Origin: Serendipita indica DSM 11827
Lineage: Eukaryota > Basidiomycota > Agaricomycetes > Sebacinales > Serendipitaceae
Assembly: GCA_910890315.1 (NCBI GenBank)
Contig: CAJVGD010000016.1
Span: 423,646-487,645 of the forward strand
Reading direction: 5' to 3'
Length of the DNA stretch: 64,000 nt
Under the pieces are notes generated by a model. It saw only the letters and a list, made by a program, of their open reading frames with translations, ran no database searches and was not told where the DNA came from. This document shows, in pieces, positions 1 through 64,000 of the stretch (position 1 is the first letter of the stretch; each line of letters opens with the position of its first letter). A program made the translations under genes and the position numbers.

Positions 1-1477
1 AATGACCGTCGCATCAGCGCAGAGAGCTACGTCGCAGAGACAGTCGACACACTCAAGGTGAGATAGCCCTCCCCTTCTTTTCCCCTATTACTCACCTGGC
101 ATAGGCCCGCTTCAACTCGTACGCAGCGCAGTTTACAAAGCCTGCTGTCCGTGAGCGCGTCAAGGAGATGTTGGACGAGAAAGTCATGGGCGTTCTAGAG
201 GCCATCTATTGGTCTGACAAACGCCTTTCTTCCGGGGAGCTCAACGCACTCGCCGTCGGAGATCTCAAAAAGGCCCTCGCGTTGGAAGCAGCTTCCCCGG
301 CATCATCGAGCTGGTTTGGTGGCAAAGCTCCGGAACCGGCAAAGGGTGCAGGTAAAGAGTTGCCTGCTCAGCGTGAGCTCAAGGATGTGGAAACGTACTG
401 GCGATACAAGCTCGAAGCTGCCAGTGGTCTGTTGACCAAGTCTGGGGTTGGTCGAGATAGCACGAACCTCGTCGCAGATGGCTTGCGGGCTCTCATCGAC
501 AATATCGTCACGACGGAACCGATGAATCATCACCCAGCGTATGCTGAGCGCATCGTCCAGCTCTCACATGGCATCCTCCGCCAGTACCTCACATTGACGA
601 GCGATCAGGTCGAAAATGCCATCAAACCGTTCAAGCATGACGTCGACGTCGATCTTCGTGAGTGGGGCATTGGCCAAGAAAAGTCAGTAGCGCTTTTTGA
701 AAAGGAGATTGGGATGCTCGAGGGACGGATTGCGGAGATCAAGGGCCGCATTGGTGGTGGTCGACGATTGCGCACATTGATGGATTACGTCCGCGGAAGA
801 GAGAAGAGAGAGGAAGAGAGGAAGCGTGAGGCTTTGCGAACGGGTGGAAAGGTCGAGAACGTAGAGGAGCCGATTGATTATCGATATAGCCCGGCTCAGG
901 TATTGGAAGGTACGTGTCTGCGTCTAGAAGGCTCGCTCTTTAATCTAAACCGCGTCAATAGCTCGCCACGCTCTCCTCTATACCGACAGACTTGCCACTC
1001 TCAAGCTACGTATGGCTGCCCTCAAGTCCAAGCAGTGCAAGGCTGGACCAGAAAAGGACACAGTTTGTCCTGAGATTTTCCTCAACGTTGTCGCAGACAA
1101 GCTGGCCTACATGAGCACACTATTCATCAATATTGAACTCCTCGACCAGTTCTTCTACCAGGCACGTACGCAGTACCGTATGTTCACTCTTGCTCATCGT
1201 TTCTAGTTCCCTCGGGAGATTGATTCCCGCCTCATCTACGATCTGGACCGGACCGAGGTTCAAAAGTTTGCACGAGAGAACCCAGCGATCCGTCGACATC
1301 TCGATTTGCAGGATAGAAAGGACAAGCTGGAGCAAGTGAGTGACCTCGCATTTCGAATGTACGCTCCTCATCGCTTTTCAGTGCATGGTCCAACTCCAAT
1401 CGCTCGTCAATTTGCGCAAGGATTCCCAGTCGAATCAAGGACGCAAGCAGAGTGGTCTCTTTGGAGGCATCTTCTAA
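1..1477 (+). CDS. MGM1: Mitochondrial dynamin-like GTPase MGM1/OPA1, C-terminal part (5' end outside window)
   Basis: This is the stalk and GTPase-effector end of the inner-membrane fusion dynamin, which acts in the intermembrane space. I read exons 1-57, 105-909, 962-1161, 1207-1335 and 1382-1477 (TAA), and all phases agree. Recognition rests on the C-terminal family signature: [16 protein letters not shown], then [13 protein letters not shown], then [15 protein letters not shown] and a KDKLEQ end. The upstream part contains the helical segment around [15 protein letters not shown]. The GTPase domain lies left of the window. Introns are 45-52 nt. The intron at 1162-1206 starts with GC (donor GCACGT) and ends in AG; a GT donor at 1166 would break the reading frame. 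The protein ends LFGGIF. The family is secure and the exon borders fairly secure. Confidence 0.93.
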
Positions 1478-1658
1478 CGAACCTGCTGCATGATTTAGAC
1501 ATGTTTCCTCCTTTACGATATCCCCGTCCTTGGAACTCTTATGTATGCCTCACATGTAATCCAATCATCGCCTCTCTCTCGACTCAGTTTGCGTGATGAT
1601 GAACAGCTTTAGGATTGTAGAAATAACGTTAAGATACATGAGCAAGCGGAGGAATCGC

Positions 1659-2258
1659 CTATAGCTTGGCCTTTGGCTTTGCTGCAGCCAAGACGGGGCC
1701 GAGTTTGGTAGCTAGCATCATATTCCCCTTTGTCTTGAGTTTCCCAGTCATGAAGGCTTTTTGACCGTCGAGTTTTCCATCGGCCATCTGAGTAAATGTC
1801 TCGTCTGCGTAGGAGTTTGGGGAAGGTTGGGAAGGAAGAGCGTGAGCATCTTTTAAACAAGTGCAAGGGCACTAGAATAGAGTGAAGACATACCAGAGAC
1901 GATGATGGTCACGTCTGCCTTTCCTTTTGCTGGGCCCTTGTAGAGTGTGCCCTCCTTCTTGAGGTCAATCGTCCAGTTTTCCTCTTGTCCTTGTGCATTC
2001 TTGATCTGAAACTGGAATACACCGTTGACCTATGTGCAAGAGGGCCCAGTCAGCACTTGACCAGAGGACATGTTACAAGGGCGCGTACCTTCTTGATCTG
2101 CGCCTGCTTCTCTGCATCTGACATGGCACAAAAGGCATCGTATATGGCAGCGAAGCGGTCAGATGACTGGAATGTACGAGTATCGTTAGCTACTTCTCAT
2201 GTTTTCGACCATGGGCGAATTCTGTTACCTGAAATCCTGGTGTTTTGATGTCGGACAT
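1659..2258 (-). CDS. SCP2-type sterol/lipid carrier, peroxisomal
   Basis: A 129-residue single-domain SCP2 protein (non-specific lipid carrier). Exons on the minus strand are 2258-2229, 2166-2089, 2029-1894 and 1804-1659, totalling 390 nt with TAG at 1659-1661. It starts MSDIKTPGF; the domain shows VNGVFQFQIKN, a charged DLKKEGTLYKG strand, DVTIIVSDETFTQMADGKLD and the helix FMTGKLKTKGNMMLATKLG. It ends K-A-K-L. The last three residues, AKL, fit a peroxisomal PTS1 signal, so a role in peroxisomal fatty-acid or sterol handling is likely. Length matches stand-alone fungal SCP2 proteins. It lies tail-to-tail with MGM1, with 181 bp between the two stops. Confidence 0.93.
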
Positions 2259-2546
2259 GGCTACAGGACAAGTGATGGTCGGGTTCAAGATGCGTAGGCG
2301 ACAAACGACGCGGGGTTTATCAAGTGACGAAGGATATCCACGCGCACCCGGGGCTTCGGCTACTAGTCGATCCCGAAAAGAGATTTCAAGACGAAAAGAG
2401 GGTTTAAATATCCATGTGATACATTCATGCATCAATGTGGAGACTTTCCGAAACATACAAACGAAGCGATTTTTCACGCAGTGACGTGAGTTGCAATTGA
2501 GGTACTATCCGCGGCAGTACGTGTCGCTGGAGGACCAGACACGTTG

Positions 2547-2826
2547 TCACGCGTAGGAGCCGCCACGGCAGGGAGACAGACCGAGAGTCCTGGCGGCCAT
2601 TAGTGGCCATTCTACAAAGACGACGCTCAGCGACTTACCAGCCATCACAGGTGCGCATCTGTACCCAGGTTCACATTTGGATGTACCATCCCAATAGGCG
2701 CCGCCGCCTTGGGAGAGTCAAGGAAGAGTCGAGAGGGGGAAAAGATTCCGACGTACAGACTTTGACGCTCTGGGCAGACACTAATGTGGATATCGTCACA
2801 ATGAATGTGATAGTGAGAAGTTTCAT
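2547..2826 (-). CDS. Small secreted cysteine-rich protein, CBM1-like
   Basis: Predicted 67-residue protein from three exons (2826-2757, 2707-2639, 2611-2547) with GT-AG introns and consistent phase. It begins with a signal peptide (MKLLTITFIVTISTLVSAQ). The mature part opens VCGGAYWDGTSKCEPGYRC, which resembles the first half of a fungal cellulose-binding CBM1 (C-G-G...G-x-T-x-x-C-x-x-G-x-x-C). The usual closing W/Y-x-x-Q-C is not present in my model; the last exon reads EWPLMAARTL and may be wrongly spliced or decayed. A TATA-like element lies 56 bp upstream. It could be an apoplastic effector or a truncated CBM1 protein. The signal peptide is clear; the 3' exon is the weak point. Confidence 0.6.
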
Positions 2827-2881
2827 GGTGAGGAAAAGGAGAGACGAGGGGGGCTCGTCGAGTCGCTTCGTGTCCCTCGTC

Positions 2882-2890
2882 CTTTATATC
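2882..2890 (-). promoter_or_regulatory. TATA-like box of the small secreted protein gene
   Basis: On the minus strand this reads GATATAAAG, 56 bp before the ATG at 2826, a usual distance for highly expressed fungal secreted-protein genes. Assigned by position and motif only. Confidence 0.45.
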
Positions 2891-4235
2891 TCACAGACTG
2901 CATCCACGATTTCCCCCGTCAGACAGCTGTGCGCCCATGTCAACTCATACGATCCGACATGAGACGTGGGGAAGCAACCTGTTTAAGCCCTTGCGGAGAC
3001 GGATTGAATGCCCAAGGAGTATCTCTCGGAAGCTCCCCGTGAAGGTAGGATCTTTATCGGCACGGTCCTTGTCATCAAACTGTCAAATGCCTCTTTTTCT
3101 AAATGCGTCAAAAAGCTTCTTTGATGCGGGCTTGAGCGCTTTGAGTTGGTTCGTAGACATGTGCGCCGACCCTCTAGAGGTCAGTATTGGTAGAATAATA
3201 GCTTGTAGCTCCTACATGCCAGAGTTATGGCCTTCCACTAGCTTGAGGGTATACAAGTGTGATGAAGTATGAAACCCAGTCGTTGACGAATACCCTGTAA
3301 GAGACTGACGAAGCGTGCAAGGCTATTCTGTACCCCGACTATTTTCTTTGGGATTGGATAAAGCTCTAAGAGATTGAGCCGCTAGACTGTTGGAATGGAA
3401 TGATGGTGATCGCTCGGTAACTTTACACTCTGTTGCGACGTTTGGACTCGAGGTCACTCGCCGTGCACCTCCCGAAATCTTGCCTATGACGAGAACGAGG
3501 GAGGTGTGGTGACTGTTCTCCAAATATGCGCCGTTTAGGTCCAAAACCGTGTGAACTACCTCTGGTTGGCGTGGTCAAGAAGTGCAGAGCACAAGTGGGT
3601 AGCCAGTGTCCCTCCTCACTCTAGATGTACATATAAACGTACTATGCAACCTTGTGGATACTATCATAATAGGATCCACCTTGATGTAATCCCTGATTTG
3701 TGACCGCCCGTCGAGGTATGATGACAAAGTAAATCTGCTTAATATCTACTGTTTGAGACTGATATCCGCATAATATTCGTCGTTGGCTGTCCTCTACGTC
3801 GGTCCAACGTCGGTTTGCTTTGTCCATCAAATTGAAATTTCCAAGTCCTGACCGCTTCATCACGCCAACTGCGCGCAACGTTGCGTAGAATCCTGTTGGA
3901 CACAAGGATTTATCACCAATATCCACGATTTCTCAGCGACTCTCGGCAGCTCAGAGTCGCGTCTGTGTCTGGGCCGACGTCGCTTCAGCTTCGTAAGTCG
4001 CGCTTTCTGCCCTTTCGTCGACACTTTTGGGCGCTTTTATGGGATCATTATGCTAATTATTCCTGTTAAAGGTGAATAGAGTCGGATTTGTGACCACTCC
4101 TCCGACCAAGTCTCCCAATTCGTCACGTCGTTTCACTTGAATCGCCGCGCTCGCCCTTTTCTTGATCAAGATAAACTCTGAATCCTCTTCTAAACGTACT
4201 ATAGACACTATTACTCGCCAAAACTCTTGTTCGCC
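2891..4235. other. Intergenic, no gene recognised
   Basis: Only short open frames without start context, splice logic or family resemblance. The last few hundred bases are AT/CT-rich and probably hold the INO80 promoter and leader. Confidence 0.5.
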
Positions 4236-9713
<5,478 letters not shown>

Positions 9714-10489
9714 ACAGGTGACCTGGTGTCTTTTTATTCATTACTTGGCTCTTAAATCATGTACTTCTGAAACGCCTTAGTCCTCGAATAAGACCACCCA
9801 TACCTTCGCAAGGCTCCCGACTTGGGGTTATAAATCTAGTTGTATCGCTCTCTTCACCACGAGGTATATATCCAGAGCGACCTAATGCGTCAGTGACGTG
9901 AAGTTCGAGCTGTACAGCCGCGAAGATGAGGCAAGTTGAGATTTGAAACAGGCCACGGACAGAGGTCACTATCCATTTTCTTATCACGCTACGCGCAGTA
10001 TGTAGCCCTGAATTAGCAAATATGAACTTCCCCCGTGTTTTTTTGGCTGAAGCACGGAAAGAGAATGTGTATCACGATTGATAAAGTTTACAGCGACTCC
10101 TTGGTCTGCAGATTTCGAACGTTTGTCCAGGATGATCCACATTTGAAAGTGGTAAAGTCAAGCCTGGTCGCACGTAGAGGACTGTTTGTTGGCAGCGTCA
10201 GACGGTGCGGATATTGAAGCCCATGGCGGTTCTCGGGCGGCACCCAGAAGAGAACCTTCCCATTCGATCGAACCCATCCATCACGTGAAAGGACACATTG
10301 TTCGAATCCGGGCACGGAAAATGGCAGAGCGATATCTAAAGGGCTCGTGTTGGACTTCAAGTCGCCAGCATGTGAATCCTCTGTCGTCTTGACTTGACTT
10401 CGAGAAATATCTGCGATTTTTCCAAGCAAAACTTGTCAGTTTCACGCATCAAGAGACCATGAACAACCTTGGAATATACTTACTGGATA
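9714..10489. other. Intergenic between convergent INO80 and NLR genes
   Basis: Holds the 3' flanks of two converging genes. No open frame here shows codon structure or a recognisable family. Confidence 0.5.
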
Positions 10490-13400
10490 CTAAGTCCCAA
10501 GATTGACCCGAATCATCATTTGAGTGACAGAGGGATCGAGAGGCGTCTGAATAGACTGAACGATAATCAGTTCTATAACGGGTACAACTGTTAGAAAAAC
10601 CTTTCGGTCACTAACCAGTGTCTGGATCCCACAGGCAAATGGTACCGTCTGATGAACCGGATATAATTTTCGAGCCATCTTTGGTGAATATAACACTACG
10701 CACTGGCCCAGTGTGACCTCGAAGTGGCTCTCCTAGAGTCTGACCCGTTTCTATGTCCCACAACCGGATCGTGTGGTCAGATGAGCCAGAGGCAATTCGA
10801 AAGCCGTCCGGCGAGAAGGCAACGGTGTTCACAAAGTGCCCATGCCCTCGGAGTGGCTCTCGCAGCAGCTGACCACTGGTCACATCCCACAACCTTATGG
10901 TATCCCCCGACGAGCTCGAGGCGATTTGTAAGCCATCTGGAGACCAGGCGACAGCTGTGACTGAGTGGTTGTGACCTCTAAATGGTGTTCCTAATGGCTG
11001 ACCGGTCTCTACATTCCATATCCAAACTGTATTATCAGTGGAGCCGGAGGCGATTTGTGAGCCATCTGGTGAGAATGCGACCGTGCAGACCCAGCCTTGG
11101 TGACCTCGCAGTGGCTCTCTCAGTAATCGACGCGCATTTGCTTCCCATAGACAGATTGTGCCATCCTCCGAGCCAGAGGCAATCCGTGAGCCGTCTGGTG
11201 AGAATGCGACGGTGTACACAAAGCTCTCATGACCTTGAAGCGGCTCTCCATGCGGTTGACCGGTGAATACATCCCAGAGACGAACCGTCTCGTCTGCTGA
11301 GCTAGAAACAAGTCGAGTCCCGTCTGGAGAAAAATCCACGGCGTAGACCGGTCCTTGATGCCCTTGAAATGGACTCCCAAGTGATTGGCCAGTTCTTATA
11401 TCCCATATTCTAATCGTGCTGTCGGACGAGCAAGAGGCGATCCGTGAGCCATCAGATGATAAGGCAACGCCATATACATCGTGTTCATGGCCTCGCAGTG
11501 GCTCCCCGAGTGGCTTGCCAGTCTTCGCGTCCCACAGGCGAACCTTCCTATCCCATGAACCCGAGACAATTCGTGTACCGTCTGGTGAAAATACGACGGC
11601 TTGGACCGAACCTTCATGCCCGTGGAGTGGGTTTCCCAACTGCTGACCGCTGATTACATCCCACAGTCTAATCGTCTTATCTTCCGAGCCAGAGACAATA
11701 TATGAGCCATCTGGTGAAAATGCCACAGTATGCACTTCACCCTCGTGGCCTTGGAGTTCTCCTATTGGCTGGCCATTTTCAGCGTCCCATAATCGAACAG
11801 TGCTATCTGCCGAGCCGGAGACAATCCTTGAACCATCTGGAGAGAGGGTTACAGCGTCAACCGAGTCTTCGTGGCCCTCTAATGGCTCTCCCAGTAGCTG
11901 GCGAGTGCCAGTGTCCCACAACCGAATTTTGCAGTCCAACGAGCCTGAGATAATCTGCGACCCATCTGGAGAGAATGCGATTGCACAGACCGAATCTTCA
12001 TGGCCTTCTAATGGTTCACCCAGTGGCTGACCATTATCCACATCCCACTGTCGAATTGTTCCATCCCACGAGCCAGACGCAATCTGCGAGCCATCTGGGG
12101 AGAAAGATATAGAGTAGACAGGTCCTTGGTGCCCCTCGAGCGGAACTCCCAGTGTTTGACCACTATCTACGTCCCACAAGCGGATTGTGGCGTCGAAAGA
12201 ACCAGATGCAATTTTAGTACCATCTGGTGAAAACGCAATGGTATTCACTCCTTTTGAGTGGCCTTGGAGTGGTGGACCCAAAGGTTGGCCAGTATCTGCA
12301 TCCCACAGTCGGATTGTCTTGTCTTGCGAGCCAGAGGCAATTTGCAACCCGCCTGGTGAGAATGATACTGTCGTCACTGGACCTTCGTGGCCTTGTAAAG
12401 CTTCCGGAAGTCCATGGTAAGTTTCCTCGAGACCGTGTGTAACAGCAAGGGTGTTAGGGTAACTCTTTGCATTCTCTATGCAGAGATGTGATGCTGTGGG
12501 AGCGAAAGGAAGAGCTGAAAGGTAAATATGTGGGGTGCTGTCTTGGATGGGTACTGAAAATGCCATCATAAACCGTCGTATCTCTACAATACGACTTCTC
12601 GTACATTCCCCGAGCTATCTATAGTGTGAGTAATCAGTAGGTCTGAACTTTAATGAGTACTCACCGCTTTACAGTACATAAGATCCCGGAGACCGACTGT
12701 CGCTCGTGAGAATCCGCGGGTGAGACTTAAAATCTCTATCCAGTACAGCACATGTGGGCTTCTTATGATATAAATCAACTCGTTCTTGAGTTTATGTCTC
12801 CATTCGTCATCTGTTTGGGCCATATGGAACAGCCAATGATGGCTGGCATATCGGAGTCTTTTGGGAATCAACTTCGATATCCTGGCCTCGAGATCTGGTA
12901 TCTCCCTATTGAGGTGAAATGACGACTTTATATCACATATGTTGAACTTGAGACCCTCTGTGCGCGACTTTAGGCGCTTGACACACCACAGCGCAACTTG
13001 ACCATGTGCATTGGTAGTATTGAGGTACAATTGTCTTCGCTTCTCGACCGTAGCAGCAATACTGCACCGTCGAAGGTACTCGACAAAGGTGGGATGCCGA
13101 AATTCAATCTGTTGTGTATTCCTGTCCTGAACGAGCACACTTCCCAGATTACGTACTAATGCCCTGGCACTCCCGGAGGCTCCAACTTGTCTTAGGATAT
13201 CGTCCAAGTCATCGACTGTAAGCGGTTCAAATGCAGCGAGCAGTAACGTGAGCATTTCGCATATGACTGGGTAGAATTCCGCGTCTATGCGCTCGAAGAC
13301 GAGGTCGTACAGGCCGTCTATGACTCCAGTTGGATATATGCAGATAAGGCGATCATATACACTCTCAGGAGTGCTGAAGTTGGTTTCGCTATCAAGCATT

Positions 13401-14987
13401 CGGCATGCGGTGCTTGCCCATATAAACAGTCCGTTAGCCTTTTCCACGATTCGTTGCCTCTTTTCTTCTGGTAAGACTCCATGGAGCGAGCGATGTACAT
13501 AAAGAGCAATATCATCAATATTGTCTTGATGATTGACGCTGTGCAGGCGATCTTCCAACTTTGTTTTAATCGAGAGGGAGTGCAAAGCTGATTCAATGAT
13601 AGGATCTGGTCGACTTGTGATGAAGAGCCTGAGGTTCTCGCTCTCCCGAGCAGCGACAGAAAGTATGTCGATGAGCTCTTTTCGTTGTGATCCGGATTTG
13701 CATTCATCGATTGCGTCTACGACTAGAATCACGCACTTCCGCCAGTGATGAAGTGGGGCTGTGATGAGTATCCGAAACTGCTCATCGAGTGAGCTCCGCA
13801 TGATGGCAGGATTTAGCTTTACGGCCATAGCTATATGCGGAGCGAGCTCCGGAATGTGATGTGCCAGCTCTCGGGCAACCGTCGAGCAGAACCTGTCGGT
13901 GGTCGACGCCTCGCTGCTTGATATGGAAAAAAAAAACTGGCCACCGAGCCGCCGCTCCTTCCGCCAAGTTTCTAGTACGGAAATTGCGACTGTGGACTTG
14001 CCAGATCCTGCTATATCACAGAGCCAGAAGATGGGTTTAATCCGCTTATCATCATCGGCCCACCGTCGAATCGTCTCAAAGACTTCCTTGCGTGTTCCTT
14101 CCATACATGGTGTATGGACGGAGGACGCGACGAATGTCACCATTGGCAGCTGGAGAATGGTGGAAGCGTCAACTTGGGTCGATTAGCGAGATTTTGGTTG
14201 GCAAGTTAGAACATACAGTCTGTTTGTATTGTTTCGATATTTGAATTGATTATCTTGGTATTGGTTTCGATGGCTTGAGCACGGTATGCGGTGAAAAGAC
14301 TTAGCGACTCCTACCCTTGCACTGAGTTTGCTTTAAGCGTTCCCCGCGAAACGCGTACCATGAACTGCCTGTGACCATCCTCGATATCCCGGTTGAGCTT
14401 AAATATGACTTCTACATCGACCTTGACTTTCCGTATATCCCTAAACAAGGAAGAGAATACACGGCCTCGTTTCTCGGTTTGAACACTGACAGTGCTAAGA
14501 ATGTCCTCGAGGAGCCTGGAACAGGTAAATATGTCAAACTGAATGAGACATGTTTACGTACTCGACGTAATGAACGAGTGGTCGGGCGAATGCCTCATCG
14601 ACAGCTCTATTCTCCGGCGGATAAGCCTCGAATAAGACGATTTGGCCTTCAATGTTGGACATATAATCTTGCAGGCGCCGCATTAGATTAGTCCATTCTT
14701 CTCGGTTATCGTCAACCGCCTGTATATTAACTTAAACAACTGCCGTCGGGGTATTACGGACCCACCTGTCTGACCTCGAGAATCGATTTTGTTGTGCGAC
14801 AGGCTGCTTTGAGAGGTGCAAGTATATCCGACGCTTCGGATATATTCGCCACTACATCAAGGCCGATATTGGTCATGTCGTATACCTGACTCCTCCTACT
14901 CGACGATCGTTGAGAAGATGGCTCAGATGCCGATAGATTTACGATCTGATCTGGTTCCTTGGCCGTTTTTGACTTTTGGGACGACAT
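10490..14987 (-). CDS. NLR-like STAND protein: helical N-terminus, NACHT, 14 WD40 repeats
   Basis: Complete NACHT-WD40 receptor-type NTPase, the class that acts in fungal non-self recognition and programmed death. Start MSSQKSKTAKEPD at 14987. Exon 1 (to 14766) and two following exons (from 14719) encode a helical N-terminal domain (ILAPLKAACRTTKSILEVRQ; MRRLQDYMSNIEGQIVLFEA). The exon before NACHT splices at an AAG about 14177. NACHT has FWLCDIAGSGKSTVAI (Walker A) and CVILVVDAIDEC (Walker B). An intron at 12664-12615 leads into ...VEIRRFMMAFSVPIQ and then 14 WD40 units of about 43 residues (x-GHxxxVxxxxFSPDG...IRLWD), enough for two seven-blade propellers. A last short exon ends VNLGT at 10490. 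The reading frame is intact throughout. The similar repeats suggest repeat exchange, as in HET-E-type proteins. Confidence 0.92.
10620..12420 (-). repeat. Fourteen tandem WD40-coding units, about 129 bp each
   Basis: In-frame repeat within the NLR. Units open with L-x-G-H (LQGH, LEGH, LRGH, FRGH) and close with R-L-W-D. Conserved core positions alternate with variable positions, which is the pattern expected of ligand-facing residues. Repeat count is likely to vary between strains. Confidence 0.85.
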
Positions 14988-15682
14988 CGTGAAAGTGGAT
15001 GGGTTTCAAGATGTGATTCGCCTTTGATTCGTGCATCCAAGTCTGGGCGATGCAGCATAGATAATGTCCGAAATTATGTCGCCACCATGAAATAAGGATC
15101 CGGCACAGAAATCTCGTAGTCATGGTGGATTGTCCTAAACCACCGGTAAACTCACGGTTTCGGATTCAACTCGGCCAAGGGAAGCTAAAATTGTGTCTCA
15201 GACTCTTTTCACCCTTACTATGTGCCTCATGGGCCCTATAAATACGGCGGATTTCATCCCTCGGACTCTTCCAGGTTATATGTAGCTCAAGAGGTCCTTT
15301 ACTTCATTCAGCAGGCCCTTTGCGTCGGTCCTTTCTCTTCATCCACAGAGGGCAGCAAGTCTGAACTCCTCTTGCTGCTGATGGATGTCGGTGCAAAGGC
15401 CACCACAATCTCACCATCCATCTCCTTCGCACTAGTAGAATATATCTGGTCGACATTAGAGAACGGTGAACAGGAAAAATGGAGAGTCAACCTGTCGTCG
15501 AGAAGGAGAGTGTAAATTTCGGTGGCTTTTATGGCCCTACACCTTGGGATTGATGAGAAATTATATTTATAGACCACGTTGTACTCGCCCTCGTTGTCAA
15601 GCCTGGGGCTACTCATGCATTCGTCGTTTTCGCACATGACTGGAACTAAGGGATGCAATAGATCTGCCAGTAGAAGGGGCAT
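14988..15682. other. NLR upstream region, no gene recognised
   Basis: Contains the 5' flank of the NACHT-WD40 gene. Open frames on both strands lack start context or family resemblance. Confidence 0.45.
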
Positions 15683-15861
15683 GTAACGTTTAGCCGTGGG
15701 AAAATGGAACAAGCCGGATTCGCACCGACTTAGCCTTAGACCACTAGACTATAGTGTCTCTCTTTTTCTTCTAATGCGTTACACTCTCTATGTACCTCGT
15801 TACTCAGGGGATCCAACCTGGTCGGCTGAGTTCGGACCTGTAAGGTGAACCAATCCATACA
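15683..15861 (-). mobile_element. tRNA-derived SINE-like element, copy 1 (inverted)
   Basis: About 180-bp repeat, one of three copies (others at 29378-29557 and 49547-49727). On the minus strand it carries a pol III A-box-like TAGTCTAGTGG and a B-box-like stretch (GGTGCGAATCC) near the end, then a conserved end GGCTAAACGTTAC. The other copies have target duplications; here none is evident, suggesting an older or rearranged copy. Confidence 0.7.
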
Positions 15862-17094
15862 GGTGTCAACCGACTGACCAACTCAAGCGGACATGTGAGC
15901 ACATAGTCGTAAATAAAACGCTAGTCGCGGATACGATCATGTTGGAGATTAGGCGAAGGGTAATCAAGGATTACATGCTTCGGAACAAGGATCTCCGCGG
16001 GCTAATTACTATAGCCTCATAGTTAACCCTAGTTAGTCACCATCAGCTCGAGCATGCATATAAGAAGCTATGAACTGCATCTTGACTAATCATAGAAGAT
16101 ATCTACCCACTCTCATTCGCCTACCAGGACTCAACGCCTAAAGAGTCTCTGCGCATATATTGGCTCTACATAATCTGTACACGCATATTATCCAACGGGC
16201 CGCGTAATGTACGATACGTTCGTACGACACAAAGCGGACGAATCACCTCATACATGCTTCAAGAGTCCGAGGACGACAAGGCCAACTATAGTGTTTATAT
16301 ACTGGGTCTCTTGACCCCATGTGCGACTTTGTTTGAAAGGCACTGAGGGTGGGTAATGTTACCCGAGCACCTCGTTCATGCGGTAAAGCGGCGCTTTCCC
16401 CGTTGCCATTAGAATACAACACTTGTGCTGGTCTACATAATATGGGTCTATTTTGGCAGTCGGAAAATTCGTGATACTCCTCTTCTGACTCCGTTGGTTG
16501 TCGCAGTCGAGGAATCGATGGTGTCGTGTCTCATGCCACAGCGAGTCAGTTTTGATAAGCGTTGTGTGGATGGTCAGAGCCTGTATAATGACAAGCGGAA
16601 ACATTCACCTTCCACCAGCAGACAGCTGGGATCGTCAAACGAGTGACTGGCTACCATTCCAAAACTGTAACTAATGGTGCCTCCAAACAAGCCACGTAGC
16701 TGATTCATCAGGAAGTTCCTCTCCCATTATTGAAGAGGCGGAGCGATTTGCCGTGCTTGCAACACAGTCTTTGTCGTAAATGGTGTAGCCGAGGCCTCGG
16801 CAACTGTTTCAGAGAGAACTTGCATGAAATGCAAGGTCCAATCGGGTCCGCTCGTTCGCTCGCACCCTGTACTCAAACACATCCGAAGTCGCCTGGAGCT
16901 CCTGGCGTCCATGGAGTTGATAAAGGAGGATTTCGGGATCTCTCCCACTATCTTGATCTCCAAGGTCTTCCCCATCTTTACTGCAGCGACGAGTTCCTTA
17001 CGTGTTGGATATGTGGCTCATTCCGACCCAACGCGGCATATATGCGCATGGAGCATGTTTACATCGTCGGGAACACATAATGGGATGTGTTACT
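15862..17094. other. Repeat-flank region, no confident gene
   Basis: AT-rich for the first 800 bp. Between about 16740 and 17201 both strands have a longish open frame (the plus one includes CMKCKVQSG), but neither has convincing context. I cannot assign a product. Confidence 0.35.
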
Positions 17095-17815
17095 CGTCCG
17101 AATCGTTCACACTAACATTGAAGTTGGCGTACTTCTCCGCATATCCATCCCGGGATTGTTTTCCGGTAGCTGACGAGCGGCGACATCGACTTTTGGACTG
17201 ATTTGTGTCGCTGGACGAGGGTTGTTGTGATGAAGAGCCGGGCTGATCATCTCCATCTGACTCGCTATCCGCTTCTGCATCTGAACTGTTGATACTAGGA
17301 CGTGTGATGGGAGAGGTAAGACCAGAACCTAAGGTACAGCCATTGCGTCCCGCGTCGCTGAATACAATTAGTTACAAAAAAAGACAATATAATTGGCTAA
17401 GTATATTTGTAAGCGCCGGGAGTCAAAGGAAAACCTTCGACATGAACAACTCGAATGCAGCTCGGAGAATCGATTGGATGAGGGGTCATCTGGTGAGCAG
17501 TCGGCATCGGATATACGCTGCATCCTCTTCAGTTGATCCGCGTCGATCCTTATATCCAGCCACGCCTCTCCTCTGAGTGGGTCGAAGATCCGCTCAAGAG
17601 GTAGATAGAAAGCACCTGGCACCTTTTCGAAGCCAGCCGCGAGTCGGAGCTGTAAGAGAAGTAGAATGTGCCATTGACCGTCTCTAGATTATCTTGTAGA
17701 GGCAGTCGAGGGTCGACTGTGGGACCTTGGTCAGCCCATGATTGGGCGACGGGAAGATAGCTTTTTCAAAGTCCTTGAGGTCAGCAACAGTTATCTTGGG
17801 CGGCTTTCTGGGCAT
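17095..17815 (-). pseudogene. Relic of an unknown protein-coding gene split by a solo LTR
   Basis: On the minus strand, fragments read MPRKPPKITVADLKDFEKA (ATG at 17815), then VNGTFYFSYSSDSRLASK, then FYLPLERIFDPLRGEAWLDI, then a Ser/Asp-rich tail ending SVNDSDE. At least two frame changes are needed near 17686 and 17620. The 156-bp element at 17287-17442 interrupts the tail, and removing it with one copy of the 5-bp duplication restores a continuous acidic/serine-rich frame. I do not recognise the family. Consistent amino-acid texture and the insertion argue for a former gene. Confidence 0.45.
17287..17442 (+). mobile_element. Short solo LTR (156-bp type), copy a
   Basis: Begins TGTTGATACTAGGACG and ends AACCTTCGACA, so TG...CA. 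It is flanked by perfect 5-bp direct repeats TGAAC (17282-17286 and 17443-17447). Same family as copies at 28624, 29986, 34308, 53903 and 55849. The 5-bp duplication is typical of LTR-retrotransposon integrase. Confidence 0.82.
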
Positions 17816-18222
17816 TCTTGACGGGGATGTGTCCGGATGTTACGGACGCGCTCGTCTGTGGACAGCAACCAAGTCTTAAATGTGTTTGAGAGATGTTCAT
17901 AACACTGATACGAGGGCTTGTAGGTAGTAAAATATGTAATATCGTCGTTTAATTGCATATTGCGTTCAAGAAGGTGGCGGCGCGGTCAGGGCTTGAAGTA
18001 GAGTCGAAAGCGCCGACCACCCAGGCACTCCAGGATTACATCAGGAGAGAATTTGGGAACTCTCATTGTTCTAGACCATGTTCATACGCGAGTCTCATGC
18101 GGCCTGATGGCATTGCGGGTTCGAGAACATGACTCGCTGGACACCAGAAATAGTCGAGTGGAAAGATTACCAGATGCATATACTACAGCTCGGGTGATTA
18201 CCTCCACAAGGGGGACTAGAGT

Positions 18223-18919
18223 TCAGAGGATAATACACTCCCTCTTCTCTATCCGCCTTTTTGATCCAAGTGAGGCGCGAGCTACTTCGCTGAAGATGTC
18301 TAACGTGCTTTTGTCTCTTTTGCACGAGCACTCGACATAGTTGAATGCGCCGATCCCTCGAGCAAACGCCTCACCCTCATCAAAGGATACGAACTTGAGC
18401 CCGGCTTTGCGGAACTCTTCCGTGATCACTCGGTCAGTTCTCAAATCGGTGCGACACGCCACGATGAGAATGGTCGGGTAGGTGTAGTTGCAATAGTACA
18501 GCACTTCTGGCAGCCATTTCTCTCGAAGATTTCTCAAGCTGTCTGATTGGTCCACCGAAAAGCACAAGACGAAGACGTCTGTCGAAGCATAATCGAGTGG
18601 TCGCACTCGGTCGTAGTCGGGAGAACCAGGGGAGTCCCAGAAGGCAATCTCGAACTCTTGCCCGTCGACGCTTACGTCAGATACGCGAGTTTCGTAAATT
18701 GCGGGGAGAAAAGTCTGACAGGTTTTCAATGAAAGTCGGGTCAAGAAGAGCACTGTCCTACTGACATCTAGAAACGATCCGCAATGAATATAATGGAGGA
18801 GTGTCGTTTTCCCTGGACCAAACGCGTCATTTTGACCCCGTCTGCGTCTCAACCATAGAAAACGGACCGACGCCTGCATCACCCACAAAGACGGCCTTTT
18901 TGCGAATTCTTTGTGACAT
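18223..18919 (-). CDS. Atypical Rho-family small GTPase 1
   Basis: Predicted 196-residue Rho-like GTPase from exons 18919-18868, 18812-18766 and 18714-18223. G1 is intact (GDAGVGKTTLL), and the Rho-type YDRVRPLDYASTDVFVLCFS follows. Switch I reads LPAIYE where Rho proteins have P-T-V-F-E, so the Mg-contact Thr is Ala. Switch II reads WDSPGSPDYD instead of W-D-T-A-G-Q-E-D-Y-D, losing the catalytic Gln. G4 is CRTD (usual T/C-K-x-D) and G5 is ECSCK (usual E-C-S-A). The C-terminus CIIL is a C-A-A-X box with Leu, so geranylgeranylation and membrane attachment are expected. Weak or absent GTP hydrolysis is an inference from these changes. The frame is intact, so it is probably expressed. Confidence 0.85.
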
Positions 18920-19099
18920 TTTCGACTCGGAACGGGGTCAAATGCGAGGCGGTGAATGGCGGTGAGGTCCAAGCTTGGCCTTTACCATTGACCCCTGAGG
19001 TAGTCTCCCGGCACTATGGCCTCCAGCTGCGCCTTAAAATGATTTTCAACCCCAATATGCATCAGTCATGCATTAGATTTGAGCGCCGCCCTCGCCCGA

Positions 19100-19568
19100 G
19101 AGACCGTCAGTTTGGACGACGACCCAAGCGGCGGCCGGACCCAGCGGACAGCCGAAGAATAACCGAGCCGGAAGTGTGGGTGGCCCGCAGTTCACGTCGA
19201 AACAGCAGAATATTGAAAAGCGTGAACGCTTGCTGAGGCGAGGATGGGGAACGAGAGATTGGAAGAAGGGAATAGGGGCGAGCGGGAAATACGGGACTTA
19301 GGCCTCGGTAGGCGAGCAATGAACGGGAAAATGGCTGGAATTCTTCTTATGTACATGGTTATCGATTATTAGAGGCTTTATATATGCGCGAAAGCGCAAG
19401 ACGAAACGCGGAAAGGATGGAGTCGAAACGAAAGAGTGGAGGATGAGATAGAGCGGAGCTGCTGCGCCGCTTAGGGGGTGTGAGAGACTAACCAGAGTGT
19501 ATGAGGCTGGCTGTCTAGCTCTGGGGGACTCTGGCTGGCCCGTGCCACTCGGGCACGAGGGCGTTACA
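19100..19568 (-). mobile_element. Probable LTR fragment (Ty3-like), minus strand
   Basis: Read on the minus strand it opens TGTAACGCCCTCGTGCC, a common start of fungal Ty3-type LTRs, and has a TATA motif (CATATATAAAGCC) about 190 bp in, followed by C/T-rich sequence. The far end is not resolved and no internal coding region adjoins it. Confidence 0.4.
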
Positions 19569-20091
19569 ATATAAAAGTGATAGAGCAATAAGAAATTACA
19601 GAGAAATGAACAGAACCTCCATACTTATATGACCTGCCGATGGGCCCGTCCCCGCTCGTATGGCACTCCCACCAGATGCTTCTGAACCTCCAAAATGTAT
19701 CTAGACAGTACTAAGTATGTTTCTGCTTTAGATTGTTGCCAAATGGTCCCCTAGCGACACCCTCATACGCCCTTACTAAGATATATTGGGGCCTACGTTA
19801 GGCGCAGTTCTACGTGCGCTATACGGCAGCCAGTTCTTCGCGAATCTGCTCAAGACCACCGTCGGGAGCGTTGTCCGCTCGCCACTTGTCAGCCAAGCGA
19901 GTTACCGCATACGCATGCCGGACCCAAAGTCGTTGGTGCGCCTATTACCTTTACTGGGAGCGATGGCTGCGCATTCTTGACATTCTTCCCACGTCTTGAG
20001 CAGTGCTTCGCAGCAGCTGGTATCACTGGAGGAGATAGGGTGGAGCACATACCCCGGTACATGGCCCAGAGCTGGCGCGCGAGCCTACATG

Positions 20092-20201
20092 GAGAGACTC
20101 GGAGCAAGGTCCAGGACCTTGAGCTCAAGTGGTGATGGTGATGTAGGCAGAAAGGTGGAAAGATTAGGTGAAGAATATTAGTCGAAATATGGTCCATGAC
20201 A
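20092..20201 (-). mobile_element. Truncated 600-bp-type LTR, inverted 5' end only
   Basis: Minus strand matches the first ~110 bp of the LTRs at 25440 and 29305 (TGTCATGGACCATATTTCGA..., through the CATCACCATCACCACT tract), then diverges at about 20092. It is a broken copy and no target duplication is visible. Confidence 0.65.
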
Positions 20202-21279
20202 TATTGAACGGGAGGATGAGACCGTGATTGTCACCAAACAGTGAATAGACCAGATTAATGCTACTAGATATGTGAGTACAATCCGGTGCTTTAATTGAGT
20301 TGTACTTTACTCCTCATGCCTGTACTCGACGACTAAATGTGGGGCTAAGGCAACCGGATAACCATTGGCTATGCCAACGCACATCCTATGGCCAAGGTAC
20401 AGAATACTATCACTGAATGTACGCATTCGAGCATAAAACCAGCTCATTTCATCATTGCAAACACGTCATACCTTCAAACAGCCCGGTGCCTCTTTTCAAC
20501 CCAACACCAGAATAGCAAGTGTATTTTTACCTATCTCTCCAATGTGAGATTCCTCTCTCAACTTGTCGTCTTCTTTGTTGCTGCTCTCATGGTCATAAAT
20601 GCAGTCCCCATTCTGACGCCTTGGGATACAAAAACTCTTTTCCCTGGGATACGTGAAATAGGATGGCGCATACGTAACAGTAACATACACTTGACCTCCT
20701 TGATATTCCCATGATGTAGGGGAGAGGTCAATTGCCACAACGATCGCTCACGTTGGACGAGCACAAAGACAAAGTATCTGCTCGTCTGCCGATATAGAGA
20801 CCAGTGGAAGGATCATAATACATGCGTGAATTGTGATAAAACTGGTTGCAAGGTCTGCCCAAGTCACTTGTAGTATTGAATCTTTGTGATTGTGTCATCA
20901 ACAAATAAATCTCGAGTACAAAAAAGGCACGTCGCGTTATTCATTCCAAGATATCAACAAAAAAGCCATGAAGTGGGAATAACCACCAGCAACGAAAGAG
21001 AGCTTTGCTTTGCACACGTTATAGCACAAGACTATACAGAGTCAAAAATGGGAGACGGGATAGAGACCAAGCAGAGCAAGGCCAAAAGGGAAAAAGGTGG
21101 GAGCAAGTGCCACTAGACGAGCACTGTATTCGCTCCCCGGAGAATGAAGAGGCAGCGAGCGTTTGTGAGAGACGTGGTTGATTAAGCACTAGCATTGGAG
21201 CAGCGAGCCGACCGGGTGGGATAAAAAACCGAGGCAGGGGGGGGGCGAGGGATTTGTAGAGTGGGTGTGGGCCTGGTGT
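20202..21279. other. Intergenic, no gene recognised
   Basis: AT-rich with short open frames on both strands. A G-tract sits near 21238. Nothing has enough coding signal to call. Confidence 0.4.
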
Positions 21280-22892
21280 TTACTTGCGGCCATGGTAATC
21301 CACCTCGCGATCAATCGTCACCTCGACACCCTCATACCCTCTGGCAGCAGGCACACCATAGGCCTCGCCCTTTTTACCCTCGAGGACCGACGAACGACCA
21401 TCGCTCGTACCTTCATTCCACTCTCCATTGGCAGCCTTGTCACGCATCTCATCCAACGTATACGCGCCATCTCCAACCACACCAGGCACACCACCCGAGA
21501 GCGAACCTTTACGCTCGGGGTTGCCATAGGTGCCAATGTTGAAGACATTGGGCCCATTGCCAGCGTTTTGGGATTGAACGCGATACGAGTGTCTGGGTCC
21601 AAAACGACGAGGGGTGTGGTGGGTTGGGGTTGCGACCAGACGAGGAGAGGACGTTGGTGCTGTTGCCACGGTTCGACAATGAAATGGCCGAGCCGGCGTA
21701 CGAGCCACCTTGGGCAAGGGAACCACGGACGGGGAGAATGATACGAAGTGTCATGGTGGTCGTGAGCACTGCAGTTATGCTAAGAATGAGAGATCAGCGC
21801 CCATTGATTTATCAATATATTGCTTCATTCTCACCTAGTAACCGTCGTCTTAATGCTGTCGTTTTCACCGGTGGGCTTGACGATGAACCAGAAGCAGACA
21901 TTGACCATGTTGACGATCCAGATGGGACCATAGAGGTTGAGACCGTCGCGGAGCATGAGCTTCCATGGGCTGAGGGGCTTGGACTGGAGCGACTTGATGG
22001 ATCGGTTGAGCGCGAGAGCGAGTGTGGTCGTATAGAAAAGGTGGAAGCAGCCCAGTAAATGCCGACCCAGTTGGCGGTGGGACCAGCGATACAGCCTTGG
22101 CCTTGGAGGAGCGGGATCACATGGTAAAAGGCGGAGCATACGGTCATTACGGCAATCTAGAAGAATGATTAGAAAAGAAGAACTACGTTAGCACGAATAG
22201 TTCCAATGCCAGCACGAACAAGGTTTAGGCGATCGGAGACCCAGGGAACAGGCAAAGCTAGTTGCTATTGACGTGAACCGAAACCGAGGAGGGGAGTAAT
22301 GGTTAAACGACAGGATGGAGTGGCACTCTTCGAGGCACCGAGCATCGTGTCGGTTACGTTCATTGCACATTTACGCCGTCAAACTCGGCGTGGACCGGGA
22401 GCGTCGCATGGGTCCAGAGGGCAACGGGGCTCGCGAAAAAGCAGAGAGAAATTGAGAAGTAGCAAACAGAGGACGCAGAATGAAGGAGAAGAGGAGGAAA
22501 AAGGCTCACCTGGACAAGCAAAAGAGCAGCAAGACCAGCGAGGATGGGTCTGCTCTTATCGTAGATGGCGTGGATACGATTGACATGGACAGAAGAGCAA
22601 AGAGCGATGAGAACCATGGTGCAAATGGGCTCAAACAGATAAAACTTGTTGCACATTTTGCGGGTGAATTTCGTGTCGAAAAAGGCGACGGCGACAATGA
22701 TAAACTCGACGGGCATGAGATAGCGGAGGACCTAGAAGACAATCTTGAGGACTGGCCACTCTTTCGTCTTCATCAGCCGCCAGGACCGCAGGGAGAGGAC
22801 GAGCGTGTCCCATGCAGCGACCGTGAGCGCTGAGATGCGGCGGGCAAGTTGAGATAGGGAGGAAGAAGTGCAGAAATATTGAGCCCGCTCAT
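21280..22892 (-). CDS. Polytopic membrane protein, DUF6533-like, with frame disruptions
   Basis: Seven-helix-like Agaricomycete membrane protein of unknown function. The minus strand starts MSGLNISALLPPYLNLP (22892), then RRISALTVAAWDTLVLSL, VEFIIVAVAFFDTKFTRK, NKFYLFEPICTMVLIALCSS, ANWVGIYWAAST, LALALNRSIKSL, LMLRDGLNLYGPIWIVNMVN, and a soluble tail ending TIDREVDYHGRK. Introns end VQ|IAV (about 22150) and VT|SITA (about 21790). Disruptions: a frame change near 22840, TAG at 22732-22734 inside IVF*VLRYLMP, a one-base loss in the A-run at 22036-22039 (AASTF/FYTTT), and an unclear frame near 21640. Either a recent pseudogene or errors in the assembly; the conserved protein texture across all frames shows the gene was functional recently. 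Confidence 0.7.
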
Positions 22893-23516
22893 TTTGTTAG
22901 ATGGCTACTGCTGCTGCTGCTAGTCGTGGAGGAGTCCAAGTGCGAGCGTTGCTTTGTACGCGCCGACGAACCATCTGTATATCCGACAGCGTGGGTAATA
23001 AACACTGCGACGAACATTTCCGGTATAATCAATGCAGCCACAATTTGTACAGGCTTGGCCCCGTATGATGGGTATCCATACCCATGGCAAAAGTCTAAGG
23101 TCTATAGACTCGGGTCCAGATCCTTCGACGTGGTTGCCTCAAAGATGCAAACTATCCACTTTCAATACTTCCCGCTGACCTTATATCTTGGCTGCTGACC
23201 CTGATGTATTGCCCATAAAACTTAGACGCGCGCTTGAGTGCTTCTCGCAACTCCCTCGATCGCTTGTATTTTCCACGGTGATGGCCAAAATTGCTCAACT
23301 CCTACCCTGGTTTTGTACTGAGTTAACAACGGTCGGCCCGCAACTGTTAATGCAACCGCCTGATGGACGGACCTTGCGGACATTAGAAGTCCATCGCAAC
23401 TACTGTAGACTGAATACAGGACCCTGGCTACCAGTCGCTCCGATCAGAATAAAAGTCGATGGGTCTTTCCGCTCCCTCTGCTCCCTCACTACTCCTCATT
23501 CCCTCCTCCTCTCACC
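22893..23516. other. Shared 5' region of two divergent membrane-protein genes
   Basis: Lies between the DUF6533-like gene (minus) and the DUF4436-like gene (plus). Includes a CTG run near 22910. Holds both promoters; no gene seen. Confidence 0.5.
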
Positions 23517-25126
23517 ATGCAAGTCTCAGAGAGGCCTCAACCACGTCCACTCTCTGTCCCTCAAAGGGACTTTATCAGTGGTGGTGGCAGCTACGACGGC
23601 GTCAGCTCGACATATCTTGGAGACGTCAAGTCGTCTTCTGCTCAAAACACGACACTCGACTTGGAAGAAAAGGCGGATGCACGTCCAAACCCACATCGAA
23701 AGTATAGCAGAAAATGGTTTGACTATGCGTGGGATCAAGCCGTCCAGGTCGGCAGATGGCCTCGGGTGGCCTATGCTCTCGTTGGGATCACCGCGCTTGG
23801 AATTTGGGTTGGTATCATGTAAGCATCGATCTCGGGTTTTTTTCTTCAAACCTCGAGAGCTGACCAACCCAGGCTCACCTTTGCAAAAGAAGAAGTCAGA
23901 GCCCAAAGGAGAAACTCTGACCTCAATGGGACCAAGTCCGGGTTCGAGGGAGAGACTGCAAACTTTCAGGCATGTTCAATCAAGTGTTGTTGGTATTTCG
24001 ACGCTCATAGACCGACCCTAGCTTTTTCTCAAAGGTACACTGAAAAAGTTTGATCCCCTCGAACGCAATCTCCGCGTATCCTGGTCCCTCGTCTACGTTG
24101 AAAACAATACCAACGTTGTACGCCCTTCAGGTCAAACTGTGGACGATAGGTGGCAATGTAACCTCTACCGCGACGTCAAAGCCGTCCCCGAAGACCGTCT
24201 GGTCGATCCGGACCTTCTCGAGCTGGCCGGGCTCACCCAAGCCGATATCCAGTCCACTTACTATCGGATAGACAATGTCACACAGCCCCCTCTCGCCACA
24301 CTGGGAATGCACCCATTCGATAGCGTGGACACCAATATCGATTTCAACCAGGCAAGGGAGGAAGACCCCTATGCTCAGCCTCTCTTTGCGTATCCATTCG
24401 ATATATGTACGTCTTTTTCTCATATTTGGGATCGCCGCTCATGAATTTGGATATACAGGGCAAGGGTCCATCGTATTTGCCCTCACAGACCGAGGTAAAC
24501 ATATATCACCTTGTTTTCATGACAAGTTACTCAACAGTCTCCAGTGGCCGCAGAGGCGGTTAATCTAACAAACACGGGCATCCTGAATCTCCACGGGGCG
24601 ATATTGAGTGATAGCACCCGTACGTTTACCAAAGCCCATGCCCCCTATTTAGACTCACGTTGACATAGTCAACTGGCGTATTCGATTAACCGCAAACAAC
24701 ACATGCGAATTCAGCGCTGTCGATGCCGGATGTGAACTCCACCTCGACTTTACCGGTCGTCGCCCACCTCTTGTCAAGTTTGCTGCCATTCTCGCCGCTC
24801 TCATAAACTGGGCGAGCACTATTGGTATCTTCCTACTTACGTGCGAATCGGTCATCATGCGCCGCACGTACATCCTCTCAGACACGGATATCCTTGGTGT
24901 GTGCGTCACCGCGCTCTTTGCTCTGCCCAGTGTCAGAGCTATACTGCCTGGTGCACCAGACTTTGGTGCGATCAGTATGTCACTTTTCACTCTTCTTTGA
25001 ATCTCGAGCTGACGATGCTTTTCAGTCGACTTGATTGGGATCATTCCAAATATCATCGTCGTTTCGCTCTGCACGACGGCTATTGCATTCTCAAAACTCA
25101 CTATGCGGCGACCCAAGAACGAATAG
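23517..25126 (+). CDS. Fungal membrane protein, DUF4436-like
   Basis: Integral membrane protein, function unknown. It starts MQVSERPQPRPLSVPQRD (23517). Exon 1 ends 23818 after a first membrane helix (VAYALVGITALGIWVGIM), followed by exon 23873-23969 and an exon from 24022. The large extracytoplasmic part includes LKKFDPLERNLRVSWSLVYV and the acidic VDTNIDFNQAREEDPYAQ. Short exons follow, and the C-terminal part has three more helices (AAILAALINWASTIGIFLL; LGVCVTALFALPSVRAIL; IDLIGIIPNIIVVSLCTTA), ending MRRPKNE with TAG at 25124. This layout (one N-terminal helix, a beta-rich middle, a C-terminal helix bundle) fits DUF4436 proteins. The intron at 23970-24021 is GC-AG (donor GCATGT). All frames are open. 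Confidence 0.8.
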
Positions 25127-25439
25127 AGTCGTGTCACCATGAGTCGGCTTTGGAGCTCAATTTGCAATGCTAACTTATCTGGTCTCGAATGCACCTCGGT
25201 TTTCATGTGCATTTCCATGTAATAGACATGTACTAAAGACTTTATCTTCCACCGAATATACAGTAGGCTCCAAAACTGTTCCAATGTTGACCACCATCGG
25301 CTTGTCGGCCCGATTACTAAAAAAGGAGCTATACTAAACTCATAAGACCTTCGATAATAAGTAAAATATCTTCTTATCTTTATATAAATGTCGTCTTTGT
25401 AACTACTCGTAGACAATTAAGTGAGATATGAGGGATATG
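25127..25439. other. AT-rich spacer, no gene
   Basis: 3' flank of the DUF4436-like gene up to the LTR. No coding signal. Confidence 0.5.
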
Positions 25440-26039
25440 TGTCATGGACCATATTTCGACTAAGATTCTTCACCTAATCCTTCCACCTTTCTACCTACAT
25501 CACCATCACCACTCGAGCTCAAGGTCCCGCACCTCGCTCCGAGTCTCCCCACTCGTCCCAGACTAATCTTGTCTCATTACTACTAACTCGTATCATCTCC
25601 TTCTCATGTCTCTCAGCTCGTTCCACTCCCATCGCATGTCTCTCTGCTCGTGCCACTCCTCACTAGATGGTATGACCTGCTAATCCCTTCCTCATGGCCG
25701 GAGTCTCTAGCTATATAAAGTCGATGTACATCTTGCTAGAGACGACAGCTAGAAAATCGACTTAGTCCTCCCGGACTCTTTCCTGCTCCCTTCACCTCTG
25801 TGCTCTCTAAATCTCTCGCTCTTGATTCTCTCTGCGCCTCTGCATCCTCGTGAGCCCTTCCACGCCTTACGATTTACTACCAGGATAGTGGAGTTCGCGG
25901 CTCGTGGTCTCCACGCGCTAAGCCAGCACATACGGACCAGTATCCGGCTTAACTGTCTCACTCGTCGTATCGTGTCTGGAGGAAAGTCATTTCCGCCTAC
26001 CTCGCCTCGTTACCGAAGCGCCGGAAGCTGGAATTAACA
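25440..26039 (+). mobile_element. 600-bp LTR, copy A (best preserved)
   Basis: TG...CA element (TGTCATGGACC ... GGAATTAACA) with a TATA box CTATATAAAG at 25711-25720 on the plus strand, about 270 bp in, matching a U3 promoter followed by R/U5. Copies at 29305-29934 (with a SINE inside and an internal deletion) and 20092-20201 (fragment). No matching target duplication is visible, so it is not a simple solo LTR. It abuts gag debris that runs on the opposite strand. Confidence 0.75.
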
Positions 26040-26040
26040 C

Positions 26041-26740
26041 TTCCGTACGTCAATTTGGTCACATATTTGACCTGGGCGTCGATCTGATCAAAGCTAATGC
26101 TCCCTGATATTAGTTTTGGAGGTCTGAACTGATTTTGCTTCCGACAATCGTTCGCTCTGTGGCCGGTTTCATGACAAATGAGACATTGGCCTTTCACTTG
26201 GTGCTCTTTCATCTCTTCAGCAGTCAAGCGACGGTTGGTCTGCTGCCTAGAGTTGTTGGAGTCCTTCATTTGGTATGCTTCGATTTCCGGTCACCGTGAG
26301 TCTTTCCCTCTCGGTCTCTCGTTTCATTCGGGCGGAATCTTCCATGCTTAACAATATCTTTTCTCACGATCGAAGCGGTTCTGATCGTTCGGGACTCAGT
26401 TTTATCCCTTTCAATCTTCATCTGCTGTTCTTTGCGCTCAATACGCTCCGCAGCTTCCTTTAGTTGATCAAATGTCGATTTTCGAGCGAGTATCCCTCTC
26501 TACACCACTCAATACGAATGGTAGGTCGAGCGCAATCCCAGAATTGTCGAATCTTTTCCTTTTCGCTAGTGTCGCCTACAGCTTTCGTTAGGTATCGCGT
26601 AATATTCTACACAGGTGCCTTCATAGTGGCGTTAGCCGACGTGTTTGCCGCAGTATTAGCAGTGGCGTTAGCTTTACCAGTACTAGCCGGGTTTGGAGTG
26701 CTGATAATCGCCGCAAGTACAGTGACAGTATGATGCTGTG
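26041..26740 (-). pseudogene. Degenerate LTR-retrotransposon gag with zinc knuckle
   Basis: The minus strand reads, in changing frames, an Ala/Asn/Thr-rich segment (about 26730-26620), KEKIRQFWDCARPTIRIEW, FDQLKEAAERIERKEQQ, and then GQCLICHETGHRANDC, a C-x2-C-x4-H-x4-C knuckle of retroviral/Ty3 Gag type, and FRPPKLISGS. Stops and shifts near 26610, 26460 and 26290 make it non-functional. No reverse transcriptase, RNase H or integrase follows; the frame runs straight into the LTR at 26039. Confidence 0.75.
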
Positions 26741-26799
26741 ATCGTGTGTGTCTTATGCGCTCGTCACAATGGAGTCGGACGCGTCGGAGGTTGGGCGGA

Positions 26800-26990
26800 G
26801 TTGGATGATATTCGCCTCATTCGGTTGCTTACTGCTCCGTCTGAGGTAAAGTTGGACTCTCTCCATTATTCATTATCTTATCCCTAGACAGACATGTGCC
26901 GTTCGTCTAGGTATATATATTTGATTCGGTTACTTACTGCCCCGTCTGAGACACGTACCATTCGTCTAGGTCATCACAATAAACACTACA
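26800..26990. repeat. Short tandem duplication, retroelement-like
   Basis: A unit of roughly 95-100 bp occurs twice: TCGGTTGCTTACTGCTCCGT...GCCGTTCGTCTAGG and TCGGTTACTTACTGCCCCGT...ACCATTCGTCTAGG. It is probably part of a decayed LTR. No gene here. Confidence 0.5.
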
Positions 26991-27160
26991 CTAGTAATAG
27001 GACTTGAGGTAAGAGCGGTAAGAGTGGTAAGGTTGTATACCCAAAGAGAATCCTCCTAGATGATAATTCCCTTTGGTTGCGTGCGTGCACACTTCCCCAT
27101 ACCCTATCTAGCCAAGATCCCACTGGCTTCCTATATTCTGAACACTGAGAGATGTATCCT

Positions 27161-27632
27161 CTAATCCAACTCCTCTATGCTCCGAGCCGCATTGAGTTGC
27201 TGCCGGTGATGTGCCGCTTGCTGCGTGTGGTAGGTGTATCTGCTTCGATGCTGCGTCATTAGTGTATTATGGTTCATAGCTTGTACTGTGTGGGCCTCAG
27301 CGCTCTTCCAATCGCCCCTATCACATGGTCAGCACACAATTATCCAACATATTCATTGGCTTGTTTAGTGTACAGACCTTGATTGCTCCACCGCGGCCGC
27401 GCTCAAGTGCGCATGCAGTTGGGTTCCGTGGTAAGCTGCTTGTGATCGATGGTGCTCCGCCGCTTGATCATGGTGTGCTATCTCGAGTCGGTGGTCGCCG
27501 GCAGGGCTGAATGAATAGGAATATGTGAGCACACAGTCACATTGATCGCGTCTCAAAGTACCTGGGGAATGGAGCAGCCGACACTAAGAAGGTAACAGAG
27601 GCAAGAACCATAACAAAGGAGGTGAAACGCAT
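27161..27632 (-). CDS. Small secreted His/Gln/Ala-rich protein, cysteine-free
   Basis: Predicted 118-residue secreted protein in three exons, with introns near 27556-27510 and 27387-27329, GT-AG and in phase. The signal peptide MRFTSFVMVLASVTFLVSA is followed by APFPSPAGDHRLEIAHHDQ; the rest is rich in His, Gln and Ala (TYHTQQAAHHRQQLNAARS) and ends IEELD with TAG at 27161. It has no cysteine, so it is not a disulfide-type effector. A TATA box sits at 27782-27790, about 155 bp upstream. Ten or more His could bind metal, which is speculation. It lies alone in repeat-rich DNA, a common setting for effector candidates. I know no family for it. Confidence 0.7.
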
Positions 27633-27781
27633 GCTGAAAATTTTCAAAAGAAGAGAAAGAAGAATAAAAAAGATATCAAGGAATGAAAGTGAACGGTTAG
27701 AACTGTGCTTGAAAAAGAAGAGATTGAGATAAAAGTAGGTGAGAGCCAGTCTGAAGAGTAGATGGTGTCTGAGCTGGTGCT

Positions 27782-27790
27782 CTTTATAGG
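27782..27790 (-). promoter_or_regulatory. TATA box of the His/Gln-rich secreted protein gene
   Basis: Minus strand reads CTATAAAGA about 155 bp upstream of the ATG at 27632, followed by a CT-rich presumed leader. Motif and position only. Confidence 0.5.
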
Positions 27791-28623
27791 GAGCCATCCA
27801 CATTGAAGCCGCCTCGGACTCATATTGTGATATATTGTATTGTTCCATTCCCTCACTGCACTACTATACGTGCCTATTACTTTTGAAACAGGCGCCAGTT
27901 GTAGGCTATCTCGCGCCATTCTAGGCGTGTCTACAGGAACGGACAAGCTCTGGAAAGATCTTCATATCATTAATCATTTTCTTGTCTATTAAACTCAGAT
28001 TCATTTATGTTCCATACGGTCCTCCGACCGTCGCCACGTGTTCAACCCCTCTCTGGCATTCATCCTTCCAAAACCTGGCACTTGTCTCCTGGTTTGCCTG
28101 GATATGATCCAGGTATGTATCCGTCTATTCTATCTGCCTCTGCAGCTCGAATTCATATCCCAAAAAGATACAGTGTTATATCTTGGTTGGAGACCAGAAG
28201 GTCTCGCCATGCTGCGAGAGCGAGCGAGGAATGGGAGCTCCAGGAATAGAACTTAGAAGGAAAACAGTATAGATAGAGAATATATTGGAAAGAATTAATT
28301 GACAAACGACGAAATATGAAATCGAAAAATGGAGGTGCGGGCGGTGGCAAGAGCCGCAAATGAAAGGCTCTGCCAACCAACATCAACGCAAGCCCGCTGC
28401 CGACAGCACGGGCATAGCGTGGCCCCCAAAAGGCTGAAAATTCGTCGACCCACCCACCGCGCCCTAGGTGATGCTCTGCAGGCGTGAGCGTGAGCGTGAG
28501 ATGTTGGCCCACCATCCCACCCAGAGCCACTCCCGCCCACGCCTGCCTCGCCTGGAAGGCCCCCCACTTAAGAGTAAACCTAGGACGTGTCGTGACGGAC
28601 AAGAAAACAATCGAGAATTAAAC
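27791..28623. other. Intergenic with a possible dispersed repeat
   Basis: No gene. The tract at about 28395-28560 resembles 56985-57115 (shared CCCACCCACCGC...CCCTA...AGGCG pattern), so it may be a dispersed repeat of unknown kind. Confidence 0.35.
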
Positions 28624-28826
28624 TGTTGAAGGTTCACCCTTTGACTCTTAGCGCTCACTAAATAGACTTAGCCAATAGTAATAGCTCATTCGTAACTCAA
28701 TGTATTTAGGGACGCGGGATGACACAGCCAGACCTTACTGGTCTTGCCTCTCACCTCACGCGTCCTAGGTTTGTTACACCATATATACTGGTCTTGCCTC
28801 TCACCTCACGCGTCCTAGCATTAACA
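28624..28826 (-). mobile_element. Short solo LTR (204-bp type), copy b
   Basis: Ends TGTTGAAGGTTCACCC...CCTAGCATTAACA, flanked by perfect TAAAC duplications (28619-28623, 28827-28831). It is longer than the 156-bp type because a stretch with CTGGTCTTGCCTCTCACC is present twice, separated by GGTTTGTTACACCATATATA. Confidence 0.85.
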
Positions 28827-28831
28827 TAAAC

Positions 28832-29304
28832 GGAAACGTTGACCAAGCGAGAATGACGACGAGAAAAGCAGCTGATACAGCAGCTCCAGCATCAGAATTG
28901 AGAATCATCTGACCATATTGGCGCTGATTTCTACATTACATTAGTGCTTATACCTGCACTATATTCGCCCTTACCTCTACACTGCATTGGCGCTTATGTC
29001 TGCATGCCGCCACGGAAATTAGTATTGAGGGCGTACGCCTTGACATTTTCTTGTATCGGTGTGTAACCTTTCCGTGGAGTGGAGACGAATGTGTCGTCCA
29101 ATCGAGGCTTTGTATTCGTAGAATGATGAATAAAGTCGATTCAGACGAAGAGAACCGGTCCAAGTCGCATAATATTGACTACGACAGACTGGGTAGTACA
29201 AGTCCACTCCTCTTCTATGTCTGCAGCTTGAGAGACAGGACTACGAGTCTTAAATAGACAGAAAGGAAGTACTTTGGTTCTAATGGACTAACTGAGGATG
29301 GAAA
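28832..29304. other. Spacer between retroelements
   Basis: No gene seen. Contains loosely repeated TGCATTGGCGCTTATGTCTG-like stretches near 28915-29005. Confidence 0.4.
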
Positions 29305-29934
29305 TGTCATGGAACATATTTCGACTAAGATTCTTCACCTAATCCTCCCACCTTTCTACCTACATCACCATCACCACGTGTAAGGATTGGTTCACCTTAC
29401 AGGTCAGAACCCGGCCGACCAGGTTAGGATTACCTGAGTAACGGGGGTCATAGGTTCTGTGACGGTTTAGAGGGAAAAAGGGACACTATAGTCTAGTGGT
29501 CTGACAGCTAGGTCGGTGTGAATCCGGCTTGTTCCATTTTCCCACGGCTAAACGTTACACCACTCGAGCTCAAGGTCCCGGACCTCGCTCCGAGTCTCCC
29601 CACTCGTCCCATACTAATCTCGTCTCATTATTATTGACTTGTACCATCTCCTTCTCATGTCTCTCAGCTCGTTTCACTCCCATTGCATGTCTCTCTGCTC
29701 GTGCCACTCATCACTAGCGATTCTCTCTGGGCTTCTGCGTCCTCGTGAGCCGTTCTATGCCTTACGACTTACTACCAGGACACTGAAGTTGGCGGCTCGT
29801 GGTCTCCACGCGCTAAGCCAGCACATACGGACCAGTATCCGGCTTAACTGACGCACTCGTCGTATCGTATCTGGAGGAAAGTCGTTTCCGCCTACCTCGC
29901 CTCGTTACCGAAGCGCCGGAAGCCGGACTTAACA
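29305..29934 (+). mobile_element. 600-bp-type LTR, copy B, interrupted by a SINE
   Basis: Same element as 25440-26039 (TGTCATGGAACATA ... GCCGGACTTAACA). It contains the SINE at 29378-29557 and lacks about 150 bp of the middle, including the TATA region, when compared with copy A. No matching flanking duplication is visible. Confidence 0.75.
29378..29557 (+). mobile_element. tRNA-derived SINE-like element, copy 2, nested in an LTR
   Basis: 180-bp insertion with CACCAC duplications (29372-29377, 29558-29563). Copy A of the host LTR has the uninterrupted site CATCACCATCACCACTCGAG, so the ends are defined by an empty site. It carries A-box-like TAGTCTAGTGG (29489-29499) and B-box-like GGTGTGAATCC (29515-29525), close to the tRNA consensus. 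Without folding into a functional cloverleaf it is a tRNA-related retroelement, not a tRNA gene. Confidence 0.8.
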
Positions 29935-29985
29935 CTCAAGTTGTATTACTAGTGTACTATTTATCTTGGTCTGTATGCTTGAATG

Positions 29986-30189
29986 TGTTGAAGGTTCACC
30001 CTTTGACTCTTAGCGCTCACTAAATAGACTTAGCCAATAGTAATAGCTCATGTCGTAACTCAATGTATTTAGGGACGCGGGATGACACAGCCAGACCGTA
30101 CTGGTCTTGCCTCTCACCTCACGCGTCCTAGGTTTGTTACACCATATATACTGGTCTTGCCTCTCACCTCACGCGTCCTAGTATCAACA
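29986..30189 (-). mobile_element. Short solo LTR (204-bp type), copy c
   Basis: Nearly identical to copy b. Perfect GAATG duplications at 29981-29985 and 30190-30194. Starts TGTTGAAGGTTCACCC and ends TAGTATCAACA. Confidence 0.85.
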
Positions 30190-30194
30190 GAATG

Positions 30195-31400
30195 CGCTGT
30201 GGAATCTAGCCACTCTTATCGCTCTCTTACCGGTCTTCTTCTCTAACTTAGTAGTTTGCAAGCTTTCTACTGGCCGTGTACCTATGAAAGTTTCTATACA
30301 GCTTTCGAGTATTACTTGGGAGTTTCAAATACCAATATGTAAGTTTAAAGTTTACTATCAAGGCCGTAGAGGGGTATAATCCTGCCGTATGCTGTAAGGT
30401 TCCGAGGCATCGGCCTCGTCGCTCACTCTTCTCTGGGTACGAGTTTCATCCTTACCCTTATCAAGACTACCATCAACTCGTCCCCTTTGTCACCGCCTCC
30501 TTTATTTCGGCCCTTGTAGCCGCAGTCATCGTCCACAAGTAGCCACCCCTCTTTCCCATCGCTTATTCTCTACCACATGGTGACTGGAACGCGATATAAG
30601 ATCGCTTTGTACAAGCATTATCTAAAGAGCCTCCTGTACCCCTCCCTAGTCAACTTCCTTCCAATCTACGGATCGTTAGACTGGTGAATTTCTTTCGCCC
30701 CGCTTAGTCCTCATACTTCGCTCGCAAGAGCCTCGTAACAGTGAGCTCTCGTAAAACTTACACATGCCATGCATATGTAGCCTTTTTTGGCGCATATGTG
30801 GCTTGGCCTGAATATGGATTTATACATTATTCAAGTGCAAAAACATGCGAATCTTGCTTAAATAACTAAACATCCACTCGGAAAGCCTACATTGGGGGTG
30901 AGGCCAAAATCATTAACTGGATAGTGTGGGGGATTTCATGACGGGTAAGACTTGAATTTTGGCTGTAGGTAGAGTAAAGTAGGCATATAAAGAGATCTGA
31001 ATGGTGATCAGGAGTTCAGGAGCGAATCTATAGGGGTAAAATCCTGCGTGGCATGGCCTATCATCCGCTTAGAGGAGTAACGTCAAATGGTTATCAAGAC
31101 TCCTCATCACATCAGGCGGAATTATCGCTCATCACCTTCAGACCTACATCGCATCTACAGTTTATAATTTACTCTGTCCAACGTTGAATGATCATCAGTA
31201 ACACCGCGTTTCGCTGACGAACTATCCACGGTCCCAAACCCACGTAAGAACGCCGTTATTGTTCCATAGCTAAGCGTTGGGACTCGCTGCGACGGTTTCA
31301 CAGTTTTATGCGGTAATAGTCGCAGGTTGAAACTGACTCGGAGAGCCTCAAGGTCACTTTCCACTGAGACTGCGAGTTCAAATCAGAGGTTGCAGAGCTA
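30195..31400. other. Intergenic with a possible orphan terminal exon
   Basis: Around 30430-30543 one plus-strand frame reads FHPYPYQDYHQLVPFVTASF and then a hydrophobic ISALVAAVIVHK before TAG, which looks like the end of a membrane protein; nothing upstream supports a full gene. Otherwise AT-rich spacer. Confidence 0.3.
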
Positions 31401-34307
31401 AACCAACCAGAAGACAGGGTGAATATTGAGCAGAGTTCAGAAGAAGGTCAAAGAGTGACTAAATGGTCAAGATCCGTGCTCAAGTCTCAAAACAACACTG
31501 TTCCATGCCCTATCAAGGTGGTGACGGAACCAGATATCAATGTGAGCTTTATATACCAGCCTTACGGTCCCGAGATTGTCTTTGAAAATCTCCCAAGCCC
31601 ACACCAAGACACAGCCGAAAAGACCAGAGGTAAGGTGCTGAGAGTTGGTAAGTAACGTAAGAGAGGACGAAAAGACGTCGAGAGTAAGAGGGGTACGATG
31701 ATGGAAACACGTAGGAAACACTTAAAACTTAGAAGCTTGAGATGGTGCGACGAAATAACATAGGAAGATTTACCTGGGAGTCCAGGCTGTTTATGAAGAG
31801 CGCATCGGTGAGATGTAGGGAAGTACGAGGGGATTTAGATGAGAAGTAGGGGTGCTTTGTGACAGAATAATGACAGACGAAACGATGGCGGAGAAAGTAG
31901 ACTCGTTGGAAGGCGAACAACGCATGAAAATGAAATGTCGACAAGTCGAGGAGGAAGTATCTGAATGATAGATAAAACGTATGTGATGAAGTCGCAAGAA
32001 AGGACGAGGGAAAAGCGGCGAAACAGGCGAGAGGTGCGAGCGAGCGTGGTGATGGGGCAGGCCCTTGCCGACGGAATCCTACTAGTGAGTGCGCAACTTT
32101 GGAACTTTAAGACGAGAGGAAAGCCGAATCCAAGGAAAAAATGGAAGGGTGAGGTCGATGACTGGATGGCTGAGCTTGTAGATGGTCGAAATGTGTGCTT
32201 ACAGGGCTTCTCGCGTCGGCTCGTGGTACAACGCTATGTCGATGTACTACCAAATCTAACAGCGTGATTAAGCTGCTATACACGGGCTTGATGGTTAATG
32301 TTGTCTCTTTGGAGTATGCCAATGAAATGCGCTTACAACTCGATCTTCATCGCCATTGTTTGTTGGCAAGGGTACTTGGTCCGTCACAGGAGACCGTACG
32401 GGTATTGAGAGAGAATCAAGGTTACTGGGTGCATTGAAATTCCCTTCTACATGCGCCTGCCCATGGGCGTAGCCACATTTGCGACCCTTAGTCATGGTTT
32501 TGCGATCACAGTGTCGTCACTTCGGGCCCAAACACGATATAGAAGATCGTTATTCATTATCTCTGGCGTCATGAACCGGTTATAATGATCATAGATGGGA
32601 GTCGAATCGACGGCTCATCCATCTAATCTGTAGGCGACACTGCAATCTATTCGACGCTGATTTCCCGCATTCCCAAAGTTATGATTAGTACTTTATTAGC
32701 AGAGTAAGAGAGCGAGACTTCTGCGTTTGACGATCTCAAGTCGTTACCAACCGGAACCAGCGCACGCATGGGTTGCATTAGGTCACAGTTCATCGGTCAT
32801 GACATGAAAATCACACCTAGAGTCCGGAACCACATCAGATTGCGTTGGGCAACCTGCGCGAGCTGCAAATCCAACGATTAGACGTCAAAGAACATTGGCT
32901 TTCAGTAGGATTATTCTATCTCGTCAAAAACATATAAAAAAAACTAGTCAGTATCGTTTGAAACAGTCTCGACGCATGCCGCTCCGAGATTGTCCTCTGG
33001 GCTTGCCTCTGGGCTCTCAATTCACAAAGTAAGAGACCTTGACACAGAATCTCCTTTCTAGGACTTCATACAGAATACTCTGGGAACTACTGATCCCCAT
33101 GGGATTGTGTGCAGAAATCAGCAATGGACAAGCGGGCTTCATAAGAGACCACACGAGCTATTGTGGTTTGTAGTTTCCCGAGAGAAATCTAGTTCGTCTC
33201 CTAAGAGGATCATTGGTAGACTTGGATGAGCTTGGCCCTCCCCATCCGACGCCATGGATGCATAAATCTGGCTATGGGACCCTCTTGTTCGATCTCCAGG
33301 GAAGAATGAGCACAAGATGGGTATTAAGCCATACATTTAGTCGGTACTCCGATATCCTCGGTGTCTGCTATCCTAAGCTTACCGGATTGGTTCACATCTC
33401 AGCCTAGTATGCGCAGTCAGAAACATTCGTCTGTATTCGCTTGGCATAGAAAACAAAATCTGGGCCAAGTTGGCGTGTAAGATACTCCATCCTTCCAGTG
33501 AGAATGAAAGAACGACTTTCGGTGAATGACAAGGAAAGTGTCAGGGGATGAGCTGGTGAAACCTTGCTTCGAATATACCGCCCATCTCTCAAATGTGATT
33601 TTCCGTGCTTGTAACAAAGAAGAAAGGAGCCGTTGCCTAGAGAGAGGTGCGGGTTTGCATGTTGGAAAAATGTAGAATAATTTTGATAGGATCGAATTCA
33701 TCCGAAAAGCGACCAGTGGTCTATGATGGCAGTTCGAGGAAACTGTCGCCTGACCCCGTTGCGGAAGCACGATTGTCGGCAGAAGGAAGATCCGACGCGA
33801 ATGGTGAGGTAAATCTAGTTTCTTGGCGTGGGTGCTGTGATTCATTACTTATGATTATGTGTACGTCTGGCGAGTATTTCCGGAACGACTGGCAGGCGCG
33901 ACCGTTGCAAGATTCCGTCGAGCCAATGAGCTGAAGGAATCACTGGTAGTCGCATCAATGTTTCATAAAGGGTGTAATGCGTTCGCTTGTCCGCTGGGTG
34001 CAACTTTCTTTTGTAAGTGGGCGATCGCCAGCAGGTCCACGTGTAGCGTTTCAGTCTCTGGAATTGACCTGTCACGTATTATTAGACTGAATAGCAATGG
34101 TATTGAGGACACTACACAGCAATCGTCGTCCACGACGACTGACATCTGTGGACAACTCGCGCCAAGACCATTCGAAGTGGTTCTCTATTGAAAACGGATC
34201 AACACTTTTCGTACTATTTTCACATGCGGAAGCGGTCCGTAACAGCCTTTCGCCGGAAAGCGACCGCGTTTGCTTGGCAAGCACAATCGTTGCTGGTGTG
34301 CGGGGAA
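31401..34307. other. Long stretch without a recognisable gene
   Basis: Several short frames on both strands (longest near 33417-33845 minus and 31419-31655 plus), none with splice logic, start context or family match. No repeats with clear ends. It may hold decayed genes or lineage-specific short genes that I cannot recognise. Confidence 0.35.
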
Positions 34308-34511
34308 TGTCGAAGGTTCACCCTTTGACTCTTAGCGCTCACTAAATAGACTTAGCCAATAGTCATAGCTCACGTCGTAACTCAATGTATTTAGGGACGC
34401 GGGATGACACAGCCAGACCTTACTGGTCTTGCCTCTCACCTCACGCGTCCTAGGTTTGTTACACCATATATACTGGTCTTGCCTCTCACCTCACGCGTCC
34501 TAGCATTAACA
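34308..34511 (-). mobile_element. Short solo LTR (204-bp type), copy d, in the xylanase promoter
   Basis: Perfect GGGAA duplications at 34303-34307 and 34512-34516. Starts TGTCGAAGGTTCACCC and ends CATTAACA. Its right end lies only 105 bp before the xylanase ATG, so it separates the core promoter from upstream elements. Confidence 0.85.
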
Positions 34512-34551
34512 GGGAAACCCCTCAAGTGACCTCGATACTTGATGCAACGAG

Positions 34552-34558
34552 TATAAAA
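34552..34558 (+). promoter_or_regulatory. TATA box of the GH11 xylanase gene
   Basis: TATAAAA, 58-65 bp upstream of the ATG at 34617 and 40 bp downstream of the solo LTR. Confidence 0.6.
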
Positions 34559-34616
34559 TGTCTACCGGTTTCAGGATTTTACGACTAACGCCAACCCCTC
34601 TCCAAACTCCCTCATC

Positions 34617-35589
<973 letters not shown>

Positions 35590-36600
35590 GTCGTGCTCGC
35601 TGTCTGAGGTTTTCTCCATTCATACGCTCGTTTGTATACCTTCTCTTGAAAAATTCGACTCGATTTCAGTCATTGGTGATGCAACGAAATTGAGAGCCAG
35701 TTCCTTTATCCAGCCAAGTTGCCCTTGCGTGCAGTTAAGTCGATAGCATCTCGCTACCAACGAATCAAGTAGCAATTTATGACAGCAGTGTATGCTCAGA
35801 AGATGAGAATATCTCGGGTACCTCTGTCTGAGCAGCCAACTACCCCAATACTTTGCATATCTCTGGTGGCTCACGGAGGGTGCCCACTCCTCACACATAG
35901 GTGGCCCCAGGGAGGCTAAGCTCGTTCAGGCATTGGTGGTGGTTGGGTCCAAGAGCCCTCTTCAGAGTGCTTGCTTGTCAGCTCGCGCATCGCATGTCCA
36001 TTGTTGGACGACGCAATCGACAAGGCGCATGACCACGATACGCTCGAGGTTGGACGCGCTGTTTGTCGCACGCCAGTGTTCTCAGTGCACCCGAGTGGTG
36101 TTATTTGAAGCCGTTGGCGGATCAAGTTTAGCGTCATATCAGTTGGCAAACGCACGCTTGGGTCAGCTGTAGATTCGTTCAAGGTATGTCCTTTCATCAA
36201 CTTGGACACGAGATGCTGATACTGTATCCAGTATTCTTGATTGTCGTGCTCTGTTCTCCATGCTTTCAGGGGTGTCTTTACGAGGCGACTAGTGTTTTGT
36301 AGTATTTTGGTATAAAGAGTTTTATGATACATTGAATTCTCAGTACAGCTGATCTTCAGTACCGAGGAGGTATGCTAGTGGCAGGAGGCAAACTTGTTCC
36401 TCATTTGCGGTTCAACTGGAATGACTTGTGACCTAATAGTGCCATATATAATCCAATGATACATTATATCCTCCAGTCACACTGAGAAGGAGATTTCTAG
36501 ACGCAGTTTGGGGTTCATACAGGGCAAGAAATGTTAATTCAGGCAACATACAATCGAATGCTACACGACAGGCTCATAAGATGAGTGAAATTTGAGATGA
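35590..36600. other. Intergenic, no confident gene
   Basis: Lies between the xylanase stop and the NLR stop. An open minus-strand frame at 35916-36332 has uneven composition and no recognisable domain. Confidence 0.4.
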
Positions 36601-39600
36601 CTACAAGCCATGAGAAGACTGCGCAGATTTGATCTTTCCTAGAAGTTGGATCGCCCATTGAGTATGACGATGATGTTCACCAAGGATCTCGCGGCGTAGT
36701 TCGATTGTGCCTTCTAAGAGCTGCAAAGCCTCTTCGAACCGTCTCTGGAGATATAGTGTATGGGAAAGATTGTAGGTCGCATTGAGAGTATCCGGGTGCC
36801 GTAGTCCAGAGACCTCAAGCCACAGAGCAAGCACGTCTCGCCCCATCTTCTCGGCTTCACCAAATTGACCAAGCCTACGCAAGGTGCCCGCGAGGTTGCC
36901 CATGGCTAGGATGGTGTCAGGATGGCGTGGTCCAGAGACCTCAAGCCACAGAGCAAGCACGTCTCGCTCCATCTTCTCGGCTTCACCAAATTGACCAAGG
37001 CTACCCAAGGTGCCCGCGAGTTGGCCCATGGCTACGATGGTGTCAGGATGGCGTGGTCCAGAGACCTCAAGCCGCAGAGCAAGCACGCCTCGCTCCATCT
37101 TCTCGGCTTCACCAAATTGACCAAGGCTACCCAAGGTGAGCGCAAGGTTGCCCATGGCTACGATGGTGTCAGAATGGCGTGGTCCAGAGACCTCAAGCCG
37201 CAGAGCAAGCACGTCTCGCTCCATCTTCTCGGCTTCACCAAATTGACCAAGGCTACCCAAGGTGAGCGCAAGGTTGCCCATGGCTACGATGGTGTCAGGA
37301 TGGCGTGGTCCAGAGACCTCAAGCCGCAGAACATGCGTATCTCTCTGCATCTTCTCTGCTTTGCCGAGTTCACCACAGCACCAAAGCGCTTCTCCAAGTC
37401 TGCTCATTACCAACATGGTGTCAATATGCCTTTCTCCTTGGCATCGCTGGACCTGTGCGAGTGAGCATTCTAACAGCTTCCAGCATGTGTTCCAATTTCC
37501 CAAAGAATCGTAAAAATCGTTGAAAACCAATGTATGTGCTAGATTCTCCGATTGCGTCGATAACGGGACGCTGTTAGCATGTGGTAGCAGTTGCCAAAGC
37601 TCCACATTGCTCCCTGGTGCTGGTCGAATTGCACCAAGCAATAATTGTGCCGTCATCCGAATATAATTCTTTTTGTCCTCTACGACAAGCGAATCCTGGA
37701 TGTACATCTGCAGCAGAGGATGAACCGCGTAGAACAGGCCGTCTGTTGTAACGTTGATAAGTGATGCCCGCAAGGCCGCGTTGATGATCTCCTGGAACGA
37801 AACCTCGTCCCATGTCTTGCCAAATATCTCCTCAAGCTTTGACCTAAAAGTCTTGTCACTTGCCGGCGGAGGACAGCTTTTCTCGACGGTGTGCGTGGTG
37901 AAGCCAGAGGTTATCGACCTCTCAAAGAGAGACAGCGGAATGAGTGAGTGATGGAGGAATGCGCATAGCTTCAAGAACTCTTGCGTCGTTTTCTGTAATC
38001 GATGGAATGATAGGTCGAATGCAGTGTATGTCGATGACGTGTATTCGGAGTCGAGATCTAGCTGCTTGCTTAGAAGTCGGTCCCGACTTTTCCGAAACGT
38101 GTCTAGGTATGTACTCAGGCGCTTTGTGTCGCGAATGTACACGCCTGCCTGAGTGATAGCGAGCGCCAGCATCCCTAGCTCCTTCACAATCTCGAGCGAA
38201 TCGGCGCTGGATGCAGGTGCAATATCAGCAGTTGTGTGAAGCAGGTTGATCGCTTCGCTTTCCTCACGACCACCAACAGGCACTGCGCCATCTTGAGCGT
38301 ATTTGGTGCACTGTCTGTTTCTCGTAGTGATGAGAATCGCGCCATCAACCGATCTAGGGAGATATGGGCGGAGATCGAGGTCTGGCGAGTCGGCATTGTC
38401 GATAAAGAGCAGCCACTTCTTTTCCTTGTAACCAAGATGTTCGACTGCGTCTTTTCACGTCATCTTGCTGTACTCAGAACCCAAGCACCGGATTGAACGT
38501 TGTAGGTCTGCTTCCAGCTGGGCCTCGCTCGTGGCGTCGACGAATATCACCCGATTGAAGCTAATCAACGATTAGATATTGCGCAGACACAATAGCGAAC
38601 ACATACCGGCTCTCATTCTCTTGAATCCAGTTTGTTGCGAGCTGCGTCTTTCCCGCACCTCCAAGCCCGTGTAGTATACACCGTGGCTGGTGCTTCACTG
38701 GGCCATCCGGCAGAAGCTTCCGCGTGATAAGAGACTGGAAATGAATTCGCTCGATGTAGCCTCTTGATACAGGTGGACGGGGTTTCGGCATGATCACCTC
38801 CTCAGGAATGGACTCTCCCTTCGAAACACCTGCACATCAGTCAGACGAGCACTGAGCCTGAACTAATACCAACCACGGTGAGCATCCTCCTTGACCCACT
38901 TCTCCTTCACCTGTACAGCCGCGTCGTCGACGTACTCTCTGAGATAGTGGAGAACTGTTTGATAGTTGTCCTGATCTTGAACAGCAAATCTGACCAGATC
39001 ACGGTGGTCGGTATGGAGTACAATCGCCGTTGCGTTTGGATCGCCAGCAATCACAGCCGAGGAGTACGAAACATTCTAATTTTTGCGTGAGCCGACAGTC
39101 CCAAATGATACAGATACGCATCATTCGTCCATTCGTATACTCTGCGGAGAAGAAGACGGTGTGGATATTCGTACTTGCCTGAACATAGAGACTCTGTATA
39201 TTCTCGAGTTCAGACGAGTGAACCCGAAGATCTTTGGGGATGGTGTCCGTCGTCTCCATATACACCGAGGCCACGCGGGTGACTTGTTCAAGAAGAGAGG
39301 TGTCGGTGCCAGAGTGGGGAGTTCCGAAGAAAAGGATCGCATGGGTGGAGGTCAGAAGGTCGCGAAGGTCGCATTTTGTTTCTAGTCTTTGATTATGGCA
39401 GATCACCAGCGCCTGTCGATGGTCAGCGACTTGTTTCGATGAGAGCGGATCTGGGGCTACAGACCCATTTGAGGATGATACCTCCTAGATCATGCGCTAC
39501 GAAGATGAAGGGTCGCTAATAGCGTGTCAAATGACTTTCTGAATGACGGTTCGGCACTCACTCGAGGATGGTCCTTGCGTCTCCTTGCGAGCGCTCTGGC

Positions 39601-40024
39601 GAATCCATCCGCATGTCGACGCATTGTCTGAGTGGATACACACTCCCGGCTCGAGGTGTCGGCATCATATCCGTACGATAAGACTCGAGCGTTGGACAAG
39701 TCGGTTGGCAAGAAGTCGCGCAGCCACATAATTGACCCTTTCGTGGCCCACGACTTTTCTCTGTGTCCATCTAGCCCATGGATGGCGACAATACTGACAG
39801 GGTAAGCTCAGTGGCAGAGACTGTGGCGTTTCCTGAACGACCTACTCGACAATGGGATCTGTTCCGGGAGAGAGCTCCAGGAATCCGAGGTCATCTACCT
39901 TTGATCTCGGATCTGGGCGTTTGTCGCTATTCCTGTCGGCATTACGTGTGGACTTCACTGGCCGTCGCGCAGTCTGTGGTCGTGACTGGGGGTTTTTCTG
40001 CGGGGTATGCGAACGATTTGCCAT
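36601..40024 (-). CDS. NLR-like protein: alpha/beta-hydrolase-fold N-terminus, NB-ARC, TPR; one in-frame stop
   Basis: Starts MANRSHTPQKNPQSRPQTA (40024). Exon 1 splices (donor GTAGGT after GA) to TATTGTCGCC, giving IVAIHGLDGHREKSW, the oxyanion region of a lipase-like fold. WLRDFLPTDLSNARVLSYGY and FIFVAHDLGGIILKW follow: the nucleophile motif has Asp instead of Ser (usual G-H-S-L-G-G), so this domain is probably not catalytic. Then AILFFGTPHSGTDTSLLEQV and an uncertain junction near 39080. NB-ARC has CILHGLGGAGKTQLATNW (Walker A), WLLFIDNADSPDLDLRPYL (Walker B) and GAILITTRNRQC. TGA at 38455-38457 replaces an expected Trp (SKMT*KDAV). The C-terminus is about six 42-residue TPR units. It lies head-to-head with Rho GTPase 2, 282 bp apart. 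Likely role: non-self sensing, by family. Confidence 0.87.
36780..37400 (-). repeat. Near-identical 126-bp TPR-coding tandem repeats
   Basis: Five to six in-frame units of 42 codons (each with LEVSGPRHPDTIVAMGNLA and LGQFGEAEKM). Adjacent units differ at only a few positions, for example N/Q and R/W, implying recent duplication or gene conversion. The copy number may be collapsed or variable in assemblies. Confidence 0.85.
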
Positions 40025-40306
40025 TTTGCGTGGTCAGACGGCAAGAAACGCGTTGGCAGACGTTCTCGTTATAACAGCAGAGGAGCGACAGTTAACGCCA
40101 GTCAAAAGTGGCGACGCACTGCCTCATTCCACACCGAAGCCGCGTTGGCCATGAATGTCCAAGCCATGGCAACGAGTAATATAAGAAAAACTCTCCGGGG
40201 TTTGTGCATTCCCACACTTGCCCAGAGCTGGCACGCAAGCCTAACGGATCTTGGACCGCACCTTGATCAACAACATTTCTTCTCGTAAAAGCTAAGTCAC
40301 CAAACG
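40025..40306. promoter_or_regulatory. 282-bp divergent promoter region between NLR and Rho GTPase 2
   Basis: Separates the two start codons (40024 minus, 40307 plus). The short shared spacer suggests coupled transcription. No clear TATA box was seen in either direction. Confidence 0.5.
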
Positions 40307-40959
40307 ATGGAACTTGTCAACCTCAAAGTTGTATTTATTGGTGACGCTGCTGTTGGTCTGCTTTTCTCTACCTTTCTCCTCGGCGTCTGACAAAGTTTAT
40401 CAGGGAAAACTTGCTTGATCTATCGCCTTTACTTTGGCTTTTTTCCCGAGGTACTTGAATCACTTCGATATGATTTCGGCCCTGACATGGGCAGAGGTTC
40501 ATTTGTACACTCCGGGAGCCATTCTCGCACATTATACAGTTTGATGGAAAGCAAGCCCAACTCAATATGTGGGAGGCGCCTCCACAAGATGATTACGATC
40601 GTCTGCGACCATTATACTATCCCTGTACCGACGTCTTTGTCCTCTGTTTTGCTGTAGACCGATCGGAAAGCCTTCAAAAGATTCGTGAAAAGTGGATTCC
40701 CGAACTCCTATACTTTTGCACCGAACCCGAAATACCGTTTCTCCTCGTTGGGTGCAAGGCCGACCTTGTTTCTATCCCAACTCGGGTCAGCGTCGAGCAA
40801 GTCGAGGCGATACGAGAATCAATTGGGGCGACCGAGTACGTAGAGTGCTCAGCGAAGAATAATACGAACATGAAGGAGTTAGCCGAAGCTGTGGTGAGAG
40901 CCGCGCTGGCGCCTCCAGCAGTAAGGACAGAACGGCCGCGAAAATGTGTGATTCTATGA
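40307..40959 (+). CDS. Atypical Rho-family small GTPase 2
   Basis: Predicted 186-residue Rho-like GTPase, exons 40307-40355, 40404-40450 and 40495-40959, all in phase. G1 VFIGDAAVGKTCLIYRL is normal. Switch I reads FICTLREPF (Thr kept). Switch II reads MWEAPPQDDYDRLRPLYY where Rho has L-W-D-T-A-G-Q-E-D-Y-D: the Mg-contact Asp is Glu, and Thr-Ala-Gly becomes Ala-Pro-Pro, while Gln remains. G4 CKAD and G5 ECSAK are normal. The C-terminus RPRKCVIL gives a basic patch and a C-A-A-X box with Leu. The loss of the invariant G3 glycine predicts an altered or locked nucleotide cycle (inference). The ORF is intact and differs from GTPase 1 in the motifs it has lost. Confidence 0.88.
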
Positions 40960-41101
40960 TAAGTGAATGAAAACCATGGATTCGCTTCTATATTTCGACA
41001 GAACTTTGTGTATCGGTTGGTCGGATCATTTCTGTGATGTAACGATTTGCCATGATCCGTCGATGACATCGAAACCTCTGTACATTTTGGACCCAACGAA
41101 A

Positions 41102-41974
41102 ATGTCTCAGTATGAAAACGAGTCAAAGCCTGATCCAGCTGGCACAACCAGTGCCATGCTGGAATTGACAGCAGGAGCAACCCAGGACTTTACCCCGGTT
41201 AAGAGCATTTGCGCATTCCTGAACGCCTATCACGTATATGCAGATGATACAGCACGTCCACCCGTAGACTCGTATCACTATTGTGCTCATATCGAGCCAG
41301 AAATGCGCCAATGCATCGTGAGTCATATTTTCTGAACATTCACCGCTAATGACCAGATTTACGACTCTCCTCGCATTAATGCGAGATTGATAGGGAGTAT
41401 GTATAGTTTATCTTTAAACAAATTGATCTAATCCTGATCCAGTTGAGTACCTGATCTCTCCGAGACTCTATCAGACACTTCCTAAGGAAGAGAAAAAACT
41501 GTGGCACTCTCATGCGTATGAGGTCCGTCGAAACTCGTGCACTTTATTCATACTTACCATAGGCAGGTCAAATCTGGCATGCTCATCATGGCCAAGCCAG
41601 GGGTTGTTCCCAACGTCGTATGGCAAGCGGCGGAAAATAAAGAAATGGAAATGCTCGTGGACTGGTATGGAAAGACGTGAGTTGGATGAAGGAAATGCAT
41701 GCCTTCCTGACGCTGGCCAGGTATCATCTCTGGCAGGTTGACTGAGGAGACACCGTTCCGCTGGGTCATCCAATGCTCATGGAATCATTCACCTCCGACG
41801 ACCAGATCGATCTCAAAAATCTCGTCAGGGATCGTGACGAAAGATTCTCTACAAATACTGGCCAAAATCGCGCGGCTCGAGCATACATCCCAACCCCAAA
41901 AATCGATCCAGGTACGGGTTCCCGGAATTTCCAAGTGTCTCATCTGATACCAGACGTTAGATGCCGACAACTAG
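41102..41974 (+). CDS. OBAP-like protein (DUF1264), one in-frame stop
   Basis: Homologue of oil-body-associated/DUF1264 proteins. Starts [20 protein letters not shown], then [71 protein letters not shown] and [18 protein letters not shown]. The last exons include [20 protein letters not shown] and end KIDPDADN (TAG at 41972; the last splice uses the acceptor at 41960). Five short introns. TGA at 41743-41745 falls where relatives have a basic residue (V-D-R/K-G-D-T-V-P-L-G); CGA to TGA is a single CpG transition. Truncation there would remove about 80 residues of a conserved fold. Function in fungi is not known; in plants the family is linked to lipid bodies. Confidence 0.85.
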
Positions 41975-42684
41975 TGGAAGGCCCATTAGCTACTCAAGTA
42001 GAGAAGTGTTATATGCATCGCAGACTGATCCACCATTTGAGACACAATCATAAATGAGGCTCAGTCGACGCGAATTGTCGTAAATGTAGTCTATATATTA
42101 GAAAATTTGCCGCCTCGGAGCATGCGGCGAGCATTGCTTCATTCACCATTCCCAGAGTGTCGGTTCAGCATAATAACACGGATCCCATACTGTTACGAAA
42201 TTCTGGCTTCCTGTATACTCAGCTCTTGTGAGGGCTTGTGGCACACCGGTCATCTATCATTCCCCCCGAGCGACTTCGCCATTGATGGCTAATAGACTTG
42301 CCGGGATCTACAAAACTCACGACATATTCCGTTAACGTCCGTGATCTCAACTTAATTGCCAGAGAACCGCATTCAAGGATCCGAGCCGTCTTGCTGACTA
42401 CATAGAAGCAAGAAGAAGCCTGAGACGTTCGACGGATCTCTTCGCACTCGTTAAAATACTTGTTAGCTGACATTTTCGGAAGGCATTTGTGCATGTGGTC
42501 CCGAGGTCCTGTCCAACTTTCGACTGGTCAGAATCCTCTCAGCGAGGAGAAATCGACCGGTGCTCATCATGATACCTGTGAGACCGAGAGGAGACCGAAG
42601 AAAGTAAATAAACAAGCTCGAGCATAAATACCATCCACAGTCGAGGTAGTTTCGACACAAGTTCCAGCTCAAAGTACACTGAAA
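41975..42684. other. Intergenic, no gene recognised
   Basis: No coding signal that I can support. The right end provides the promoter of the cysteine-rich secreted protein. Confidence 0.4.
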
Positions 42685-43025
42685 ATGAAGGTAGAGAGAG
42701 TTTATAAACCTTAACTGACGCTCACGATACTTCCTAGTTCTCCATCTTTGCCAGCCTTGCCGTCGCAGTCACCACTGTACTTGCTGTCGCAGTCACCGAC
42801 GAGGAAGCAATAATCGCTCGGGCTCGCGAGCAAGATGTAGCTGGATCCATCGACGTAAGTATACAAGCCATGACTTTTGGTCCCAACCTCACATCGCATC
42901 AGCTCCTCAAACGTGCCTGCAATTACAATACTCCATGCAAAGGAACCAACTGGTCCAAAGGCCTCCACTGTGGTGATGGTGCATATGGATGTGTCAAAGG
43001 ACATGTACTGTCAGACCCCCCTTAG
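42685..43025 (+). CDS. Small secreted cysteine-rich protein with Kex2-type site
   Basis: Predicted 81-residue preproprotein from exons 42685-42690, 42738-42854 and 42903-43025 (introns 47 and 48 nt). The first exon codes only Met-Lys; exon 2 completes a signal peptide (MKFSIFASLAVAVTTVLA) and an acidic propeptide. Exon 3 opens LLKRAC, a Lys-Arg site that would release a mature peptide with four Cys: ACNYNTPCKGTNWSKGLHC, then GDGAYGCVKG. It ends LSDPP. Related proteins may continue after KG with further Cys, so a missed last intron at GTACTG (about 43004) is possible. Candidate apoplastic effector or self-signal; no known domain. Confidence 0.72.
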
Positions 43026-43607
43026 CGAGAAATACCCATTACCGAGAAACCTCCTTTTTCTCCAGCTAGAACACGCATATTGTCTCGCGCCTTTTAATGT
43101 AGATAAAGTAGATATATGGCAATATTTTGGACCTCGGCGCTTGATGCTATGCCTCGCTTCGCCGGCCCGACGACCCGCTTTACAGCCAATCCGCGTTGTG
43201 TGCTGCCTGTAGATCGCTGCTGTGCACCTAAACCTATACCGCACGATTTCCATACACAAACCAATGTAAAAAAGTCATGATTGATTTCTGGGAGGTTTAC
43301 CTGTGCGCCCGATGGCTATGGCGCCGCCCTGCCGATCATTGTGGTGGCACTGTTTAAATGCCATGTCCTGCATGTTTGAGGGCTCTTGGTCATACCATTC
43401 TAGTCTGAAGTTACTTTAAACGTGTTGGTGGTCACAGAGTGTCCATTCTCCGTGCGTCCAATTGCCAAAACAACAGATAGGCGATGACTGACTGCCGGTG
43501 ACAGTTTCAGTGCCAGTTCTATCAATCATGTCTCTCCAAAGGGTTCACGGATATATATAAGGGCTTATATTAGCTGTCTGCTGTTTAGATTAAACTCATT
43601 GCCTAGT
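43026..43607. other. Left flank of the pogo transposon, ends not resolved
   Basis: Should contain the 5' terminal inverted repeat of the transposon. I compared it with 46035-46280 by eye and found no clear inverted match. Confidence 0.35.
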
Positions 43608-46034
43608 ATGAGCGCTCCTCGTCCCTCTCCATCTCTGGCCCCACGCGAAGCGGCCCGTGCAAACGAGCAGCGTATTCAGGCTGCAATAGCCTTTATAGAG
43701 CATAAAAAAGCTCAGGGAGTGCAAGTATCTGTGAAACAGGCCGCAATTATGCACGGTGCTCCTCCATCGACTGTGGCTGCTCGCCTAAAAGGTCGCAAAA
43801 CGCGCCAAGATGCCCATGTACACCGACAAACCCTTGGTCCCGAGGAGGATAACGTCCTCGTTGATTGGATTATCTTCTGGGGTGGCAAGGGAATACCACT
43901 AAATCCCAATCATGTTCGGGCCAAAGCCGTGGCAATCTCGGGCCAGGATGTGGGGAAGCATTGGATTGACCGCTTTAAAGATCGACACTCAGATAGATTA
44001 AAGTCGACATGGACACAACCTATTGAACATTCCCGTGCTAAAGCCGTTAACCCAGCCGTGGTTCACGACTTTTATGAAAAATTGATGGCGGAAGTGAATA
44101 ACTCGGCTATTCCTCAGAAGAATATTTATAATGCAGACGAAAAAGGTGTTCAGTTTGGCGAGGACGAGCGGTCCAAGGTCTTGGTGGAGCAAACTCAGCG
44201 TAACACACGTATGATCCATGACAAACATCGCGAGATGGCAACTGTAATCGAGTGCATATGCGCCGATGGAACCGCTATTTCACCTATGGTCATATTCAAA
44301 GGGAAGCGGATGTCAAAGCTTTGGTTCACCCAGAATTTTGGTGGAATGAGCCCAGTGTGAGCAAGCAGATACTTAAAGTTAGCATTTCAACTTACTCTAT
44401 TTAGAATAGCAACATCATCTGAAGGATGGACAGATCAAGAGCTGGGCGCGTTGTGGATGGAGTGATGCTTCGAACCAGAAACAGCTATCCACAGCGACCC
44501 TCAGGCCCCGCGCCTCCTTATAGTTGATGGCCATAACTCTCATACAGCATATCGATTTCTTGAATATGCCAACAGATACGATATCATTGTCCTTTGCCTC
44601 CCACCACACACCACACACACCCTTCAGCCATGTGATGTCAGTGTATTTGGTCCATTATCACAATCATGGCGCTCTGTGGTCAGTGAGAATGCTACTAAAG
44701 GCATTCAGGTGACAAAATACAACATGCTCGGGCTGTATGCCGAGGCACGAGCAGCCTCATTCAAGGAGGAGACAATTCAAAAGGCATTTCGCAAGACAGG
44801 GATATGGCCTGTAAACAAGGATGCATTGCAGAGCTCAGATTTTGAGCTATCACTGGCGACAACAACAGCGGTTCTTCTCCCAGATCCTGGTAAGATACCG
44901 AAGAATGATTGCCTTGACCAATTCTGATTCTACAACAGACAAAGGCGCCTTAGACTTGCTGGATATGACATTGGAGGCATCAAACAAAGCTATTGGAATT
45001 GTCTAGTTGTCATCCACATCTCCTCATCCGCCTTCCAGCTTGATAGCTGCAGACCCCCCAGTTGAACAAGGTGAGCTAGTGATCCTGGATGTGAATAACG
45101 GCTAAATATGAATTCCAGATAAACTTGAAAGCCATATAGCGGCAAATCCGTCGCAACTTCCAGCAGATCTACAAGATTATGACGTCCCGGCTGCCTTGCG
45201 AGCCTGCTCAATGCCTGCTTTGCCTGACCAGAATGTTGATAGCTCTGTGCTAAGGAGTCGCATTCGCGAGTATGAGCAGGTTATAGCAGCACAGTCTGCT
45301 CAACTGATGGTGAGCGCCACCTGGAACAAGCTGTTCCATTTGGAGAATGGTCAGCTGCGTCAAATCGCGCTCAAGAAAACCACGCGACAGAAAAACAAGT
45401 TCCTTAACACAAAGGCACGAGTTATGACATCTCCAGAGGGCCTGGACGAAATCAAGGCAGACGAAGAGAGGCGAGCCGCAAAGGCAGCAGAGAAGGCAGC
45501 AAAGGCAGTGGCCCGAGCAGAAAAGGCTGAACTTAAGGGTAAAAGGGGTACTGGAGGACAGAAGGGCCAAAAAGTGCGATTCCAGGTCAAGGACAACACC
45601 TCTGATACGGCATCTGATGCAGCCACCTCCGACTCGGACACTGATAGGCTCAGCAATGCACAACCCACCCATCGCACCACACGCTCAGGACTGTCTGCAA
45701 AGTCTAACAGCACTGGATTGCATGCAGATCCATCAAAGGCACCCCAGGCGGCAGCACAAGATACCCCTGTCACCCTGCGTCGCGGACGGTCAGCTACCGC
45801 TCAGAAGGAGAGCCCAAAAAGGCTATCTACTGGTATTAAGTCGGGTTCCTCACAAATATTGGCTCTGGAAATGCTGCCACCCCTAATACAGTCGGCGTTT
45901 CCATGACAGGAGCCAAAAAGACGCAAGGAAAGCGGTTTAAACGGCCTAATCCTATGCACGAGATCTCTTACGAAGAAGATGATGACTTCTTTGTTTTGAA
46001 TCCGGCAGCTAGGAAACGTAACAGAGGATTATAG
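43608..46034 (+). mobile_element. Pogo/Fot1-type DNA transposon, transposase with two nonsense codons
   Basis: Cut-and-paste transposase of the Tc1/mariner-pogo class. An N-terminal HTH pair (RIQAAIAFIEHKKAQG ... GAPPSTVAARLKG; then the CENP-B-like GPEEDNVLVDWIIFWGGKG) is followed by DDE_1: IYNADEKGVQFG (first Asp), LLIVDGHNSHTAYRFLEYAN (second Asp), LPPHTTHTLQPCDVSVFGPL (third Asp), IQKAFRKTGIWPVN. A basic coiled region and a C-terminus ending ARKRNRGL (TAG 46032) complete it. The catalytic triad is present and introns are short and in phase. TGA at 44463-44465 and TAG near 45003 break the frame, so this copy is not autonomous. The element is larger than the CDS, but its terminal repeats were not located. 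Confidence 0.88.
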
Positions 46035-47461
46035 CAAGTTGGAGGCATTCCAATGCCACTTAGTCAATTTTGTCGCTATCCTTTATCTATCATATTTTTT
46101 TCTGAACTTTTGAGAGAGTTTCCAGGCTCTGAGCTTGGATACAAGTTTTCTCGGTGGCCCGGGACGCATGCTTCCAAGCGCCGGTCAGCACAGCCCCACA
46201 CCTATTGCCACCGAACCTTCGCCGCCTCGTGCATTGATAGAGTGGACAATAAATGATATAAAAACCCAGAAAAGCAAGCCCGGTGATCTATTCTACCCTT
46301 GTTAATGCCAAAAGAGCTTAACCTTCTCGCTAAGGGGGTATGGACAGTATCGCTTCATACTTCATTTTTGATATTTATATTGTTTATTTAAGTCTGGACA
46401 TTTCAAACCCGTAACATCAATGCTTCGTAACAGCGATAAGCCGCAACAGTAAATATGGTGGCCTTATGTGATATTCCCGTAGAGGAGTCACTTGTCCAGG
46501 GTCCCTGCGCTCCCGAGTGAGTAGAACTAAAGGAGATCACCTGTCTGATTGCATTAGATTGACAAGGTGGGGAGTAGATGGATGGAGCGAGGGGGGTCTA
46601 AGGCAGATAGTCAAGTCTATGTTCTTTCAATGTCGTTTCAGTGACGATTTGATAAGAGTGAACGATGAGAATAAGGGGCTATATGTAGATGACGACAGTG
46701 GATCAAGGATCTGAGGAGAAATTTGGTGAGAATCTCGATTACTATGAGACAAAAGAGAGAGGTTGATGTGTAATGACGACGGCTCCCAGATGGGCTGCAA
46801 GGGCGACGAGGCCCACGCTCGGCACCTTGCACCATAGTAGTCAGCAATGGTTTCTACAGTGAGTAGACGTTGAAGAGTGCGTGAAACAGATGAAGAAGAC
46901 GATTAGGAGCGGAGGCGTCAATGTCGCTTGCTCAACGAACGAATTACAGAACAGTTGTAATGTCAGATGTAGGAGATGAAGAAGGGTACAGTCGTCGACG
47001 CTATTAACGTCGCGGATTATGACGGGAAGCGGCCGGATTTCATATACAAGTTATGTCTTATCCCGCACGCTCTCATATGAGAGCAAAGACAAATCTGTTG
47101 GCGAATTGAGGCCTATAACACAGTGTATAATGGCAAGTCACCGCAAAGATGGCTGCCCAAGCGCGGTAGTACAGATAGCGAGAAAATCGAACTCAATTTG
47201 AGAAGGCATTGTCGCCCTGAACGGCAATGTATATGAAGTTAACGAGCTAAGCATTGTCATATCTATCCTGCATAAACTTTCCTTCCTGCTCAGCTTGTGG
47301 AGGGAACGATCGAACCACGCAGTTTCGTGAAAGTATCGAAGATACCACGTCACTACTAATGCAAAATACGTAGCTGAACTGAATAATTCATCAGGTCCTA
47401 TGCCAAAGCTGCTGTAACACTGACCTGGGGAGAATTGGTGGCGGGGCTATGTACCTTTACT
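46035..47461. other. Right flank of the transposon and left flank of the pheromone region
   Basis: No gene recognised. The part from about 47160 resembles 48805-49030 and belongs to the segmental duplication around the pheromone genes. Confidence 0.4.
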
Positions 47462-47587
47462 CTAGGCAACAACACAGTATTGAGGTGTGCCACCCCATCC
47501 GTTTTCCATGTCCTTGACATTATCGATATCTTGTTCCTCTGGAGTAGTGTCGAAAGCAAAAGTGTTAGGAACGACAAGGAATTCCAT
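47462..47587 (-). CDS. Mating-pheromone precursor 1 (C-A-A-X)
   Basis: A 41-codon intronless gene. Starts MEFLVVPNTFAFDT, has an acidic middle (PEEQDIDNVKDMENG), and ends TPQYCVVA, where CVVA is a farnesylation C-A-A-X box. This layout (very short, acidic propart, C-terminal C-aliphatic-aliphatic-x) is that of basidiomycete lipopeptide pheromone precursors, which are cleaved near the middle and farnesylated. It is paralogous to the gene at 49091-49213 (shared EEQD, DNVKDME, QYCVVA). A TATA box sits at 47683-47690. Expected partner: a STE3-type receptor, not seen in this window. Confidence 0.88.
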   Translation of the reverse strand: MEFLVVPNTFAFDTTPEEQDIDNVKDMENGWGGTPQYCVVA

Positions 47588-47682
47588 GAGAGCTAATGCG
47601 TTGGGGTGTAGTTACGACGTTTGCAGGTGAATCCGGTGGTGGATAGGAGGCGAGGTGAGGGGTTGGGTGAATGTTCGGTGGC

Positions 47683-47690
47683 CTTTTATA
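47683..47690 (-). promoter_or_regulatory. TATA box of pheromone precursor 1
   Basis: Minus strand TATAAAAGG about 96 bp before the ATG, followed by CCACC. The same TATA-plus-leader pattern precedes the other two pheromone genes. Confidence 0.7.
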
Positions 47691-48030
47691 CAGAAACGGG
47701 TGAAAGTCGGGCGGCCATATACAGGAACAGCGCGTCATTCCAATGCAAGCATGGCACTTGGAACTGTGTATCACACAGTTTCAGAAAAGGTGGTCGTTGT
47801 CTGTGCGACGGAGGTACGGGTCCTCCAGCTAACCAAATCTCTCGTCGTCTATTCATCACTCTACATACTGGCAATGCAATTCTCCATTACAGCCTAAACA
47901 ACGGTCGCCGATGCCCATATTTCTCTCGCCTCTTCATCCTTGGCAGTATCACACTCGCCAGGGGTCAGCACATTCAGTGTGATGCGAGAATTCCGTGAGT
48001 GGCGGATAGCCAGGGCAGTGACACGGAATT

Positions 48031-48069
48031 TGTTGATACTAGGACACGTGGGGGAGAGTCAAGACCGGT
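48031..48069 (+). mobile_element. Solo-LTR start fragment
   Basis: TGTTGATACTAGGACACGTG followed by a short decayed match to the start of the 156-bp LTR family; the rest is missing. Confidence 0.5.
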
Positions 48070-49090
48070 TTGGTATGTCGCATGATACTAGCTCTCAGCA
48101 ATTGATGTACCTCATCTTAGCATCATTCGTACCTAGACTTGAGGAGCATCGTGCCACATGAGCTTTGCTTTGTGAATCCTTCACCATCTGGTGCGCGATG
48201 TATATTTCAATATGATCCGCATCGGACGGAAAGTAGAATGCCCAGATGCCAAGCAAGGAACGCTGTTTCATCGAGCAACCTATCCAGGAACAGCTACCAA
48301 GGGAATTCCGCGAGAAGCGGAGATGAGATCCCGAGCGAGAGGAAAGGCACTCAAGGCCTGTGTAGAGTCTCTCTCTTTGTATTCCGTTGTTGGATGACCG
48401 TGGACCATCCATTTGGAATTTCACTCTTCGATACCTAACCAAGCGAACATCCCAAAGTTGAAAAAGTTGATGTCACGCAGTGTACTGCTGTGCTGTATGA
48501 CATGGGCACGACTACAAGGCCCTCGCCCGACGAGATACAGCCCGCCATCGTACACGACCTCCTTCATTTCACCGTTTCGGCAAAAAAGGTCCCATTCTCA
48601 GTATAATAAAGACCAAAGGTACAAGTTTGGAAGTAGGAATGATTTGTACAAGCCGTCTGCTGCACCACACCTGTTTCCCCTCACCATTTCGCCGTCACTT
48701 TTGCAAGACTTTCTTGTATGAGTTCCATCACCCATTCATATCCACCTTATTTAGTACCTTGAGGTTTCATGCGAGGTACATTACAGATGAGTGACGGGCA
48801 TAATGGCGCACATGGCAAGCAAATTCAACTCAATCTGAAGATATTTTTCACCGCAAACGGCGAGGTATTTGGGTTAATGAAGTAGAAATTGATATATTTA
48901 TCCGACATAAAAACTCCATTGCTCCGCTTGCCGAGGGAATGTATCGCACCCTGCGGATTTATGGGAATCTAGAAGATATGAAGCATTCTCGATTGAATTA
49001 GGTTGAACTGAATAATGCATCAGGGCCTCTACTGAATGCTACCATGAGACTCACCTGAGAAGAACTTGTGATAGAGGTATGTATCTCCAC

Positions 49091-49213
49091 CTATGCAACG
49101 ACGCAGTATTGACCTCCATTGCTGCTATCTCCTTTCTCCATATCCTTGACGTTGTCAAGATCTTGCTCCTCTGGCATAGTGTCGAATGTTAAAATTTTAG
49201 CGAAGAATTCCAT
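49091..49213 (-). CDS. Mating-pheromone precursor 2 (C-A-A-X)
   Basis: A 40-codon intronless gene: MEFFAKILTFDTM, PEEQDLDNVKDMEKG, ending SNGGQYCVVA with the CVVA farnesylation box. Paralogue of precursor 1 by segmental duplication; the propart is well conserved, while the residues before the Cys differ (SNGGQYC versus GGTPQYC), which is where receptor specificity resides. TATA box at 49331-49337. The frame is intact with no nonsense, in contrast to many neighbours, suggesting selection keeps it. Confidence 0.88.
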   Translation of the reverse strand: MEFFAKILTFDTMPEEQDLDNVKDMEKGDSSNGGQYCVVA

Positions 49214-49330
49214 AGCGTTGAAAAAGAGCTAATGCGCTTTTGATAGAGTGTAGTTGTCAAGTTTGCAGGCGAATCTGGCGATGGATAGGATATGAGGTGA
49301 AGGACGGTTGGGAGAGAAATTTGGGTGGCC

Positions 49331-49337
49331 TTTTATA
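49331..49337 (-). promoter_or_regulatory. TATA box of pheromone precursor 2
   Basis: Minus strand TATAAAAGGCCACCC, about 118 bp before the ATG, nearly identical to that of precursor 1. Confidence 0.7.
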
Positions 49338-49546
49338 CAGAAAATACACCTCATTCCGATGAAATTTGGGAACCTGAAACTATGCGTCAGAAAAAGGGAG
49401 TCGTTGTCTCTGCCACGGATGTCAGGTAGAGTCTGGCCGCCCTCAACCGCCTTCGGCAATTATATTCACCCATATCCCCTCTAATTAGCACATTTACAGA
49501 TCACGGCCGAAGCAATGGTCGCCATAGTCCACTGCTTTTGCATCCT

Positions 49547-49727
49547 GTAACGTTTAGCCGTGGGAAAATGGAACAAGCCGCATTCGCACCGACTTAGCCG
49601 TCAGACCACTAGACTATAGTGTCCCTCTTTTCCCTCTAAAGCGTCACAGTACCTATGACCCTCGTTACTCAGATATTCCTAACCTGGTCGGCCGGGCTCT
49701 GACCTGTAAGGTGAGCCAATCCTTACA
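49547..49727 (-). mobile_element. tRNA-derived SINE-like element, copy 3
   Basis: 181 bp, flanked by CATCCT duplications (49541-49546, 49728-49733). Same A-box/B-box arrangement on the minus strand as the copy at 29378. Inserted in duplication unit 2 upstream of pheromone gene 2. Confidence 0.82.
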
Positions 49728-49733
49728 CATCCT

Positions 49734-51455
49734 CTCCGACTTTGGCTGTATGACAGTTTAGATGCGAACTATTGAATGCAGATTTCTCATTTCCTGGCTT
49801 CTCCATCTTAAGGCAGTGTATTGACGAGGTCCGCATAGCTTTCCACACGTACACCGTGGCATGGGCGATATCTCCCTATTTATTGTCGGCAATTGCGTTG
49901 CTACATAGTCCAATGTGAACGGAGGTATGCCAAGATTAGAGAGATTGATCGTTGGAATCGTTTACTTGTGGAGATCATCAGGGTCGGCGCATCCAGTGTG
50001 GCGTGAGAATTCCGTGAGCAGCGGATATCCGAGTTGGCGACACAAAAGGGGCAGGGAGTTTCAGCTGCGCATGGAAGTACGTTTTGTCCATTTCTTGCCC
50101 TAGTCTGACTCTCACGCTCGGCATCGCAACCTCTTGCCTACACGCTGCGTTATACTTCCCAAAATGTGTGGTTTACTGAATTTGGGGCAATGTAAACAAT
50201 CTTACGTCTCTCACCTGTAGAATGTACTCAATAAGCATCGGAAAGCGTGAGCCTGTACACCAAAAACAACTGGCCGGGGTCTCTGGACATATAATTGATT
50301 GGGACTCAATGTAGCAGAGACAGAATTAATCAAACGTAGATATGAGAAGCCCAAAGGAAGCGAGCAGGACGAATGAAGTGCGAAATACGATCTATGACGG
50401 GCACCTCAAGCCGTTGGCTATGGTTCAAAATATGTCCTTGGTTTCCAAACTGATCGATCATAACTCGATCCTTTAATGTCAAATTTTCACCATAGCTAGT
50501 AATATCATTGCATATTCCTGAATGCTTGGTTTCAAAGTACGGTCCAATTGGGAGAATCACCGGCTATCACCGCGGTAGTGCTGCCCTAACATGACGCGAG
50601 GGTGAAATTGCACCCAAATAAAACTATGTATCATTCCTTAACCGTCAGAGCGCAACATGATCCGCCCCAGACGGAGCCAAGGAGATCAAACGTAAACCTC
50701 ATTGAAAGACAGGCTAGTCTCCAGGGCAAGCATTGCTAGTGCACTCACACTCATACGGCTGGGGCTATGGCGGCCCCGTGAGAACGGAACTCAAGGATGG
50801 CGGTGCCTACAGAGGCGAAGGATCGACAAAGGAGATTCGAACTAGCCCCTACAACCTGCTCTGGTTCACATTCGACCTAAGCTCTTCGAGAGAATACATC
50901 TCGTCTCGACTGGAAATACGTCAGTTACCAAGAACTTGAGGGGTGGATATATGGACGCCTGCTGGCGAATCAATGAAACAACGCACTTTCAGCACTCCAG
51001 ATTCGAAGCGTTGCTGTCAATGCTTCATCATTCATGAATTCGCCTTTGTGAATAGAACTAGGCCCTTGCGCTGGACAGGAAGCGTCTCACACTTAGTGAG
51101 AACATAAATTCAACAAGGAGGCGAAAAACACGGATTAGGAGGCCTTTTTCGATTATCGTACCGCATTTTGAGTCTCAGGATAGCCAAATAGATGAATATA
51201 TTTATGATATTGCTAAGAACGGCCGAGCGATGCCATGCATGCTCGATGTTTTGCTTACAAGCTGAAAATAGCGGGTAGAGTAGTCGGTTTGGCGCAAAGA
51301 ATATCGTATTCTCATGAATAGAAAACAAGGAGTCAACTGAGGCGACCAAACAAGCTAGCCAACTTTTGACTGATGCACCGCACGTGCATTTCTCAAACAG
51401 CGGGTTTCAGACTTATCAGGCGTCGAAATTAGAATGGGAAAATATTGTTTGTGCG
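49734..51455. other. Spacer between pheromone genes 2 and 3, no receptor gene seen
   Basis: Checked for a STE3-type receptor (seven hydrophobic stretches) on both strands; none found. Short frames only. Confidence 0.45.
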
Positions 51456-51464
51456 CATAAAAGG
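51456..51464 (+). promoter_or_regulatory. TATA-like box of pheromone precursor 3
   Basis: CATAAAAGG followed by CGACCC, about 104 bp before the ATG at 51568. The downstream leader (CCACTCGCCTCC, AGATTCACCTGCAA) matches the leaders of precursors 1 and 2. Confidence 0.65.
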
Positions 51465-51567
51465 CGACCCAAACTTCGCTGTCACCATCCACCCACTCGC
51501 CTCCAGCCCAGTGCCAGATTCACCTGCAACTCTCACATCTCCGAACTCTCACCTTCAACTTGAACCT

Positions 51568-51684
51568 ATGGAATCCTTCTTCATTCTCGAACTTTTGACT
51601 GTCAAGATGACCAAGGACGATGAACAAGATTCCAGAGATTTCGAACAATCAGGTGGCTGGAACAGTAGTTGCGTCGTTGCATAA
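51568..51684 (+). CDS. Mating-pheromone precursor 3 (C-A-A-X), opposite strand
   Basis: A 38-codon intronless gene: MESFFILELLTVKMTKDDEQ, acidic middle, end GGWNSSCVVA with a CVVA box. It is more diverged than precursors 1 and 2 but shares the start (ME-x-F), the D-E-Q acidic motif, the C-terminal box and the promoter/leader pattern. It lies on the plus strand 2.3 kb from precursor 2. The distinct residues before Cys suggest a different receptor partner. The frame is intact. Confidence 0.85.
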   Translation: MESFFILELLTVKMTKDDEQDSRDFEQSGGWNSSCVVA

Positions 51685-52422
51685 ATGAGATGCTGTCTAT
51701 TCCCACCAAATAAGGGTGAGTTCATAGCAAGGCTTTCAACGAATGTCCTAACTAGGCCTCAGGCATTCTCTTGAGCCTCATTCACCATATAGACTCTCAT
51801 CAATAATCCAGGATCTGGTCTATCTTGTTGACGCTGTATTGACTGCTGCGTAGGCGACCTGTGTGACCGCTTAACTCTCCTTATTTAATTATTTAAAAAA
51901 TGACACATATCTTGGGCCTGAGTTATTGATCATGATTCTTGCCATTGTACATCCCTCACCACGCGAGTAAGTACCCAACTGTTCCATACTGTCTGCATCG
52001 AGCGCGAAGCTTGTCTGCTTAGATTTCTCTACATGTGATTCTATTCATATATTCAACATCAATCCGTCATACTACTATACCACTTTCCGTATCTGAGCAG
52101 AGGATTCTAGGGCGTAGCATATACCCATCCGACGTCCAAGACCAGTCATTGCAAGGTATCATGTTCGTAACGTCCTATCCTATCTGGTATCGCGTCCACC
52201 CTCGTCGAGGGATGTGTGATTGGGTTCGTTGGTGAGAAGCCCAGGTTGGACCGCACGCTATCGAGTCTGGCATCCATCTCCGCCCGATGGCTATATAATG
52301 TCCACCACTTTGCCTTTAAACTCGCTCCACAATTACTTCTCTGATTCTGCAAATTGGGAATGTGAGCGCCTTCGCGTTGACTGCGCCTTGAGCAGGCTCC
52401 TGACACACCTAGGTGCTTAGCG
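51685..52422. other. Intergenic, no gene recognised
   Basis: AT-rich spacer; the last part probably carries the promoter of the amidohydrolase fragment. Confidence 0.4.
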
Positions 52423-52775
52423 ATGGCCAATACTCAGAATGATGCCCACCAGGGATCAGATGAACCACATCATCCCTGCATTTCGCCACCAGAGACGCCT
52501 TATCCTAATGGGATCCTCTTCCGACAAGTGAGCGTCATCGATGGTGAGGAAACGGAAGGAGCAACGCGTTTGAGAGCGGATGTACTCATCAACGATGGCG
52601 TTATCAGCGCAATACATCGACATGAGGCGGCAGAAACGTCGCCAGAAGCGGATCTGTGCGACACGGATATTTACGGAGACGAGGAGATTCTCAAGGTGGA
52701 TGCGAGTGGTCTCGTTCTATGTCCACATGTCGCAACATCCTCGACGAGCATCTCGACCACAGTGTTAAGGCAGGG
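52423..52775 (+). pseudogene. Amidohydrolase, N-terminal fragment only
   Basis: Start MANTQNDAHQGSDEPHHP leads into the opening beta-strands of metal-dependent amidohydrolases/D-aminoacylases: GILFRQVSVIDGEE, RADVLINDGVISAIHRH and VDASGLVLCP. In this superfamily C-P-G-F-I-D-x-H-x-H must follow, with metal-binding His; here the frame continues HVATSSTSIS without that motif. Nothing downstream restores the barrel; the frame from 52808 (TDKGQVVLLTD) is unrelated. Truncated gene. Confidence 0.65.
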
Positions 52776-53299
52776 TACGTGAATTAAACGCGGCTCTATA
52801 GCTCCATAATGCCACTCCTATGACAGATAAGGGCCAAGTCGTCCTTTTGACTGACATACTGTCTGAAATGGCTCGTCCATCGCGCGTGCTGCCAGGGATG
52901 ATTTGCCTAGGGACTCAGAAAAGATCCCATGTCACTGTTACAATACTTACCGACTCCACTGCTACCGATCAGAACAACCTTATGAGTCGTCATGGTGGAC
53001 AAGAGTTGCGCGTCTATTTGTCGTAGAGCACCCCGGCTATCTAGATGACTTGTTCTATGAAGTTAATAGCATGCATGTCCTTCAGAGGATCAAAATATGA
53101 GAGGGAATCACCATTCGGCCCCCGTAACTCGGCGGGAACGATATTTATATAACATTACATCCGCTTTTTCAGACGGGTATCCAATATTGTCACAGGGATT
53201 CATCGTTACATGGAGTATATCTCGCCATTTCAAGCCTGTCGACCATTCTCACATTGCGACACATGCCTTGCTGTTCCACGGTGCTTTCCGGACGTGGAC
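52776..53299. other. Downstream of amidohydrolase fragment, unassigned
   Basis: A plus-strand frame at 52820-53026 is open but unrecognised. No clear gene. Confidence 0.35.
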
Positions 53300-53880
53300 A
53301 TGATTGCGCGCAAGCATCTCCTTTGCTGTTAGCTCCAAGAGTAGCGCGATACCATCACCCGTCCTTGACGAGCACTCGAGAAGATGCACAGCGTTGACGC
53401 GCTCTGCCGTTTTTCTCGCCTACCGCCATCAGTTTTGATCCCATTATTGTTATAAATGACTCGCCTCTTCGATGGAAACGTGTCTGATTTTGTCCCGACG
53501 ATAATGATTGGCGCGTTCATGCTATACTCCGCCGCTCGAAATGCCCAAAGGAGTTCGAGATATTCTAATGGACCTGGGGCCGTGACATTGTGGCATACTA
53601 CTGCACCGCACGCGTCCCAATATGCCACTAACTTCCTCCCTGGTGTCGCATTAGAGTCCGATGCCGTCGTGGCCTTGTGAACGATCGTGTCAACAACAGA
53701 ATTGAGACAAGATACACGAATAGAGACTGGTTAGATTGCTCCTCTGGATCCATCCTGCAAGATATAAGCGCCAGGTCGCGCACTCGAGAGAGACGGATCA
53801 TCCGGAATGGGCCACCTACGACGCGTGTGGCGAGACAGGTCTTGCCTATAGCACTCAGGAGTACGTAAGAAGATTTCTGG
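53300..53880 (-). pseudogene. Relic of a third Rho/Ras-like GTPase
   Basis: On the minus strand, scattered frames retain SAIGKTCLATRVVGG (end of G1), LVAYWDACG (G3-like), MNAPIIIVGTKSD (G4, intact T-K-S-D), and VNAVHLLECSSRTGDG (G5-like). Frame changes and lost segments separate them, and no switch I or start is recoverable. A solo LTR (53903-54006) sits just upstream of the 5' end and may have removed or displaced it. Confidence 0.6.
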
Positions 53881-53902
53881 AATACCTGCCAATTGCACCA
53901 GC

Positions 53903-54006
53903 TGTTAATACTAGGTCGCGTGAGGCGAGAGGTAAGACCAGTAAGGTCCAGCCATGGCGCCACGCGTCCCTAAATACATTTAGTTACAAAGGGAAAACCT
54001 TCGACA
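53903..54006 (+). mobile_element. Short solo LTR (156-bp family), copy e, internally shortened
   Basis: TGTTAATACTAGGTCGCGTG ... AACCTTCGACA, flanked by CCAGC and CCAGT (4 of 5 identical). The middle (GAGCTATTACTATTGGC part) is deleted. Confidence 0.72.
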
Positions 54007-54032
54007 CCAGTACCGAATTCGAACGGCCCCCT

Positions 54033-54590
54033 TCAAATAATACGTAGGTGCCGGGAAAATCCATGAGGCACCAAGAAGCTTCGCGATGGGCGCAGCGTGC
54101 ACCTTTGCGTAACGCTCCTCGCCGATCGAAGGTTTCCCATCTGGCAAATGAGGTCGCCGATCGAGTCAGGTACGTACTCGAGCTCCTTCGGGGTAATCCG
54201 AGATGCCTTCTTCTCCAGCTCCGCCATACGCTCCACCAGAGGGCGCCCATCACCGATGATAGGCTCCTCACACCAGTCCGGCGCCAATATACTCACTGCC
54301 TCCTCCTTAGCTTGGGCTCGCATGGACGGTTCCGTCGCGGTCCGTACTTGTGGATTCTTGATCTTGAGCTGACAGTGAACCTCTTGCCCAAGCTCGGCTG
54401 GTAGCGTGCCAAAGTATCCCTTGCTGACCTCCTTCTCCGTCAGTACGTTCTCTCGAGGCAAAGGTAACACGATCGTATCAAATGCCACTGCTCGTGAATG
54501 AAACTGTTCCTGTGTCTTTACCCCTGCCGCACTCTGAACCTCATAATATGCGACGTGCCAACTTCGTATTTGACAGGCTATGGCCGTCAC
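54033..54590 (-). CDS. Hypothetical protein, 185 codons, unrecognised
   Basis: Uninterrupted minus-strand frame with protein-like composition: TLPAELGQEVHCQLKIKNPQ, EEAVSILAPDWCEEPIIG, RMAELEKKASRITPKELEYV. No signal peptide, membrane helix or known domain. It ends close to the solo LTR. Its first part overlaps the presumed 5' end of the F-box/LRR-like relic on the other strand, so both cannot be fully real. It may be a gene fragment or chance. Confidence 0.35.
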   Translation of the reverse strand: MTAIACQIRSWHVAYYEVQSAAGVKTQEQFHSRAVAFDTIVLPLPRENVLTEKEVSKGYFGTLPAELGQEVHCQLKIKNPQVRTATEPSMRAQAKEEAVSILAPDWCEEPIIGDGRPLVERMAELEKKASRITPKELEYVPDSIGDLICQMGNLRSARSVTQRCTLRPSRSFLVPHGFSRHLRII

Positions 54591-55607
54591 GTCAATACGA
54601 TACTTAGAGACATCATCTCACGCGCACAAGGCCTTCGACATATCACCTTTCCGGTTCTTGAATACAACCAACCGTACGCCCCGCACCATACCGACTCCTC
54701 GGCCTTCAACTACGACTCACCGCTGACGCTAAAGGACTATCAATGGCCTAGCTCTTTAACAGCACTATGTTTAGATGTCCTACCAGAGAATAACACCGAC
54801 TTGCGCAGTCCGCTTGGGAATATATCAAGTCTGGTGGTCCGAAAGATGGTCTACATTTCAGGAGACGAGGTGTTAAATATCGGCCTCGGGCTAAACCTTC
54901 GACATTTCGACTGTCGATGGCACTTTTACGACGGAGAGGCAGATGGCCAAGCGAAAACTCTCACGTCGATCCGCAACTTTATCACGATGCTCTCCAGTCT
55001 AGAATCACTGGCGATAGGGATCGAGTATTCTAAACGAGACAAATACAAGAGTTTCCGTATGACCCCAGTGAGCACTTTGACCTAGTTGTCGATATAAGCT
55101 CACCGTTTTCTAAAGCATATCCTTGAAGAATATATCGGCATTATAAAGAAACTCCGGCGTCTTCATGCAATCAAAATCTATACATTCCAATTACGAGCAG
55201 ACGATTCCAATCCCACATTCGAGAAGTCGGTTATCCTCCGCCTTGCAGGTGCCTGCCCGACCCTCGAGCAGGTGACGCTTGAGATCCCTGACACATACAA
55301 TTACAAAGGCATTGCCTTCATTTGGAAACGGTGTATACGCGAGAAGCTAGACGCTGGTGAAGTACCGTTATGGCTGCCTGATCCAGAATTGGTTGAGAGA
55401 TGGAAGATATGGTTCAAGGTGTATACTACCGCTGAGCTGGTCAAAAGGCAAATGTATCAGCTCTGGGGGAAGGAGCGCCTAATTCCATCGCTTTTTGACC
55501 TAGAAAACTTGGCTTACTGTCGGACCCCTAGGAGCAAGACATACCTAGAAGCGAGACACACCTTAGCTCCACTTAGTAAAAGACATGTATTGTTCTGCGC
55601 TTACTAA
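54500..55607 (+). CDS. F-box/LRR-like protein, C-terminal LRR part
   Basis: LRR-type leucine pattern (LRHITFPVLEYNQPY; SSLTALCLDVLPEN; LGNISSLVVRKMVYISGDEV; GLGLNLRHFDCRWHF; LSSLESLAIGIEYSK), then after an intron at 55068-55115: EYIGIIKKLRRLHAIKIY, LRLAGACPTLEQVTLEIP, TYNYKGIAFIWKRCI. TAA ends the frame at 55607. It resembles the C-terminal half of the large basidiomycete F-box families that feed SCF ubiquitin ligases, but no F-box motif is visible upstream, so the N-terminus seems lost or unresolved. Start uncertain (an ATG at 54498 exists but lies in doubtful sequence). Confidence 0.55.
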
Positions 55608-55848
55608 TGTAGATAGTATAACTATATGGCAACATTTTTGGCTGACAGACTCAATGCTATACATCATTTAACCCGCCTGGCCACCCGCCTACAGCCACTC
55701 ATTTTGTGTTTGCCTCCTGTAAATCGTTTGGTGTCAGCTAGCCAGTCAGGGACATCGGCAGATATCGAGATACATCCGCAAACATGCAAGAGCATTGGCA
55801 GACGGGGACGATGGCGTATTTCAAAAACCTGAGAATGGCTGTATTTAG

Positions 55849-56011
55849 GGTTGATTCCGTTGATTCTAGGACGCGTGAGGTGAGAGGCAAGACCAGTAAG
55901 GTCCGGCCGCATCGTCCCGCGTCCCTAAATACATTGAGTTACGACGTGAGCTATTACTATTGGCTAAGTCTATTTAGTGAGCGCTAAGAGTCAAAGGGTA
56001 AACCTTCGACA
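55849..56011 (+). mobile_element. Short solo LTR (156-bp family), copy f
   Basis: Matches copy a along its length, ends AACCTTCGACA, flanked by TTTAG (55844-55848) and TTTAG (56012-56016). The left end has a short duplicated start (GTTGATTC occurs twice). Confidence 0.78.
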
Positions 56012-56016
56012 TTTAG

Positions 56017-57400
56017 CTTCTTACACCCGTCAATGAACGTAGATATTCGGTCGCCGCCCGCTTTTCCGAAATGAAACATAGAGCTCAATTGCACGCGCAG
56101 TGTCCCATGCTAGATTGCTCTCCCGAACAGCACTGGCTTTTTTACTCTCCCGACCTCATGTCCTAGGCTTGAAGCAGGACGTTTTCAAACTGCGGCACTG
56201 GCTGAGTATTCTAATGAGGGGAAGCTGTCGTCCTTTGCGAGCACTCGAGCAGTACTCGGTAGTGAGTGATTCTTGACTTTCTATGGCACGCTGGTGAGTT
56301 CGATCGTTCGGTAATAGAGCCTCGTGCGCTAATGTTGTCACCCTTCCATCGTTTACTTCGATCCACCTTGCCGTCGTGTGAGGTTCACGGGAAGCTCACC
56401 TGTACGAGGTCGTCGCGAACTAAGTTAATAAGCAGACTTAGAAGGGGCGAGCGAGATCACCAGTCTAGCACCATGTATTGATAAGGTGGGTCGACTAGAG
56501 GGGGTACAGGAAGGCTTGCTAGATGAGACGTGTACATAGCATCTTATATAGCGTTCGAGTGACCGTGGGTAAACGTTGGGAAAATGATTAAGCGGGGGAG
56601 GTCAGATGGGAGTCAAGCCTGTGCAACCGCCATCGCTACAACAGTCGAGACAATAGAGGCAGTCACGAAAGAGGTAACTAATTGATTATAGAAAAAGGGG
56701 GAGGTGTTTCGGGTGCGATCACGAGGTGTAAGACGTGTATGACGAGCCGGGAGTCTCGGAACCTTACACGTCGCGGTTGGAGGCCGATGGTATATCTGTG
56801 CTGCGACAGGTAGTCGACGGACAAATGGCGCCATATATAACAGAATATATGACCTTTTTATTGAGCTAACGGGCCTATGTACGGGGGACGAATAAATAGC
56901 AGGTGGCAGACCAAGGAAAGGCTCCGCCACGCCGACGACGGGAGAACGTCGCTCACTAGCAGAACTAGCATGCTAAAGAACAGCACTCGAACTACTACCC
57001 ACCCACCGCACCCTAAGAAGTACTCAGCAGGCGACGGTAGGAGTCGTTGGCTTGCCAACACACCAAAGTCCATTGCCACCCATCGCCTGCCTTGCCTCTT
57101 GGCCCCAATAGAGGAAGCGTAGGGTGACCGCAAAAATGGGGAGGAAATCGTCCCAAAACATTCACCTACGCGATAAGGACGAGACGCCGAAGCTGCCCTG
57201 TAGCGCTGCCCAGGGGCGGCGGAGCCGTTCTTAGGTGGCGGAGAAGAGGGAGAGAGGTCCGGAATCGGAGTCTGACTCGTCAATGATTGCGTTGGTACTG
57301 AGCCTGAGCAAGCATGCGGCGTTGGAAAGAGTTGAAAGGCATGGTAGGTCGGAAAAGGGTTGGATTCGGCCTTATCAGAAATGTTAGAAGAGCCTGGGCG
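56017..57400. other. Intergenic with possible dispersed repeat
   Basis: No gene supported. About 56985-57115 resembles 28395-28560. A minus frame ending at 56613 (TASIVSTVVAMAVAQA) is open but unrecognised. Confidence 0.35.
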
Positions 57401-59834
57401 GAATCCTAAGTCTTTGAGCTCACTTTAGCAAAGCGGGCCGGCGTCGATGGTCTCCAGATATTGCCTTGCTCCGGAGCACGATGCCGCGTCGTTGGGCCTT
57501 TTCTACGTCGCGGCCAGTTTGGGAATCGTCCGAGTCCGTCGTTTACTTTTGATCCGTGGTTTGAAGTTGACGGCTGTAGAAAGCGGTTGCGGAGCGGACT
57601 ACGTAGTGTGTGGGGATTCCTTCTCAGGGACGGCGAAAGGACTAGAGCTTGCGTTAGTAAACAAGTTTTGCGGCTTAGCAAACGAGACGTACGCGGCCCG
57701 CCCCATGTTGTTCCCTCACAAGTCCCGCTCATGCCCTGCTTACAGATCCATCCGTGCGTATGGCCAACGTCTGGGGAGGAAGCCGAGTCGCGGTGGCCAC
57801 AATCTTGAACGCGTCGCTGCTAGGCCTGGGTCCATGTTGGAGAGGAATCGCGATTCAAAGCAGACGTCAGCGCTTCTGGTGGCAGTCGCTGGGGTGTCCG
57901 TCTCGATGGTAAAGGGTGCGTCAAGAGCACCAAGAACGGAGCCCCCTGCTCGGCGTCTGCTACAGTCGAGCGAACCTTGGCTAGAAAAAGGGATGAGCGT
58001 CGGACGTCACTGAAAGCAAGCGAGCGCACCGGGATCACGTTCCGCCCGTTCAAATCCTCAACGAAGACTATCCTCGACAGTCAGAACAAATCATCTCTTG
58101 GTGGGGATAGTCGCAAGAGGGCAGAACGTCTCGTAGGGGAGATGGCGCCCGCGGGTCCCTAATTTGATAAAGTAGACCTTTTCGTGCGCGTGCTTCTTGC
58201 AGAAACCTCCGTCCTAGCGGCTGGATTGTGTTTGGGACGATCGTGACGGCAGCAGCAACGCCACGGCCACCAAGGGCGCCGACAACGCCAGAATTGCTGA
58301 TCTTCTACAGGTAATGAGCCTTATTTCGGTCCAAATCCGATGATGCGTACTGGAAATCTGACTATCCTGTTGGAACTAGAAGGCAATGCCCGCATTCTTG
58401 GCGGTAGAAGGGCACTATGTTCGCGTATATCTGAGCAGAAACCTCGATGGTGTTTGGAAGAGGTTGTGACCTTGCAAGGCGAGGTTTTCGACAATGAGAG
58501 TCGTCCGTTCGTGAGACCAGACGGCCTGTTCGACGTCCCTCCTTGTGTCGTCCTTGTTTGGGAGGTGCCGTTGTGGGGAAAGCCCGACCAAGTGTGCGTG
58601 ATGATGCAGCTTATCGGCCTTCTCTCGGAATTGGACCCACATCTACCAAACCGGCGTCAGAGTCTCGCGGTAGGAACGAAGAAGCAAGCGCAGGGAGAGA
58701 AGCTTACCGTCTCAATAATCGCACACGTCTCCTCGTTTTGTCTCCTTTAAGCCGATGGGTCGCTCGTGGATGAAGCACCGGTTCATGTCAGCGTCATGCT
58801 CCACTCTGAACGATGCTATAACACCGTAGAGGCATATATAGAGCGATTAAAGCTCCAACGTCTTGAGTATAACGGTGCAAATGGCCCCGAACTCGACCCG
58901 CGCCGCAGAGGGCATCGTTGAGCGTGAGCCGTGGGTTTCCGCACACGCTCTGGGCCTGTAGAACAGTCTACTTGGTCTACATACGCGGGACACCTCAAGC
59001 TTTGGCAAAAGCGACGACCGACGGGCCTAAAGAGAATGATCCGAGGTCGGACGAGCAGGGTCCGTAAAGACAAAAAGGCCGAGTCTATATTGCACAAAGA
59101 ACTTGTTTTTAGCACGATAAGCGTATGCAGATGGCTCTAAATGCACCAAGGCTCGTCGAACGGAGGTCAACGATAACGGCCAAAGGAAATGGGGCCGAAA
59201 CTCCTCCACCAATGGGTTGAAAACACCTCGAAAAAGCGTCGTTGGGCATCGCTGGGCCAATTGAGGGCTTGTGTCGTACAGTTGCTCATCAAGGCAAACG
59301 CACGCAGCGACTACGCACGCGGGTGAGTCCGCGGAACGTTTGGCTTGGTGTAGAAAGAAAACATTGGGAAGCCCGAAAACGCTTTCTTGGTGTGTCGAAC
59401 TCGATCTGAGACCTGTCGCCGTGTCGGTATGAAGACAAGGTCCAAAGCGGGCCGTATGGACCTTCCCACGGACGCCGCCCCGTGGTCGTATGCCTCTGTT
59501 CAGACAACCTTTGATCTCTTCATAGCCGAAATACCGCTTTCTGACGACTTGACAGTGTGGACGAGGACAAGGACATCAGAAGCGGCGCCCTCAGAATACA
59601 AAGGCCCATAGATACCGGCGGGGTGGCCGCGCTTTATCTTGTCTGGGCCTCCGAGCATTGTAGCCACAATTGGACGACCAGCCGCTGAGAGATGACTGGG
59701 ATCCAAATATAGAGATGAGAGGGGATGGCCGACATTCCTCTGCAACCACGTTTAGACGCCGAAGCCACCAGGATAGCGCTATGGGCAAACAATCGCGATC
59801 AACGTGGTATCCGCCAGCTTTGAGCATAGCCAAG
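57401..59834. other. 2.4-kb CpG-rich tract without recognisable genes
   Basis: Longest frame 57447-58013 (+) has no start context, introns or domain. The tract is richer in CpG and in evenly mixed sequence than the flanks, and looks different in texture from both genes and LTR debris. The end may hold the NLR pseudogene promoter. Confidence 0.35.
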
Positions 59835-62800
59835 ATGCAGCGCCGAAAAGCCAAAGGAAATCAGAATCCGACTCCCTCAAATTCATCAAGGGCAAATACG
59901 CCTTCTCAAGACCCAGACGTTGCTTATCAGCGAACACGGGACACCCTCATCGAGGCCGTCAAGCTTGTCAACGCGGGGACCGAGGCTACTTCATTTCTGG
60001 GACCCCTTAAAGCAGTTTGCGAGATTTCCCTTCTATTCCTTGAGACAACCAGGGTACGACACGCTTAGCGTCAATGCTGAGTTTCGATCTGATTACGCCG
60101 TAGACCGTCAATGAGAATACCAAAGGGCTCAAAATACTCAGGGATAGTCTTGAAGCACATATATCCATCTTGGATGAAGGATATCTCCAAGCTGTCGAGG
60201 ATGGACGTACGGACCAGATGCCCGAAGCGCTCAAGGATTTCAACAATGCATCGAGAGATTACATTGGGTAAGCTCTGAGGTCGAGCTCTTGAATGTTTGG
60301 CTGAAATTGTGTAGCGCTCTGAAAGGCATACTCGCTAAAATTGACGAGTTGAAGCACGGCAGAGATCAAGGCGTCAAAGGATTTCTCAGAAAGTTCACGG
60401 ATTCCAAGATCGACATCGGAAATATTGCAGACTACAAACAGGAAATCGCACATGCTACGCGCGTATTCGAGGTATGAGTACAACTTCAAGCCCAGTTTCG
60501 TATTGAGCTATTTGCAATAGGATGCGACCAAGTTCTGTCAAATTCAGCTGCAAGCAGAAGGTTAGCTCGATTCATGTCACTCTCCACCTCGTATTGATTC
60601 CCTACAGTGTGGAAAGTAGCCCAACTCGGGCCCGAGAAGCCTCGTCCGATGGAGATTCAGCACAAGACATGTCTACCAGGCACACGCGTCCAGATTCTGC
60701 AGGAAATTCGGCAATGGCGTCTGGACCCTATTGCAGACAAGCGCATCTTTTGGCTCTGCGATGTTGGCGGTTCCGGGAAGTCCACAGTCACACTCACGAT
60801 GTGCAAGGAATGGGATAATACCAAAGATGTTCTGGCTGGTCGGTTCTTCTTTTCGAAGAATGCTCGACAGACATCGGAGACGGATGATTTCTGCTCTGTC
60901 TTCGCGGAAGATATTGGTGCTCGAAACAAGATAATCTTAAAGCAAATAAAGATGATCAAAGAAGAAGATCCTCACCTTCTCGGGCGAGGACTGTATCATC
61001 AGTTCGCCAAGCTGATCGAAGAACCCTTGCAGCTTGCAACCACGGATATTGTCCTCGTGATTGACGCAGTGGATGAATGCAAAAAGAAGATGAGGGGAGA
61101 GTTGATCGAACTACTGGTCGAGAAGCTTTCATCGATGCCCAAACTCAAACTCTTTATAACGAGCCGGCCGGAGCCAGACATCGTCGCGATACTCCAGGGT
61201 AGAGCGATTGTACGCGGAATGCATTTCAAGATGCACGGCAAAGAGCAGCAGTCCAACTTGGATGACATTAGGGCCTACGTCGACGTCCATCTTGTCGACC
61301 TGCTTACCGAGCCTCAGCGCTCGCAGATTGTAGAACGCTCGAATGGACTTTTCATCTGGATCACGACAGCACATCTTGAGCTACAACAGGCTCAAGGTCC
61401 GGCCGCTGTTGGCACGACTCTCAAATCCCTCTTGACGCGAGGGCGAGGGCGGATGGATCAGATCCGTGATCCGTTCGTCGATCAGATCCGGTGTCAACGA
61501 AGGCTCTGGAGGAGATGACTGGGATTGCAGACTCTGAGCTAAGGCTGATCTTACGATCGATGCAGAGTGTATTTCGGGTGGAGAGGGTAGTAGAGTTTCT
61601 ACATCCGACCTTTCGGGAATACCTTCTCAGTCCATACAACGTGGATATGCCATTCGACTCGACATCAATACAATCAGATTTGGCCATATCTGTCCTCACA
61701 GTGCTTCAGAAGGATCTAAAGGAGGATATCTGCGGCATTTCCGTGCCAAATGAACCTTATCCAAGGAATGCGGACGTCATGGATCTGGATAAACGTCTGG
61801 AACGATTATGGACAAGTTTCCCGGCATTACGTTATGCGGCAAAGTACTGGGGCTATCATGCATCCACCGTCGTAATGGAGGAACATGTGGTCCGGCCGCT
61901 GCGAATGTTTTTAGAAAGTCAAATTTTGTACCTCGTGGAGCTGTTAAGCTTGATGGGTCACATACATCTTATTCGAAATTTCGAAGAGATACGGCAAAGT
62001 TGTGCACACCAAAGATTCAGTGATGAACTTGAGGTGAGCTCGTGCTACATATGATATGCGTATTGACCATGGTGACAATAGGTATGCCATGATACAGTTA
62101 GACTTGTCCAGAGGCATCAAGAAACATTAGAGAAGAGTGCACTGGATATCTATTCATCAGGGCTACTATTCCTCCCTCGAAAGTCGCAACTGTGGACAAT
62201 GTACAAGAGCAAGTTTTCAGATAGACTACCAAAGATCATTGGAGAACCATCAGCGCACTGGCCTTCACACCAAATTTTGACTGGACATACCCGCACTGTC
62301 CAGTGTCTGGCCTTCTCGCCAGATGGGCGCCGTCTTGCGTCTGGATCTCGGGATCGCACTGTACGCCTGTGGGATGGGACCACCGGTGCAAGCCTTGGGA
62401 CGCTCGAGGGACATACCGGTTCTGTCCAGTGCCTGGCCTTCTCGCCAGATGGGCGCCGTCTTGCATCTGGATCTGGGGATCACACTGTATGCCTGTGGGA
62501 TGGGACCACCGGTGCAAGCCTTGGGACGCTTGAGGAACATACCAATTGGGTCGAATGTCTGGCCTTCTCACCAGATGGGCACCGTCTTGCATCTGGATCT
62601 GGGGACCGCACTGTACGCCTGTGGGATGGGACCACTGGTGCAAGCCTTGAGACGCTTGCGGGACATACCGGGCCTGTCCGATGTCTGGCCTTCTCACCAG
62701 ATGGGCACCGTCTTGCATCTGGATCTGGGGATCGCACTGTACACTGTGGGATATCACCACCCCACCCAGTTTGGAACCTCCTTATGAGCTCAATCATGTT

Positions 62801-63128
62801 CCCAGGCATTTATATTTCTCCCAAGGTGGACATTTCTTACATGTGGACAATGGAACAGTACTCAATGTCTCCCACAATCGCCTTCAGTCACTCTCATCTC
62901 CATGTCCGAGTGTCATGCCAAGCCATGAGCATTCCACAGTAGCTGTTGACTACACCAGTCAGGAGCTGTGGTCTGTGTGTTGTCCATACCGTAGATATCG
63001 GATCCCTGATGAGTTTTTGGCTGAGGTGCTCCACTAAATCCCGAGATAAAGTCGCCCTAGGTCTGCAGAATGGACAGGTCATGGTTATTGATTTTGCAAA
63101 TTTTTCTGACCCACATACCCAATTGTAA
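59835..63128 (+). pseudogene. NACHT-WD40 NLR-like pseudogene (three frame breaks)
   Basis: Same architecture as the gene at 10490-14987. Start chosen at MQRRKAKGNQNPTPSNSS (59835) by comparison with that gene; ATGs at 59670 and 59781 are alternatives. Helical N-terminus: DTLIEAVKLVNAGTEA, AHISILDEGYLQAVEDG, LKGILAKIDELKHGRDQ. NACHT: IFWLCDVGGSGKSTVTL (Walker A), DIVLVIDAVDECKKK (Walker B), LKLFITSRPEPDIVAI. A frame change at 61455-61490, between two GATCAGATCCG copies, removes part of the linker before ALEEMTGIADSELRLILRS. After the intron 62034-62081 come four WD40 units (62284-62740). A one-base loss near 62742 and another shift near 63036 break the tail (LWDITT... / KSRDKVALGLQNGQVMVID). 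Only four repeats remain, against fourteen in the intact gene. Confidence 0.85.
62284..62750 (+). repeat. Four near-identical 126-bp WD40-coding units
   Basis: Each unit encodes HTGxVxCLAFSPDGxRLASG and DRTVRLWDGTTGASL. Units differ at few sites (HTR, HTG, HTN), so they arose recently or are homogenised by conversion. The last unit is cut short by the frame break. Confidence 0.85.
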
Positions 63129-63693
63129 CCAATTCACAATGTGTTCCAAATCACAAACCTTGAATGCAAATCCATCCGAACTCCAAATGATAACTAAATG
63201 TTATCCAATTTTTAGACTGTCTATGTGGTAGTGGTCAGGGTAATAATTGCAGGAGTCTGCCTCAGCATGATAGTCCTGGTTCAACCAGGCAAATAATCCA
63301 CACTGTACCAACCTGGCCACCCTATTTCCCCCTAAGGGAGAACAGAGGCCTTATATACCTGTTGATTATTAATCTTGGAATGTTCTAGAATATTCTCAAG
63401 AATACTAGTTAGAAAGGCCTGACTAATCTCTGCGGCTCTGCTTACAAATGGCAGCTGCATGTGATTACAACAATGACTCATCTGTGCATCATTTGGCTAG
63501 ACATATTACCACCAAAGCCACAATTGTACTCGCGTTGTGATCTAATGTATAGCAAGGATTTGTTGATACTAGGATGTGTGAGTTGTTATCAGATACAAAT
63601 TGTAGAGCCTTAGGCAAACTTAGTCTCTGAATAAAATGTATCTTTAGATAAGCTGGGATACACTCTTTTGGCTTGAGGGTCAAGCTCATGAGG
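63129..63693. other. AT-rich spacer
   Basis: No gene. Contains the LTR start fragment listed separately. Confidence 0.45.
63561..63587 (+). mobile_element. Solo-LTR start fragment
   Basis: TGTTGATACTAGGATGTGTG matches the first bases of the 156-bp LTR family; nothing further is retained. Confidence 0.45.
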
Positions 63694-63960
63694 TTAACCA
63701 TAAGGTCTTGAGAAGGACCTGAGGCGTGTTAGAGTGTCAGGCTCTTCAGCTTCTTCCATCTTGATGGCTGTAGAGTCATACTCCTCTTCATATTTGTCCT
63801 CATCTTCATATAATGTATTGTCAAACTTGATCCTGAAAGGAGAAGCGTGAGGAGGCTCATTAAAATCCTGAATAAATTCATCTAGGTGAGATGCATATTG
63901 ATCGCAACGCCTAGTGCATTCAGGATCACTAAGAGGCTCATAAGAGCGACCTGCATGCAT
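63694..63960 (-). CDS. Acidic hypothetical protein fragment, possibly gag-related
   Basis: Open minus frame (MHAGRSYEPLSDPECTRRC ... EDEDKYEEEYDSTAIKMEEA) near the window edge. Very acidic, without a recognised domain. Its neighbourhood has retroelement debris, so it may be part of a retrotransposon Gag or a host gene running past the window. Confidence 0.3.
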   Translation of the reverse strand: MHAGRSYEPLSDPECTRRCDQYASHLDEFIQDFNEPPHASPFRIKFDNTLYEDEDKYEEEYDSTAIKMEEAEEPDTLTRLRSFSRPYG

Positions 63961-64000
63961 TGAGGAACTTGCTAGATTAATTCTGTTATGATTCAGATTC

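What the first reader, a model, noticed from the sequence alone, without database searches (positions are those of the whole stretch)
47462..51684. Three unlisted-size mating-pheromone precursor genes
Genes of 41, 40 and 38 codons end in C-V-V-A, share an acidic propart and a common TATA-leader architecture, and are intact while neighbours decay. They are too short for most gene callers. They mark a pheromone (P/R-type) mating locus or satellite of it, with no receptor within the window.
Basis: partly seen in the sequence, partly recalled or inferred. Interest (0 to 1): 0.75.

Follow-up and report, generated by a model that had tools for sequence, protein, structure and literature searches.

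The report
Orphan lipopeptide pheromone genes, Serendipita indica
Three tiny, real genes for pheromone-like peptides sit near the end of a contig of a root-symbiont fungus; they belong to a family of about a dozen such genes scattered away from any receptor gene found, so they resemble the known 'non-mating-type' pheromone peptides rather than marking the mating locus.

Summary
The three ORFs (41, 40, 38 codons, all ending C-V-V-A) are real: randomised windows give 0.007 such ORFs on average, the window has 3. A promoter profile built only from paralogues outside the window picks out these three promoters and nothing else below E = 13. The genome is almost certainly Serendipita (Piriformospora) indica. 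A genome-wide pattern gave 65 stop-terminated C[VIM][VIM]A sites; by my reading 15 end intact pheromone-like ORFs. Eleven form one promoter-sharing family (the window's three, eight on C5, C7, C40); two more lie on C1; only the last two lie beside STE3 receptors (C13). No STE3 match lies on the window's contig (487,645 bases); the nearest to any of the 13 dispersed genes is about 264 kb away. [quoted passage not shown] Best reading: receptor-unlinked, non-mating-type lipopeptide pheromone precursors, duplicated and dispersed, mostly under purifying selection. Caveats: the cluster is 12 kb from a contig end, so a receptor beyond it cannot be excluded; expression and receptor are untested. New members of a known kind; the expansion, in a fungus reported without a sexual stage, is mildly surprising.

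The parts
47462..47587 (-). pheromone precursor gene a (41 aa, ends CVVA)
   Evidence: paralogue of gene b, dN 0.21 / dS 1.58 over 39 codons
49091..49213 (-). pheromone precursor gene b (40 aa, ends CVVA)
   Evidence: 64% identical to gene a in the alignment
51568..51684 (+). pheromone precursor gene c (38 aa, ends CVVA)
   Evidence: matches the C40 paralogue at E = 1e-4, 51% identity
47621..47698 (-). promoter/leader of gene a; TATA 17-mer at 47677-47693
   Evidence: HMM from paralogues outside the window, E = 8e-5; joint top-ranked TATA site
49234..49369 (-). promoter/leader of gene b; TATA 17-mer at 49324-49340
   Evidence: E = 4e-8; joint top-ranked TATA site
51407..51563 (+). promoter/leader of gene c; TATA 17-mer (CATAAAAG) at 51453-51469
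   Evidence: E = 5e-15; third-ranked TATA site
47100..47461 (-). 3' flank of gene a, alignable to that of gene b (limits approximate, by eye)
   Evidence: pairwise alignment
48750..49090 (-). 3' flank of gene b, counterpart of the above (limits approximate, by eye)
   Evidence: pairwise alignment

Best explanation
[quoted passage not shown] By established knowledge of this class, the CVVA tail would be farnesylated, trimmed and carboxymethylated, the acidic N-terminal part cut off about ten residues before the cysteine, and the glycine-rich peptide exported to act on a STE3-type receptor encoded elsewhere in the genome. They are members of a 13-gene receptor-unlinked set (11 sharing one promoter type, 2 others on C1) spread by tandem and dispersed duplication, and are unlikely to determine mating type. 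Shown: ORFs, family, shared promoter, codon-position bias, no linked receptor found. Inferred: processing, export, receptor, role.
For: Chance excluded. Core promoter and leader shared with paralogues on C5, C7, C40; among all loci fetched so far the eight-member promoter HMM (E <= 0.05) hits only members or broken copies of this family. Third codon positions take the excess of differences: a/b 19 of 32 (p = 0.002), four pairs 57 of 98 (p = 4e-7), all six pairs compared 101 of 193 (p = 4e-8). Of 65 stop-terminated C[VIM][VIM]A sites (65 of the 90 hits, counted), 15 end pheromone-like ORFs; 13 of 15 have no STE3 match within about 264 kb or none on their contig. The ten residues before Cys hold 2-5 Gly in 13 of 13, as described for A. 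bisporus, C. cinerea and L. bicolor non-mating-type peptides (PMC8305134, passages). One of 15 members matches Pfam Mfa1 (mating factor) weakly, E = 0.01.
Against: No transcript evidence. The classical ER/EH pair is absent from the three; other charged pairs (KD, EK, RD) lie 10-13 residues before Cys. None of 15 members matches Pfam PF08015 at E <= 1, though a published pheromone also escaped Pfam (PMC5755439, passages). One of the two receptor-linked C13 peptides also has 2 Gly, so the Gly criterion is soft. Two family copies on C5 are broken. The cluster lies 12 kb from a contig end.
Confidence: 0.75

Rival explanations
1. The cluster is part of, or a satellite of, a P/R mating-type locus whose receptor lies beyond the end of contig C16.
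For: The window ends at the contig's last base, 12.3 kb beyond gene c. Contigs C36 (93 kb) and C43 (170 kb, match at its end) carry STE3; their shared stretch is 99.2% identical over 3,360 bases, so I count one locus. Their neighbours are unknown.
Against: 471 kb on the other side hold no STE3 match. The same promoter family lies on C5, C7 and C40 without a close receptor. A P/R-like arrangement exists on C13, without this promoter type.
Confidence: 0.12
2. Relics: former pheromone genes dispersed with repeats and now drifting.
For: Repeat and transposase nearby. Two broken family copies on C5: one at C5:42-630, 91% identical to the C7 gene, one near C5:12.35 kb with family promoter but no CaaX end.
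Against: 15 intact frames; a/b coding gaps are multiples of three; third-position excess; promoters conserved.
Confidence: 0.08
3. Short farnesylated peptides with a role unrelated to STE3 receptors, for example inside the cell or towards the plant host.
For: Receptor unknown; 13 unlinked precursors against six STE3 loci.
Against: The architecture is that of pheromone precursors; no positive evidence for another role.
Confidence: 0.05

Closest known systems
[quoted passage not shown] tail consensus also given for Coprinopsis cinerea and Laccaria bicolor; PMC8305134, passages seen)
   Same: Short CaaX precursors, glycine-rich tails; in A. bisporus scattered and without linkage to receptors or the mating locus.
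   Different: A. bisporus has four of 44-54 aa; here 13 of 35-41 aa, 11 of them with one promoter type; tail sequences differ.
B mating-type (P/R) pheromone precursors (Rhizopogon PMC5473757, Pleurotus ostreatus PMC13108863; passages seen)
   Same: Size class, acidic propart, CaaX tail; in Rhizopogon about half were missed by annotation.
   Different: No STE3 found nearby; no ER pair; members resemble each other.
The two C13 peptides of the same genome (one is PIIN_00191)
   Same: CVVA tail, 39 and 43 aa.
   Different: 0.4 and 2.65 kb from STE3 genes; the family promoter HMM finds nothing significant there, although one has a TTTATATA stretch about 150 bases upstream.

Membership tests
Fungal lipopeptide (a-factor-type) pheromone precursor | Short ORF with C-terminal CaaX box | tested here: met
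   41, 40, 38 aa, all CVVA
Fungal lipopeptide (a-factor-type) pheromone precursor | Charged pair (ER/EH) 10-15 residues before the CaaX box | tested here: inconclusive
   No ER/EH; KD (gene a), EK (b) and RD (c) lie 10-13 residues before Cys (read). Criterion from PMC5473757 and PMC8686365; PMC12387193 also counts EE and DR (passages).
Fungal lipopeptide (a-factor-type) pheromone precursor | Match to Pfam PF08015 (Pheromone) | tested here: not met
   0 of 15 members at E <= 1; 1 of 15 matches Mfa1 at E = 0.01 and 1 Olduvai at 0.15. The whole-genome search was empty too, but its controls rang nowhere.
Fungal lipopeptide (a-factor-type) pheromone precursor | Farnesylation, export, receptor activation | not testable with these tools
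   needs experiment
Mating-type P/R locus | STE3 receptor next to the pheromone genes | tested here: not met
   17 STE3 matches in the genome, none on C16; but one side is only 12 kb long
Mating-type P/R locus | Alleles differ between mating types | not testable with these tools
   one assembly, no reads; no second copy of the region found in it
[quoted passage not shown]
   13 genes on C1, C5, C7, C16, C40
[quoted passage not shown]
   2-5 Gly in the ten residues before Cys in 13 of 13; soft, since one C13 peptide also has 2

The most novel reading that the evidence does not exclude
S. indica, in which sexual reproduction had not been detected, keeps a duplicating, promoter-sharing set of receptor-unlinked lipopeptide pheromones that serve signalling other than mate choice, such as hyphal fusion, upkeep of the two-nucleus state, or growth in roots, through STE3 receptors outside the P/R-like locus.
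Probability: 0.25. Interest if true: 0.7.

Novelty: new member of a known kind. Interest (0 to 1): 0.4.

Why it matters
I found no description of the pheromone side of this widely used root symbiont's mating system: the genome paper's main text has homeodomain mating genes but no occurrence of 'pheromone' or 'STE3' (PMC3192844, term search; supplements not read), and the listings of four library searches showed none. Fifteen precursors, 13 of them unlinked to receptors, and six receptor loci would make the open question of what non-mating-type pheromone peptides do directly testable in one species.

Tried and rejected
Chance ORFs: rejected. A second copy of the whole region elsewhere in the assembly: none found; besides the region itself, 35 of the 36 other matches were one short dispersed repeat and one was a 44-base match. 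Rfam and tRNA matches: none. A conserved element upstream of the TATA box: a profile of the more distal 122 bases did not find the window's genes and scored no better than on the reversed window, so co-regulation rests on core promoter and leader. Recalled motifs, 300 bases upstream: the HMG-type ACAAAG is in none of the three window genes (either strand: 5 of 15 genes). The Ste12-type core TGAAAC, either strand, is upstream of all three window genes and one other, in none of the remaining 11; positions differ and a/b are duplicates, so I note it only as a lead. Telomeric position: 11 of 13 dispersed genes lie within 45 kb of a contig end, but no tandem TTAGGG was seen at five contig ends, so 'subtelomeric' is not claimed. 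Four short ORFs near the C40 receptor share one pattern; one reads like a small-GTPase last exon, so I set them aside (impression, not a test). A 57-58-aa CVVA/CIVA pair on C10 was set aside as cysteine-rich. No STE3 phylogeny was made. In leave-one-out 7 of 8 outside paralogues had their own promoter as best hit; for the eighth (L032) the best hit was a neighbouring broken copy, followed up.

Full report
Observation. Genes a and b are an old tandem duplicate (64% identical protein; leader and roughly 350 bases of 3' flank still alignable). Gene c is on the other strand; in the three family searches it was found by the C40 query (E = 1e-4) and not by the other two.

Genome. The window is C16:423646-487645 of a 24.7-Mb, 55-contig assembly and ends at the contig's last base. 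The species is inferred: the C7 and one C13 peptide are identical to PIIN_07385 and PIIN_00191 of Serendipita indica DSM 11827, and the size is close to the published 24.98 Mb (PMC3192844, passages). That paper infers a heterokaryon with two nuclei and states that sexual reproduction had not been detected.

Inventory. The pattern TGYRTNRTNGCNTRR gave 90 matches against 49 for the reversed-pattern control. 25 end in TGG and were dropped; behind each of the 65 true stops I looked at the frame. By eye (35-43 aa, start ME, MN or MD, acidic middle) 15 of 65 are pheromone-like: C16 three, C5 five, C40 two, C7 one, C1 two, C13 two. For one C5 member (L033) the first in-frame ATG gives 90 aa; I took the inner ATG that matches its C40 twin. 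A few other frames of 30-60 aa end in the motif but do not look like precursors. Two further family copies on C5 are broken: C5:42-630, 91% identical to the C7 gene, with frame disruptions (pseudogene or poor contig-end sequence), and one near C5:12.35 kb found by its promoter, whose frame runs on past C-V-V without a CaaX end. Precursors with other CaaX tails could be missed; four single-protein searches added no intact gene.

Receptors. The STE3 family search gave 17 matches on C36, C1 (two places), C13 (two), C40 and C43, none on C16; its control rang in 0 of 14 named genomes. C43 and C36 are 99.2% identical over 3,360 bases, so I count six loci. Only the two C13 pheromones are close to a receptor (0.4 and 2.65 kb). 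The two C1 genes are about 264 kb from the nearest, the C40 genes about 454 kb and 1.9 Mb, and C5, C7 and C16 carry none. C13 is thus the best candidate for the P/R locus; receptor phylogeny and alleles were not tested.

Promoter. Of the 11 family members, 7 have TATAAA, 3 have CATAAAA or GATAAAA and 1 has TGTAAAA, roughly 103-130 bases before the ATG. In hold-out tests with only the eight paralogues outside the window, the three window promoters lead the ranking of TATA 17-mers and are the only hits of the 200-base HMM below E = 13; the reversed window gives nothing better than E = 8.6. Over all fetched loci at E <= 0.05 the HMM hits only family loci (the eight training members match by construction) and the two broken copies. 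The C13 and C1 pheromone loci give nothing significant (best 8.8 on L059, 20 on L009, none listed for L010). A profile of the more distal part alone gave no signal.

Selection. NG86: a/b dN 0.21, dS 1.58; two other pairs 0.04/0.23 and 0.18/0.48; no dS could be computed for the remaining three of six pairs. Third-position differences: 19 of 32 for a/b, 57 of 98 over four pairs, 101 of 193 over all six. The genes are short, the pairs share members, and the null of one third is simple, so these values are rough.

Literature. A. bisporus has four scattered precursors with G-rich mature peptides and four scattered STE3 genes (PMC8305134, passages); Pycnoporus has four mutually similar precursors presumed non-mating-type (PMC4101180, passages); Pleurotus tuoliensis has two pheromone-like peptides on scaffolds other than the two linked to matB (PMC5755439, passages). 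The window's genes fit this kind. PMC8305134 says that the function of non-mating-type STE3-like receptors is unknown.

Verdict. Real members of a known kind; I found no earlier description of this set (listings; annotation names of the window's own proteins are hidden by the tool). The mating-locus reading is not supported but cannot be fully excluded because of the contig end.

Noticed in passing
window 49546-49728: A ~183-bp repeat with 35 further full or partial matches in the assembly, 79-97% identical; its reverse strand resembles tRNA promoter boxes by eye (SINE-like), though ARAGORN and Rfam gave nothing.
   Followed up: partly
window 43488-44924: Tc5-like transposase: HTH_Tnp_Tc5 and DDE_1 in two separate open frames near the pheromone cluster.
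   Followed up: partly
window 10614-14182, 36604-38454, 60598-61515: NLR-like fungal genes: NACHT/NPHP3-type NTPase frames at the first and third place, with WD40 repeats beside the first, and a TPR-repeat protein at the second.
   Followed up: no
L032:2694-2990 (about C5:12.2-12.5 kb): A further family copy with the shared promoter whose frame runs past C-V-V without a CaaX end; found only by its promoter.
   Followed up: partly
L031 (C5:42-630): Frame-disrupted copy of the C7 pheromone gene at the very start of contig C5.
   Followed up: partly
L061, L062 (C10:603405 and 610991): Two similar cysteine-rich 57-58-aa ORFs ending CVVA/CIVA, 7.6 kb apart; not pheromone-like by eye.
   Followed up: no
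L060 (C40:225001-234500): Four similar ORF ends with CVVA/CVVV/CVVT/CSVA tails about 1-1.2 kb apart beside a STE3 gene; perhaps tandem small-GTPase last exons.
   Followed up: no
window, 300 bases upstream of each of the three genes: Each has a TGAAAC core (either strand) upstream, found in only 1 of the other 12 genes; a possible pheromone-response element (motif recalled).
   Followed up: no
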